Of a DNA stretch of 64,000 bases, positions 1 through 64,000 are shown in pieces. Under the pieces are notes generated by a model. That model saw only the letters and a list, made by a program, of their open reading frames with translations. It had not been told where the DNA came from and did not search any database. This DNA is from Diacronema lutheri (Eukaryota > Haptophyta > Pavlovophyceae > Pavlovales > Pavlovaceae). The DNA lies in the NCBI GenBank assembly GCA_019448385.1, contig JAGTXO010000008.1:62001-126000 (forward strand), given 5' to 3'. The translations under genes and the position numbers were made by a program. Each line of letters starts with the position of its first letter. Within the stretch, counting starts at the first letter, position 1.

Positions 1-1
1 G

Positions 2-133
2 AGGGCGGCGCTGCTCGACCGGTGGCGCGACTCGCTGCTCGGCGCCGTCGTGAGTGGCGGCGTGCTGCAGTACGCCTTCAACGCGCAGATCGAGGGGTGC
101 CCGGTTGACATCCAAAGCGCGCGCGCCGCCTAG
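2..133 (+). CDS. 3' end of an unrecognised protein gene (partial)
   Basis: The first bases of the window read as the last 43 codons of a protein and close at a TAG at 131-133. The peptide is mixed and non-repetitive, with leucine-rich and aromatic stretches (it includes RWRDSLLGAV and LQYAFNAQI). That looks more like a real protein end than the arginine-rich shadow frames around it. The gene begins upstream of the window, so neither domain nor family can be named, and an upstream splice site cannot be excluded. After the stop there are about 150 bp without a recognisable gene before the end of the minus-strand gene at 291. Confidence 0.4.
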   Translation, partial: RAALLDRWRDSLLGAVVSGGVLQYAFNAQIEGCPVDIQSARAA

Positions 134-290
134 ACGACGAACGTCGGCATGGAAAAGGCGCGGCGGCGGGCGCGTGTCCACGGCGGGTTCACTTCGGCGT
201 TCAATTTTGCTACGTAGACGTAGAGTGCGGTCATGATCATTCAGCAGCGGCGTGCCTGCATCGCGCGCGCGCATCTGCGCCCTCCTGGGC

Positions 291-678
291 TCACGACGAG
301 AAGAAGCCGCCGATCGGGGTCCGCTTGGACAGGCCTGTGAAGAGGCTGTCGCTGCCCGACTGATTGACGTAGACCTCCTGCGAGACGCGGCGGGCACACG
401 CATGATCGGGCAAGGCGATGTGCACCGCACGCGAAGAAGCGCTTCCTCGGCTGCGTGCGTGCGGCGCAGGCGCGCGCCTGGCTGTACGGCCGGTCGCCGG
501 GCTTTGGCAGCGGAAGGACGTCCTTTGGCGGCTCGGCACCGAGTTCGATGCGCTCCAAGTGCTCGAGCTGCGTCAATGCTGCGCGAAGTTGGGTACTCCT
601 TGCCTTCTCTCTGGCGTACTCCTCCGCAAGCTCGGCCGGCTTCTTCTCGCGCACCGACTCGAAAAAGTTGGTGGACAT
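291..678 (-). CDS. Small hypothetical protein, two exons, GC-AG intron
   Basis: I do not recognise this protein. Exon 1 (678-478) starts at an ATG and encodes MSTNFFESVREKK, then a charged, probably helical stretch with many Glu, Ala and Arg, then a proline-rich turn. Exon 2 (377-291) encodes EVYVNQSGSDSLFTGLSKR and ends GGFFSS before TGA. The two exons join in phase 0 only if the intron (477-378, 100 nt) uses a GC donor (CAG|GCGCGC) and the acceptor CTCGCAG. No GT donor in the right phase gives this protein. The product would be 95 residues with no membrane segment or signal peptide. It is transcribed divergently from ARF1, across a 403-bp spacer. The gene is likely real because both exons have balanced composition and end cleanly, but the function is unknown. 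Confidence 0.5.
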
Positions 679-1957
<1,279 letters not shown>

Positions 1958-2347
1958 GCGCCTCGTTGCGCGAGCGCGTGCGGACGCGGCTGGCGCGGCC
2001 GTCGCCAGCTCGGGTCGCGCGCGCGCGCGCTGTCGCCGCCAGCGGGCTCTTCACTCCCTGCACTGCCCGAGTGCCGATGTCGGATGTGCAAGGCTGAATG
2101 GTGGCAGCCGTGAGGCCGGCGAGCACCGCCGCTGCTGTTGGCATTGCAAGGCCGCTTGAGGGCCTTGGATGCACACCAGAACCTCAGTCGTGTCTCTAGT
2201 CACGAACTCAACTCACGAGTTCATTCAAACCATATTCATAATCCCCGTGCGCGCCCCTCCTCCCTTTTTCAACCGCGCCGGCGCGGCCGTGCCGGCCGGC
2301 AGCTTCGGAACGCCGGCTGCCTTGACGGCGCCTGCCTTAGCCATCCA

Positions 2348-3240
2348 GGCTGCGCCCTCGCGCTCTGCTGGCCGCGCTCCGCGCGCCCCGCCGCCCCTGC
2401 CCATCGACTGCGCCGGCACCGCGAACAACGTACTTTTCGCCCCGGTCGGTGGGTTTGGGGGTGGCGGGGCGCGCGCGCACGGCCGCACGAGCGACGGCGG
2501 CGTGGCCTTCTCTACGACGAAACCTTCGCTTGCGACGGCTGCGCCCTCGCGCTCTGCTGGCCGCGCTCCGCGCGCCCCGCCGCCCCTGCCCATCGACTGC
2601 GCCGGCACCGCGAACAACGTACTTTTCGCCCCGGTCGGTGGGTTTGGGGGTGGCGGGGCGCGCGCGCACGGCCGCACGAGCGACGGCGGCGTGGCCTTCT
2701 CTACGACGAAACCTTCGCTTGCGACGGCTGCGCCCTCGCGCTCTGCTGGCCGCGCTCCGCGCGCCCCGCCGCCCCTGCCCATCGACTGCGCCGGCACCGC
2801 GAACAACGTACTTTTCGCCCCGGTCGGTGGGTTTGGGGGTGGCGGGGCGCGCGCGCACGGCCGCACGAGCGACGGCGGCGTGGCCTTCTCTACGACGAAA
2901 CCTTCGCTTGCGACGGCTGCGCCCTCGCGCTCTGCTGGCCGCGCTCCGCGCGCCCCGCCGCCCCTGCCCATCGACTGCGCCGGCACCGCGAACAACGTAC
3001 TTTTCGCCCCGGTCGGTGGGTTTGGGGGTGGCGGGGCGCGCGCGCACGGCCGCACGAGCGACGGCGGCGTGGCCTTCTCTACGACGAAACCTTCGCTTGC
3101 GACGGCTGCGCCCTCGCGCTCTGCTGGCCGCGCTCCGCGCGCCCCGCCGCCCCTGCCCATCGACTGCGCCGGCACCGCGAACAACGTACTTTTCGCCCCG
3201 GTCGGTGGGTTTGGGGATGGCGGGGCGCGCGTGCGCGGCC
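2348..3240. repeat. 189-bp minisatellite, four full copies plus a partial fifth
   Basis: The word TGCGCCCTCGCGCTCTGCTG begins at 2351, 2540, 2729, 2918 and 3107, exactly 189 bp apart. The first four copies look identical to the base. The fifth runs to about 3240 with changes appearing near 3215 (GGGGATGG for GGGGGTGG). The period equals 63 codons, so several frames are open through the array on both strands. Near-perfect identity points to recent expansion or ongoing gene-conversion-like homogenisation. I do not claim it is coding. Confidence 0.95.
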
Positions 3241-3577
3241 ACGCGGCCAGCATCGCGGCGCTTGCCACGCTGGCGGCGGGTGGCGGTACGCTTCGCGGCG
3301 GCGGCAGGGGGCTGCGACGCGGCGGGGAGGGCGGCGGCTCGCTGGCGGCGGGCGTCGCGCTCTGCAGCGGCGGCGGGCGGCTTGGCGACGTGGCAGGCGG
3401 CGGCTCGGGGGTGGCGGTCGTCGCCGACGATCTTCGGGCCTCGGCGTGCGCGTGCGCGTCGGCCGGTGGTGTGATTGACGGCGGCCACCGGTGCGGCGGC
3501 GCGCGGGCGGCGGCGCGCGGTGGCTAGGCGCGAGTGGGCCTTTGGGCCTGCTCCGCCTGGCGCCTCGCTGCGCACTT

Positions 3578-3680
3578 CCTGACCCCATCTGTTGACCCGT
3601 CGGAAAGCGTCGTTAGTATATTCATAATTCCTGACCCCATCTGTTGACCCGTCGGAAGCGTCGTTAGTATATTCATAATC
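3578..3680. repeat. 52-bp tandem duplication upstream of IWS1
   Basis: Two head-to-tail copies (3578-3629 and 3630-3680) start CCTGACCCCATCTGTTGACC and end TTAGTATATTCATAAT. The second copy lacks one A (GGAAGC for GGAAAGC). The AT-rich end (ATATTCATAAT) also occurs at about 2232. The second copy ends 35 bp before the IWS1 start codon, so it may carry promoter elements. That role is inference. Confidence 0.9.
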
Positions 3681-3715
3681 AAGCCTCAACTCAAGGAGGT
3701 CGAGAGCCGAACGCG

Positions 3716-5729
3716 ATGGCGGACCCGGAGGAAGCGCGCGACGGGGACGACGACGAGGACGAGCCGGTGGTGCGGCGCACGGCGCGACGTGCACGCCAGG
3801 AGAGCATTGTGCAAATCGACGAGACTGGCTTGGGATCCGTCTCAGGGGACGGGGAGGACGAGGAGGATGCTGTGGTGCGCGGGCCACGCAGCCGCCTTAA
3901 GCGGCCAACGGGAGCCGCGGCGGACGCGACCGCACAGGGCGAGGGCGAGGGCGAGGGCGAGGGCGAGGGCGAGGGCGAGGGCGAGGGCGAGGGTGATGGC
4001 TCTGGTAAGGGCGAGGGTGCTGGCGACGGCGGGAACGTGGACGAGGAGGCTGGCGAGTTGACCCACCGCGACGAGGACGAGGACGAGGCCGACGGCGGCA
4101 CCGCGGCAGGCGAGGGCGATGCCGATGCCGATGCCGATGACGGCGACTATCGGCCGGGAGCCGACGGCGATGCGAGCTCGCGCAAGAAGAAGAAGAAGAA
4201 GAAGAAGGAGCGCGGCACGGGCGAAGAGGAAGAGGGCGAGGGCGAGGGCGAAGAGGGCAAGCAGCACAAGAAGAAGCGGCGCAAGAAGGACAAGCAAGTA
4301 GCGGGCGAGAAGGGTGGCACAAAGGCGGCGCGCAAGCAGCCGAGGCCAAAACGCGCGGCAGCGGCCGCCGCAGAGGCAAGCAACTTTGGCGGAGAGCTCG
4401 ACGGCGAGGAGGGTGCCGCCGCGGCTGCCGAAGCTGCCACCGCCGCCGGGGCCGAGGACGATGATGGCGCACGCGCCGTATACGCGGGCGAGGAGGGCGA
4501 GGAGGGCGACACAGGGCAGGAGGGCGCGCGCGGCGCCGATTCGGGCATGAAGTCTGAATTCGACGCGATGCTCGAGCGGCTGAAGCGCAAGAAGAAGGTG
4601 GAGCGCCCGCAGGAGGAGCTCGTCGCCGAGGCGGTCGACTTTCTCACGAGGATGGACGACTGCGCCGCGTCAGACTTTGAGGCGCACCGCGAGGGGCAGC
4701 CGGCCGTCCGGAAGGTGCGCGCGGCAGATGGGCGAAAGGGGGGGAAAGGGAAGGGGGGGGGGGGCGGATAAGGTGCGGCGAGGAGCATACCGCGGGCCTC
4801 GTTGCTTGCTGCACTGCGCGTGCGCTGCCCACGTCCTTCACTGCCCGCATGTGCCCTCCCCCCCCCCCCCCCCCTCCCCCTCCCCAGCTTGGCTTCATGG
4901 GCGCGATGGAGGCCGAGTTCAAGAAGGAGTTTCTGCACGACGTGCTCATCGATCGCGGCGCGCTGCACTCGCTCGCAAAGTGGCTTGCGCCCCTCTCGGA
5001 CGGCACGCTGCCCAACGAGAGCGTGCGCTCCGCCGTGATCCGCTCGCTCGGCATGTTCGAGTGCGGCGATGATTTCAAGGTGCGAAGCGGGCGGCGTACC
5101 TTCTCGCGGTCGATGCCTGCCGCGAACGTGCTGGCGCAGCCGCTCGCGCTCGCCTCCGCGCGCCGCGTCAGCTCGCCTCGCCTCGCATCCAACCTGACTC
5201 GGCGTCGCCATGCGTGTGCGCGCAGGAGCGGCTGCGCTCGTCCGGCGTGGGCAAGTACGTCATGCTGCTCTCAAAGCACTCGGACGAGAACCTCGTCAAC
5301 AAGCGGCGCTGCCTCGCGCTGATCGAGCGGTGGATGCGCCCCGTCTACAAGAAGTCGATCGAGTACACGAGCGCCGCGCAGCTCGCGCGGCCGCGTGCGC
5401 CGGGCGAGCGCGCGCGGCCAGCGCTGCAGGCCGCAGCGAACGCGGGTGGCGGCGCGGCGGGCCCGAGCACGCGCGACATGCTCGCGGCGGACGAGAGCGC
5501 GCCCAAGCCTGGAGAGGCGGGCTTCCGTTACCACGCGTCCATCCCCGAGGCGCTCGCGATGGACTTCAAGCTGATGCCGCAGTCGAACGCGCAGCCGCGC
5601 GCGTCCAAGAAGTACGACAAGGAGAGCGCAAAGGGCAAGCTGAGCAGCAAGTTCCTCGCGCTCAAGCGCGGGACGGGCGGCAAGCGCTCACAGGCCGAAA
5701 GCATCTCGATCGAGGGGCGCAACCTCTGA
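3716..5729 (+). CDS. IWS1: Transcription elongation factor IWS1/Spn1
   Basis: A nuclear factor that binds Spt6 and RNA polymerase II during elongation and links transcription to mRNA processing. Exons 3716-4714, 4888-5079 and 5226-5729 join with two GT-AG introns into 564 residues. The first third is acidic and low complexity, with (GE)n from a GAGGGC hexanucleotide run, lysine blocks and alanine blocks, as expected for the disordered IWS1 N-terminus. The conserved core begins near SEFDAMLERLKRKKK. It continues through FLHDVLIDRGALHSLAKWL and VNKRRCLALIERWMRPVYKK, which match the TFIIS N-terminal-like helical fold of Spn1. The tail ends ISIEGRNL. The first intron contains both a G-rich and a C-rich homopolymer tract directly before its CCCCAG acceptor. 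Identification rests on the core; the acidic arm is not diagnostic. Confidence 0.9.
3941..3990. repeat. GAGGGC hexanucleotide run inside IWS1
   Basis: About eight tandem GAGGGC units encode alternating Gly and Glu in the acidic arm of IWS1. The frame is kept, as expected for a coding microsatellite of six bases. Confidence 0.85.
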
Positions 5730-5819
5730 GCGCATGCGCGCAGCGTTGGGCCCACCCGCACTGCCCGCTTCGCGTCTCACGTCAACCAGAGTGAGTGACA
5801 GTCACCGTCAAAGACCGAC

Positions 5820-5842
5820 TCCCCCCCCCCCCCCCCCCCCCC
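5820..5842. repeat. Poly-C tract between convergent genes
   Basis: A run of over 20 C residues sits in the 161-bp gap between the 3' ends of IWS1 and the minus-strand gene at 5891. It resembles the C tracts seen in introns of this window but is not flanked by splice sites that would place it in either gene. Confidence 0.85.
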
Positions 5843-5890
5843 GAAACCCGTTCAAGGCGCCGAGGCTCGACCACGAGCCACGTGCGCGTG

Positions 5891-6865
5891 CTACTTAATC
5901 GCGTTTTTGACCGTGTCGAGCGCCGCCGCGAGCTCGGCCTTGTCCTCGGCCGAAAGCGCCGGCCCGGCGCGCCACTGCGCGAGCAGCTCAAGCGCGCGCT
6001 TAGCGACGATGTCCGCCTCAAGCTGCGCCTTGGCGCAGTTGAGGTCGGCGAGCAACTGCTGCAGCTGCGCGCGCGACATGCCAGCACCGCCATACTGCGC
6101 CCACGTCGCAAGTGAGTCGACGAGCGCAGGCGGCGCAAGGAGGGGCGCGGCAAGCGGTGCGGCAGCGGACGGCGCGCGCGGCGGGGCCGGCTCGGGCATC
6201 TCGGCTGCGACCGGTGCTGGCGCGGGCGCCGGCGCGTACGGCGGTGGCGCAGGCGCGGGCGCGGGTACGGGCGCGGGCGTGGCCGAGGCGCGTGCCGCGG
6301 GTTTCGCGCCGCCCGCGAGCGCCGCAAAGCTGTCGGCGGCGACGAGCCCGCCGACGGCCGACGGCGCTGGTGAGGCGGCTGCGGGTGCGGGCGGCGGCAG
6401 CGGCGGCGGTGCGACCGGCTCGCGCGCGCGCGCCGTCGTTGCGCCGCCCGCAAGCGCGGCAAAGCTATCGGCTGCGACGACGCCGCCCGTCGCCGCAGCC
6501 GCCGGCGCGAGCGATGGCGGCGGCGCGGCTGGCGAGCTCGTGACTGGCACGGGTGGCGGCGGCGCGATGACTGGCTGGACACCTTTCGCCGCCTTGGTCT
6601 CCGCCGCCTTGCGCTCCGACCACTCCTGAAGCATCCGCTTGGCCATGTTCCGCCGCTCATCGGGCGAGAGCCGCATCGCCTCCTCGCGCCGGCGCTCGAG
6701 CTCCTCGAGCTCGGCGTCGGCGAGGCGCGGGCGCGAGCGGAGGCGCGATGCAGACGCGGGACGCGCCGACTGCCCGACTGCGCGCGCCACGCGCGACACC
6801 AGCGCAGCGTCGCACGGCGCGAGCGCGAGCGCGCAAAGTAGCGCAACGCGCATCGCGACCGCCAT
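5891..6865 (-). CDS. Hypothetical Ala/Pro-rich protein with signal-like leader
   Basis: A single-exon gene of 324 residues that I cannot assign to a family. The N-terminus MAVAMRVALLCALALAPCDA has a basic start, a hydrophobic core and a likely cleavage site near CDA-AL, so it should enter the secretory pathway or, in an alga with a secondary plastid, serve as the first part of a plastid leader. A charged helical segment follows (ELEELERRREEAMRLSPDERRNMAKRML). After it come proline and alanine linkers carrying a twice-repeated block, VAADSFAALAGGA. A C-terminal helical part (QLLADLNCAKAQLEADIVAKRALELL) closes the protein. It is divergent from the channel gene, with 67 bp between start codons. 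The repeated block may be a short binding motif, which is inference. Confidence 0.75.
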   Translation of the reverse strand: MAVAMRVALLCALALAPCDAALVSRVARAVGQSARPASASRLRSRPRLADAELEELERRREEAMRLSPDERRNMAKRMLQEWSERKAAETKAAKGVQPVIAPPPPVPVTSSPAAPPPSLAPAAAATGGVVAADSFAALAGGATTARAREPVAPPPLPPPAPAAASPAPSAVGGLVAADSFAALAGGAKPAARASATPAPVPAPAPAPPPYAPAPAPAPVAAEMPEPAPPRAPSAAAPLAAPLLAPPALVDSLATWAQYGGAGMSRAQLQQLLADLNCAKAQLEADIVAKRALELLAQWRAGPALSAEDKAELAAALDTVKNAIK

Positions 6866-6932
6866 GAACGTGCGATGTCCGGTAGGAAAGAGTCCGGAAT
6901 TATTTCGTCGCCACAGTTCTTGGCATCCGTCA

Positions 6933-9900
6933 ATGACATCGTTTCAACCGATCCAGGAAAGAGAGGGGATGGGCTGGATCTTTGGGGCGGAGCGCGCGTC
7001 GACCGGCCTGAACGCTTCGGCGCACTCGATTTTGAAGAAGGAGAGCGGCGTTAAGCGGCACAAGGCACGCGTCAAGTGGCGCACGCACATCGTCGGCGAA
7101 GACGGCAGCCCGCAGGAAGATGCGAAGCGGCTTGAGCGCACCGCAGACCTCGCGCCGCGCGCGCGGCTGCTCGCATACTTCCGGTCGGTACGCCTGCCCG
7201 CGTTGGTGTACGAGCTCATCATTCTGCCGATGCGCATTGCGTACGACCGCCTCCTCGTCGAGACACCCGCGCTCCTCGTCCTCGACCTGCTCGTCGACAC
7301 GGTCGAGGCGGCGCACATCGTCCAGCGGCTGCGCGAGCGCGCGGCGTGGCGGCAGCCGGAGGCGGCGGCGGCAAAGCACGGCCGCGATGACGCAGTAAAG
7401 GACCAGCCGCCGCTCTACTCGCGCGCGCGCCTCATCGTCGACGTGATCTCTATCCTGCTCAACTACGTTGGCCGGCTCGTGCACTACGTCGCCGGCACCG
7501 ACGCGCTCTTCATCGGCGCGCAGCTGCTGCGCATCGGTCGCATCCACGACTTGGCGGTCTACATGGCAGATATTTCTGCAGACCTGAGCACGAACACCGC
7601 CATTCTCGCCGTCTCCAAGTTTGCGCTCGTCGCGTTCGCCGTGCCCCATTGGATCAGCTGCGGCTGGTGGGCGTCCGCCTTCTACGCGGCCGGGCTGAGC
7701 GAGCAGCAGTCCGAGGTGATCCCGCTCCCATCATGGGTCGCGCAATTTGAGGTGCATACGGGCAACAGCGCGTTTGCCGACGTGGAGACGTCGCTCGCCT
7801 CGCGCTATCTCATCACCACGTACTTTGCGTGGCTCGGCCTCACGTCCAACGGGTACGCGGACATCAAGCTCGCGGGCTCCGAGTCCATCCTCTTCTGCAT
7901 TGCCGTGATGCTCGTGCAGGTTGTTTTTTACGCGTTTGTGCTCGGCACGCTCTTCCACTTCCTCGTGCGCACCGACGATTCGACCGCAAAATTCAAGGAC
8001 CTGCTCAAGGCCGTCGGCGACATCTGCGCAAAGCACGAGCTGCCCAAGTCCGTCTCGGACAAGGTCCGTGCCTACTACGTCTTCCAGCACAGCAAGCAGG
8101 CGTCGGGCACGTTTAGCATCTTCAACCAGCTGCCGGTCACGCTGAAAGTCAAGGTCGCCTCCGCGCAGTATTTTCGGCACGTGGCACACGCGTGGGTCTT
8201 CCGTGGGTGCAACGTGCAGTTGCTCAACCAGGTGGTGATCGCGCTCAAGGAGCTCTACGTCATGCCGCTCGAGGTGCTGCTCAACAAGGGCGACGGCAGC
8301 CGCGAGCTCTTCTGGGTCGTCGACGGCTCGCTCTCCGTGAAGGACGGCGACGTGCACATCGCCACGCTCTCGCCGACGCTCAACGACGGCACCAAGCTGG
8401 GCGACATTGTGGGCGAAATCGCCTTCTTCTTGCGCACGCAGCAGCCTTACACGGTCGCCGCGACCGCGTATGGCGACGTGACGTTGCTCGTGCTGCCGGG
8501 CGTGTTGTACGAGGAGACGATCGCCTCTTACCCTGAGCAGCAGGAGCTCATCATGACCAACATCCACCGCAAATACGGGCTCGACGAGGCGTCCGCACAG
8601 ACGCAGGCGGCGGGCGCGGCCGGCACGGCCAGAAACGAAAACGGCGGCGGCGGCGGCAGCGGCGAGGAGCAGGACGAGTTCGAGGCGCTGCGCTTGTCGA
8701 TTCGCAAGGCGATTGCGCAGCGCGCTGAGGACATGCTCACGCAGATGATGTTCGCCGCGAGCTCGGGCGACGTTGAGACGGTGCGCATGCTCGCGTCGCA
8801 GGGGCTCAAGCTCGACAACGGCAACTACGACGGCCGCACGACACTGCACGTCGCCGCGGCCGAGGGCAATCTCGCCGTCGTTGCGCTGCTGTGCGATCTC
8901 GGCGCGGCGACAAACGTCAAGGACCGCTGGGGGCTCACGCCGCTTGTCGATGCGATCACGCACAAGCACGACGCGGTCGCGGCCAAGCTGCTCGCCGAGG
9001 GCGCGCAGCTCGAGCTCGATGGCTCCGACAGCCTGCTGTTCGCAGCGGTGAGTGCGGGCGACACGCAGCGGATTGCGAGCCTGCTCTCGTTCGGCGTCGA
9101 GATCGACGTGACCACCCACGACAAGCGCACGGCGCTGCACCACGCCGCCACCATCGGCCAGGTGCGCGTCGTCGAGTACCTAATCTCGCGGCTCGCTGAC
9201 GTGAACAAGGCCGACCGGCGCGGCTGGACGCCGCTTGACGATGCGATTCACAATCAGCACCAGATCGTGATGCAGATGCTCAAGCTGGCCGGCTCGATTG
9301 CGTGCGAGAGCGTGCTCGCGACCGAGACGATCAAGGCAGCTGCGTCCGCAGATGTCGACCGGCTGCGCTTCTTGGTCGAAGCGGGCGCGTCGATCAACGT
9401 GCTCGACGTCGACATGCGCACGCCGCTCCACCTCTCCGTGTGCGCCGGCTCGATCTCGACGGTGCAGTACCTCGTCTTTGCAAATGCGGACGTAGAGAAG
9501 CTCGACCGCCGCTCCAACTCGCCGCTCGTCGACGCACTCAACCATTCGAACGAGGCGGCCGCGATCCTCGTCTCTTACTGCGGGCTGCAGCTGCCGTCAA
9601 AGCAGCGCGCCGAGAAAAACCTCGTCGCGATAATGGACGGCGCGAGGGCGCAAGACATGTCGGCGACGAACCGCAAGCTCCGCTTCCGTACCCACCTGCG
9701 CGAGAAGGCTATTGAGGACTCGCAGCGCCGGCAGCGCGAGCTCGGGCACGCGTTCAACACACTTGCGCACGACCTGAGCGTTCTCACGCGCCATTTCACG
9801 ACCATCTACGACGCGCTCGACGAGCGCGCGTCGCGGTGGCTCGAAGCGTACACGGACGCGGACGAGGGCAGCGACGGTGACTCAGCAGCCTCGTCGCAGG

Positions 9901-12900
9901 ACATCGACCCCGCCGACTTCGTCGACGACGACAATGCGTCCGACACCTCATCCATCGGCGCTGCCGTCGACTGCCGCCGCCAATCGTCTGCCGCCGGCGG
10001 ACTGCGCAACTCAGCCGGTACGGCCAACGAGCAGGCGCAACCGGCCGCGCAGCTGCGCGATGCAGCGCCGCACGCAAGCGCTGCCGATGGTGGCGCGCCA
10101 TTGCCGCCGCAAGTCGAGCTGCCGCCGCACCCGGGCGAGTCGGCGAAGACGTTCATTGCAATCGTGCTCCGCCTGCCGCAGGCCGAGCGCGGCCTCTCGT
10201 GGCTGCGCAAACAGTACGAGGAATCTTTACCCTCGGACGGCGGCGCGCTCAGGTCGCTGCCGCCCGCTGAGCGGATGCGCGAAGAGGAGCGCGTGCTTGA
10301 CGAACTACTCACCGCGAAGCTGCTGCTTGAGCCTGACGAGGCGCAGCACGTCCGCGAAGAGATTTACGAGCAGATCGGCCACATCACGGGCGGCGCCGAG
10401 CGGCGCAAGACCTCCATCTTTGGCGCCGAGCGGCGCGGCTCGGCGGGCGGCGCTGAACGCTACCAGCCGGGCGTAAGCGACAACCTGCCGGCTGCCGACG
10501 CGGCCGCGCGCGCTGGTGGCGTGCCTGCCGGCGCGGCCGGCACGGCTGACTTTTCGGCCGGTGGCAAGCTGGACGAGCGGTCTGCGGACAGCCCGCTGCC
10601 CGTGCGCCGCGCAAGCGTCCCGAGTGCGCAGCCGCCCGCGCTCGGCACGCCCACAGGCGCGGCCGCGCCCGGCATGTACCTGGCGGAGATGGGCTACGCA
10701 GCACTCTTCTGCTCGCCTCTCCTCGTCGCCAAGCTCGCAGCACTCTCGACGCGCAAGTTTGGCATGCGCGATCGGCTTGGCACGGGCGCGGCGGCGTCCG
10801 CCGACGCGCCCGACGGCGGAGCCACCTTGACGCCGAACGCGCGTGGCCTCGTGCCTGGCACTGCCGAGCACGCAGCAGCCCTGCGCAACGGCGATGCGCT
10901 CGACGGCGGCTCGCCGTTGCCTTCGCCCGCGGCGCGCAGGGCGTCCAAGCGGCCGGCGTGGCTCACGACCACGCCGCTCCGCTCTTCATGCGCGAGCCGC
11001 ACGCCGAGCGACGACGCCACGGCCGTTGGCGGCGCGCTCGCGGCCAGCGCCGGCATTGGCGGCGGGGGCACAATTGTTCCGCTAGACACGCAGGCGGCCG
11101 ATGCGCTGCGCGCACTCGAGTCGCGCACCCGTCCGGCGCCCTACGGTGGCGAGGCGCGCCGCGGCCGCGTGCGGACTTGGGGCGCGGCTGAATCGAGCAT
11201 GCGGCTCTCGTCGCCGGGGTCGGGCGCAGGGTCGCCTGTCGGGCGCGGCGAGCTGTTGTACAGCCGGCGGCGGATCCGCGCGTCCGAGACGATCAGCGCC
11301 GAGCGGTTGCTCGTCGCGGCAGAGGCAGCGCGCGTGCGCAAGGACGGCGGGTACGACGTGCTGCATGACGACGCGCGGCGAGACGCGATTGAGGCGTGCG
11401 CAGTGCTGAGCGCGCTGTTTGGCGTCTTTGACCGTACGGGCCGCGGCAAGATTCGACTCTCAGATGTCCGCCTGCTGCAGGGCGCGCTGGGCGAGATGGG
11501 CTCGTCGGAAATTCAGTCGCTCGTTGCTTTTCTTGTCGAGGCCGCGCAAACGCTCAACCCTGCCCGCCGCAAGCGCGCTGCAGCCGCGCGCGCGGGCGCG
11601 CACTATGTGGACACGAGCGGCGCTCATGCGGAGCGCCGCTCGTCACGCACGTTCCGCGGCGGCTCAGACGAAGACGAAGAGCTGCGCGTGGCGCGCAAGC
11701 TGCGCGTGCTCACGCGCGTGCAATTTTTTGTCGGTGCCGCCTCTTGGGTCCTCGCCTCGCTAAACGACGAGGACGGCGCGGACGTGGATGCGTCGCACGC
11801 GCGTGCGCCGCGCGCCGGTGGGCTCGCTGCGGCGGTCGCGGCGGCAGACGCTGCTGCGGCGGCGCGGCGGCACGGCGCGCCGTGGCGGATCTACGACGCA
11901 AAGGCCGATGTGGCCGCTGCGCTCAGCGATCTTGACGAGCGCGACGCGTCCGCCTCGCTGCGCAGGCTGCACGAAGCCCTCCTCTCGGCCGCAGCGCTGC
12001 GTGCGCTCGCCGACGCGCTGACCGACCGCATCGTAGGGAAGAAGCTCGACGGGCGGCGCGCGGTCGAGCCCGAAGCGCTGCTTGCGCTGACCAAGCACGT
12101 AGTCGCGATTCCTGTCGGCACGCGCGCCCTCGACTTACTTGGGTGGGCGCGCGAGACGCTCCGCCTGCCACTAAGCGATGCACCGTCGGGCCCGTCGCAG
12201 CTCGGCCTCGCGCTCGCGGGCGCGCCTGCGCTCCACTTTGCAAGCGGCGAGGGCATGAGCAGGGGAGGGGAGCGGCGCGGCTCGATTGCCGCGTCTGAGG
12301 CCGCTGCTGACCGGCGCGCCTCCAACGCGGCGAGCACCGCCGGGCTCATTGCCGCGGGTGCACGCACGCCGCCGGGGCGCACGACGTGGGCACACCTCGC
12401 CACCGCGCTGGGCGAGCGCGCGAGCGCACTCATGGACGACCCGGTGGATGGTGGCGCAGGCACGGACGGTGTGAACAGCAAGCTACCGCACGCACGCGCG
12501 CTCGACGTGCTGCAGCGGTTGATTGCGCCGCGCGACGACGGCAGCGCGTCGATCGATGTGTCGGGTGCGGCGGCGGCGGGCAACGATCGCCGCTGGTTCA
12601 TCGTCGATCACCGCTCTCCGCTGTGCCTCGGATATCGCGCGCTCTTCGAGACATTCGCTGTCTTCGACGCGCTCTTCATACCGCTGCAGCTCTGCTTTTA
12701 CGCCGAGATCTCGCGGATGGCGTGGGTGCATCGCGTGAACTTGTGCACCGACGTTTTTTACTGGGGGCAGGTGGCGCTCCGCTTCCTCACGACCTTTGTC
12801 AACGAGAAGTCGGTCACTGTCACCTCGCCCGCGGATATCCGGCGGCAGTACCTCGCCACCGATTTTCTCGTCGACACCGTCGCGTTCTGGCCGCAAAATT

Positions 12901-15668
12901 ACCTCGCAGGCGTGCTCGGCGCGAGCACTTTCGACTCGCTCGCGCTCCGGCTCTTTCGCATGCTCGCTGCACGCTACCCGTACGGCTCGTATCGCAACTG
13001 GGAGAAGAGCCGTGCGGACATCAAGCTGAGCACGGGCATCGCGCAGCAGCTCGTCCTCATCGCTATTGGCGTGCACATGCTCGCGTGTGTCTACACGCTC
13101 TTCTCCTACTCGGTCGGCTCAACGCACGCGACGCCCGGCTCGTGGGCCGCGCGGTACGACGAGCAGCTGTATGCGCTGCAGGCGACGGAGAGCACGCTGT
13201 ACCGGCAGACCGCAGAGGGCAGGCTCCTGCGCAAGTACGAAGTGTCGGTCAGAAAGCGGCGCGCTGCGCTTGTGCAACCCAATCCGCGCCCGTGCTCACG
13301 CCGAGCGAGTTGCGCCGCGCGCCACCGGTCGTCGCGTGCTCTGCAGGTCATGTTTGTGCTGCAGGCGCTCACACGCACGGGGCAGACGCAGCTGCCCTCC
13401 AGCTACGGCGAAATTTGCTTCCTCGTGCTGCTCATGATCTTGTCGGTGACGGCATTCGCGTGGGCGATCGGACGTATCTCGACGCTCGTGATGAAGCAGG
13501 ACAATGAGATTGTCACCAAGCGCACCGCGCTGCAGCAGGTGCAAGGCTACATTGCGCACACGCGCGTGCCCGCCGACCTTGCGGCGGAGATCGCCGGATT
13601 CTTCCACACGCGCCTCAAGGACGCGTCGAGCTCGTCGGTGCGCGGCGACTCGATCATCGCCGCGCTGCCCGTCTCGTTGCAGATTGAGATAGGGCGCATC
13701 ACACACAGACATTTTGTCGTCGGCGCCGCACTCTTCCACGGTTGCTCGGACGGCTTTGTCGACCGCCTCGCCTCGCTGCTGCGCGAGCGCCGCCTTGAGC
13801 CTGACCAGGTCCTCTTCCGCACGACCGAGCTATGCAAGGAGCTCGCGATCATCACGCTCGGTGCCGTGCGCGTGTTTGACGACCCGCTGCAGGAGGGCGG
13901 CGAGCAGGGCGCGGTCGCGACGCTCGTCGTGGGCGAGACGATTGGCGACGTCGCCTTCATCTTTGGGCTGCGCCACTTTAACAACGCGAGCTGCGAGTCC
14001 GACGGGCCCGCAACGCTCGCGACGCTCTCGCTCGACGACTTCAAGCTGCTTCTCAAGGTCTTTCCCGCCCAGGAGGACGTGCTGATGGACAACGCGATGA
14101 TGCAATTTGACGGCGTGTCGACCAGCCGTTCGGGCAGGTCCGTGACCTCCGCGCGCACGGGCAAGTCGGGCCGCTCCGCCAAGTCACGCCGCTCGACGCG
14201 CTCGGGCCGATCGACTGGCTCGAGCTACACTGCATCCAACATCCAGTCGGCAAACGCGAGCTCCGAGAGCGCGATCCAGGCGGTCATCTCAACTGCGCGC
14301 GTCAAGCGCAACAATATGCATACCGTGCGCCTGTGCTCCGCCTGCGCGATTGGCGATGTGTCGCGCATTCAACGGCTGCTTTCCGCGCACCAGATCGACG
14401 TGAACCGCGGGGACTACGACTGCAGGCGCCCGCTGCACATCGCGGCGAGTCGCGGGCACACGCAGGCCGTCGAGCTGCTGGTCGCGTCCAAGGCCGATCT
14501 GAGCGTGCTCGATCGCAACGGCCGGACGCCTCTCGCCGAGGCGCTCGCCAACCGGCACAACGGCGTCTCCAAGGCGCTCGTCCGCCACGGCGCCGAAGCG
14601 CTCATCGAGCGGCTCGTCGACAAGCTCTGCCGCGCGGCGGCAAACACGGACGCGCTCGACGAGCTCACGTGCCTTTTGCAGGGCACCGCTGACGCGGCGG
14701 CGCTTGTGGACGAATCTCTCCGCACGCCGCTCCACGTCGCCGCCGCAGCGGGCAATGCAGAGCACATGAACGCCCTCATCAGCGCGAGCGCCGACGTCAA
14801 CGCGACCGACCGGTACGGCGTCACGCCGCTCCACGACGCATTCCGGCACGAGCACGAGGCGTGCTCCGCGCTGCTGCTCGGCTGCGGCGCGACGATGGGC
14901 GCCAAATTTGACCAGGTGAGCGAAATGTGCAAGGCTGCGTCCGCCGACGACGTGCCGCAGCTCAAGCGGCTGCTGCAGCACCGGTGCGACATCAATGCGG
15001 AGAACTACGACGGCCGAACCGCGCTGCACCTCGCCGCCGCAACGCAGAAGCTCGCCGCGTGCACCTTCATCCTCTCACTCGACGGCGTACGCGTCAACTT
15101 TGAGGATCGATACGGAGAGACGGCCTACGACGACGCGCTCCGCACCGAGGGCAAGCTGCGGCAGGTCGTGTCGAGCCTGATCGCGGCTTTTGGCGGCAAG
15201 CGCGGCTCAAAGGTGATGCGGCCAAGTGCCGAGCGCGCGCGCGCCGAGCAGGCCAAGGCATTGGTTGACCTTTCGACGGTCGAGTCAATGCGCACGATGG
15301 TCGTGACGGCGATGCGCCTCGGCCGCTGGACAACGGCGGAAGTCAAGAGCGCGCGCGCGCTCGCAAAGCGGACATCCGAGGCGTGCGAGCTCGAGGACGA
15401 CGAAGGGCCCGTTCTCGCCGACGCTCGACCCACCTACTTGCACGCAGTGTGCGATTTTGCCCAGGAACACCACCAGCGGACGTCGAACTTTGTGGGCAAG
15501 CTGAAGCCGCTCCTTCACGAGTGGCAGAAGATGCAGGATCAATACGGCACGCTCAAGCAAGAGATCCAACGACGGCTGTCGACCATCATCAACATGCAGG
15601 AAAAGATCACCTTCGCGCTTGACTCGCTCCGCGAGGCGCGTTTCCGCGCGCCGTCCGCTAGCGCTTGA
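6933..15668 (+). CDS. Giant two-repeat CNBD/ankyrin ion channel
   Basis: The gene encodes about 2,876 residues. Repeat 1 holds a six-segment voltage-gated-type pore region (residues about 85-350, filter TSNGYAD at about 305), a C-linker and cyclic-nucleotide-binding domain (about 420-545) and ankyrin repeats (about 600-890). A long Ala/Ser-rich linker follows, with an EF-hand-like segment (FDRTGRGKIRLSDV, about 1490). Repeat 2 again has a channel region (about 1890-2190), a CNBD (about 2230-2350) and ankyrin repeats (about 2425-2710). The order TM-CNBD-ANK matches plant AKT/Shaker potassium channels, but those have one copy per chain and a TTVGYGD filter. Here filter 1 keeps GY only and repeat 2 reads TRTGQTQ, so potassium selectivity is doubtful. 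One intron (13242-13346, 105 nt, GTGTCG...CTGCAG) interrupts repeat 2; it is in frame and stop-free. The start is taken at ATG 6933; an upstream ATG overlaps the divergent gene, and 6969 is an alternative. Confidence 0.85.
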   Translation: MTSFQPIQEREGMGWIFGAERASTGLNASAHSILKKESGVKRHKARVKWRTHIVGEDGSPQEDAKRLERTADLAPRARLLAYFRSVRLPALVYELIILPMRIAYDRLLVETPALLVLDLLVDTVEAAHIVQRLRERAAWRQPEAAAAKHGRDDAVKDQPPLYSRARLIVDVISILLNYVGRLVHYVAGTDALFIGAQLLRIGRIHDLAVYMADISADLSTNTAILAVSKFALVAFAVPHWISCGWWASAFYAAGLSEQQSEVIPLPSWVAQFEVHTGNSAFADVETSLASRYLITTYFAWLGLTSNGYADIKLAGSESILFCIAVMLVQVVFYAFVLGTLFHFLVRTDDSTAKFKDLLKAVGDICAKHELPKSVSDKVRAYYVFQHSKQASGTFSIFNQLPVTLKVKVASAQYFRHVAHAWVFRGCNVQLLNQVVIALKELYVMPLEVLLNKGDGSRELFWVVDGSLSVKDGDVHIATLSPTLNDGTKLGDIVGEIAFFLRTQQPYTVAATAYGDVTLLVLPGVLYEETIASYPEQQELIMTNIHRKYGLDEASAQTQAAGAAGTARNENGGGGGSGEEQDEFEALRLSIRKAIAQRAEDMLTQMMFAASSGDVETVRMLASQGLKLDNGNYDGRTTLHVAAAEGNLAVVALLCDLGAATNVKDRWGLTPLVDAITHKHDAVAAKLLAEGAQLELDGSDSLLFAAVSAGDTQRIASLLSFGVEIDVTTHDKRTALHHAATIGQVRVVEYLISRLADVNKADRRGWTPLDDAIHNQHQIVMQMLKLAGSIACESVLATETIKAAASADVDRLRFLVEAGASINVLDVDMRTPLHLSVCAGSISTVQYLVFANADVEKLDRRSNSPLVDALNHSNEAAAILVSYCGLQLPSKQRAEKNLVAIMDGARAQDMSATNRKLRFRTHLREKAIEDSQRRQRELGHAFNTLAHDLSVLTRHFTTIYDALDERASRWLEAYTDADEGSDGDSAASSQDIDPADFVDDDNASDTSSIGAAVDCRRQSSAAGGLRNSAGTANEQAQPAAQLRDAAPHASAADGGAPLPPQVELPPHPGESAKTFIAIVLRLPQAERGLSWLRKQYEESLPSDGGALRSLPPAERMREEERVLDELLTAKLLLEPDEAQHVREEIYEQIGHITGGAERRKTSIFGAERRGSAGGAERYQPGVSDNLPAADAAARAGGVPAGAAGTADFSAGGKLDERSADSPLPVRRASVPSAQPPALGTPTGAAAPGMYLAEMGYAALFCSPLLVAKLAALSTRKFGMRDRLGTGAAASADAPDGGATLTPNARGLVPGTAEHAAALRNGDALDGGSPLPSPAARRASKRPAWLTTTPLRSSCASRTPSDDATAVGGALAASAGIGGGGTIVPLDTQAADALRALESRTRPAPYGGEARRGRVRTWGAAESSMRLSSPGSGAGSPVGRGELLYSRRRIRASETISAERLLVAAEAARVRKDGGYDVLHDDARRDAIEACAVLSALFGVFDRTGRGKIRLSDVRLLQGALGEMGSSEIQSLVAFLVEAAQTLNPARRKRAAAARAGAHYVDTSGAHAERRSSRTFRGGSDEDEELRVARKLRVLTRVQFFVGAASWVLASLNDEDGADVDASHARAPRAGGLAAAVAAADAAAAARRHGAPWRIYDAKADVAAALSDLDERDASASLRRLHEALLSAAALRALADALTDRIVGKKLDGRRAVEPEALLALTKHVVAIPVGTRALDLLGWARETLRLPLSDAPSGPSQLGLALAGAPALHFASGEGMSRGGERRGSIAASEAAADRRASNAASTAGLIAAGARTPPGRTTWAHLATALGERASALMDDPVDGGAGTDGVNSKLPHARALDVLQRLIAPRDDGSASIDVSGAAAAGNDRRWFIVDHRSPLCLGYRALFETFAVFDALFIPLQLCFYAEISRMAWVHRVNLCTDVFYWGQVALRFLTTFVNEKSVTVTSPADIRRQYLATDFLVDTVAFWPQNYLAGVLGASTFDSLALRLFRMLAARYPYGSYRNWEKSRADIKLSTGIAQQLVLIAIGVHMLACVYTLFSYSVGSTHATPGSWAARYDEQLYALQATESTLYRQTAEGRLLRKYEVSVRKRRAALVQPNPRPCSRRASCAARHRSSRALQVMFVLQALTRTGQTQLPSSYGEICFLVLLMILSVTAFAWAIGRISTLVMKQDNEIVTKRTALQQVQGYIAHTRVPADLAAEIAGFFHTRLKDASSSSVRGDSIIAALPVSLQIEIGRITHRHFVVGAALFHGCSDGFVDRLASLLRERRLEPDQVLFRTTELCKELAIITLGAVRVFDDPLQEGGEQGAVATLVVGETIGDVAFIFGLRHFNNASCESDGPATLATLSLDDFKLLLKVFPAQEDVLMDNAMMQFDGVSTSRSGRSVTSARTGKSGRSAKSRRSTRSGRSTGSSYTASNIQSANASSESAIQAVISTARVKRNNMHTVRLCSACAIGDVSRIQRLLSAHQIDVNRGDYDCRRPLHIAASRGHTQAVELLVASKADLSVLDRNGRTPLAEALANRHNGVSKALVRHGAEALIERLVDKLCRAAANTDALDELTCLLQGTADAAALVDESLRTPLHVAAAAGNAEHMNALISASADVNATDRYGVTPLHDAFRHEHEACSALLLGCGATMGAKFDQVSEMCKAASADDVPQLKRLLQHRCDINAENYDGRTALHLAAATQKLAACTFILSLDGVRVNFEDRYGETAYDDALRTEGKLRQVVSSLIAAFGGKRGSKVMRPSAERARAEQAKALVDLSTVESMRTMVVTAMRLGRWTTAEVKSARALAKRTSEACELEDDEGPVLADARPTYLHAVCDFAQEHHQRTSNFVGKLKPLLHEWQKMQDQYGTLKQEIQRRLSTIINMQEKITFALDSLREARFRAPSASA

Positions 15669-15675
15669 GCATGGC

Positions 15676-16206
15676 TTACCACTCGAAGTCGTGCAACAAA
15701 TCGTCAAAGCCGGCTTGTTCGGTCGGCTTGCTCGCCGCTTTTCTGTTGCTTGCCGCACTGGTTGAGGAAGAAGCGCTCGGAATGGCAGGCAGGCGCTTTA
15801 TCGCTGGTACGCTCGGCGGCCTCGCTTCAGCTGACAAAGCAGCCGACGACGAAGACGGTGTTAAGCCGTGGGCAGCAGGCAAATTCGACCTGGGCTGGAT
15901 CCAGTCGTCGCCCCAATCGTCATCGTCAGCGGCAAGTGATACGTGCAGCGAAGCTGCGAGTCGTGCGGTGGGAGCGGCCGTCGCGATCGCTTTGGAGGCG
16001 AGCACAGCCTTGGCACCAAGCGCTCGAGGCTTTGCTGCGGGCAGCCGCAGCGGGAGGCTCTGCACAGGCAGGCGAATCGGCTGCTGCTCGACATGTGCCG
16101 CTCTCGCAGCCGACAAGTCCACGTCCGCCTGGGCATCGGTAGTGGAAATGAGTGCTTTCTTTGCCGCCCCGGCTGCTCTGACGCTCTCAGCCTCCGCCTC
16201 TGCCTC

Positions 16207-16250
<44 letters not shown>

Positions 16251-16290
16251 CCTCCTCCTCGGCTGCCCTGGCCCTCTCAGCCTCTGCCTC

Positions 16291-16346
<56 letters not shown>

Positions 16347-16383
16347 CCTCCTCGGCTGCCCTGGCCCTCTCAGCCTCTGCCTC

Positions 16384-16456
<73 letters not shown>

Positions 16457-16500
16457 GCCTCCTCCTCCTCGGCTGCCCTGGCCCTCTCAGCCTCTGCCTC

Positions 16501-16547
<47 letters not shown>

Positions 16548-16585
16548 CCTCCTCGGCTGCCCTGGCCCTCTCAGCCTCTGCCTCG

Positions 16586-16616
<31 letters not shown>

Positions 16617-16668
16617 CCTCCTCGGCTGCCCTGGCCCTCCCAGCCTCTGCCTCGGCAGCAGCAGCAGC

Positions 16669-16702
<34 letters not shown>

Positions 16703-16743
16703 GCCTCCTCCTCGGCTGCCCTGGCCCTCTCAGCCTCTGCCTC

Positions 16744-16784
<41 letters not shown>

Positions 16785-16822
16785 CCTCCTCGGCTGCCCT
16801 GGCCCTCTCAGCCTCTGCCTCG

Positions 16823-16853
<31 letters not shown>

Positions 16854-16888
16854 CCTCCTCGGCTGCCCTGGCCCTCTCAGCCTCTGCC

Positions 16889-16937
<49 letters not shown>

Positions 16938-16972
16938 CCTCGGCTGCCCTGGCCCTCTCAGCCTCTGCCTCG

Positions 16973-17003
<31 letters not shown>

Positions 17004-17041
17004 CCTCCTCGGCTGCCCTGGCCCTCTCAGCCTCCGCCTCG

Positions 17042-17072
<31 letters not shown>

Positions 17073-17106
17073 CCTCGGCTGCCCTGGTACTCTCAGCCTC
17101 TGCCTC

Positions 17107-17141
<35 letters not shown>

Positions 17142-17176
17142 CCTCGGCTGCCCTGGCCCTCTCAGCCTCTGCCTCG

Positions 17177-17207
<31 letters not shown>

Positions 17208-17314
17208 CCTCCTCGGCTGCCCTGGCCCTCTCAGCCTCTGCCTCGGCAGCAGCAGCAGCAGCAGCAGCAGCCTCCTCCTCCTCGGCTGCCCTGGCCCTCT
17301 CAGCCTCTGCCTCG

Positions 17315-17345
<31 letters not shown>

Positions 17346-17380
17346 CCTCCTCGGCTGCCCTGGCCCTCTCAGCCTCTGCC

Positions 17381-17441
<61 letters not shown>

Positions 17442-17476
17442 CCTCGGCTGCCCTGGCCCTCTCAGCCTCCGCCTCG

Positions 17477-17507
<31 letters not shown>

Positions 17508-17541
17508 CCTCGGCTGCCCTGGCCCTCTCAGCCTCTGCCTC

Positions 17542-17585
<44 letters not shown>

Positions 17586-17620
17586 CCTCGGCTGCCCTGG
17601 CCCTCTCAGCCTCTGCCTCG

Positions 17621-17651
<31 letters not shown>

Positions 17652-17685
17652 CCTCGGCTGCCCTGGTACTCTCAGCCTCTGCCTC

Positions 17686-17720
<35 letters not shown>

Positions 17721-17754
17721 CCTCGGCTGCCCTGGCCCTCTCAGCCTCTGCCTC

Positions 17755-17789
<35 letters not shown>

Positions 17790-17824
17790 CCTCCTCGGCT
17801 GCCCTGGCCCTCTCAGCCTCTGCC

Positions 17825-17870
<46 letters not shown>

Positions 17871-17904
17871 CCTCGGCTGCCCTGGCCCTCTCAGCCTCTG
17901 CCTC

Positions 17905-17939
<35 letters not shown>

Positions 17940-17974
17940 CCTCGGCTGCCCTGGCCCTCTCAGCCTCTGCCTCG

Positions 17975-18005
<31 letters not shown>

Positions 18006-18039
18006 CCTCGGCTGCCCTGGTACTCTCAGCCTCTGCCTC

Positions 18040-18077
<38 letters not shown>

Positions 18078-18111
18078 CCTCGGCTGCCCTGGCCCTCTCA
18101 GCCTCTGCCTC

Positions 18112-18149
<38 letters not shown>

Positions 18150-18187
18150 CCTCCTCGGCTGCCCTGGCCCTTTCAGCCTCCGCCTCG

Positions 18188-18218
<31 letters not shown>

Positions 18219-18264
18219 CCTCCTCCTCGGCTGCCCTGGCCCTCTCAGCCTCTGCCTCGGTAGC

Positions 18265-18299
<35 letters not shown>

Positions 18300-18402
18300 C
18301 CTCGGCTGCCCTGGCCCTCTCAGCCTCCGCCTCGGCAGCAGCAGCAGCAGGAGCAGCAGCAGCCTCCTCCTCGGCTGCCCTGGCCCTCTCAGCCTCCGCC
18401 TC

Positions 18403-18443
<41 letters not shown>

Positions 18444-21400
18444 CCTCGGCTGCCCTGGCCCTCTCAGCCTCTGCCTCGGCAGCAGCAGCAGTGCCTCGAC
18501 CACCGCTTCCATCCGCCAAGTCGCACAGCTCGTCGCCGCCCGCGCACTCTTTGCCGAGCTGCGGTGCGTTCACCAAGCGGCGCGTGAGACTGAGCGGAGT
18601 GGCGAGATGTGTGCCGCCTATGAGCAATCTCGTTGGCGAATGGACGCCGGCAAGCGTGGCCATTGCATGCGTACTCGCCTCGCGCGCCTCTGCGCACGAG
18701 ATGCCGCCGAGCACGAAGACGAGCACGTGCGTGTGCTGAGCCGGGTGCACGTGGCGGGATGAGGGCACGCCGAGCAGCGAAAAGCCTGATTGCAGCAGTG
18801 AGCCAAGACTCGTGCTCACGTGGCGCACGTCAGCACTCAGCGCCGCGCGCGCATGCTCGCCTTTGGCAGGGAGGAGGTGGCGGACGAGCTGGCGCACGAG
18901 CGGCTGAAACGGTTGCGGTGGGCTGACGGAACCAGCCGCGCCGTCGCTTGCTGCGCCGCCGCGCACCTGCGAGCCGCCCACAAGCGAACGGAAGGTGGTC
19001 AGCTGCTCCCGCGCGCGCGCGCACGAGCGAAGCCGCGCCATCAGCTGGCGCAGCGCCTCATCGAGCGCGGCGCTGAGTTGCTTCAAATTGGCCTCAGCCG
19101 ATTCGACCTCAGCCGATTCGACCTCAGCCGATTCGACCTCAGCCGATTCGACCTCAGCCGATTCGACCTCAGCCGATTCGACCTCAGCCGATTCGACGCC
19201 GCCAGCCGCGCCACAAAGCGGCGGTGCGCTCGAGACCACGCCGAGCTGGCAGAGCGACGCGGGCGGGTCGCGCAGGCACGCCTGCGCGGCGGTGGGCGCG
19301 GAGCAGCGAGCGTGGCGGCGACCTGAGCGCGCTCGCGCGCGCAGTAGCGCGAGGAGCAGCCGGCATGGGGGGGCGGGTGGGGGGGGGGGGGGGGGGGGGG
19401 GGGGCAGGGGGACAGGGGGGCAGCGAGCACAGGCAGGGGGAGGGAGGGGGAGGGAGGGAGGGAGGGGTAACAGCCGGCACCGGCAATCGTTCCGGGAGCG
19501 CGGCGCCATGCGCCGCATCACGCGGGGGAGCACACCTGCAGCAGCGCGTTGCGAATGCGCTTGCCATGCTCGGCCGAAAGGCCGCCGCCGCCATCGCCCA
19601 CCCCAACCAGCGAGAAGGCTGCCGCCACGAGCGCCACCTCCTCCCACAGGCTCGGGCCCTCGCCGCTCCTCGCGCTCACCGCTGCCGTGTGGTTGTGCAC
19701 GAGGCCAATGCGCGAGATGAGCCGCGCGCAGATCTCGTCGTGTCTGACCGCCGTGCCGTCCGCTGCGCTCAGCTGCAGCGCGCGCTGCGCGTCCCGCAAA
19801 GTCGTCTGCTCAGCGCGCGCGCGAGACGGGCGGTGGGAGCGGGGGGGGGGGGGGGGGGGGCAGGCGAGCGCGCGGGCGCCGCGAACTGTTCAAACGCGCG
19901 TGCCCAGGGCGATGGCGAGAATGCGGCGAGACGCGAGCGCCCGCATGGGACCGAACGCCAGTGCCGCTTCCGCAGCGAAGTGGCAGCGGCTCGCACCGGC
20001 TGTGCGTCTGCGGCCTGCGCGTGCTGCGACTGCAGCCAGCGCAGCACGTGCTCGCTCAACTCGAGCACACACGACAGCCGCAACGCAGCGCCGTGCGCGT
20101 CCGGATCGTCCGGACCGCCGTCGCCGTCCGCGTTGGCGCCATGCACGCCGTTGAGCGCCCCGCGCAGCTGCGCGGCAAGCTGCGCGCTGCCCTCCACCGT
20201 GGCGCGTTCAACGAGCGGCGCGTGGCGCGCGTCAGCTGCGCGCGGGATGCGCTCGCGCAGCGCCCGCCCGCTCGCGATAGCGCCAAGCAACGCGTCGCGC
20301 ACGCAGAGCAGCGCGTCTGTGCCCGTGCGCGCGAGAAGGAGCTCGTCGGCGAGTGCGGCGGCGAGCGGGTCGGCGCGCCACTGCGCGAGCGGTAGCGCAG
20401 CCGCGTTGCTCGCTCCGCCGCCGTGCGTGCCGCTCCCGCCGAGCGCGGCGGGCAGATGGGCGCATTCGCTCGATCGCCAATCAGACGCGGCGGCCTGCAT
20501 ACCAAGCGCGAGCTGGTCGAGCACGCCGCTTGGCGAGAGCATCGGCGTGACCATGTCGAGCGTCCGGTCGACGAGCACGACGGCCACGGACTGCCGCGAG
20601 AAGGCGACACGGGCGGCGTCGTCCGAAGGCGCCGCGCTCCCGTCGGGTCCGGCCGCAGCGCCGGCGCCGCGCGCGTCGGCGGCGGCGTCGCCAAGCTCTG
20701 CCGCCGCGGCGCGCGCGAGCGCATTGCCGAGCGGCAGCGTGTGCATCCGTCTCGCGAGCAGCCGTGCGCTGTCGCCGATGGCGAAGAACTCAGATCGCGC
20801 GCCGAGCGTCGAGACGGCGGCGAGCAGGCTGTGCGCAAGGGAGTCGAGTGACGCGGCCGCGGCAGGCGGCAGCTGCTCCCAGTCAAAGTCACGCGGCGGC
20901 GCGTGGGTGCTACCGCCCTCGCCCTCGCCCGAGCCGTGCCAGCCGCCCACGTCGCCGCGACGGCCCGCGCCAACCGGCGGCGTGCCCGCGCCTACGCCAC
21001 GCGTGTCCAACGCCGCGCCCGCTCCAGCGCGCGGCGCGATCGCGCCGTCGGCGCTCGCGCACACCTCGCGCGCGGCAAGCCAGCGCATCCGCTCAACTTC
21101 GCCCGCCTCCGCGAGCGCCTGCGCGTCGGCCGGCAGCAGCGGGAAGGCGTCGTGGTGACCGGCGAGTACAAACGCGTCGGCGCCGAGGGGGAGCATGCAC
21201 GCGCGCAGCAGCCGGGCGGTGACGGGCATGGCGAGGAGCGAAGACCAGCGCGCTTGGTGCTGCGCGAGGATGTGCCCGATGTCATACTTGGCCGGATCAT
21301 CGGTCGTGAGACCATCGCCAACCGGTGAGGCGCCGGGCGCGGAGCGTGCGGCGCCGTGCGCCGCGCGCGAGTGGCGCGCGTCGTCGTCGCCATCGTCGTC

Positions 21401-21925
21401 GCCGTCGCCATCGTCGTCCGCACCGTCCTCGCCGGCGTCGTCGCTGTCAAGCTCGGCATCCTCGTCCTCACCACCCGCCTCGCCGCGCACGGCCGAGCCC
21501 GCCTCTCCGGCGCCGCGCACGGCGAGCGCTTCGCTCGCGCGGCGGCGCGCGCACCCCTCGTCCGGCGTCGCGTCGTGCTCCGCGAGAGAGGCGAGGCTGC
21601 AGAGCACGACGCAGCGCTCGAACGCGCGGTCAATCGCGTGGTCGAGCAGCGCACCGAGCCCATCCACGGGCTGCGTGCAGAGCACGACGGCGTGTGTCGG
21701 CGGCGGCGCGCCCGGGAGCGACACGACCTGGTGGCGCGCGACGCGCGGCGATTGCGCGTGCAGCCGGACGACGCTCGCCACGCCGAGCTCAAGCAGCAGC
21801 GCCACGCCGCCATTCTCCGCGAGGAGCTGCGCCGCCACCTCGTCAACGAGCACCGCCGCGCCGCGCGCGTCCGCGCCGAGCGCGCGTCGGAGCGCTTCGC
21901 GGCTAAGCGCCGCGATCGGCGCCAT
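15676..21925 (-). CDS. SCFD2: SCFD2-like Sec1/Munc18 protein with giant Ala/Glu repeat tail
   Basis: Sec1-family SM proteins bind SNAREs in membrane fusion, and SCFD2 is linked to retrograde Golgi-ER traffic. Exons run 21925-19997, 19805-19536 and 19281-15676 on the minus strand, with phase-0 GT-AG introns that each carry a long C tract in the sense strand. The total is about 1,934 residues, against roughly 680 in animals. The N-terminal two thirds hold SM signatures such as VAVVLVDRTLDMVTPM. The SM fold closes in exon 3 with HVLVFVLGGISCAEAREA and LLIGGTHLATPLSL, matching the SCFD2 C-terminus. Then comes a unique extension: about 30 units of EAEAERARAAEE plus polyalanine, and a tail with DDDDWGDDW and the final FDDLLHDFEW. 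An acidic Asp/Glu stretch sits in exon 1. The extension is continuous in frame, so I treat it as one gene; a fused downstream gene is possible. Confidence 0.8.
16208..18492. repeat. 2.3-kb interrupted CTG/CAG array coding for polyalanine
   Basis: About 30 units alternate between a pure CAG run (about 8 to 24 triplets on the plus strand) and a conserved spacer such as CTCCTCGGCTGCCCTGGCCC. On the sense (minus) strand the triplet is read GCT, giving alanine; the spacer gives Glu/Ala/Arg. The longest uninterrupted CAG run lies near 16386-16456. Spacer variants (for example CTGGTACTC instead of CTGGCCCTC, seen several times at similar spacing) suggest blocks of units were duplicated together. Several plus-strand frames also stay open across it. 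Confidence 0.95.
19092..19196. repeat. Seven perfect 15-bp repeats in the SCFD2-like gene
   Basis: CCTCAGCCGATTCGA is repeated seven times without change. In the gene it encodes (VESAE)7, an acidic spacer directly after the segment LCGAAGG and before a leucine-rich helix. It lies inside the SM domain, in a region where the animal protein has only a loop. Confidence 0.95.
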
Positions 21926-21985
21926 CGTTGCTCGTCGTGCTTGGCGCGAGGGCGCGGCGAGCGCGGCGGCACCAAGGTTGTCGAG

Positions 21986-24929
21986 ATGAGCGCGCCGAGC
22001 GTGCCGCTGGTCGCGCTGCGCAGCGTGTTGTCGGACATCCTCAAGGACTTGGGCGAGATCTCGCGCCTCAAGCTCAAGGCCGCCGCCGCGGACACCTCTT
22101 CGGGCGCCGCCAAAGCCGCGCTCGCCGAGGCGCGCGGCCGAAGCCGCACGACCGCGATGCGCCTGCTCGAGCTGCGCCGGCTCAACCGCGAGACGTGGCG
22201 GACGGTCGAGGCGCAGCGCGCGAGCACGACGCGCGCGCGCGAGGCTGTCGACGCGACCGACCTGCGCCTGCAAAACCTCCAGTACGAGCGCTCCCACTTT
22301 GAGCGCGAGGTTTGGGAGTGCGAGAGCTATCGCGCGGGCGGCGCGCCGGTCGACCTCATCGACGAGGCCGCATTCTGGGCGAGCGCGCCAGCCGAGCTGC
22401 AGGCGGAGGCGCGGGTGGCGAGTGGTACGCCCGGCGCCGCGCACGCCCACGCGCTCCAGACCTGCCGCCTCCGCCACGAGCAGGCGATGCGCGCCGAACT
22501 CGCCGGGCGGCTCGCGGAGGCGCGCGCTCTATGTGACGCGATGCGCGACGCGAACGCGCGCAAGTCCGAGTTTGTCAGGTCGCTGCTGCCGCAGCTTGAG
22601 GGGCTGGCGAGTGCATCGCTGGGCGCGCAGGAGCTCCTCAACCTCCGCCTCACCCACGAGCACGACGAGCGTGCCAAGGCGCAGCTGCTGCCGCCGCCCC
22701 TCCGAACCCTTTGGCAAAGCCTGGCCGCCGCGCGCGATTGTTTCGCCGCCGACGCGGCGCACACCGGCGTGGACGCGGGCCACGCCGTCGGACCAGATGG
22801 GCCAACGGAGGGCGCGCCCTTCGAGGTGCTCGTCTGCGGCGACGTCGACCGTGCGCGTCTCGAGCTCAAGGCGCTGACGGTGACGCGCGGCGCGGCTGTT
22901 GTGGGAGACACGGCCGGGCCCGGCGCACACCCGGGCGCGGCCGGCGCGGTTGCGGCCGGCGCGGGCGCGGCCGACGATGGCGCGGAGGAGGGCGAGGCGG
23001 AGGGCGCGGAACGTGAGGGCGAAGGCGGCAATGACCGCAAGCGCAAGCGCGCGGACGACGACGACGTGTCGCCCGTTACTGACTCGCACGGCACTCACCC
23101 GCTAAGCGTCGAGCTCGTTGTCCGGATCGAGTGCGGAAGGCAGGTCGCGGTGCTCGTCAGGCAGGCGGAGGCGGAGGCGGACGAGGCGGAGGCGGAGGCA
23201 AAGCGCGCGGCGGAGGCGGAGGCAAAGCGCGCGGCGCTTGCGCGCGGCGCGTCCGAGGGCGGTGAGATCGAGCTGATCGATGGAGACGACGCGCGCGCGC
23301 CGCACGCGGCCGACGACACGGCTGACGACAGCACGGCCGGCGACGCGCGCGCGGCGACCGCCGCCGAGGCGCTCGCGGCGGGATCGCGCGAGGATGGCGG
23401 CGTACGCGCGGGTGGCGCCGTTGGTGCGCGCGCCGGCGGCGAGCGCGCGCCGCAGCCGGCTCGCACGGCCGAGCCGCAGCCCGCAGCCGGCGCCAAGCCG
23501 CCGGCCGCGCAGGCGGGCGCGGGTGCGCAGCCGTCGGCCGCGACGGGCGCGCGCGCGGGGGCGGCGACGGCGAGCGCCAGCGTCGGCGACGAGCGCGCCA
23601 AGCCGGCGACGGTGATCTTCCGCCTGCGCCTCGCCTTCCACCCGGCCCTGGACGTGGTGAGCGCGCGCGTTGCATCAGTTGAGCCCAAATGCCTCGCCTT
23701 CCTCGCAGCCGAGCCGCTCCTAACCGCCCTATTGCCCGGCGAGGAGGACGGCGGCCGGCCGCTGCCCGCCGAAGCGCCCAGCGCGGAGCGCGCGCGTGCG
23801 CGCGGCGATGGCACGTCGCTCACGCAGCTGCGGCCGGCGATGGCGTACCGCTGGCTGCAGGCTGCCGCGGGGCTCGCGACGGGTGCCAATGCCGACGCGT
23901 TGGCGGAGGGTGCGCAAGGGGCGGAGGAACGACGGAGGGCGGCCGTGCTCGCGGCAGCCGCCGCGTGCTCGGCGCTGCGCGAGCGCGCGTCGACGCGGCT
24001 GCAAATCCATTTCCAGCTCGGTACGTGCGCGATCCTGCGCCACTGCGCAGCGCAGAGTGGGAGGAAGTGGAAGGGCGGGAGGAAGTGGAAGGGCGGGAGG
24101 AAGTGGAAGGGCGGGAGGAAGTGGAAGGGCGGGAGGAAGTGGAAGGGCGGGAGGAAGTCGAAAAGGGGAGGCAGAGGCGCTGCAGCGCGCGCACGCGTGC
24201 CCCACTTTGAAAGGGACGCACACGTTCTCCCCAGGGGACGGTGCTGCGACCCCTGAGCCCCCCCCCCCCCCCCCCCCCCCCCCCTCCCCTACGCACGCAC
24301 GCACGCACGCATTCCGCCACTCGTCCCGCGCCTCACGCGATCCTACCCGCTGCGCCGCCATCGTTACGCATCGACCCCGCACCGCAGCCGCCCTCGCCAG
24401 GGCTGTTGCCGCGCGCGGCGCGGCGCGCAACGTCGTGGCCGGCGGGCAGCTCGCCTCAACGGCCGCGCAGCTGTGCGCGGCCGGCGGCGGGCACATCGCA
24501 CAGCTCACGCGCTGGCAGTGTCTCAGCATGGCGGAGATGCACGCCCTCACCGCCGCACGCACGGGCATTGTCGGCGGACCGGTTGTCGCGCCTCGCGGCG
24601 ACACCTTACTTGCCCACGCCCTCTGCTTTGTAGCCGAGGCCACGCATGCGAAGACGGGCGCTCAGTTGCAGCTACTGCTGCGCATCCACGCGGACCACCC
24701 GCGCACGCGCGCGCACGTCCTCGCGCACTGGCTCAAGCCGCCGCCGAGCGTCGTCCTGCCGCCTCTCAACGGCGCTCTGCTTCGGCTGTGCACGGCTTCG
24801 GATGGCCGGCCGGCGTCGCGCGGCGCCGTGCGGTGTGACAACCAGCTGCTCGCGCTTGAGGCGGGTCTGAGCGAGCGGCTCGGCCGTGTCGAGCAGCCCG
24901 ACGGGCTCCTCGCCGCCATCGGCTGGTGA
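21986..24929 (+). CDS. THOC5: THO complex subunit 5
   Basis: Part of the THO/TREX complex that couples transcription to mRNA export. Exon 1 (21986-24020) starts with ATG 60 bp from the divergent SCFD2 start and encodes a long coiled-coil region. LQNLQYERSHFEREVWECES and LPPPLRTLWQSLAAARD match THOC5. An acidic and alanine-rich insert with KRKR follows, and then a beta-rich segment (VELVVRIECGRQVAVL). Exon 2 most likely begins at 24388 and ends in LLAAIGW. The intron contains an 18-bp purine repeat and a poly-C tract. A donor at 24021 (GTACGTGC) with the acceptor at 24387 fits phase 1; a donor at 24025 with an acceptor at 24401 is the alternative and changes only a few residues. About 858 residues in total. 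The family call is good; the exact border is uncertain. Confidence 0.8.
24058..24168. repeat. 18-bp purine-rich tandem repeat in the THOC5 intron
   Basis: About six copies of GGGAGGAAGTGGAAGGGC, all purine on the plus strand apart from single T and C positions. It lies in the only THOC5 intron, upstream of a pure C tract (24258-24284). The last copy has a TCGAAAAG variant. Confidence 0.9.
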
Positions 24930-25190
24930 GGGCGCACTCGCGCTGTACCGCGCACCGTCTCCGGCTGCGAGCGCTCACGCGTGCGGCTCGCGCGCCATTT
25001 GACACCCCGCCCACCGATTGCAGCTGACGGAAGGCGCGTCCCGCGACAACTGCGCCGTCCTATCGCGCCCGGCCGTCGCAGGCTGCTCGATGGTGTTCAC
25101 GCGTGCGCTGGCGTCCCGAAGGCGTCGGGCCTGGGCGAGCGCACAATCCGCGGCCGAGACCGACGAAAGATGGCCGTCGCGCCCTGAACA

Positions 25191-26291
25191 TTACAGTTGG
25201 ACCAGCCCGCCGTGCGCGTGCTCCTTGTACGCCGTGAGGACGGCTGCCTTCTTGAGATCCTCGGGGTCGATGGGCGCATTCTGTGGCCGGATCGGCGGAG
25301 GCATCTGGGGCGGAGGCGGCGCGGCCGGCGGCGCTGGCGGCGCGAGTGTGGGCATTGGAGCCATGTTCACGTGCGCGTTGGGCTGCATTCCGACCATTGC
25401 CATGCCCGCGCCGAGCTGCACAGGCATGGGGGGTGCCATGCCTGGCAGGCCGCCTGGCGTGCACGGCATGGCGCGCACGCCGCCGTGCATGCCGCTGCCC
25501 ATGGGCATCGCTCCGCCGCTCGTGTGCACGCCGCCACCCACCTGCGGTAGCGAGCCCATCGGCATGTAAAAGGGCAGGTTGCTCGGCGGAGGGCCGGGCG
25601 GCGGTGCAAACGTGGGGCCGACGGGCGGGGGCGGCGCGGCGGGCGGCGGGCCGCTCGTCGGCGCCGGCGGGCCGCTCGCGTCGTACACGCCCATGAGCGA
25701 GTCCAGGATGGACGTGGCGTTTGCGGCGGCCGCGGCCGGCGACGGGCTGGCCACCTCCTCGAGTGACAGGTTCATCAGGTCGACCTGGGGCGCGAGCTCG
25801 GGTTTGCTCGCGGCTGCGGCCGACTTCTGCTCAACCGATTTGCGCCGCTCCTCCTGCCGCTTCCACCGGCGCTCCTCGTCACGCGCGCGCTGCTCCTCCG
25901 CGCGGCGCTCCTCCTCGTATCGCCGCCGGCGCTCCTCCTCCGCGTGCTGCTGCATGCGCTTCACCGGGTTCTGCAGCCACTTCATCGCCGCGTTGGGCGC
26001 GAGCGTCGGTCCGACGGCCGACGGCGCCGGTAGCGACGCGCGCCGCACCTCGATCGTGCACGACTGCCCCGAGTCGGAGATGACCTCCTTCACGCCGACA
26101 ATAGATGCGACGCCGCTCAGGTCAATCCCATTCACCTGGACGACGACGTCGCCGGGCTGAAGGAGGTGGCGCGCGTCGGACACATCGAGTGCGACGACAC
26201 GCTCGATCGACGGCTTGCCCTGCGCGTTTGGGCACAGGAAGATCCCAAACTTGCCCTGGCCGTCTCGCCGAAGCTCTGCCTTCACCAGCAT
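25191..26291 (-). CDS. PDZ-domain protein with coiled coil and proline-rich tail
   Basis: A single-exon protein of 366 residues. It starts MLVKAELRRDGQGKFGIFL, directly inside a PDZ domain: the carboxylate-binding loop is KFGIFL and the later strands include LLQPGDVVVQVNGIDLSGV and SCTIEVRR (to about residue 85). A basic-acidic helical stretch (about 120-170) with EEERRRRYEEERRAEEQRA follows. Next is a Leu-rich acidic motif, VDLMNLSLEEVA, and then a long Pro/Gly/Met tail. The C-terminus is HAHGGLVQL. Such proteins usually act as scaffolds at membranes or the cytoskeleton, but no partner can be named. The ATG at 26291 is chosen because upstream in-frame sequence is arginine-rich shadow and overlaps the divergent RNFT gene (start codons 147 bp apart). 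Confidence 0.75.
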   Translation of the reverse strand: MLVKAELRRDGQGKFGIFLCPNAQGKPSIERVVALDVSDARHLLQPGDVVVQVNGIDLSGVASIVGVKEVISDSGQSCTIEVRRASLPAPSAVGPTLAPNAAMKWLQNPVKRMQQHAEEERRRRYEEERRAEEQRARDEERRWKRQEERRKSVEQKSAAAASKPELAPQVDLMNLSLEEVASPSPAAAAANATSILDSLMGVYDASGPPAPTSGPPPAAPPPPVGPTFAPPPGPPPSNLPFYMPMGSLPQVGGGVHTSGGAMPMGSGMHGGVRAMPCTPGGLPGMAPPMPVQLGAGMAMVGMQPNAHVNMAPMPTLAPPAPPAAPPPPQMPPPIRPQNAPIDPEDLKKAAVLTAYKEHAHGGLVQL

Positions 26292-26438
26292 CTCTGGGAT
26301 CGGCGAAGTGCGGCCAAACGCATTGTCATTTGAAAAGAGGCGTGCTCCAGAAATGGCGGTCTGGCGGGCATGAGGCGCGCCAGTGGACGTCCCTCGACGA
26401 GCTTGCATTCGCGCATCACGGGTCTCTTTGGCGCGAGC

Positions 26439-27824
26439 ATGGCTCCGGCTAGCGAGGAAGGCACGCCTCTGGTCCACGAAGCGGCCGCCGTCGACCTCGA
26501 GGCCGCGCTGCCCGCCGAGCGGCCGCTGACTTCCGCTCGCGAGCCCGACACGCCGGCCGGCGCGCCCGGCAGTGGCTCGAGGCCGTCGCTGCCGTCGCCG
26601 CCGGATGCGGCCATCGCGGCGCTTGAGCGCGAGGGTGGGTCGGGTCTTGCGTCCTTCACCCGTTGGATGGAGCAGAACGTGCCCTTCATCGCGCTCCTCG
26701 CCATCGTCTTCATCTATGAGCACTGCGGAGGTGCGCGCGCAACGGCCGCGCCTACCTCAGCGCGGCGCCGGCGCGCCGGCGCGACGGTACGCGCTCATGC
26801 GCGCGGCTCGCGCGCGCGCTCTGGCTGTTTGCGCAGGCCTTTTCACCTTCGCCTACCTCACGTCCGGCCTGCACTTTGCGAACGTGCGCATGCGCGAGCA
26901 AGTCGCGCTCAAAGAGCAGCGCAGCCGGTTCGTCCTCGTGCTCGTGCTCGGCGTGCTCCTCAGCACGCTCGCCGCGACGCTGCTGCTCTTTCGCGACGAG
27001 CAGCTTTGGCTTCGCCTCGTCTTCCTCGCGCCCAGCGCCCCCGCGCCGCAGCATCCGCGGAGCGTCCTCGCCGTCGTGTGGTGCATCGTCGTGACCGATG
27101 TTGTCGCGCGCTACGCGTCGATGGCGATCAAGGTGGCTCTCACGCTCTGCCTCTGCGCGACACCGCACCGGCGGCTGCGCCAGCTCTACCGCCTCTCAGA
27201 GATGTCCTTTGGCGTCTACCGCTCCGCGCTACCGATGCCGCAATGGTACCTCTGGCTGCTCGCTGACGGCTCGAGTCACCTCTTCTCTTCGCTCGTCACC
27301 GGACTCTACCTCACCTTCAAGCTCGCCGCCGTGGTCGACCAGCTGCGTGCCGTCTCGTCCATGTGCCGCTCGACGCTGCTGCAGCAGTCGGTGCACGCGC
27401 GCCGCGCGCGCGTGCGACCAGGCGCCGTGCGCACGAGCATCTGAGGAGCTTGGACGCCGCGGCGGGGACGCGCGCCGCGCCCGTGCGGCGCCCGTGGCGA
27501 CGCCGGTCTCACGCCACCACGGTGGGCGCCGCCTCACGCCCGCGTGATCACCGCGCCGCGCCTGTCGCTCGCTGTGCGCAGCTGTACGGCCGATACGCGA
27601 CGCAGGTGGAGGTGGGAGAGGTGGCGTCGGATGAGACGTGCTCCATCTGTCACGACGAGCTGAGCAAGCCCGTCATCCTGAGTTGCAAGCACATCTTCTG
27701 CGAGGAGTGCGTGTGTGAGTGGCTCGAGCGCGAGCGCACGTGCCCTCTCTGCCGTGCCGTCGTGAGCAGCGGGCCCAACTACCAGGGCGACGGCTCCGCG
27801 CCGCTCATGTGCCAGCTTTTCTGA
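26439..27824 (+). CDS. RNFT: RNFT-type membrane RING E3 ubiquitin ligase
   Basis: Exons 26439-26730, 26837-27390 and 27582-27824 give 362 residues. After a disordered N-terminus there are several hydrophobic segments (NVPFIALLAIVFIYEH, FVLVLVLGVLLSTLAATLLL, a segment around SVLAVVWCIVVTDVV, and further ones to about residue 280). A C-terminal C3HC4 RING follows: CSICHDELSKPVILSCKHIF and CEWLERERTCPLCR. The combination and the words SCKHIFCEEC match RNFT1/RNFT2, which ubiquitinate proteins at the ER membrane. The phases at both introns (1 and 0) are consistent and restore family-like sequence across each join, for example HCG|GLFTFAYL. The upstream ATG at 26370 would add 23 residues. Substrates cannot be read from sequence. 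Confidence 0.88.
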
Positions 27825-28047
27825 GAGTGTCAGTGACGTCTGCAGGGGGAAAGGCCAGATTGCGGCATCCGGGCATTGGCACACGGCACACCGCACATTC
27901 ACAGCGCGAATGCTCGAGCAGCACGTCGCAAGCGCGCGGCGCCAAACATGCGGTGCGCTCTCGACACCACGATGTTTCCTCTCGCTGGTCGTTCCCATGA
28001 AGTGGCGCTAGCAGCGGCCCCCATACCATCCTGAGTGGCACGAGGGC

Positions 28048-28337
28048 TTACAGGCCGAGCTTCGTGCGGCGCCAGTGCCTGCGCTTCATGTTGTACCTGT
28101 CGGATGCGCGGCGTTGGAGCGCGCGCATCGTGTTGCCGCGGTAGCGGGTGAGCGCTTAGCGCATGCTGCACGTCGCTCCTTGCTTCGGCGGGGCGGGCAT
28201 GGCGTGAGTTAGGCTGGAGGAGGTGCTCACCGAATCTTGTTGTCCGTGCGCATACGGATCCACTGCGGGATCGGACGGTTCTGCTTCATCTTCTTCGCCA
28301 GCGTCAGCTTGACCTTGAGCCTCTTCTGCGACGGCAT
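28048..28337 (-). CDS. RPL39: 60S ribosomal protein eL39
   Basis: A tiny basic protein of the large ribosomal subunit exit tunnel. Exon 1 (28337-28231) encodes [20 protein letters not shown] and then [15 protein letters not shown]. Exon 2 (28096-28048) encodes [16 protein letters not shown] and TAA. The GT-AG intron (GTGAGCAC...CGACAG, 134 nt) splits the Arg codon in phase 2. The spliced product is 51 residues, exactly the family length, and it differs from the eukaryotic consensus only at ordinary positions. It is too short and too split to appear as a long reading frame. It lies convergent to RNFT, about 220 bp from its stop. Confidence 0.95.
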
Positions 28338-28491
28338 GTCTCCTGCGTCGGGGCACGCGCGGCGATCGCGGCCGGGTCGCGGCGTGCGTCAGGCCGCGAC
28401 GCTGAGCGCTGTGCGGAGCTTGCAAAGCGGCCATCTCGGCTCGTAGCGAGGAAAGCCGCGTTCGTGTTCCACGTGTTCTCCTCGCGCATTG

Positions 28492-28525
28492 TAACCGCGA
28501 GCGCACGAGTCCTCGCTCGCGGTTA
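28492..28525. promoter_or_regulatory. Perfect 12-bp inverted repeat upstream of RPL39
   Basis: TAACCGCGAGCG at 28492-28503 is the exact reverse complement of CGCTCGCGGTTA at 28514-28525, with a 10-nt loop. It lies about 155 bp upstream of the RPL39 start codon. It could be a dimeric factor site or an RNA hairpin; the sequence alone does not decide. Confidence 0.6.
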
Positions 28526-29276
28526 TTAGCTTGCGGAGTGGCGCAGCGCGCGCGGCGCGCGCGCGCGCTCTTGTGCAGCGTCGGGAGTTGGACATGGGTT
28601 GTGTCTTCACCGTGATCGGAAGCAGAACTGATCATTTCTTCCTCATCCGCGCACTCCGCCCCTCGCGCGAGCGGCGCAGCGCGCCAGGGGGAAAGCAGAG
28701 AGCGCGCGCGCCGCGCAAGCGCGCCGTACCTGAGCCGCTCGCTCCCCCAGCCTCCCGGAAAAACTTTCACGGGCACGAGGACACCCGGATCGACTATATT
28801 GGGAATTTCTGTAGGAGCACACGATGGCGGGTGGCGTTTGAAAACGCCAAGAGCGCGCCATCCGCTCGCCACGATGGCAAGCGGCTACCCGTCGGCATCA
28901 ACCACGTCAAGAAGCGGCCGTGCGCTACCACGCGCGAAGAGACCGGTGGCATCATCCACGGCAAGGAGCGGCCGTATGCTGCCGCGCGCGAGGAGCCCAT
29001 CGTCGTCGATGGCAATGATTGGCTCTCGAGGAGGACGTCGACACGCGCCTCGCCGTCGTACCGCATCAGCGATGCGCCGCGTCCGCGTGCTGCTGCGCCA
29101 ACCGGGCCGACATGTGCGTGTGGCGGCCGTACGACCGTCTTACGCATCGTTCTGCCGTCTTACGGCCGCCGGCAAAAGCCCACCGCCGGCGTCGAGAACG
29201 ACGATTCACACGTGGACCAGCATCAGCGCTTCCTTCGGCCAACTTCACTGCGCCTTTACCCCCCACAGGTCGGTCG
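28526..29276. other. Spacer without a supported gene, diverged 54-bp repeat
   Basis: Frames on both strands are open, but none resembles a known protein or has believable composition. At about 28900-29007 two diverged copies of a 54-bp unit occur (CATCAACCACGTCAAGAAGC and CATCATCCACGGCAAGGAGC, each followed by GGCCGT). An unrecognised short gene on either strand, for example the minus frame 29147-28794 of 117 residues, cannot be ruled out. Confidence 0.45.
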
Positions 29277-30740
29277 CTACCGGTGACACACGATGCCTAG
29301 GCACCTGGGCGACTCGCGTGCGTCAAACATGCGCACAATCCACGCGGCCGACGCCTGGCCGCTCTCTAGCACGTGCAGCAGCCGATCGAGCGCAATGGCC
29401 GCCTCGACCGCGGGCGCGAGCGCGAGGCGGAGCACCTCAAGCTTCTTTACGCGCAGCAGGTCGTGCGCGCTGCATCGCCGCTCGAGCTCGAGCAGCTCGG
29501 TTTCGCACACGGCGTCCGGATCAAAGCCGAGCTGCGCGAGCGCCGCTCGCGCGTACGCCACCCACGAGGCGCTCCTGTGCGCCACCCTGCCCACCTGCAG
29601 CTCAGCGTGGCGCGCGCGCACATCGACGCCGAGCGAGTCGCGCAGCACGAGCGTCAGCATTGGCCGCCAGAGCGTGCGGTCGGGCGCGTCGGCGTCGGCG
29701 GTGGCGGCCGCGTCGGCGTGCGGGCGCAGCTCGCGCTCGAGCGCCTTCGACGCGAGCATGCGCAGGTGGCGCGAGAGGTGCAGCTCGCGCTGCCGCATGT
29801 GCCGCGATGCCGGGAAAGCGCCGTCGGCCATCAAGTGGTAGCAGCAGCCCACGCACACGAGGCCCCACAGGTCAGACCGATTCACAAAAGCACCGATTGC
29901 CGTCGTCGTCAAGTCGCCGCATGCGTGCAGGCCCGTGAGCACCGTGCGGTGCGCGCGTGCGTCGCCATCCGCACCGTCGTCGCCGCGCTCGCCCGCGCTT
30001 TCCGCAACGCCGCCGCCCGAGCGCAACACGCCCGGGTCAAACTCGCCAGCAGGCGCCGCCTGGGCAAGCCACGCGGTGCGGAGCTCGTGCTGCCCGCCCG
30101 CGTTGCGGAAGAGGCGGGAGACGTTTGCGTGGCGCTTCGCCGCGCCCGCCGTGATGAGCGCGCTGCCCTCGACCGAGACCGTTTGGATCCCGAGCCCAAC
30201 TGATAAGAACGAGCCAAGGTAGCCCTTGCCTGAGCCGACGTCGACCACGCGCACGGGCCCGTCGGCGGCGAGCCACTGCACGGCGCGCGCAACGCGGCCC
30301 ACCTCGTGCGCCTTCTTGTGCGCGAGCAGCGCGCGGTGCTTGCGCAGCTGCGAGCTCCACTCGCCGTCGGCGCACGCGCCGGCGCGCGAGGCGCAGAGCG
30401 CGTCCAGCTCGACAGCGAGCCCGGCGAGGCGGCATGCGCCGGCGCCGGTGAAGAACGCGGGCACGTCGCAGATGATGTGGAGCGCGACTGGTGCGGCTGG
30501 CGGGCGCGCCGGCCGCTCCGCAGGCGCGGCCACGGAAAGCAGCGCGAGCTTGCGCAGCTGCTCGAGCGAGAGCGCGTCGAGCTGCGCACGCGCGGCTGGC
30601 GAGAGGAGCGCCGACCAGTGGTCGTCGGAAAGGAAGCTGGCGGGCGCGACGTCGGCCAGCGCGCCGTACGCGCGGATGAACTCGGCGCACGCGTCCGCGT
30701 GCCGCCGCGCGATGGAGGCTGGCTCATCGCCTACCGGCAT
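29277..30740 (-). CDS. METTL25: METTL25-family methyltransferase-like protein
   Basis: A single exon of 487 residues. The central part holds HKKAHEVGRVARAV, then the SAM-binding strand VRVVDVGSGKGYLGSFLS, and later TVLTGLHACGDLTTTAIGAF with VGCCYHLMA. These are the characteristic blocks of the METTL25/RRNAD1 family, a Rossmann methyltransferase fold; METTL25-type enzymes are associated with histidine methylation of ribosomal or regulatory proteins in some organisms, so the substrate here is open. The N-terminal 100 residues are helical and the C-terminal half is basic-acidic and helical. No targeting signal is visible. The start codon lies only 33 bp from the divergent start of the RNB-helicase gene. 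Confidence 0.85.
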   Translation of the reverse strand: MPVGDEPASIARRHADACAEFIRAYGALADVAPASFLSDDHWSALLSPAARAQLDALSLEQLRKLALLSVAAPAERPARPPAAPVALHIICDVPAFFTGAGACRLAGLAVELDALCASRAGACADGEWSSQLRKHRALLAHKKAHEVGRVARAVQWLAADGPVRVVDVGSGKGYLGSFLSVGLGIQTVSVEGSALITAGAAKRHANVSRLFRNAGGQHELRTAWLAQAAPAGEFDPGVLRSGGGVAESAGERGDDGADGDARAHRTVLTGLHACGDLTTTAIGAFVNRSDLWGLVCVGCCYHLMADGAFPASRHMRQRELHLSRHLRMLASKALERELRPHADAAATADADAPDRTLWRPMLTLVLRDSLGVDVRARHAELQVGRVAHRSASWVAYARAALAQLGFDPDAVCETELLELERRCSAHDLLRVKKLEVLRLALAPAVEAAIALDRLLHVLESGQASAAWIVRMFDARESPRCLGIVCHR

Positions 30741-30773
30741 CGCTGGCTGCAGCTGCTACCATAGCAAGGCACG

Positions 30774-33700
30774 ATGGTTGACTGCGTCGCCGTCATCCGG
30801 TTGGACGACCGCAACCGGTACGAGAACAATGGGATCCCGGCGTCAATGCTCTTCTCGGGCGGGCGGCGGTGCGTCGTGCACATGAAGGACAAGACGCTCG
30901 AGAAGGCGGGCAAGCGCAACCGGTTTGCAAAGGTCCGGCTGCAGAGCGAGTCGGCGGCCGTCGCGGAGCTCGTCGAGCTGCTCGGCAACGTCGGCGAGTA
31001 CGCGGCCGAGCTCTACGCATACCAGCTGCATTACGCCATAAAGCCGTGCCGCTACCCTGTGCGCGACCGTTGGGACCTCCGCCCGGCCGACGCGCCCGCC
31101 GGCGCCGAGCCGCGCGTTGACCGCACCGACCTCGACGTCTTCTCCGTCGACAATGAGAGCACGCGCGACGTGGACGACGCGCTCTCGTTCGAGTTTGACG
31201 GCGATGCGTCGTCGTGCACGATCGGTATCCACGTCGCCGACGTCGCCTCACGCATCAGTTGCGGCACCGAGCTCTTCGCGTGGGCGCGCGAGCGTGCAAG
31301 CTCCGCGTACCATGGTGGGATTGGCGACGGCGAGAACGACCACGGCTCGGTGCCCATGCTCCCGCCCGAGCTCGCGCACGGCGAGCTCTCGCTCAACGAG
31401 GGAGCGCGGCGGAACGCGCTCAGCCTTTTCCTTCGCGTCGAGGCCGGCCGCGTCATCGGCCGCGCGCACGCGCGCACGCTCATTGTCAACCGGCGGCAGA
31501 CTACGTACGCAGCGTTTGCGGCTGACGACGCGGCCGAGCCAACGCGCGCGCGCGAGCTGCTGCGCGCGCTGTCGGGGAAGCACGACACGGAGGAGCTGAT
31601 CGCGTGGACGATGATCGAGTACAACCACTACTTTGGCGAGCTCCTCGCCTCGGCCGCTGAGACGGCGCTCGCGGCGGCCGCCGCCGGCCTCGCCGGCAAC
31701 GCGCACGCGCCGCCGCCGGTCGGCCTGCTGCGCGTGCAGCTCGTCGCGGGCGAGGCGGCGTCCTACGTGCTCGCCGCGGCGGATGGCGCGGCGGTGAGTG
31801 CGGTGCACGTGTCGCTCGGCCTGCTCAACTACGCGCACTGCTCGTCGCCCATCCGCCGTTACGCCGACCTGCACAACCAGCATGCGCTCTTCGCGACGCT
31901 GCACGCGGCCGACGCGGCGGACGGCTCGGCGGCCGTATGCGATGCGCGCTCGCTCGCTGCGCTCAACGCGCGCGTGACGCAGGTGGCGCGGTACCACGCG
32001 ACGGTAACGGCGACCGAGCTGGCGTACCGTTGCCGCGAGGCGCCAATGCTCTTCCATGGCCTCGTCGAGACCGGCGAGGACGGGCGCTACCTGCTCGTCT
32101 ATACGGAGCGCGGGCGCGTGAACGTGCCGCTTGACGACTCGTACTTTGCGGAGCCGCTCGCCGCCGCATTTGGCGGCGAGGAGGCGGCGAGCGGCGCGCG
32201 CACGCGTGCGCTGACGGTCGAGCTGTGCGGTGTTCTCAAAGGCGGGCGGATGCGGCTGCGCCTGCGCGTGCCGACCGTTGCAGCTGCGGCGATGGTTGCG
32301 GGTGCGCGGTTGCAGCCCGTCGCGAGCGCGTCGCCCTTCTGTGCGCGGCAGCACCGCGCGGGCGTCGGCGCAGAGGCGGGGGCGGGGGCGGGGGCGGAGG
32401 CGGAGGCGGAGGCGGAGGCGGAGGCGGAGGCGGAGGCGGCGGCAAGTGCGCAGGCGGAGGTCGGCGCGGACGCCGTGCCCGCCACGCCCGGTGCCTTCGC
32501 CGAGCATCGAGCCTCGATCTTCGGGATGCTCGGCTCTCTCGGCGCATCAGAGCGAGTGCTCGACCAGTTGCGCTCGTCGCCCCTGTCCGCCGCGCAGCTC
32601 TGTGCCGCGTCGCCGGAGGCGCTTGCCGAGTTGGCGGGCTGCGAGATGGCGGACGCGCTGATGATGGCAGACGTGTGCGCCTCGCTTGCGCTCTCCCTTG
32701 GCATCGGCCCGCCCGCCACGCCGTCGTCCGCACCGCGGTTGGCCGACGGCGTGCGCTCGACCGGCGCGGCCGGCGCGGCCGGCGCCGAGCCGTGTGCGGC
32801 GCGCGCGGACGAGGTGGGCGGTGGCTTGGCCAGCGTGAACGGTGGCGCGACGCCGGCGCGCGGCGCTCCCGACGTGCCCATCGCCGCCGCCACGCCGCCC
32901 ACGCGCGGTGCGAGCAGCGCGAGCGGCGGTGTCCCTCGCGACAGCGCACACGATGGCGTCGACGAGACGCAGCAGGCGGACGACGAGGATGCGACGCTCG
33001 CGGCATTCCTCGCGCAGCTCGGGATCTCGCCCACGCTCATCGCGACGCTCAGTCAGCTCAACATTGGCGCGCAGGCGCTGCGCATCGTCTCCGCTGACGA
33101 GATCGTCAATCTGACCGGCTGCTCGCTCGACGAGGCGAGAGCGGTCGTCTCCGGTGCCGCAGCGGGCGCGCAGCCGGCCGGCGCGGCGCGCGGCGCGGCG
33201 GCGGGCGCGCTCGCGCCGTCGGGCGGCCCGCTCGAGCGTGCCGAGGTCGACGGCGTCCTCGGCTACCCAATCGACGCCTTCCAGGAGCGCTGCCTTGCGG
33301 TGATCGTCGACCCTCAGCGCGACCTCCTCGCCATGGCGCCGACCGGCTCGGGCAAGACGGCAGTCGCGTTGATGGCGATTCTGCAGGCGTTCCGGCGGGG
33401 CAAGAAGGCGGTGTACACCTCGCCGATCAAGGCGCTCTCCAACCAAAAGTACGCCGAGTTCCGCTCGTGGTTTGGCCGGCGCGGCCTCGTCGCGGGCGTG
33501 TCGCTGCTGACGGGTGACATTAAAATTCGGGCGCCGCCCGGCACGGCGTGCGAGCTGATCATCTGCACGTCGGAGATTCTGCGCAACAAGCTGGTCAAGA
33601 CGGTCGCTGGGCCCAACTGGGCCCAGCCCGAGCCGCCGCCGCTGCCCGGCGTCGCGGGCGCCGCGGGCGCGGCCGTGGCGGGCATGGGCGAGCTCGACCT

Positions 33701-36307
33701 CGCCGAGCTGGGCGTGGTCATCTCTGACGAGATTCATTACATCAACGACGTGGAGCGCGGCGGCGTGTGGGAAGAGACACTGATGCACTTGCCGCCGTCC
33801 GTGCAGATGGTCGCACTCTCCGCCACGCTGCGCGAGCCCGAAGCCTTCCTCGCGTGGATCCAGAAGGCGCGCGGCCGCGCAGGCAAGCTCGTGCGCCGAA
33901 CCGACCGGCACGTGCCGCTGCACGTCGGTGGCCTCGACCGGCGGTCGGACAGGTTTGTCGAGTACTTTGGCACGCACGGCGGCCGCGCGGGCCGCTTCGA
34001 CCGCGCCACCTTCGAATCGCTTTACCGACCGCTCACCAACCCGACGCCAACGGCTGAAGGCGAAATGGCGGCGGGCGTTGCGGCCGCGCACCGCGCCGAG
34101 CGCGAACACGAGCGCGAGGCGCAGCGCGCCGAGTTTGCGGGCGGCGGCGGCGGGCGCGGTGGTGGTGGTGGCGGCAGGCGCGGCGGTGGCGGAGGTCGCG
34201 GCGGCGGCGGCGGCGGCGGTGTCGCGCGCGGCGGCGCGCGCGGCGGCGCGCGCGGCGGCGCGCGCGGCGGCGCGGGCAGCAGGCCGCAGCCGCCGTCGAT
34301 CAACTACCGCGGTGAGTGCATTCGCCTTGCGCGCGCGCTGCACAGCAGCAACCGCATGCCCGCAATCGTCTTCTGCATGTCACGCAAGCGATGTGTGGAG
34401 GGTGCGCTCGCCGTCGCAGAGATGAACCTGCTGACGGGCCAGCGCGGCGACGCGCCCGCGCAGCCGCCCAAGAACGCGAGCGCTGAGGCGCTCGCGAGCT
34501 GGGAGGCGGCGCAGGCGCGCAAGCAGACGAGCGTGCGCGCCAATCGCGTCGCTCGCTCGCAGATGCATGCGCTCCACCTGCAGCGCTACATGCCTGAGCT
34601 CGGCGAGTTGCAGGCGTACACCGAGGTGATGGCGCTGCTCGACCGAGGCGTCGCCTATCATCACGGTGGGATGCTGCCCGTGCTGCGCGAGTTTGTCGAG
34701 CTGTGCTTTCAGCAGAAACTCGTCCGCCTCGTCTTTGCCACCGAGACGCTCGCTGTCGGCGTCAACATGCCCGCGCGCACCGTTGTCTTCACGCAGCTCG
34801 ACAAGCCAAACGATGGCGTCCTGCCCGGACACCGACCGCTGCGGCCCGACGAGTTCTGGCAGATGGCGGGGCGCGCGGGGCGGCGCGGGATGGACGTCCT
34901 CGGCTACGTGATCTACGCGCCCACCCTCTCCGTCGCCGGCCTGCGCAACATGCAGGGCGCCAACGAGGTTGCCGAGATGCTCACGGGACAGATGCCCGCA
35001 GCCTCCTCGCAGCTCGCCATCGACGAGCCGTTCGTGCTGCGCCACCTGAGCCGCGGCATCGGCGTGGAGGTGCTCGACAAGACGCTGCTCGCCAATCAGC
35101 TTGGCCGCGAGAGCGCAGCGCTCGAGCGTCGCCTCGGCGCGGCGGGCGGCGCGGCGGCCGACGGCGCGGACAGCGGCGCGCTCGCAAGCGCGGTCGCGCA
35201 GCTCGTCGAGCTTGAGGGCAAGCTGTGCGGCGGTGACGCGCAGCTGAAGGTGAAGCTGACGCAGCTGCAGCGCAAGCAGATCGAGGCCGAGCTCGCCCAG
35301 CTGCGCGAGCTGCACGGCGCGCGCCTCGACGACGCGCGGCGCGAAGCCGACGAGCGCGCGCGTGCGCTCGCGACGATTGAAACAAACCGCGTGACGCTCG
35401 CCAACCAGTGGCGCGCGCGGCTCGGCTGGCTGCGCGACTTTGGCTTTGTCGAGCCGCACGACGAGACCAAGCTCACCGCACGCGGACGCGCGTCCGCCGC
35501 ATTTGCGGACGGGCAGCCGCTCATCGTCGGCACGATCATCTCCGACGGTCGGCCGCGCCGCGCACGCCACGCCGCGCGCATGCCGCGCGCACGCCGCGCC
35601 GCGCGCGCGCCCATGCGCCGCACGGTCGCGCCGCGCGCCTGCGCTCCGCCTTCTCCTCCTCTCACGCGCGCGCGGACGCAGGTTGGCTGAAGGAGTTGAC
35701 GATTGGCGAGGTCTGTGCGTGGCTCTGCCTCTTCCTCAAGGAGAGCCGAATCAACGACCCGACGCAGAGCGAGCTGCAGCCCGAGAAGATGTCCGCGGCG
35801 CTCACCGACGTGTTCGGCGCCACGTGGGAGCTCGCCGAACACCTCGACGTGCGCGCGCGCGCACCGCCGCTGCGCGCGCCGCAGCGCGCGCTCACCGCGC
35901 GGCGCGCACGCGCCGCGCGGCGCGAAGGTGGAGCTGGACGCGAGCCTGTCTCGCGTGATGCTCGATTGGTGCACGCACAAGAGCATCCAGCGCATCGCCG
36001 TGTGGATCGACGCGCACGTGCTCGGCTCGTTCGTCAAGGCGGTGATGCGCGTCGTCTCGTACATCGACGTCGTGCGCGAGGTGCTGCTCGGGTTGGGCGA
36101 GTATGAGCTGCACGCGCGGCTCGACCACCATATGGACCTGCTCCTCGGCGGGCTGGTCACCAACGAGTCCCTCTGTAAGGACGGCTGTTGCGCTGTGACC
36201 GGCCTCGCACCGCGTGCGCGCGCCTGTCTGCGCCTTACGCGCGCGCCGCGCGCCGCGCCCCGCTCCTCCGGCCCTGCCCCGCAGATTTGCGGATGGGCGA
36301 CTTTTGA
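30774..36307 (+). CDS. RNase II (RNB) exonuclease fused to Ski2-like helicase
   Basis: The exons (30774-35547, 35682-35848, 35928-36174 and 36285-36307) give 1,736 residues. Residues about 110-390 form an RNB domain with all four metal-binding aspartates in D-x5-D-x-D-D (D126, D132, D134, D135), HVADV, MLPPELAHGELSLNEGAR and the RNA-contacting SPIRRYADL. A short S1-like tail follows. Two small helical SAM-like domains (about 578-643 and 743-798) come next. From residue 830 there is a complete Ski2-type helicase: MAPTGSGKTAV, TSPIKALSNQKY, SDEIHYIND (DEIH box), VALSATL, FATETLAVGVNMPART and QMAGRAGRRGMD. It ends with a DSHCT-like helical region. A Gly/Arg-rich insert (near 34140-34280) lies inside the helicase. 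The last exon is 23 nt (LRMGDF, then TGA), supported by the strong donor GTAAGGAC and phase 1. The protein should unwind RNA and degrade it 3'-5' in one chain. No clear organelle leader is seen. Confidence 0.88.
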
Positions 36308-36906
36308 CCTTCCAGTCTGTGCCTCGAGTGGGTCGCACGCGGGCATGCAGCGGGCATGCAGATTGCAGCGGCCGCCCTTGGCCCGGCGCCGGGCCACTGC
36401 CCAATCAATGCACACGGCAACGGGTGGCGGGGCGAGGAGACGGAGCGCGCGTCGGGTGTCAGAGCGCGGGGGCGGCGGCGGGCGCGCCGCGCGCGTGCCA
36501 CCGCCGCTTTTGGCGACCGCCCGCCCCCGTGCGCACCTTTTGCGCGCCGCTTCGACCCGAAGTCCGGATTCTGAGCCGCCCTCGATGGCTTTCATCAATT
36601 CAGGGATGTCTTTTTAGTTAGGACCCGGTTGTAAACGTGTCGCCTTCATGCATTTAATTGGCACCGGGGCGTCTCACCCGCAAAGTTCGAGTCGCCGAGG
36701 TCGCGCAGGGCGGTGCGCGCGCCCCGGCGGACGACGCGCACGCGCGCGCTGCCCATACCCGCGCGCGCGCGGCGGCCGGCTCATGCAATGAGCTGCTTGC
36801 CCGCCCGCCCGCCCGCCGCCATACCCCGCCTACCCTCGCCGATTCTCGCCCCCATCCCTGCCTCATCTTCGTCCCGACAGGTTGACGCGGCTGGGGCCGG
36901 GTGAGC
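36308..36906. promoter_or_regulatory. Spacer upstream of the homeodomain gene
   Basis: Open frames here are low-complexity shadows. An AT-richer stretch at 36590-36660 (TTTTTAGTTAGGACCC, TGCATTTAATTGGCACC) is the best promoter candidate. A CAG followed by GTTGAC near 36880 could be the 3' end of a 5'-UTR intron, which is speculative. Confidence 0.4.
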
Positions 36907-38322
36907 ATGTTTTTCAACGTATTGCCGTCGTTCCGAGGGCGGCGCACGCGGGAGAAGTTCCTCGAGTGGCAGCTCGCTCTTCTCGAAGCCTGCTTCAAGG
37001 CGGACCGCTTCCCGCCCGCGGTGCGCCCGCGCGCGCACGCCCCGCAGGATGTCATCTGCTGGTGCCACCGCGCGGCCGGCCGACCGGCCTGCGAGCTCGC
37101 GGCCAAGCGCGCGCGCGCCACGCGCCGCGCGCTCGCCGCCGCCGACACCGCTGTCCGCCCGCTCGCCTATTTGCGCGCGCAGGACGTCCGCGACCAGCTC
37201 GCCGCCGAGCTCGGGATTGCGGAGCGGTGTGTGCGCGTGTGGTTCCAGAATCGAAGGCAGCGCCACCGCAAGGCGATGGAGCAGCCGCCGGCGGTGGCGG
37301 ACGGGCATGGAGGCGGCGGGTACGACGACGCGGGTAGCGAGGATGACGACGGCCACGCCGACGAGGAAGCCTCCGAGCCGCTCAAGCCGAGGGCGCAGCC
37401 GCCGTCGGCGTGTGGCGGCACAGACAGCGACGGCAGTGCGGCCGGGGCCGTGCCGCCCGTTGGCGCGCCCGCGGCGGGCAGAGCGGCGGCCGCCAGCGCG
37501 TCTGATGGGAGCAGCCACCACGCGCTCGTCAAGCTGGACCCGTGCGCCGTCGTCGAGCTGGCCAAGCAGTTCCGGCCCGCATCACACGTGCCAGGCAGCA
37601 ACGTTGCATCGCGCCGGCCATACGCGCACCGGCTGGCGTCGCCGCTTCGCCCGGTCATAGGCGGGTTTGGTGAGGGCTACCCCGTGTATCCAGGCTATGG
37701 CGTCGCGCCGCACGATCCCTATGGCCAGCTCGCGGCCGTGCACGGCGCGCCGCTGGTAGGCGCAGCGCAGCCAAGGTTTATTGTGAGCAACGGTGCTTGC
37801 TACCAGCTCGTCGCGCCGATGGACGGCCTCTTTGGCGGGCACCCGGCAGCGGGCGCGATGATGGGCGCTCTCGGCCTGCCATCCGTCTCTGCGATGCCGA
37901 GCGGCTACGTCATGCCGCAGCAGCCGCGCGAGCCGCAGCCACACCCGGGCGTCGACGCATTTGCGCCGCCGCGCCAATCGCCGCCTCCGCCGGCCGTGGG
38001 TCCCTACGGCGGCTACACGAGCGCGGGAACGCACGATCGGATGGACGGGCATTTTGCGTCCGTGCACATGCTGCCGTCGCTGCACGCCGGCGACGCTTGC
38101 TTGCACGCTGGCGCACACGGCTGCGCGAGCAGATGGGCGGCAGGGTCTGCGCCGCCAGTCTTCCCCGCGGGCCCGGGCCCCATGGGCGGCGCTGGCAATG
38201 GGAATGCGCAGCTGGGCGGCGTTCAATTGAGCGCTGACAGCGGCGGCGCGGCCAACTTGCTCGTCTACAAAGCCGGCGCGCCGGCGCACGGCCCGCACAG
38301 CACGGGCGAAGGGAGGCGGTGA
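36907..38322 (+). CDS. Homeodomain transcription factor
   Basis: A nuclear DNA-binding protein. Exon 1 (36907-37020) starts MFFNVLPSFRGRRTREKFLE and covers helix 1 of the homeodomain. Exon 2 (37183-38322) starts DVRDQLAAELGIAERC and carries the recognition helix VRVWFQNRRQRHRK. Across the join the domain has the standard 60-residue spacing, which supports a GT-AG intron of 162 nt that is in frame and stop-free. Removing it is essential: if retained it would split the domain with 54 extra residues. The rest (to 417 residues) is low complexity with acidic, Pro, Gly, Met and His stretches. The residues QNRR and the basic tail are intact. It is a typical rather than TALE-type homeodomain, since no three-residue loop insertion is visible. 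Targets are unknown. Confidence 0.85.
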   Translation: MFFNVLPSFRGRRTREKFLEWQLALLEACFKADRFPPAVRPRAHAPQDVICWCHRAAGRPACELAAKRARATRRALAAADTAVRPLAYLRAQDVRDQLAAELGIAERCVRVWFQNRRQRHRKAMEQPPAVADGHGGGGYDDAGSEDDDGHADEEASEPLKPRAQPPSACGGTDSDGSAAGAVPPVGAPAAGRAAAASASDGSSHHALVKLDPCAVVELAKQFRPASHVPGSNVASRRPYAHRLASPLRPVIGGFGEGYPVYPGYGVAPHDPYGQLAAVHGAPLVGAAQPRFIVSNGACYQLVAPMDGLFGGHPAAGAMMGALGLPSVSAMPSGYVMPQQPREPQPHPGVDAFAPPRQSPPPPAVGPYGGYTSAGTHDRMDGHFASVHMLPSLHAGDACLHAGAHGCASRWAAGSAPPVFPAGPGPMGGAGNGNAQLGGVQLSADSGGAANLLVYKAGAPAHGPHSTGEGRR

Positions 38323-38586
38323 CGCACGGCGGGGGAGAAACGGGGATGTGTGACTCGCTTGCCGCCCCAGCGGCCGCTTTGAAGTAGCTTGCCGCACAGA
38401 AAGGGCCCGTCTCGCAGCGATGCGCGGTGGCTGCACGCACGGTGCCCACTTGCGCGCCTACGAGGGCGGCGCGCCGCCCGCGCGCCCGCCCACCCGTCGT
38501 CTCGTCGGGCGAAGCAGGCTCCGGCTTGAGCGCGCCGGACGCGCGCTCTCGCGTGGGTGCGCGCTCGCGCTTTAGTCGGCGCGTGC

Positions 38587-40277
38587 TCACTGTGCGCGCG
38601 CCTTTTTGTCAGCATGGCCGTTGGCCTCGTCCACGATGAGCGACGGGTCGGCGATCGTGTTCGAGCCGCCAAGCCGCGTGCGCTGCATCATCGCCGCATC
38701 GGCGAGCACGAGCGCCGTCATGCCCTCGAGCAGCGGCGGCGCGCGCGGCAGGACGCACGGGTCATGCCGCCCCTTGGCCTCGAGGACCGTGTCGACGCCG
38801 TCAAAGGTGGACGTGCTCTGCGCCTGCCCGATTGTGGAGACGGCCTTGAGCGCAACGCTGAACTGGATGGGCGTGCCCACGCTGATGCCGCCGAGCGTGC
38901 CGCCCGCGTTGTTCGTCTTGGTTGTAAGCTTGCCGCCGCCCGGCGTCGAGTTGGCCGTGAAGGCATCATTGTGCGCCGAGCCGCGCATGTGCGTGCCTGC
39001 GCGGCGGGCGGCGCGCGACGGCGGCGCGGCGGGCGCGCGCACGCTCAGGGCGCGAGGCGCGGTGGCGCGATTGCCGCGCGGGCTCAGGGCGCGAGGCGCG
39101 GGGGCGCGCTCGTGCCGCGCGCGCGCCTCGGAAGCCGGTGCCAATCTCAAAGCCCTTGGTCGCTGGGAGGGAGAGCATGGCGTGCGCGAGCTTGGCCTCG
39201 AGGCGGTCAAAGACGGGCTCGCCGAGGGCGGGAGGCACGCCGGTGCACATGGTCGTCAGCGTTCCGCCGATCGAGTCCTTGGCCGCCTTGACATGCCGGA
39301 TGAGTGTGGCCATCCGGCATGCGGTCGGCGGGTGAGGGCAGCGCAATGAGACAAGGTCGTCCGTCGCCCAGCCCGCCACGTTGGCGGGCGGCGAGGCGAT
39401 GAGCGCGCCGCTGCGCGTGTAGATGGCGCCGCTCGCGTCACGGTAGGCCGGCGTCGCGTCCTCCTCGGCGGCCGCGAGGAAGGCCTGCTCCGCGTCCGCC
39501 TTGCGCTGCAGCTCAGCCGCCTTGGGCGCGGCGTCGGCGCCCGTGAGCGCCGCGAGGTCGATCGGGAAGCGCGCGGGATCACGAAGCAGGACGAGGGCGC
39601 CGAGGCGGTCGACTTCCTCGCGCGTCCAGCCGCAGCCATGCTCAGCGACCACGTCCTCCGGGATCCCCACCGACCCCACCGAGTTGACCCACGTGACGAT
39701 GCGCGTACCGTACGTCTGGAAGAGCCACTTCTCGGCGATCGCGCCGGCCGCGACGCGCCCAATCGTCTCGCGTGCCGAGGAGCGGCCGCCGCCAGACGAT
39801 GCGCGCGTGCCATACTTGAGCTGCGCGCGCGCGCGTGCGGTTCGCAGCGTGAGGTGTGCCCATGTCGCGCGCGGCACGCCGGCCGCCGCACCGCTGAGCG
39901 CGGATGCGGCGCAGGCGCCGGCGAGCTGCGTGGCCTCCGCCATTCACCTGATACGTGTAGTCGGCGTGGCCGGGCCGCGGCACGGCGCTCATTTCCTTGT
40001 AGTCGCCTGGGCGCTGGTCCTCGTTGGGCACGAAGAGGCCGATCGGCGTGCCGAGCGTGCGTCCAAACTCGGTGCCCGACAGGATTGTCACCTTGTCCGC
40101 CTCGTTCCGCGGCGTCGTGAGCGTCGATTGCCCAGGGCGCCGGCGCGTGAGCTGCGGCTGGATATCCGCCTCGGTCAACTCGAGGCCTGGCGGCACGCCG
40201 TCGACGATGGCGCCCACGCCCTTGCAGTGCGATTCGCCAAAGGTCGACACGCGGAAAATCGTACCGAAGGTCGACAT
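38587..40277 (-). CDS. aroC: Chorismate synthase
   Basis: The last shikimate-pathway enzyme: it converts EPSP to chorismate with reduced FMN. Exon 1 (40277-39948) encodes [20 protein letters not shown] and [13 protein letters not shown]. Exon 2 (39820-39127) encodes [19 protein letters not shown] and [11 protein letters not shown]. Exon 3 (38996-38587) encodes [12 protein letters not shown], then GGISVGTPI and the family tail. Intron 1 is GT-AG. Intron 2 works only as GC-AG (CGAG|GCGCGC...CGCAG, phase 1). At 477 residues it is about 100 longer than bacterial enzymes; the extra part is an Ala/Glu-rich insertion of about 70-80 residues in exon 2, before [11 protein letters not shown]. The active-site histidines in GESHCKG and GSAHND are kept. 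No plastid leader is obvious at this start; the frame is open upstream to 40442, but with arginine-rich, signal-free sequence. Confidence 0.92.
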
Positions 40278-40637
40278 GCTGCACGTGGTTTCTGCCGCCC
40301 AATTTCGAACATTCACCCCGGGTGGTGAGTGAGTCGCGTCTGCGCGCGAGTGCACTCGCGCGTCGGCACTCGGCCGCGCCCAGCGGGAGGCGGACGCGCG
40401 CGCGCGCGCGGCATGGCGCGCGCGCAGCTCTCGCCTCGACACATCTGAGCGCGCGCGAGGCCCGCGGGCGCTACGCCCCGACAGGGCCGTCGCGCGGTCG
40501 GGACGAGCAGCTGGCAGCTGCTCAAGTCAGTCACGCCCACCCCTACCATACCTCGAGTGAAGGAGTTGGACGGGTCTCCACTTGGGAGAGGGGAGCAGGC
40601 GCGGGACGCGCGCGCGGGACGCGTGCGCGGGCGCGGT
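40278..40637. promoter_or_regulatory. Divergent spacer between chorismate synthase and Ariadne genes
   Basis: 360 bp with no supported gene. It holds an alternating CG tract (about 40398-40425) and, on the plus side, CACCCCTACCATACCTCGAG about 85 bp before the ATG at 40638. No known motif was matched. Confidence 0.4.
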
Positions 40638-42372
40638 ATGGCCGATGACGAGAGCGAGATGCTCTTCGACAACTCGTGCGACGACGCGAGCGACGCGGAG
40701 GAGGACGACGACGACTACTCGGAGTTTGAGCAGCCGTCGCTCGCGCAGGCGCCGCGGCCCTTCCGCTGCCTGCGCCCCGACGACCTGCGCGAGATGCAGG
40801 CGGCGGCGGTGAAGCGAGTCGCTGAGACGCTGTGCTGCGAGCCGTCGGATGCGACCGTGCTGCTGCGTTCGTTCAAGTGGGACGCCGAGCGCGTGATCAG
40901 CTCCTACTTTGAGAATCCCGAGGGCGTGCTCGAGAAGGCGGGCGTGTGCGGCAGCTCAAACCGCGCGGTCATCGACGCGGCGGCCGCGCAGCCGTACCAG
41001 TGCCCTATCTGCCTCGAGATGGTCACGGCATTCTCGGCGCTTGGCTGCGGCCACCGCGCGTGCACGCCGTGCTACAGTGCGTACGTGGGGCACAAGATTG
41101 ACGACGAGGGCACCGCCGCAGTCCGCGCGCGCTGCCCGTTGGTCAAGTGCCGCGTGCAGCTGACCGACGCGCTGGTCAACGCGCTCGCGACCGACGCGCA
41201 GCGCGCGCGCTACGCTGTCTACCTCGAGCGGGCGTTCGTCGACGACCACCCGCGGCTCGCGTGGTGCCCGGCGCCAAGCTGCACGCACGCCATCCTCATG
41301 GTACAGCCGGCCGACGGGGCGCCGCTCACGGGCGCCGCGCGCGTGGCGTGCGCGTGCGGCGAAGTGTTTTGCTTTGCCTGCCTCCGCGACGACCACTCGC
41401 CTGCCACGTGCGAGCAGCTCCGCCTCTGGCTGATCAAGTGCAAGGACGACTCCGAGACGTACAACTGGCTGCAGGCGAACACACGCGCGTGCCCGGCGTG
41501 CAAGACGTCGGTTGAGAAGAGTGGTGGGTGTAACCATATGACGTGCCGGCACGCGAGCTGCGGGCACGAGTGGTGCTGGGTCTGCGCAGGCCCGTGGAAG
41601 GAGCATTCAGGCACGCGCGCGCGTCGCGCGCGCGCGCACGGGGCCATGCGCCGCGCGCCGCGCCGCGTCGCGTCGCTCACGCCGGAGCGGCCGCGGCGCG
41701 TTCGCGCGCGCGCAGGCAACTTTTACACATGCAACCGTTTCAAGGAGACGGACGACGAGGAGGTGAAGCGCAAGGACCTGAGCAAGGCCGCGCTCGAACG
41801 TTACCTGCACTACTACAGCCGTTACATCAACCACCACTCGTCGCTCATGCTCGAGGAGAAGACGCGCCAGGCTATGGAGGACAAGATCGCCGAGATGCAG
41901 GCGCTTGGCTCGAACTGGCTTGACGGCCAGTACCTGAAGGAGGCGCGCGCGAGAGCGCGCCCGCGCGCCACCGGCCTTGGCCACACGCCTCTGACGCCGG
42001 CGCGAGCTGCCGTGCGCGTGCCGCCCACGCGCGCGGCGTCATGCGCAGGCGACCGAATCGCTCATCGCGTGCAGGCACGCGCTGCAATACACGTATGTGT
42101 ACGCCTTTTATTTGCCGGCCGACAACCACAAGGAGCTCTTCCAGATGGCGCAGCGCGATTTGGAGATGACGACGGAGGACCTTTCCGCCGAGATCGAGAA
42201 GCCCGTGGAGCAGATCGTGCGCCTGACCGTCCTGCACCACCAGCAGATGAGCGAGAGACGGCTTGCCAACCTCTTCAACGCCGTCGAGGCGCACCGCGTC
42301 GCCGAGGCGCAGGCCGCGCTCGAGGCCGCGCACGTGCCGGGCGCGCTCTCGCGGCCGCAGTCGCAGGCGTGA
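40638..42372 (+). CDS. ARI1: Ariadne-type RBR E3 ubiquitin ligase
   Basis: Exons 40638-41610, 41716-41942 and 42049-42372 give about 507 residues. After an acidic N-terminus (DDASDAEEDDDDYSEFEQ) and a UBA-like region there is RING1 (CPICLEMVTAF), an IBR (CACGEVFCFACLRDDH) and RING2 with the catalytic cysteine in SGGCNHMTC. The helical Ariadne domain runs from NFYTCNRFKE to the end. The enzyme takes ubiquitin from E2 onto RING2 Cys and then to a substrate; the Ariadne domain usually autoinhibits it until a neddylated cullin binds. Both introns fit only as GC-AG (TCAG|GCACGC and GAG|GCGCGC); the joins KEHSG|NFYTC and YLKE|ATESL restore family-like sequence. Intron 1 is 105 nt, in frame and stop-free. 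This start gives MADDESEM, as in plant and animal relatives. Confidence 0.92.
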
Positions 42373-42376
42373 CTGT

Positions 42377-42404
42377 GACTCGTGACTCGTGACTCGTGAC
42401 TCGT
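42377..42404. repeat. Four 7-bp repeats after the Ariadne stop
   Basis: GACTCGT occurs four times in tandem immediately after the stop codon (TGA at 42370-42372). The run is flanked by near-palindromic ends (GACTGT and ACTGTCACT). Confidence 0.9.
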
Positions 42405-42442
42405 GACTGTCACTCTGCGAGCCGCGACGCGCGGCGGCGGGT

Positions 42443-42971
42443 CTACGTCCAGCCTCCAGGCACCAGCGCTTTGCCGCGCACATGCAGGCGCGCAGTCGCG
42501 GCAAAGCTGATGACGCGCAGCGCCGTTTCGTCGGTGCGCACGGGCGGCGCGCCCAACGCACGGCGCGCGCTCGCCGAGATGCGGCCTCTGGAGGCCATCG
42601 AATGCGGTCGGCGCTCGCGCGAGCATGTACTCGCGCAGCGGCTTCCGGTCGCCGTCTGTGCCGACGCACGCCTCGATCGCGCGCCGCATCGGCGTCGCGT
42701 CGCGCGTTGCGACGGTGGAAGCGACGGTGGAGCTTTCGGCGCGGGCAAGTCTGTGGCATTGGAACGCCTCCTCGCCGGCTGACCGCGGCGTTCCGCGAGG
42801 CGTCTTCAGACTTGCCCGCGCCGCAAGCGCCGCCGGCGACCGTGTACCGGCAGGGGGGTGGGAGGGCGGGCGGGCGGGGGGGGGTGGGGGGGGGGGGATG
42901 GGGGGGTCGGGGGGGGGGAGGGGGGGAAACCGTGTACTGGCCGCCGGCAGGGGGGTGGGAGGGCGGGCGGG

Positions 42972-43012
<41 letters not shown>

Positions 43013-43079
43013 GGGTTGGGGGGCTGCTGGGCCTTTGCACGAAAGACTTGAGCGCATTTTGGAGCTCGGGGCGTGGCAT
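42443..43079 (-). CDS. Possible three-exon gene of unknown function
   Basis: I do not recognise this protein, and the model is tentative. Exons 43079-43041 (MPRPELQNALKSF), 42803-42562 and 42506-42443 join into 114 residues through a GT donor (TTC|GTGCAAAG) with a CTGAAG acceptor and a 55-nt intron (CC|GTGCGTTG...ATCAG). Exon 2 contains DATPMRRAIEACVGTDGD and REYMLARAPTAFDGLQ, and exon 3 ends RGKALVPGGWT before TAG. The main support is that phases match at both joins. In addition, the long G-rich tract on the plus strand (42845-43013) is a C-rich tract on this strand, as in introns of the certain genes. The first exon and the start are weakest. No domain, leader or membrane segment is visible. 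Confidence 0.35.
42849..43013. repeat. Duplicated G-rich block with long G homopolymers
   Basis: GGCAGGGGGGTGGGAGGGCG followed by GGCGGGCGG occurs at about 42849 and again at about 42946, each followed by a long G run (the second is over 35 G). The block lies within the proposed intron 1 of the minus-strand gene. It has many G-quadruplex-type runs. Confidence 0.9.
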
Positions 43080-43342
43080 GCAAACCCCGAGCTCGTCCGG
43101 GCCGGCGGAGGCACACGCGAGGCGAGGATCGACGCAACTTCCGTGCGTGCGCGCTCCAGCTCGGAGGTCTGGAGGCTCTTTGGCACAACCCCCGAGCGTT
43201 GCACGCGAAGACGATGCCGGCAATCGTACCGAGGGCCGCACATTCGCACCGCCGACCGCCGCCAACCGGGCAAATCCCTCCCTGCGCCATTTCTTCACGC
43301 CGGTCGAGGAGGAGTCTTGTCCGCAAGCGTGGCTCCTCGACC

Positions 43343-44680
43343 ATGGACGAGGTCGAGGCCTTGCGCTGCATGTACGGCGATGAGCTGCGCGAGCTCGCTC
43401 TCGACGGTGGCGCGCGTGAGCTCGAGATCGATGTCCCGATCAGTCTCGATGCGCCGATCGACGTGACGTGCGGTGCGCGACGCGCGTCGGTGCGCCACCT
43501 CAGCCTCACGCTGCGCATCCGCCTGCCGGACGGCTACCCTGCCACAGCGCCGCCGCACTTTGCGCTCATCTCGTGCTGGCTCGAGCCGAGCCAGCACGCT
43601 CATCTGCTCGCCGTGCTCACCACCGAGTGGGAGGGCATGCACGACGGCGTGCTCATCTGCTGGGTCGAGCGGCTGCGCGCGGACGCGGCGAGCGGTCTTG
43701 GCGAGGTCGTGCTCGCCGAGCGCGCCAGCGCGGAGGGTGGCGTGGACGAGTGCGAGCGCCCCAAAGAGCGCGCGCCGAGTGGGCAGGTCGAGCGCGCACG
43801 CGCAGGCTGGGCGAGCGCGCACGTCGCGCCGGTGGAGGGCGGCGTGATCGTGCGCGAACCGCACGGCGCGTTCGAGGCGCTGCTCGCGGAGGATGCGCGG
43901 CGCGTGGACGAGGTGGACGGCGCGCGGCAGGTGCGGTGCGCCATTTGCCTGGACGATGTGTTGCGCCGCGCGTGCCCCGCGCTCGCCGGTTGCGCGCACT
44001 CGTTTTGCCGCGGCTGCCTGCGCGCGGCGCTTGAGGCGCGGATCCGGCAGAGGGGTGCGCTCGCACTCGGCTGCCCTGAGTGCGCCGTGCAGCTGCTGCC
44101 GACCGAGGTGTCGGCGCTTGTCGAGCCGGAGCTGTATGCGTTGCATGAGCGGCAGACGCTCCTCGCGTCCCTCGCCGGCATGGACGACATGACCTGGTGC
44201 CCGCTCGCGCACTGCCAGGCGGCGGTCGTGCTCGAGCGCGACGCCGACGGGGCGCTCGACAAACTCGGCCGGTGCGCGCAGTGCGGCTTTTGCTTCTGCA
44301 CGCTCTGCCAGCGCTCGTGGCACGGCGACGGCCCGTGCTCCGACTTCAAGCGCAGGTGGGACGCTGCGGACGCCGCCGAGCGCGCCGCGCTCGAGACGCG
44401 GTTTGGGCGGCACGCGATCGAGGAGATCGAATCGACGCACCTGATCAGCAGCACGACGCAAGGCTGTCCGTGCTGCCGCGCGCCGATTGAGAAGAACGGT
44501 GGGTGCCATCACATGCGCTGCGCGTCGTGCGCGCACGAGTGGTGCTGGCTCTGCCGCGGCAAATATTCCGCGACGCATTTTACGACGAGCGGCGCCGGCT
44601 GCCGCCAATTTGGGCCGGACTTCTTCGCCGAGGTGGCGCGCGCGCTCCGTGAGGAGCGGCCCAGCGGTAACGTGAGCTAG
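43343..44680 (+). CDS. RNF14: RNF14-type RBR E3 ubiquitin ligase with RWD domain
   Basis: A single exon of 445 residues. It begins MDEVEALRCMYGDELRELAL and continues with LTLRIRLPDGYPATAPPHF, an RWD domain (about 1-110). RING1 follows at CAICLDDVLRRACPALAGCA, then an IBR region (CAQCGFCFCTLCQRSWHGD). RING2 comes last: GCPCCRAPIEKNGGCHHMRC contains the catalytic cysteine in GGCHHMRC, then CAHEWCWLCRGKY. RWD plus RBR is the RNF14 arrangement. In animals RNF14 ubiquitinates translation factors on stalled ribosomes, but the substrate here is unknown. It is the second RBR ligase in 4 kb; it is clearly a different subfamily from the Ariadne gene, so this is not a recent tandem duplication. Confidence 0.9.
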   Translation: MDEVEALRCMYGDELRELALDGGARELEIDVPISLDAPIDVTCGARRASVRHLSLTLRIRLPDGYPATAPPHFALISCWLEPSQHAHLLAVLTTEWEGMHDGVLICWVERLRADAASGLGEVVLAERASAEGGVDECERPKERAPSGQVERARAGWASAHVAPVEGGVIVREPHGAFEALLAEDARRVDEVDGARQVRCAICLDDVLRRACPALAGCAHSFCRGCLRAALEARIRQRGALALGCPECAVQLLPTEVSALVEPELYALHERQTLLASLAGMDDMTWCPLAHCQAAVVLERDADGALDKLGRCAQCGFCFCTLCQRSWHGDGPCSDFKRRWDAADAAERAALETRFGRHAIEEIESTHLISSTTQGCPCCRAPIEKNGGCHHMRCASCAHEWCWLCRGKYSATHFTTSGAGCRQFGPDFFAEVARALREERPSGNVS

Positions 44681-44703
44681 AGTTGAATGACACGCGGTGT
44701 GCA

Positions 44704-46055
44704 TCAGCTTGCCGAGCGCTCGCGCAGCGCGGCAATGGTCGCCGCGCGCACCGACTGGCCGTCGACCCTGTCTTTGTGTGCTGCGCCCGCCGCACGCACG
44801 CAACGTTGCGCTCGCAGCGCGTGAGCGGCCGCCGCTCCATGCGCACGCACGCGAGAAGATGACGTGCGCCGCGCGAGCGCGCGCGCGGCGCGCGTGGGCG
44901 CGCGGCTCGCGCGCGACACGTGCGCGCGCGCGCTCACCCTTCATCACCGCTCCGACCACTTTGCCCGCCTGCTCTGGCGAGGCCACGCCGGTCTGCTCGA
45001 TGGCGAGCTCGACCCACTCGCGCAGCTGCTGAGCGGTGGGCCCCGCGGGCAAAAACTCAGAGATCACCGCAGCCTCTTTGCGCTCCTGGAACTCGCCCAC
45101 GTGCAGCGGGGCCAAAAGGGCGACACGGAGTGGGATGGGCTCAGGACGGGGCACGCGCCTCTCCGCGCGCAGGCTCGTCGGCCGCAGCCCGGCGCGCGCG
45201 CGCGCGCGCGCGCACCTGCGCTTGACGCTCGTCGCTGCCGGCGAAGGCCTCGATCGCCTCGTGCCTCTGCTTGAGCAGCTGGCGGAGCGCAGCGATGCAG
45301 CCAGCCTCATGCAGCTTGCCGCCCGCGCCTGCGCGCGTCTGCTCGAGCTGGAAGGCGGCGCGGATGCTGCGCAGCGCGCTCAGCCGGTCCGTCTGCTTGG
45401 CCTTCATCGCGTCATGCAGCGCGGCTTCAACCCGTGCCGCCGTGCCGCCCACCGGCACGCCCGTGGCCGCGCCGGGCGCGGGCGGCGACGCTGCGCGGTC
45501 GCGCGCGGCCGGCTCGGACTCGGGCTCGGCGTGCGGCGCGGCGTATTTGGCCGGCGCGACTGGATGGCCGTCGCGTGCGCTCGACGGCGCGCCCTCCGCA
45601 CCGACTGCATCGACTATCGCCGAGCCCGCCTCCCTTGTCGCGCCCGCCGGCCCATCTGCGGGCGGCGGCGCCGCGTCGGGCGCGTGGCTGAGCGCGTCGT
45701 CGATCAGCAGCCGAAGCTGTGCGCGCACGACGGCGCGATTCTCCTCGGCGGTCTCGTGCACCCTGCCCACGAGCTTGAGCATGCCCGTGCTTGCGTCGAA
45801 CCGCGGGCCCGCGACGAGCGCGAGTCGCTCGAGCTGCGCGTCGGTGAGGTGCAGCTCCGAGACGGCGACGCGGAGCGACACCTTTTCGTGCGGCTTGTTG
45901 GGCTCGCCGGTCGGCCCCGAGCCGTCAGGCACGATCAGCAACGTCTGCGTGAAGTGCAACGTCGCCGTCGCGCGCGGCTCGGCCGCCGTGGATAGCGGCC
46001 GCGCGCGCGCGATGAGCCGCGCCGTGAGGCCGCGCAAAGCGATTGTGCGCGCCAT
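44704..46055 (-). CDS. Mitochondrial mS35-YqeY fusion protein
   Basis: Exons 46055-45216, 45085-44938 and 44780-44704 give 354 residues. The start MARTIALRGLTARLIARARP followed by LSTAAEPR is a typical mitochondrial presequence. Residues about 25-130 resemble mS35 (MRPS35) of the mitochondrial small ribosomal subunit: HEKVSLRVAVSELHLTDAQ, then LVAGPRFDASTGMLKL and a helix. After an Ala/Pro linker comes a YqeY/GatB-tail-like domain: ARVEAALHDAMKAKQTDRLS, LRSIRAAFQ, LLKQRHEAIEAFAG, EAAVISEFLPAGPTAQQL and VVGAVMKAHKDRVDGQSV. Bacterial YqeY is linked to tRNA-dependent amidotransferase tails. The joins ERQAQ|ERKEA and MK|AHKD are in phase. Domain identities are from pattern recognition only; the mS35 part is the less certain of the two. 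Confidence 0.75.
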
Positions 46056-46090
46056 CGTCGTGGCGTTCACGCGTTCTGCTTCCTGCCGTT

Positions 46091-46915
46091 ATGGCCGCCC
46101 CGGACGACGCCCCGGTGGCTGCGATGGCCGAGTCGGTGCTCTCGTCGATCTTGGCACGGAACGAGCGGCTGGGCAAGACGTCGCGTCTGCTCGGCCGCAT
46201 GTGCTTTGTCGGCCAGCTGCCCGGCCAGCAGCAGCGCCAGCTCCTCGCGTGGCACAAGAGCGCGGTCGCAAAGCTCACGACCGACGCCGCGCCCGAAGGG
46301 GTGACCGGCCTGCTGCTGCTCTACCCCGCGCACTTCATGCACGTGATCGAGGTGCGCACCGCGCCGCGCCGCGCGGTCTCCGCGCGCGCTCCTGCCGGCC
46401 CGCCACTTTCTCGACCTCGCCGCGCGCCGCCCGTCCGCCGCGCGCCTCAGGCTGAGCTCTCTCAGCTGAGCGACTTTGCGCAGCAGCTCGTGCCGCTTGC
46501 CGCGGCGGGGGAGATGGCGCTCGAGGTCCGCGTACTCGCCTCCACCGACGACATCCCCGCGCGCCTCTTCCCAGCCTGGCTCTCGTCGACCGTCGGCCAG
46601 CACAGCGGCGGCTCGCTGCGCGGAGAGGGCGTCGTGCACGTGCCGATGCCCGCGCGGATAGCCGACGCGTACACCGGCGTGCTCAAGCTCGGCCGCGCGC
46701 TGGGCAGCGCGAAGAAGGCGGACCGCGATGCGATGCTCAACGACTTGCGCATCCGGCACGCGGCCGCGCTGCCGACACAGGAGGTGCTCGCCGAGGTGAG
46801 CCAAGCGGACGACGCGCTCGCAGTCGACGAGTTCGTCGACATCTTTTGCCGGCCCATCGACATCAAGCTCGACCGTGAGGTCGTCTGGCCCATTGAGACG
46901 GAGATCGTGTACTGA
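46091..46915 (+). CDS. TEX47/BLUF-like fold protein
   Basis: Exons 46091-46351 and 46451-46915 give 241 residues. The N-terminal half has the BLUF-like ferredoxin fold signature: GRMCFVGQLPG, then EGVTGLLLLYPAHFMHVIE. After the intron (99 nt, in frame, stop-free) comes ALEVRVLASTDDIPARLFPA, a block shared with the animal protein TEX47. True BLUF photoreceptors need a Tyr early and a Gln before the LEG motif; here these positions look like Phe and His, so flavin photochemistry is unlikely. The C-terminal part (VDEFVDIFCRPIDIKLDREV) is helical. TEX47-like proteins are often found in ciliated lineages. The start lies 35 bp from the divergent mS35-YqeY start. Confidence 0.7.
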   Translation: MAAPDDAPVAAMAESVLSSILARNERLGKTSRLLGRMCFVGQLPGQQQRQLLAWHKSAVAKLTTDAAPEGVTGLLLLYPAHFMHVIEVRTAPRRAVSARAPAGPPLSRPRRAPPVRRAPQAELSQLSDFAQQLVPLAAAGEMALEVRVLASTDDIPARLFPAWLSSTVGQHSGGSLRGEGVVHVPMPARIADAYTGVLKLGRALGSAKKADRDAMLNDLRIRHAAALPTQEVLAEVSQADDALAVDEFVDIFCRPIDIKLDREVVWPIETEIVY

Positions 46916-46994
46916 GCACGGAGGGCGCAAGAGCCACGGGTCACCAGACGCTTTCAGCAGAGTCCTTAAAGTGGGGGGAAGTGCTGCAGATGAG

Positions 46995-49900
46995 CTAAGC
47001 GCCCTCGTCGTCGTCCTCATCGTCAGCGGCGATCACCCGCCGCCGCTTGCCGCTCCCTGCAGGCGGCGCGGCTGCAGCCGAGGCGTTGCCCGCCCCAACG
47101 TCCGACGGCTCGACGCCCGGCCCATCGTCACCCTGCATGCCGTCCGCAGCCGCGTCCTCATTCGCGCCCGCCCCGTTCGCGATCGCATCGTCGTCCTCGT
47201 CGCCCACGCCGTCGTTGCCCTCATCGCCATCGTCGCCAAAGAGCGCGTCGGCGTTCGCGCGCTGCGCGGCAAAGTCGCCGTCGCGTGCCTCGGCCTCGCC
47301 CTCCTCGCCATCGTCCTCAACGTGCCCGCGCGCCTCCGGGATGCCGGCGTCGTCGTCGTCGTCGTCGTCGTCCATCGGTGCATCCGCCTCCTCCGCCTCC
47401 TCCGCGTCCGCGTCCCCATCCTCGCGCGCCTCGGCGGCGGCACCACCGCCATCGTCCTCGCCGTCCGCCTCCTTCCCCTTTTTGCTCCGCTTGCGCCGCC
47501 GTGCCTTTGGCTTGGCCTCGCCCTTGCGCTTTCGCTTCTCCGCCGCGAGCTGCGGCCCGCCGTCGACGTCGCCTTCCGCGCCGCCCCCATCGCCCCCACC
47601 GCCTCCATCGTCCTCGTCGTCGGCACCGGCGCGCGCCTTGCGCGCCTCGCGCCGCTCGGCGGCAATTCGCTCCTGCTCCTTCTCGTGCAGCAGGCGCGCG
47701 TTGAACTGGGCAAGGCGCGCGCGCTGCTCGGCGAGGCGCTTGCCCGCGTCGTCGTCGCTGATCGCCGTTGCCGCGTTCTCCGCGCGCTGCGCGCGTGCAG
47801 CCGCCTCCGCCTTGCGCTCGAGATCGGCGGCGATCGCGGCGGCGCGCATGTCCTCGTCCGAATGGCGCGCCTGCGCGTCGTTGTACCGCTCGCGGAGTGG
47901 CGCGCGCAGGCCGGCGCACCGGGCCGCGTACGCCTTGGCGTGGTCCTCGGGCAGCGCGTCGAGGTCGGCCCAGCACGCCACGCCGCTCGCCGGCGCGGCC
48001 GGCGGCGCGGCGGCGCGCTCCACGCCGCCGTTCTGCGTGGCCGCTGCGGCTGCGCTCGCTGCGCGCGCGCTCGCGACGCGCGCGAAGAGGCGCGAGGCAA
48101 GCTCAACCTGCGCGGATGCGGCGCGCAGTGCGTCGGCTGGCGCTCGCTCGTCCTGCGAAGTCACAGACGCCGAGCGGTAGAGCGTGAGTGCCAAGTTGTA
48201 CCAGAGCATCGCGCTCGTTGGGTGCGAGTGCAGCGCGCGCGAGAGCGTGCGCTTCGCGTCGTGCAGCAGGCCCGCGCGGTACTGGGCGTGTGCGAGCTGC
48301 AGGCGCAGGCCGACCTCCGCCTCTGACGCGCCGTGCGCCGCGCCGTGCGGCTGCAGCGCCGCGTGCCTCAGGCAGTTGTCGTAGAGCTTGATCGCGAGGA
48401 GGTGCCTGCAGGCCAACGCGCAGGAAGGGGGGTGGGGTGGGGGGGGGGGGGGGAATAGGGAAATGGGGGAAGGGGGAAAGGAAGGGGGGGGGGGGGGGCG
48501 GGGGAAAGGCGCGCGCGTGGGCGCGCAGCACACGGTCGCGGCGCGGCGCGGCGCGGCGCGGCGCACCGGCCCTCGCGCAGATGAATGTGCGCGAGATTGG
48601 CCGCGGCCGATGTGAGCTCAGGCCCGCCACCCGCCTCGAGCACGAGGGTGAAGATCTCCTTCGCCTGCGAGACGCGGCGGCAGTGGCAATGCGCGCGCGG
48701 CGGGCGGTGGCACGCGCTCGGCGGCGGCGGCGTGGCGGCGCGCGCGTCGCGCGCACGCTCGGACGGGACATGGTCGTGCGCGCGCCGCCGCACCTCAAGC
48801 AGGTAGCCCTTCTCGGCGAGCACAACGCCCACGCCGTGCGCGGCGAACATGTTGGTCGGCTCGCGCTGGAGCACGCGCGTATAGAGATCGAGGGCACGGT
48901 CGGCCTTCGGAGGCTTGCCCGCGCGCGCGGCCTCGACGTCGTCCTGGTGGGAGGCGGACGCGACGAAGATGTTGCCGATCGAGATCATTGCGTACGCATC
49001 GCGCCGGTCGTCCGCAGCGCCGTCGCGCAGCACCGAGTCGAAGGCCTGCTTGGCGCGGTGCCACTCGCGCGCACCCGCGTGCAGCCCACCCAGCAGACAG
49101 CGCACGTCGGCATTGGTAGGGTTGAGGCTCGCGGCCTGGCGCAGTCGCGTCTCCGCCTCGGCGCGCTGCCCGCGCGCGAGCGCGCACGTCGCGAGCCCGA
49201 TGAAGGCGTCCGCATACGTCGGGTGTTCTTTTGCGATCCCAGCGTACGCGCGCTCGGCGACGGCGAGCTCGCCGCTTCGCTCGTGGAGCAGCGCGCAGTT
49301 GTACGCGATGGTGACGCGAATGCCGTCGAGCGCGGGCGGCGCAGCGTCACCCGCGCCGCCGCCACCGCCGTCCGCGAGACGGAGCGCGCGCTCGAACGCC
49401 TCCTCCGCGTCGCGTGGCTTGCCCAGCCGAGCGCGGATCACACCCACGTTGTTCCACAGCGACGCCGGCGTGCGGCGCGCGCGCGAGCGGAACGCGTCGA
49501 CGGCGCGCGCGTACGCATCGAGCGCGGCGTGCAGCCGATCGGGCTCAGAGAGCGGCGCGCCGTCCGTCGGCGCAACGCCGGCACCACCCACCGCCGCGCC
49601 GGCCGCCGCGCCGGCCGCCGCGCCGGCCGCCGAGCATGCCGCAGCTGTCGGTGCGGCCACGCTGGCGGCGCCGCCGCGCGTGCGCACGTGCGCGAGGAGG
49701 AGCCACGAGTCGGGGTCGGATTCGTCAAGCGCGACGAGCTGCTCGAGCGCGCGCGCCGCCTCGTCCAGCCGGCCGGCTTCGAGCAGCACGCGCGCGAGCA
49801 CGCGCAGCGGCTCGGGCGCGGCCGGGTGCGCGCGCGCTGTGGTGCGAAGCGGCGCGAGCGCGGCTTCGAGCTCGCCCGCGCGCGCGTGCATGAGACCAAC

Positions 49901-50941
49901 GCCGTACTGCGCGAGGACAAAGTTGGGCGCAATCTTGGCCGCCTCTGAGTAAAACTGCCGCGCGCCCGCCCACGCCTCCTTGGCGTGCTGGTTGCGCGCG
50001 AGGTGCCAGTAGGACTCTGCGCGTGAGCGGCTGGAGGTCGCCGCCTGGTACGCCTGCCGCGCGAACTGCTCGACCTTGGCGTAGTCGCGCGCATAGAAGA
50101 AGTGGTTGGCGAGCTGGTTGAGCACGTGCGGGTTTGCCGGCTCCACGCGGTGCAGCGCCGCCAGCCTGCGCACCCCCTCGCGCACCGAGTGCGCGTCGGT
50201 AGCATCGTGCGTGAGCTCGAGCGCGAGCGCGTACGCCGCGTCCGCGTTCTGCGGCTCAAGCTGGAGCGCGCGCTCGAAGCAGGCACGCGCGAGCGCGGGC
50301 TGCTTGAGCTGCGCGTAGCATAGCCCGAGCCCGAGCCGCACGCCCGCCGGCGGCTGCGCGCAGCTCGTGAGCAGCTGGCGGAAGAGCCGGAGCGCGTCCG
50401 CATAGCCGCCGTGCACAAAGTGGCAGACGGCAAGGCCGAGCACAGCGAGCGGCTCTGCGGGGCGCTCAAGCAGTGCCTGCTCAAAAGCGCGGCGGGCGCG
50501 CGATGGGTCCGTCGCGTCCGTCCCGTCGTGCAGGTGCAAGAAGCCTCGGCCGAGCTTGATGCGCGCGTCGGAAAGGTCGACCGCGTCTGCGCGCGTGAAG
50601 AGCTGCGCCGCATCGTCGAGCAGCTTCTTGCGCTCGCGGCGGTCGGGGATGGCAAGCGCAGCGTTAAGCGAGTGTCCTGCCAACGCGAGAAGCAGCGAGA
50701 CGCGCTCCGCCTTCGCGTCGGGGAAGATGTCCTCCTTGATCTCGCAGCTCTCTCTTAGCACGAGTTGCCCCTGCGCAGGCCGGCCGGCGGCGTAGTAGGC
50801 GAGGGCGCACTGCAGCCAGACGTCGAGTGTCGCCGTCTCACCCGTGAGCACGTCGATCAAATCGTTCGCATCGTCGGGCAGCGCGTCGAGCGGCACCTCC
50901 ACCACCTCGTCCACGCCATACACGGGGATCAGCAGCGACAT
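46995..50941 (-). CDS. CTR9: Paf1 complex subunit CTR9
   Basis: A TPR scaffold of the Paf1 complex on elongating RNA polymerase II. Exons 50941-48794, 48664-48567 and 48405-46995 give 1,218 residues. It starts MSLLIPVYGVDEVVEVPLDA and continues through many TPR helices, including KLGRGFLHLHDG, NQLANHFFYARDYAKVEQFA and GVGLMHARAGELEAAL. Exon 2 carries QAKEIFTLVLEAGGG and AHIHLREGR, and exon 3 resumes HLLAIKLYDNCLR; these joins match CTR9 closely. The C-terminal 300 residues are highly charged (KRKRKGEAKPKARRRKRSKK, then long Asp/Glu runs) and end DEDDDEGA, as in CTR9 of other eukaryotes. The second intron has a long C tract in the sense strand just after the donor. Alanine-rich insertions separate some TPRs. 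Confidence 0.93.
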
Positions 50942-51500
50942 CGGCGCGGCGATGGCGCCGCGCAAGCCAAAAGTTTTCAAGTGAGCGGACGATCTCCAGT
51001 GAGTGGCAATGTCTCGTGCCGCTTGCGTCGGGTCTTGCAACGTGCGCTGCCTGCATCAGCACCGGGGGCGTGCAGGGCGATGGCCGGCGCGTGCGGAAGG
51101 ATGGACGCTGCGTGCCGCCGTCGCTGCCGCGGGCGTATGTCTGCGCGTTGTCGGCCTGCACAGTCGGCACTGGCGCTCATGGTGGCGAGCGCTTGATGTG
51201 ACGCCCTGTGGGTGCACAGGATCGTCGTCCGGGCCTCAGTCAAGCCTGCCGAGCTCTTCACGCTCCTTTCGCTTTCGCCACACTACTCGCCGATGGGGGC
51301 GGGGAGGCACCCTCCCCCTAGGAGAAGGTTCATCCAAAGACAATCAAAACTTGAAAACGTGCAACGTCCTACGAATTGGGATCTGAGGCCCCGGCCTTTT
51401 TTCAGGGCGGAAAACTTCTCAGATTTCTTTACGGACCACTGAATCGTCGGACGGACTGAATCGTCGGAGTGTTCGTCTTACGGTCAAGGGACAGTCTCCG
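50942..51500. promoter_or_regulatory. Divergent spacer with AT-richer zone and 14-bp direct repeat
   Basis: 559 bp between CTR9 and the zinc-finger gene. The part 51320-51430 is clearly less GC-rich (CAATCAAAACTTGAAAACG, GGGCGGAAAACTTCTCAG). ACTGAATCGTCGGA occurs at 51438-51451 and again at 51455-51468, 33 bp before the ATG at 51501. This direct repeat could be a factor-binding pair or a 5'-UTR element. No gene is supported here. Confidence 0.5.
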
Positions 51501-52164
51501 ATGCCGACTTTCGCCTCGTTCACCAGCACGGAGATGGACGCGCGCGCTGCGGGCGTGCACGTGCACCTCGCGCTGGGCGACGACGCGTCTGACGACGCCA
51601 TCCTCTGTTCGCCGTGCACGAGCACTGCGGGCCCCTCGTCGGACTGCTGCGACGTCGACGACGCGATGTCGGCCGCGCTCGACGTCGACGACGCGGTGGA
51701 CGAGCCGTCGGCGCAAGCCGATGCGCCGGGCAAGAGCACGGCGCCCCAAAAGATGGCGCCCGTACTCCTCACGCAGGCCGAAGAACGCTCCTTCACGTGC
51801 GAGGTCTGCCGCAAGACGTTCAAGCGCGAGACCAACCTGATGTTCCACATGGCCACGCACCGCCAGCAGGGCGCGGGTGACCAGCATTGCTGGAACGCGC
51901 CGGTACAATGCTCGGCATGCCCAAAGATCTTCGCCACAAAGTACCAGGCGAAGAAGCACTTCCTCCGCCGCCACTTCCAGGGCGAGCGGCGCTTCGCGTG
52001 CACGCGCTGCAACCTCAAGGCGTTCGCCGTCAAAGAGGACCTCACAACGCACATGAAGACGTGCGGCCGGACGTTCGCGTGCTCGTGCGGCGCGCGCCCG
52101 CGCTCGCTTGCCGCGCTCAACAAGCACTGCACGCAGTCCGGCCACACGCCCGCCGCCGCCGCTG

Positions 52165-52195
<31 letters not shown>

Positions 52196-52442
52196 ATTGG
52201 GCCTGAGCACACCGCCGGCGACGCCAACGGAGTCGCCTCGCGGTTCGCCGTTGCAGCCGCAGCCCGAATCGCCGACGGCCGTGCGGCATGACCAACCCTT
52301 CAACGCGGACGACGTCCTGATCACCGAACACTTCCTCGCGTCGATCGACGCGTCCGAGCTCCTCGACGCGCCGCTTTGCGCGGACGGCTTCTTCTCGAGT
52401 GACGAGGACATCCTCACCACACTCTCATCGTTCGTCGCGTGA
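51501..52442 (+). CDS. STOP1/WIP-like C2H2 zinc-finger transcription factor
   Basis: A single exon of 313 residues. The finger block has CEVCRKTFKRETNLMFHMAT (C-x2-C-x12-H-x3-H), CSACPKIFATKYQAKKHFLR (H-x4-H), then CTRCNLKAFAVKEDLTTHMK with a terminal TC (C2HC), and CSCGARPRSLAALNKHC. The C2HC third finger followed by a CxCG fourth finger is the arrangement of plant STOP1, WIP and IDD proteins, and the words RKTFKRETNL and KEDLTTHMKTCG fit best with STOP1. The N-terminus is acidic with VDDAMSAALDVDDAVDE. The C-terminus has a polyalanine run, SP-rich motifs (TPTESPRGSP) and an acidic hydrophobic end (SSDEDILTTLSSFVA) that may be an activation domain. In plants STOP1 controls acid and aluminium responses; no such role can be assumed here. 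Confidence 0.8.
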
Positions 52443-53040
52443 GCCGGCTGGACCGCGATCCGCGCCCTCCGGGCTCGCGCCTCAAGCCCGCCCGCGACCC
52501 CATTCCTCCACGCACCGTGAACGGTTGTGACGCCGTGATCGTGTGCCCATTTGGACAATCACAGTGGGCTGACTCGTTGTCCTCTTCAGACTTCTCGCGC
52601 GCGAGTCAGTGGCAGGACAAGGCGGCCCCACAAGTGCGCGGCCTGCCGCCTGCGGCCTGCGCGGCGATCACGAGTGCGCGTTCGACCCGAGACCCAGAGC
52701 GCGCACAATTTTGGGCTTGCGGCTTGCGCCCCGAAACGCAGGCCGTCAGCATGGCAGGCCCGCCGAGGCCCGCCGCTGCTGACGGGTGCCGCCCGCCACA
52801 ATGATCACGCCGGTCGAAGCGCCAGCCAAGCGCTCGAGCCGGCAGGCGCACGCGCGCACCGTCGCCGGCGCGCGCTTTGTCCTGCGCACGGGCGGGGCGC
52901 CGCAATCGGCGCGCCGCGCTCGAAACGCGCGCGTGTCTCTTCGTGGCACCGCCTGCGCCGGTCGCGCCAGCGTCGCGCCGAAGATCGGCAGGCCGCGGCG
53001 CCGCGCCGGCCGGTGCATGCGGGCCGAGCTCGCCAGCCGG
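52443..53040. other. Spacer without a supported gene
   Basis: About 600 bp between the 3' ends of the zinc-finger gene and the minus-strand acyl carrier protein gene. Open frames are arginine- and alanine-rich shadows, and I see no repeat, RNA gene or conserved block. It may hold the 3' UTRs of both genes. Confidence 0.5.
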
Positions 53041-53397
53041 TCACTTGGCGTGCGGGTGCGCGCAGATGAAGTTGATCGCATCCTCGCACGTCTGGATCTT
53101 CTCTGCTTCCTTGTCCTCGATTTCGAGCGTGAACTCGTCCTCAAAGGCCATGACCACCTCCACGGTGTCCAGGCTGTCGAGCCCAAGGTCGGAGACAAAG
53201 TGCGACTTGGCCGTGACCTTGGCCGGGTCCACCTTCTCAAACGACTTCACGACGCCGAGCACGCGGTCGGTGACGTCGGCCCGGTCCAGGAAGGTTGCGA
53301 ACGAGCGCGCGCCCATGGCCGCCGGCGCCAGCCGCGACGGATCGAACGCCCTCGTGGCGGCGCTGCGGCGGGCTGCGGAAGCGAGCGCACGAAACAT
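53041..53397 (-). CDS. ACP: Mitochondrial acyl carrier protein
   Basis: A carrier for fatty acid and lipoate precursors in mitochondria, also a subunit of complex I (NDUFAB1) and a partner of LYR proteins. A single exon of 118 residues. The leader MFRALASAARRSAATRAFD is basic and Ser/Ala/Arg-rich and free of acids until D19, as in mitochondrial presequences. The mature part has RVLGVVKSFEKVDPAKVT, then the 4'-phosphopantetheine site in SDLGLDSLDTVEVVMAFEDE (Ser of DSLD) and a typical end, INFICAHPHAK. Length and spacing match the family. It is divergent from the UDP-sugar pyrophosphorylase gene, with 134 bp between start codons. Confidence 0.93.
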   Translation of the reverse strand: MFRALASAARRSAATRAFDPSRLAPAAMGARSFATFLDRADVTDRVLGVVKSFEKVDPAKVTAKSHFVSDLGLDSLDTVEVVMAFEDEFTLEIEDKEAEKIQTCEDAINFICAHPHAK

Positions 53398-53531
53398 GGC
53401 GATGGAGGCGAGCGTCGTCGCGAAGGCCGCCCAAAAAGCGAAAAGGTCTTTTAAAACCATCGGCCGACCGATCTTTGGGGGCAAGGACGCTGGGCCTGCC
53501 TCTGCTGCTCGCCGTCGCGGCGGCGCACGAG

Positions 53532-55734
53532 ATGCCGTTCGGCTTGCTTGAGAGCCTGTTGGGCGGGCGCAAGCAGGCGACCGCGACAAGCCCGCGCGTG
53601 CAGGAGAGCCAGGATTACCTCAAGAAGCACCCGACTCTCAAGGCAAAGCTGAACGCCGCGCTCGACGCGTGCCTCGACGCGCAGGGCCGCGCGTGGCCCG
53701 ACGAGATCGACCCGATCCGTTACGTGGAGGGCGCGCTGCGCGTGACGCCGCATCTAGCAAGCAATTTATCGCTCCTGGGTGCCGAGAAGATGCGCCTCGC
53801 CAGCCTGCTTGTCTCGCTTGGCCAGGCGCACGTGTTCGACGGCTGGCCGCCGGCGGGCGCGCGTGACGACGAGAAACGCGCGCTCTTCGCGCAGCTCGCC
53901 ACGCTGGAGAAGGCGTACCCCGGCGGGCTGCGCGCCTACTACGAGAACGCCAAAACGCTCCTCGCCGACGCCAAGGAGGGCAAAACCCCACTCGAGGGTG
54001 CGCTGCGCCGCCCACCGCACCCGCCGCGCCCGCCGCGCCGCGCTCACCGGCGGCACGCCGCCGCCGCCGCCGCGCGCGCGCGCGCGGGTGCGCAGGGTGG
54101 ACGCCCGAGGTGCCGACGGGCGCGCGCGTGGAGGCGGGCTCGGCCGAGTTCCTCGCGCTTGAGGCCATCGGGATGCAGCATGTCGGCCAGACCGGCTTCG
54201 TGCTCGTGGCGGGCGGGCTGGGCGAGCGGCTCGGGTACAATGGCATCAAGATCGCGCTGCCGATGGATCTGGTGAGTGGCAAGTCGTTCATGCAGTGGTA
54301 CGCCGAGTACATTCTCGCATTCCAGGCGCGCGCCTGCCGCGCCGACCGCGCCATCCCGCTCGCCATCATGACGTCGGACGACACGCACGAGCGCACGGCG
54401 TCCTTCCTGCGCGAGCACGACTTCTTCGGGCTGCGAGAGCAGCAGGTCACGCTGATGAAGCAGGAGAAGGTGCCCGCGCTCGTGGACAACGCGGCGCGCT
54501 TCGCGCGCGCCGACGGCTCCTTCCTCCTCGAGACCAAGCCGCACGGCCACGGCGACGTGCATCACCTTTTGCTCTCGTCGGGCATTGCGCAGTCGTGGGC
54601 CAAGGCGGGCGTCAAGTGGCTCGCCTTTTTCCAGGACACGAACGCGCTCGCATTCCGCGCGATGGCGTGCCTGCTCGGCGTGTCCGCCAAGCACAAGCTC
54701 GAGTACAACTCGCTCACCGTTCCGCGCACGCCCGGCGAGGCCGTCGGCGGCATCGTGCGGCTCAAGCGGGCAGACGGCGCCGAGATGACCGTCAACGTCG
54801 AGTACAACCAGCTCGACCCGCTCTTGCGCGCGACGGTCTCGGCGGAGGGCGACGTGGCCGACGGCGCGTCGGGCAACTCGCCCTACCCGGGCAACATCAA
54901 CGTGCTCGCCCTCGAGCTCGCGCCCTACATCAAGGTGCTCGAGAGCACGGGTGGGCAGATGCCCGAGTTTGTGAACCCCAAATACAAGGACGGCGCGAAG
55001 GAGGCCTTTGCAAAGCCGACGCGCATCGAGTGCATGATGCAGGACTACCCGCGGCTGCTCGCGCCGGGCGCGCGCGTCGGTTTCACGCAGCTCGACCGCT
55101 GGATTGCCTTCTCGCCCGCCAAGAACAACGCCAATGACGCGGCCAAGAAGGCGGCCGCCGGCGGGCCGCCAGAGAGCGCGTCGAGCTGCGAGGCGGACAT
55201 GTATTCTGCGAACGCGCGGCTGCTTGCCAAAGCGGGTGCGCCAATCCTGCGCTCGCCCGCCCGGCCGCGCGCCACCCGCCGCCCGACGCCGACCGTTCGC
55301 GCCCGATCCCGCGCGCTCGCGCGCGCACCGCAGGCGTCGATGTCGCGCGTGGCGCCGAGGTGCGGCCGCTGGGCATCCCGGTCATGCTCTCGCCGCAAAT
55401 CCACCTGTGCCCGGCGTTCGCGCCCACGTGGACAGAGCTGCTCAAGAAGGTCAAGGGCGGCTCGATCAGCGCGCGCTCGTCCCTCGTCATCGACGGCGAC
55501 GTGACGCAACTCAAGGGCCTCGAGCTCGACGGCGCGCTCATCCTCCGGCCGTCGCGTGGGAGCAGCATCAAGGTGGACGGGCTCAAGGAGCGCAACGACG
55601 GGTGGGCGCTGCAGATGCTCGAGAAGGGTGAGGCCGTACCCGAGGTGCTGGCGATGCGCGGGTACAGGCTCGTGCAAGGCGGCTCGCGCACGCTCGCCTT
55701 CTGCAATGGCAAGGAGAGGCTCGTCAAGGCGTGA
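53532..55734 (+). CDS. USP: UDP-sugar pyrophosphorylase
   Basis: Makes UDP-sugars from UTP and several sugar 1-phosphates. Exons 53532-53997, 54096-55235 and 55334-55734 (GT-AG, both phase 1) give 668 residues. The nucleotide-binding signature is FVLVAGGLGERLGYNGIKIA. Other family blocks are PLAIMTSDDTHERT, ETKPHGHGDVHHLL, KWLAFFQDTN, NVEYNQLDPLL and GNSPYPGNINVLAL. The C-terminus has GVDVARGAEVRPLGIPVML and a beta-helix-like end. The joins PLEG|WTPEVPTGARV and LLAKAG|VDVARG restore the plant and algal USP sequence. The start MPFGLLESLLGGRKQ is the only ATG that fits; no leader is seen, consistent with a cytosolic enzyme. Confidence 0.92.
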
Positions 55735-55821
55735 GCCGCCTGCTGCTGCGCGGCCCCGAGCAGGGAAAGGCAGAGGGGCCTTGATTCGCCATGTGCACAG
55801 GAAAGGGCGGCAGGGCGGGGT

Positions 55822-57116
55822 TCACGGCGGCCAAATGGCGCGCAGCTCCCGGGCGCTCGTAGCGCTGTCCGTCGTCGAGAGCGCAAGGCCTCGCCGTGCC
55901 ACGACCCACGCGATGCGCGCGTCGGGGCCCACGCCGGGCGCAGCCGCGGCGGGCGCGGGCACGCCGCCCTCGTCTCGCTCGTCGCCACCGCCATCGTAAA
56001 GCGCGAGCAGGATTGGCGCGCGCCCGGCGCGCTCGCTCGACGCGTACGCCTGTGCCACCTCACACGGCGCGCGCTGCGCGATCCAGTGGTCGCGGACGTC
56101 GGCGAAGAATCGCTCAACAGGCGCGGCGGCGCGCGCGGCGGCGTGTAGCGGCACGACGGTGGGCCGCTGCGCCCGCTCGGGCACGTGCGCGCGCGGCGAC
56201 GCGACGGTTGCGGCATCCGTGCATGCACATGAAAAATCGCGCGGCGCATCCGCCACGCCGGGCGGCCGGTCGGCCCACCAGTTGACGAGGAGCGTGCGGC
56301 GCAGGCCGTGCGCAACGCCGCCCGGTCGATGGAGCACCGCGTGAAGCAGCCGGCCGTCGAAGAGCAGCAGCCGTCCGCGCTCGGGCGCGCACACGAGCAC
56401 CTGTGCGGCGGCATCGGGGCGCGGCACCGCGCCGGTCGGTGCATCGTCGCGAGCGCCGCACTGCCCGGCCTGCTCGAGCGTCTGGTCAAAGACAGCGGTC
56501 GGACCGCCGTGGTCCGACAAGTAGAGCACGGACGAGACGAGCGGGTGCGCCTCGACCACGCGCAGCTCGGCGGAGCCGCTGGGCTCGAGCGCAGCGCACT
56601 TGTCCGTGTGCAGCCTGCGAGTGGCGCCGCAGCGGTGCGGAGGCGAGTGCGACGGGTGCGCGGCTCGGGCGCGAGTGCGACGGGAGTGCGGCTCGGGCCC
56701 ACATTTGCCTTGCGTCGCACTCGTCCATTCGAGCCGTTGCCGCGGCGTCTGGACGCGCGCGGCGCGCGTGCCGCTGTCGCGCACCCTTTGGGTGCCTCGT
56801 TCGGCTCGTGCTCTTGCCACCACCACTCGAAGCCGCGCGGCGTGGCGCCGTTAAGCATGGCGCGTAGCGCGGCCGAGTGCCGCGCGAGGTGCAGCGCGGC
56901 CTCCTCAATCGCGTTCGCCGCGGCCTCGCCCTCGGCCGTGCTCGGCGCCGCGCCTAGCGCCCTCCAAAACGAGCCGGCGGTGAACGAGCCAGAAGAGTCG
57001 GCCCCTGCCGGCGCCTTCTCCTGCAGCGATACCACCGCGTCGAGGTCGGCGGCGATGCGCTCAAGCAGCGCTGGCGGCAAGGCGCCGCTCGCGACCGCGC
57101 AGAAGGGCGCCACCAT
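55822..57116 (-). CDS. 2-oxoglutarate/Fe(II) oxygenase-like protein
   Basis: Exons 57116-56785 and 56614-55822 (GT-AG, phase 2) give 374 residues. Exon 1 encodes MVAPFCAVASGALPPALLER and a helical region ending EWWWQEHEPNEAPKG. Exon 2 opens with LHTDKCAALE, where HTD is the first half of the iron triad. It then has LVSSVLYLSDHGGPTAVFDQ, and the distal half GRLLLFDGRLLHAVLH with a following Arg (RRTLLVNWW), which would bind 2-oxoglutarate. This is the jelly-roll core of prolyl hydroxylase-like enzymes. The last 110 residues have no recognised domain. The substrate is unknown. The start lies 136 bp from the divergent glutamate dehydrogenase. Confidence 0.7.
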
Positions 57117-57252
57117 CTGCGCGCCGGCGACGCCACGAGCTGTTCTATTATTTTGTGCTACGTCACTTTACCTGCGCTCCGAGTAGGTAAGTGTGGAACG
57201 CCTGTTTCCCGCCTTCCCATCACAGGCTTCAAGCGGACGGACGCCGCCGTAG

Positions 57253-58938
57253 ATGTCTTTGTTGTTGCGCTCTGCTCGCTCTCGGCTCGCGCTTGTAGCG
57301 CGCCCGTTCGCACTCGGCGCCGGCGCGCGCGTGCTCTCCGGTGGCTTTCCAGCCCCGCCGCCCACAAGCGCCGACGAGGAGCCGTCCTTCCGCGAGATGG
57401 TCGCGATCAACATTGACCGCGCTGGCCAGCTCCTCTCGCGTGAGATCTCGCCGCAGATGCTCGCGGTGATCAAGCGGTGCGACACAGTCATCCGCTTCTC
57501 GTTCCCGCTCAGGCGGCGCGATGGCTCTGTGGAGGTGCGCTTGCCCGCGCGCCCGCACGCGCGCCCTCGCCGCTCAGCGGCTGCGGCCCACGCGCGGCGT
57601 CCGACGGCGCGCCTCGCCACTCCCACCCTGGCGCCTCACCGGCAGGTGATCAAGGCGTACCGCGCGCAACACTCGACGCACCGCATGCCCACCAAGGGCG
57701 GGCTTCGCTTCAACATCGCGGTCGACCAGCAGGAGGTCGAGGCGCTGAGCGCACTGATGACCTTCAAGTGCGCCGTCGTTGACGTGCCGTTCGGCGGCGC
57801 CAAGGGCGGCATCTGCATCGACCCGAGCCAGTACGAGGTGGGCGAGCTCGAGACGATCACGCGTCGCTTCACGCTCGAGCTGTGCAAGAAGAACTTCATC
57901 GGCCCGGGCATCGATGTGCCCGCGCCCGACGTTGGTACGGGCCCGCGCGAGATGGCGTGGATCAAGGACGCGTACGCCTCAATGACGGGCGATTTGAACG
58001 CGTCCGCGTGCGTCACGGGTAAGCCAATCTCGCAGGGCGGCATCGACGGGCGGACGGAGGCGACAGGGCTTGGCGCCTTCTTCGGCATCCGCAGCTTCCT
58101 TGACAACGACGCCTTCTGCGCCAACGCTGGCTTCAGCGAACCCGGCGTGAAGGGGAAGACCTTCATCGTCCAGGGTTTTGGCAACGTTGGCTACCATGCG
58201 GCCAAGTTCTTGCACGCCAACGGCGGCGTCATTGTCGGGATCGGCGAGAAGGCGAGCGCGATATACACCGCCCACCCGACGCGCGGCTTCGACCCGATCG
58301 AGGTGCGCGCGTACCTGGACGAGCATTGCACGCTCAAGGGCTTTATCGGCTCGGGCGCGACGCCTGAGCAGCTGCCCGCCGAGGACGTCGACAACATTCT
58401 CACGAGGCGTTGCGACGTGCTCGTGCCCGCCGCGCTCGAGAAGGTGATCCACGCGGGCAACGCTGCGCAGCTCTCGTGCCGCGTCGTCGCCGAGTGCGCC
58501 AACGGGCCGACGACGCCACGTGCGGAGGACATCCTGCTCGGCAAGGGCGTCGCGATCATCCCCGACCTGCTGCTCAACGCGGGCGGCGTGACGGTCTCGT
58601 ATGTTGAGTTTTTGAAAAACCTGCAGCACGTCCGCCTCGGCCGCCTGACCAAGTCGTGGGAGTCGCGCAGCAAGCGCCTCATGATGGGCGTGATCGATAC
58701 GCTCGTCGAGCGCTCGATCCCAAACTTCCTGCCCGAGCAGCTGCGCGACGAGATCATCAAGGCGCCGAGCGAGCGCGACATTGTGTACAGCGGCCTTCTC
58801 GAGACGATGGACGTCGCGTGCGCCGAGACGCGCGCGACGGCCGACGCGTTCAACACCACCTTCCGCATGGGCGCGCACATCAATGCGTTGCGCAAGATCC
58901 AGACATGCTACGCCGACACGGGCTACGCCGGCTGCTGA
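57253..58938 (+). CDS. GDH: Glutamate dehydrogenase, mitochondrial
   Basis: Interconverts glutamate and 2-oxoglutarate plus ammonium. Exons 57253-57534 and 57646-58938 give 524 residues. The leader MSLLLRSARSRLALVARPFA with a following RVLSGG is a mitochondrial presequence. The catalytic domain has MPTKGGLRFNIAVDQQEVEA, FKCAVVDVPFGGAKGGI (with the active-site Lys) and PAPDVGTGPREMAWI. The Rossmann domain has GKTFIVQGFGNVGYHAAKFL and ends with NAGGVTVSYVEFLKNLQHV. This is the approximately 50-kDa class found in animals and many protists. The intron (111 nt) is in frame and stop-free; its removal joins DGSVE|VIKAYRAQHS as in the family. Confidence 0.95.
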   Translation: MSLLLRSARSRLALVARPFALGAGARVLSGGFPAPPPTSADEEPSFREMVAINIDRAGQLLSREISPQMLAVIKRCDTVIRFSFPLRRRDGSVEVRLPARPHARPRRSAAAAHARRPTARLATPTLAPHRQVIKAYRAQHSTHRMPTKGGLRFNIAVDQQEVEALSALMTFKCAVVDVPFGGAKGGICIDPSQYEVGELETITRRFTLELCKKNFIGPGIDVPAPDVGTGPREMAWIKDAYASMTGDLNASACVTGKPISQGGIDGRTEATGLGAFFGIRSFLDNDAFCANAGFSEPGVKGKTFIVQGFGNVGYHAAKFLHANGGVIVGIGEKASAIYTAHPTRGFDPIEVRAYLDEHCTLKGFIGSGATPEQLPAEDVDNILTRRCDVLVPAALEKVIHAGNAAQLSCRVVAECANGPTTPRAEDILLGKGVAIIPDLLLNAGGVTVSYVEFLKNLQHVRLGRLTKSWESRSKRLMMGVIDTLVERSIPNFLPEQLRDEIIKAPSERDIVYSGLLETMDVACAETRATADAFNTTFRMGAHINALRKIQTCYADTGYAGC

Positions 58939-58957
58939 CGGGCATGCGCGCACATGC

Positions 58958-60765
58958 TCAGGGCTCGGGGGCAAGCTGCCCAGCAGCGGCACGCGCTTTG
59001 GCGCCCCTCCCGCGAGCCACGTAGACCGAGCCGCCGTGGATGGCCACCTCGAGCCTTTCCAGCGCGGGCAGTTCGTAGATCGCGCCGTGAACGGCCGGCC
59101 CTACAGCGTCCGCGCGCACGCGATGACCCGTGGCAAGGTCGATGGCCGAATGCGGCGCGCCGCATGGCGGCGCGGCGACAAAGCGCGCGCCACCGCCGCC
59201 GACGAGCGCCTCGCGCGTGACGCTGCTCTTCGCCAAGTCCCAGCGCGCGGCATCGTCCGCCGCCGCCTCGCCGCGCGGAGCGGGAGACGGCGCAAAGTCG
59301 GCGAGCGCGCAAAGGCGCCGTCGACCCAGAAGAGCAGCGCGTCACGTGCCGTGCCCAGCCATTCGCTCAGCCGCAGCGCGGCAAACGGCACGCCCTCTCC
59401 GCCGGCGCGCTCCAACGGGTCGGCCGCGGGCTCGCGCCGCGCGTCGGCAGCGTGCTGCAGCGCGTGCTTGTGCGCGTCGGGGAAATCGAGCTCAATCTCG
59501 GCGGCGTGCGCGTAGCCCGGCGGCACCATGGCTTCCCACAGCGCCGCGCGCAGCTCGTTGACCGCGAGGCCGACGCCGACGAACAGCACCTTGCACCCGC
59601 CTGGCTGCACGTCCATGCCGGCCGTGAGCGCATGTGCGAGCGGGCGCGCGGGCGCGCGGGCGGGCCCGCGCAGCGCAGCGTCGAGCGCGCGCGCGCGCAG
59701 TGAGTTGCCGCCGCCCGTGCTCCACTCGACTCCCACGAGATCGCACGTGCAGCCGTCGGCCGCGCTCGAGCCTAGCGGGGCGCGCGCGAGAGAGAGCACA
59801 CCCTTGACGCGCAGCAGCGAGCGGCCGTTGGGCGTGTGCCCGATGGCGAGCACGCGCTCCGCCCAGCGCTGCATGTTGTGCGCGAAGACCATCCCCTCCT
59901 CGACGAGGCACGCAGACTCGAACGCACCGTCGTGCCCGCCACCAACGCCATCGCCGCGCGACACGCTGATCGGCCCGGCGGTGGGCGGCGCGCACGCAAG
60001 CGCGCCCTCGCGGCGTAACAGCGCCGACCTCGCGTGGCCGAGCGCGAGGAGCTGCGCCCAGCCGATCGAACCGGCATCGTCGACGATTCGCGTTTGCGCG
60101 CCATCGAGCGCGTGCTCGATGAGTGCCATTGCGCGCGCGCGCGATTCGGGTGAGCGCGCGCGCGCAATTGCGACGGCGTCGGCGGCCAACAGCTGCTCGC
60201 TCACACGCTGCACAACAGCACGCGGGGAGGGTGAGTCCTCGCGTGGCCCGGCCGGGCCGAGCACCGATTCGGCTGCGGCCGCGTCGACGAGCGCGAGCAC
60301 GCCCGCGAGCACGAACGCGCCGCGCAGCTCTGCGTCGGTCAGCAGCAGCTGCGCAAAGACCGCTGGGTCGGCGAGCCCGCTCGTCTCGACGAGGACATGC
60401 GTCGGCGGCGGGAGCTGCGCACTCGCTCCCTCGGCCAGCGCGACGCCCGCCGGCGGGACGAGCTCGCGCCGCACGGCGAGCAAATGCTGGCGCAGGTCGC
60501 CGGTCGGCGAGCAGCAGACGCAGCCGCTGCCAAAGTCGAACATCTCGCCGCGCAGCATGACTTCGCGCCCGCCGCCCCGCGCCGATCCGGCGGCCGAGTC
60601 GACTGGGTGCGTGTCGAGCCCAAACTCGCGCGCGAGCCGGTGCGTGATCACGGCGGGCACGCTGCCCGGCGCGAAGCCGTCGAGCTCGGCGAGGAGCCGA
60701 TTGAGCAGGGTCGTCTTCCCGCTGCCCGGTGCGCCCGTGATGATGAGCACGGGCAGGCGCGCCAT
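58958..60765 (-). CDS. ZNG1: CobW/ZNG1-family metal-chaperone GTPase with shifted 3' frame
   Basis: GTPases of this family hand zinc or other metals to target enzymes. The N-terminus MARLPVLIITGAPGSGKTTL carries the P-loop, GSGCVCCSPTGDLRQHL has the metal-binding CxCC motif, and HVLVETSGLADP is the Walker B block. A CobW C-terminal domain appears around VLAIGHTPNGRSLLRVKGVL and CKVLFVGVGLAVNEL. The frame then degrades after LLFWVDGAFA near 59315, while another frame continues with ADFAPSPAPRGEAAADDAAR and DLAKSSVTREALVGGG to a stop at 58958. Either a 59-nt GT-AG intron (59325-59267, phase 0, giving 582 residues) or a one-base frameshift explains this; the sequence does not decide. The extra C-terminal part (about 90 residues, including HGAIYELPALERLEVAIHGG) is not recognised. 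Confidence 0.8.
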
Positions 60766-60876
60766 CGCGCGCAGGCGCGCCTGCCGGCGCTCGGCGGTGT
60801 GACTCGGCGAACGATGCCGTGGAGGGCGACGGACGAATCGGTCCTTATCAGGTTTTAAATCGAAACTTCGTGCCGC

Positions 60877-62198
60877 ATGGCGCTTTGGCTCGCGCCGCGC
60901 GCGCTGCGGGCCGCGCCGGCGCGGTGTTTCTCTTCGAGCCTGCGGAACATGCAGCGCAGCGTTGTGCCCTCCGAACTTCAGGTCGAGGTCGAGCAATTCC
61001 CACCCCTCGAGGCGCCGCCCAGCACACGTGAGCGTTTGCTGGCGGCGCGCGCCACGCAGCCGCACGCCCGCCGCCCACGCGCGCCCCGGGCGCCCACGCG
61101 GCGCGCGCAGACGTCGACCCGTTCAAGCTGGCCGAGCCAGACTTGCGCCCGCTCTCCGATTCGATCAAGGATCTGGTCGGGATCGACCACCCTGTGCTCA
61201 ACAAGGTTGCGCGCCACTTTTTCGACATGCAGGGCAAGCGCTTCCGCCCGACCATCCTGCTGCTCGTGTCTCAGGCGCTCGGCTCGGCGCGTGACTCGCC
61301 CGCCTTCACGCGCCAAAAGCGTCTCGCCGAGATCGCTGAGATGATTCACACCGCATCGCTCATCCACGACGACGTGATCGACGTGTCCGACATGCGCCGA
61401 GGCGCGCGCACAGTGCACAAGATCTTTGGCAACAAGGTCGCGGTGCTCGCCGGTGACTTCCTGCTCGCGCGCGCGTCGGTGCTGCTCGCGAGATTAGGCG
61501 ACACCAAGGTGGTTGAGCTGATGGCCACCGTGCTCGAGGACATGGTGCACGGCGAGATGATGCAGGCGCGCGCCGAGCCGGACGACCTCCTCTCCTTCGA
61601 GCACTACACGCTCAAGAATTACCTCAAGACGGGCTCGCTCATCTCGCTCTCATGCCAGTCGGCCGCCGTGCTCTCGGGTGCGCAGGCCGACGGCGCGCTC
61701 GGCGTCGCCGCGCGCGACTATGGCCGCCACCTCGGCGTCGCGTACCAGCTGATCGACGACCTTCTCGACTTCACCGCGTCCGAGGAGCAGCTTGGCAAGC
61801 CGGCGCTCGCGGACATGGCGTCCGGCCTCGCGACCGCGCCGGCGCTTTTCGCCGCGAGGCAATTCCCCGAGATGGCCGGCCTGATCAAGCGCCAGTTCTC
61901 GCAGGAGACCGACCTCGAGGTGCACGCGCGCCGCCGGGAGCGTGCGCACGCGCGCGGTGCGTGCACGGCGGGCCGCACCTCACGCCCTTGGCGGGACGGC
62001 GCCGCGCGCGGCGCGGCGCACGCGCAGGCCGCGTATGACTTTGTGCAGCGCTCGGACGGCGTCGCGAAGAGCCGGCGGCTCGCCGAGGTGCACGCGCAGC
62101 TCGCCATCAGCAATGTGCGCGCGCTGCCCGGCCGAGACGAGACCGTCAAGCAAGCGCTCACACAGCTCTGCCACGACGTGCTCAATCGGCGTGCCTAG
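60877..62198 (+). CDS. Long-chain polyprenyl diphosphate synthase
   Basis: Elongates isoprenyl diphosphates, most likely for the ubiquinone side chain in mitochondria. Exons 60877-61027, 61111-61919 and 62028-62198 give 376 residues. The leader MALWLAPRALRAAPARCFSS is a mitochondrial presequence. The fold starts VDPFKLAEPDLRPLSDSIKD. The first aspartate motif is LIHDDVIDVSDMRRG (DDxxD) and the second is YQLIDDLLDF. GKRFRPTILLL and SCQSAAVLSG are also family blocks. Small residues rather than bulky aromatics precede the first motif (MIHTASLIHDD), which in this family goes with long products such as solanesyl or decaprenyl. Intron 2 is 108 nt, in frame and stop-free. It is divergent from the ZNG1 gene (111 bp). 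Confidence 0.92.
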
Positions 62199-62309
62199 GC
62201 GCGCCACCCACGCGCGCGCAGGCCGCGCGAGAGCGGCACGGCCCGCTGACGCACGTGCCTCTGTCAACCCTTGTCTCCTGTGTTCTGATCAGTCAAAAGG
62301 GGTCGTCTC

Positions 62310-63065
62310 TCAGCGCGTCGCACTCGCAGCCTGGATCGCCGCCTTGGCCTCGAGCTCCTTGGCGAGGGGCACGAGCGCCTCGTGCGCGTACAGCAGGCGC
62401 TCCCGCGTGTCCCGCGTGACTAAGAGCGCCTTGCTCGTCATGAGCGGCACGTCTGCGACGCCGAGCGCGACGAACGAGAGCAGCTCGGCGCTCCACGGCT
62501 GCGCCAATTGTTGGTCGAGCTCGAGCGCACGCTCGTGGCACAGCGGCACCGTGGACGTGCCCGCGGCGGCGAGGCGAAGGCGGAGCTCGGCGATGCGCGC
62601 AACCAGCGCCCGCACGTCGGCGCGCAAAGCCGACCCGCCCGTGCCCGGCCTGAGCCTCCACACGTCTCGCAGCGCCCGCGCGCGCATCACCTTGTGCGGC
62701 TCGACCTGCACCGCGTCCTCGGGGACGAAGCGGCCGCCAAAATCGACGGTGACCATGCTGCCAGTGCCGTCTGCGCACGCGTCACACCTCGCGACCCGCG
62801 CGAACACGCCGACGGCCAGCGGCGTGCCAAAGGCATCGCACGTGAGCTGGCCAAATCCGCACCGCCTGCGCTCGCTCTCGCGCGTGATCGTGTCGACAAA
62901 GTCGCTCGCGCGCTGCCCAAACTTGTACCGGAAGCGGCCGCCCGGCAGGTGGCAGAGCCCGGACGTCGTGAAAGGCTCCTCGAACACCACGATCGTCCGG
63001 CTTCGAGGCAAGGAGGCCTGCGGAAGGGCGACCCCGACGAACGCGCCGACGACGAGCGCCGCCAT
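62310..63065 (-). CDS. LON-domain-like protein with hydrophobic leader
   Basis: A single exon of 251 residues. [20 protein letters not shown] looks like a signal or leader segment, although it lacks early basic residues. The central part has [13 protein letters not shown], then [20 protein letters not shown] and [20 protein letters not shown], which resemble the beta-rich LON substrate-binding domain found in Lon proteases and in stand-alone plant and bacterial proteins. The C-terminal half is helical, with [20 protein letters not shown] and [16 protein letters not shown]. No ATPase or protease domain follows. The family call is weak. The frame is open upstream to 63134, but this ATG (44 bp from the divergent PanB start) gives the more protein-like beginning. 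Confidence 0.5.
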
Positions 63066-63109
63066 CGTGTCACACGGCCGCTCAAATTGCGGAGGGCGTC
63101 GACCAGTCC

Positions 63110-64000
63110 ATGCTTGGCGCGAGCGGTGCGGCACGCCGGCTCATCGCCGGCTCGACAAAGGCCACGGGGCCGCTTGTTGGCGGGCAGGCCGCGCGCTCGC
63201 GTGGGCCGCCGCGCTGGGGTGCCCTCGCTTCGACGCGCATGCATGGCAGGCGCGTCTACGGGCAGGCGGGGCCGCGCGAGCGCGACGCTGCCGCGCCGCG
63301 CGAGCCCGGCGGTGAGCCCGGCGGCGCGCCCGCCGCTGCGCCTCGACCTCAGTCTATCGCACCGCCCGGTACCAAAGCGACGCTCCGCCACCTGCGCGCC
63401 AAGTACGAGGCCGGGCTGCCGCTCGCCATCGTGACGGCGTACGACTACCCGTCGGCTCAGCTCGCCGAGCGCGCGGGCGTAGACGTGGTGCTGGTCGGCG
63501 ATTCGGTCGGCATGGTGGTGCTGGGGTACGACTCAACAACGCCAGTCACCATGGACGAGATGATCCACCACACCAAGGCGGCGCGCCGCGGCGCTCCGCA
63601 CTCGTTGCTCGTCGCCGACCTTCCGTTTGGCTCCTACCTCCACGCCCACGACTGCGTGCACAACGGCGCGCGGCTGCTCAAGGAGGGCGGCGCCGACGCG
63701 GTGAAGCTGGAGGGCGGGCGGCGCGTCCTCGCGCAAGTGCGTGCCCTCGTCGACGCGGGCATTGCGGTGATGGGCCATGTTGGACTGACGCCGCAGACGC
63801 ACGCCTCCCTCGGCGGCTACACGGTGCAGGGTAAGACGACCGTCGCCGCGCGCGAGCTCCTCGCGGACGCGCGCGCGCTCGAGGCGGCGGGCTGCTTCTC
63901 CATCGTGCTTGAGATGGTGCCGCACAAGCTCGCCGCGCTCGTCACAGCGCAGCTGCGCGTGCCGACGATCGGGATCGGCGCGGGCGTGTCCACGAGCGGC
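63110..64000 (+). CDS. panB: Ketopantoate hydroxymethyltransferase PanB (3' end beyond the window)
   Basis: The first step of pantothenate (vitamin B5) synthesis: it adds a hydroxymethyl group to 2-oxoisovalerate. From ATG 63110 the frame stays open to the window end (297 codons). The first 85 residues are Arg/Ala/Gly-rich without acids until ERD, and fit an organelle leader, probably mitochondrial. The enzyme starts near [63 protein letters not shown] and [20 protein letters not shown] are PanB blocks, with the metal-binding Asp in VGDS and the Glu in LEMVP. The window cuts the gene in IGIGAG. Together with the chorismate synthase gene this indicates a self-sufficient, probably photosynthetic, metabolism. 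Confidence 0.92.

Follow-up and report, generated by a model that had tools for sequence, protein, structure and literature searches.

Most studies of how helicases and nucleases are coupled in RNA decay have dealt with multi-subunit assemblies. Ski2/Mtr4 and Dis3 are separate partners joined via the exosome ring, the helicases of HELZ2 are Upf1-like and belong to SF1 as opposed to the Ski2-like SF2 enzymes, and we know of no helicase in DIS3L2. Suv3-Dss1 (mtEXO) of yeast mitochondria is an example of coupling in a multi-subunit assembly, in which the RNB site receives the 3' end of the RNA from the helicase (passages of PMC5758563). For human HELZ2, 3'-5' RNase activity is demonstrated, and the protein is active though apparently without CSD and S1 domains, as far as the cited passages go (PMC9839780). 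RNB-helicase fusion as such is already known from HELZ2, in a differing arrangement. An RNase-dead mutant shifted the measured function of HELZ2 less than 2-fold and helicase mutants mattered more (passages of PMC9839780), so HELZ2 as a precedent is no proof that function is driven by the RNB part.

The gene of the marine haptophyte alga Diacronema lutheri described here likewise joins an SF2 helicase and an RNB exonuclease (for Suv3-Dss1, passages of PMC5758563), but in one chain instead of two subunits. Dss1 has WH and HTH contact domains, whereas the fusion has two predicted five-helix modules; Suv3 possesses a SUV3_C domain, whereas Pfam finds none in the fusion model, and one SUV3_C place, a separate gene, is situated elsewhere in the genome. 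With HELZ2 the fusion shares RNB and helicase in one chain and reduced RNB surroundings (passages of PMC9839780); however, two helicase domains flank the RNB domain of HELZ2, whereas the only helicase of the fusion is Ski2-like and lies C-terminal to its RNB domain. With the system of Ski2/Mtr4, exosome and Dis3 it has in common the Ski2-like helicase core, the DSHCT domain and an RNB domain related to Dis3/DIS3L2. The arch of Mtr4 (stalk PF13234, beta-barrel PF21408) is absent among the Pfam matches of the fusion but present in an Mtr4 of the same genome (L011), and the PIN domain of Dis3/Rrp44 is likewise absent among these matches. DIS3L2 equally has an RNB domain without PIN, but its RNB core is longer in the alignment. 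Concerning the plastid pair ISE2/RNR1, motif I reads PTGSGKT in the fusion and in an ISE2-like paralogue (L013) vs AHTSAGKT in two Mtr4 paralogues, yet the ISE2-like gene stands separately. No RNB-Ski2 fusion is described among the literature matches listed (open-licence PMC, titles and abstract openings).

Gene model and features

The original prediction of an RNB domain followed by a Ski2-like helicase in a single open frame was borne out: the frame extends from stop to stop over 30765-35690 of the + strand (1641 aa) and contains Pfam matches to RNB as well as to DEAD and Helicase_C, such that the fusion can be regarded as confirmed at the level of sequence. In the gene model, the exon 1 frame is continued over three short introns (134, 79, and 110 bases, all GT-AG and with no length divisible by 3) to a stop at 36307, which gives a predicted product of 1736 aa and a span (30774-36307) identical to the interval predicted originally. 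The predicted domain order is CSD2-like strands, RNB, S1-like region, two five-helix modules, Ski2-like helicase, and DSHCT. The features are as follows, with positions in the window (the whole 64-kb stretch of DNA analysed):

29277..30740, - strand: head-to-head neighbour with a Methyltransf_32 domain (Pfam 74.9 bits; frame 29277-30755)
30774..35547, + strand: exon 1 (aa 1-1591), with N-terminus, RNB half, linker, helicase core, and part of the C-terminal region; from open frame and codon bias
30780..30941, + strand: CSD2-like sequence (~aa 3-56), from tblastn and alignment
31113..31904, + strand: RNB domain, short in its middle (aa 114-377)
31149..31178, + strand: catalytic Asp cluster D126-D135, from motif pattern and alignment
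31845..31871, + strand: SPIRRYADL (aa 358-366)
32052..32288, + strand: putative S1-like beta region (~aa 427-505), from strands in a low-confidence model; no Pfam match
32487..32696, + strand: predicted first five-helix module (aa 572-641), SAM/(HhH)2-like; pLDDT per ten residues 47-81 and 63-81 in two models
32964..33152, + strand: predicted second five-helix module (aa 731-793), UvrC/Rad51/SAM/NusA-like; pLDDT 57-84 and ~57-79 in two models
33279..33953, + strand: RecA1 (~aa 836-1060), from Pfam DEAD (86.8 bits) and SKI2 alignments
33339..33359, + strand: PTGSGKT, motif I (aa 856-862)
33726..33737, + strand: DEIH box (aa 985-988)
34311..34931, + strand: RecA2 (~aa 1180-1386), from Helicase_C (33.8 bits) and alignment
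34860..34889, + strand: QMAGRAGRRG (aa 1363-1372)
35466..36143, + strand: DSHCT domain (aa 1565-1719), split by two introns; 43.1 bits, over the cut-off
35682..35848, + strand: exon 2, DSHCT region, preceded by a GT-AG intron
35928..36174, + strand: exon 3, remainder of DSHCT; acceptor picked by frame and similarity
36285..36307, + strand: exon 4 and stop, supplying the predicted C-terminus NESLYLRMGDF (cf. the SLY ends in the L012 and L011 frames)

The two halves and the linker

Concerning the RNB half, the Pfam match reaches 106.5 bits (curated cut-off 29.3) and covers profile positions 1-128 and 283-325 only. The active-site residues claimed earlier for both halves were recovered at their motif positions in the translation; in the RNB domain these are the four catalytic Asp (D126, D132, D134, D135), and Tyr179 is kept as well. 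The distance from the catalytic Asp to SPIRR is 232 residues, vs 289-311 in all 80 viral RNBs compared (the best 80 of 190, partly redundant and with many near-identical members) and 294-316 in the RNB controls L103 and L104 and in L015, another RNB enzyme of the D. lutheri genome. Because of these distances we call the RNB half a reduced relative, homologous, yet no canonical member of the family. The net shortening by at least 57 residues (~60) counts against the explanation preferred below, and so does the weak structure model of this half (mean pLDDT 50.6; residues 295-357 and 378-426 below 50). Its fold matches include the pseudonuclease Ssd1 and active enzymes alike. The top PDB match is DIS3L2 (42.7 bits), with RNase R within one bit, such that the RNB subfamily is unsettled.

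Queried by tblastn with the N-termini of viral RNB proteins, the DNA matches over 30780-31058 (E 1.8e-4 and 0.002), and Pfam gives no match on aa 1-119. The first CSD (CSD1) was not found, there being no match under E 0.88 in 20.0-30.77 kb, a search that a farther or strongly diverged exon would escape; the genome's own Dis3 has both PIN and CSD1.

The helicase half exhibits DEAD, Helicase_C, and DSHCT matches above the Pfam cut-offs (DSHCT in the spliced model only), and together with the DExH box and QMAGRAGRRG these are the marks of a Ski2-like DExH helicase. ResIII (34.0) and DEXQc_Suv3 (28.9, cut-off 27) also pass, both overlapping DEAD, and DEXQc_Suv3 passes in the paralogues L011, L012, and L013 too. 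The top PDB sequence match is SKI2 (201 bits). In a helicase tree of 30 rows (five from the D. lutheri genome and 25 of the 85 helicase loci considered below), the fusion emerges from an open fork with a branch length of 2.64, which is long, and it and L013 may attract each other there; we derive no origin from this tree.

Of the two SAM-like modules proposed to lie between the halves, the two small helical modules themselves are predicted, whereas SAM is right at fold level only, since the five-helix bundles match SAM and the (HhH)2 domains of Rad51/UvrC about equally. Foldseek with the linker model gave no match at E 0.001 (best 0.27), which is no argument for a new fold. A match to DprA_WH (E 0.02-0.03) was rejected as below the cut-off. 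Self-comparison of the linker gave a local score of 56, matched by 1 of 2000 shuffles; an internal duplication is only suggested by this, because the stretch is alanine-rich.

Relatives and other decay genes

In tblastn searches with the frame, 21 of 50,697 phage records and 57 of 72,556 plasmid records matched, none of them placing 80% of the query at a single site, and the matches listed (20 of the 21 and 40 of the 57) cover RNB or helicase, never both; viral contigs yielded two pattern matches to the frame, neither being a relative. An RNB frame was found beside the helicase in none of 85 loci at E 1e-3 (80 kept of at least 583, plus two viral, two plasmid, and one phage locus, some shorter than the 10 kb flanks), while both RNB controls were recovered. 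In the converse search, at E 1e-3, a frame for a Ski2-like helicase was detected in none of the viral RNB loci (the best 80 of 190); the same query found its frame in 85 of 87 other loci. Among these loci, a bacterial origin of the RNB-helicase pairing found no support. RNB was present in two of ten helicase-bearing genomes searched, and the pairing is therefore not general there. The fusion is known here from one genome, that of D. lutheri.

This genome also holds Dis3, the further RNB enzyme L015, Mtr4, Suv3, and RNase PH-family genes; since these are kept, the fusion looks like an extra machine and no replacement of the exosome, and the minimal exosome-independent machine of the original prediction finds no support. 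Plastid placement found no support: judged by eye, the predicted N-terminus passes straight into the CSD2-like sequence, whereas the paralogue L013 has a leader-like start, and no mitochondrial leader was recognised by eye on the fusion. We infer a location in nucleus or cytosol rather than in an organelle. The assignment of L013 as ISE2-like was made by eye.

A putative single-chain helicase-exoribonuclease

Probably, the D. lutheri nuclear gene encodes a single-chain helicase-exoribonuclease, a covalent analogue of yeast Suv3-Dss1, and we infer its expression, activity, and feeding direction. The Ski2-like motor (RecA1, RecA2, and DSHCT, with no Mtr4-type arch detected) would seize a structured RNA at its 3' end and translocate 3' to 5' on ATP; the strand would be handed through or alongside the two five-helix modules to the RNB domain, which would hydrolyse it from the 3' end with its metal site of four Asp. 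Shortened and with no detectable CSD1, the RNB domain may leave RNA capture and unwinding to the helicase fused to it and to the helical modules. A more far-reaching version, which we hold only tentatively and consider doubtful, is a new class of covalent RNA degradosome: the reduced RNB, without CSD1 and part of its core, would work only via the fused Ski2-like motor threading RNA to it, the fusion running through two nucleic-acid-binding helical modules, and one gene would do the job of several (Suv3-Dss1, Ski2-exosome).

That RNB and helicase are instead two adjacent genes with their own mRNAs, the GC-rich DNA happening to be open in one frame across both, is very improbable. The window has many long frames (47 reach 400 aa or more, a count that includes true genes), and in the junction, which is partly of low complexity, the codon signal is weak (log-odds 0.26 in codons 501-600 and 0.30 in 601-700, where the best rival frame has 0.19); the weakest block of all is the Gly/Arg-rich 1101-1200 (0.23). 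Against two genes, the open frame has no stop between the halves, its codon bias continues across the junction, where it is the best of six frames as in all 16 blocks of 100 codons, and structure prediction places two helical modules within the junction. Moreover, the published assembly (PacBio and Illumina) was polished with ~150-fold Illumina reads (passages of PMC8379373).

Rather unlikely, too, is that the RNB half has lost its nuclease function and is a shortened RNA-binding clamp for the helicase, like Ssd1. The short Asp-SPIRR distance, the limited Pfam coverage, the failure to find CSD1, and Ssd1 among the fold matches would fit a clamp; but the four Asp, Tyr179, and SPIRRYADL are kept, though nothing would oblige a pseudonuclease to retain them, and HELZ2 is active despite an apparent lack of CSD and S1 domains (passages of PMC9839780). 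Possible, though still less than probable, is a processing enzyme instead of one for bulk decay, which would trim specific structured RNAs (rRNA precursors, tailed small RNAs) and perhaps replace DIS3L2. Consistent with this, DIS3L2 belongs to the nearest relatives of solved structure, and the genome search turned up only three RNB places (the PIN-bearing Dis3, L015, and the fusion) with no separate DIS3L2 gene among them; the search, however, ran exon by exon and scored the best candidates only, such that genes can be missed, and RNase R matches almost as well as DIS3L2.

Should both activities reside in one chain, as in the single-chain helicase-exoribonuclease preferred here, the protein would be a compact system to measure a motor feeding an exonuclease, and the trimmed RNB would reveal what the fold can do without when a helicase is joined to it. 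The fusion would also be a 'Rosetta stone' supporting direct contact of RNB enzymes with Ski2-like helicases. Upstream, 33 bases separate the ATG of the fusion gene from that of the Methyltransf_32 neighbour, which we take to be METTL25-like.

Gene model and reading frame of the fusion

The gene predicted to code for the fused RNB nuclease and Ski2-like helicase is based on an open frame at positions 30765-35690 of the + strand (1641 codons), which is extended across three short GT-AG introns to a protein of 1736 aa; it starts with the ATG at 30774 and stops with the TGA at 36305-36307, the C-terminus being NESLYLRMGDF. The DSHCT domain is found in the spliced protein only (Pfam, 43.1 bits vs. 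a cut-off of 22.7); at this locus it is absent from the unspliced frame in the Pfam search and from the exon-by-exon genome search. Since the domain appears only once the gene is spliced, the splice model is supported.

The GC content of the window is 65-76% per 2 kb, and 47 frames of at least 400 aa are present; as long frames are frequent in such a GC-rich stretch, the open frame by itself is weak proof of a fusion. That RNB and Ski2-like helicase lie in one open frame, as stated in the original prediction, is borne out by codon bias and by structure prediction. When the six frames of each block of 100 codons are scored with a codon model built from four paralogue frames of the Diacronema lutheri genome, the fusion frame is the best of the six in 16 of 16 blocks, including the junction between both halves. 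At the junction (codons 501-800) it scores 0.26, 0.30, and 0.41, the rival frames being mostly negative with a highest value of 0.19, and two compact helical modules are predicted within the same stretch. A sequencing error behind the fusion frame is unlikely, because the D. lutheri assembly is reported to consist of PacBio reads polished with Illumina reads (PMC8379373). In the same report, the published assembly is given as 43,502,671 bases in 103 contigs with 73.25% GC, and single-exon genes as 45%.

The two halves and their paralogues in the genome

The genome search (43,492,796 bases, 103 contigs), performed exon by exon, yielded four DSHCT places outside the fusion:

L011: Mtr4 arch domains present
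L012: Mtr4-like
L013, G000:C92:69200-77200: ISE2-like, judged by eye
L014, G000:C4:141500-150500: either Ski2 or Mtr4 type

The L013 frame holds a leader-like N-terminus (MAATRLLFGMRALLLAVLATCRG), for which plastid targeting was judged by eye only. The helicase of L014 lies in a frame that is open for about 2200 aa, and its DSHCT match spans only profile positions 61-170.

In the fusion, RNB (106.5 bits), DEAD (86.8 bits), and Helicase_C (33.8 bits) are over their Pfam cut-offs, as are ResIII and DEXQc_Suv3 (28.9 bits, cut-off 27), both overlapping DEAD. Judging from the profile matches, DEXQc_Suv3 is taken as a cross-match, since L011, L012, and L013 pass its cut-off as well. The helicase motifs of the fusion are intact. 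For motif I, the fusion and L013 share PTGSGKT, the sequence in the two Mtr4 paralogues being AHTSAGKT. The beta-barrel and stalk of Mtr4 were not detected in the fusion by Pfam; both are present in L011, the Mtr4 of D. lutheri. Concerning PDB sequences, the nearest to the helicase half are SKI2 (201 bits) and MTR4; for the RNB half they are DIS3L2 as well as RNase R, both at about 42 bits. In a helicase tree of 30 rows, the fusion is situated on a long branch and is unplaced.

Two further RNB genes are found in the genome, namely L016, a Dis3 with PIN, and L015; SUV3_C occurs at one place, and RNase PH has eight matches in seven frames. Given these DSHCT, RNB, SUV3_C, and RNase PH genes, the fusion looks like an extra on top of an ordinary decay set, as far as gene content indicates.

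Comparison with mtEXO and HELZ2

By analogy, the nearest working model for the fusion would be mtEXO, in which, as described in PMC5758563, the RNA 3' end is fed to Dss1 by Suv3, and structured RNA is degraded much better by Suv3 and Dss1 together than by Dss1 alone. The nearest covalent case is HELZ2. According to the description in PMC9839780, two helicases flank its RNB domain, cold-shock and S1 domains are apparently missing, degradation of ssRNA from 3' to 5' has been shown, and the measured function was little affected in an RNase-dead mutant. The fusion mixes features of mtEXO and HELZ2 and is identical to neither. A second RNB-Ski2 fusion was not found in the sampled bacteria, phages, plasmids, and viral contigs, and no description of the fusion was found among the open-licence papers listed.

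Two database records may carry the wrong label. The helicase of MT835496.1, labelled Bacteriophage sp., groups inside actinobacterial homologues in the tree, and the record is possibly a bacterial contig. NZ_LT559118.1, which is kept in a plasmid collection, has a length of 11.85 Mb and appears to be a misfiled chromosome.

Neighbouring genes

Three further frames of the window carry recognizable domains:

29277-30755, - strand: divergent neighbour of the fusion, Methyltransf_32 (74.9 bits)
36886-38322, + strand: next frame downstream of the fusion, with a homeodomain match of 46.6 bits, the best stretch of which spans profile positions 28-57
6630-15668, + strand: open frame of 3012 aa, ankyrin repeats in several blocks and a cyclic-nucleotide-binding domain

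The ATG of the Methyltransf_32 neighbour, which we take to be METTL25-like, lies only 33 bases from that of the fusion; this points either to a very short promoter used by both genes or to 5' exons not seen here. The start of the homeodomain is probably situated in another exon. In the frame of 3012 aa, an ion-transport match is weak and below cut-off; its predicted domain architecture is unusual and channel-like.
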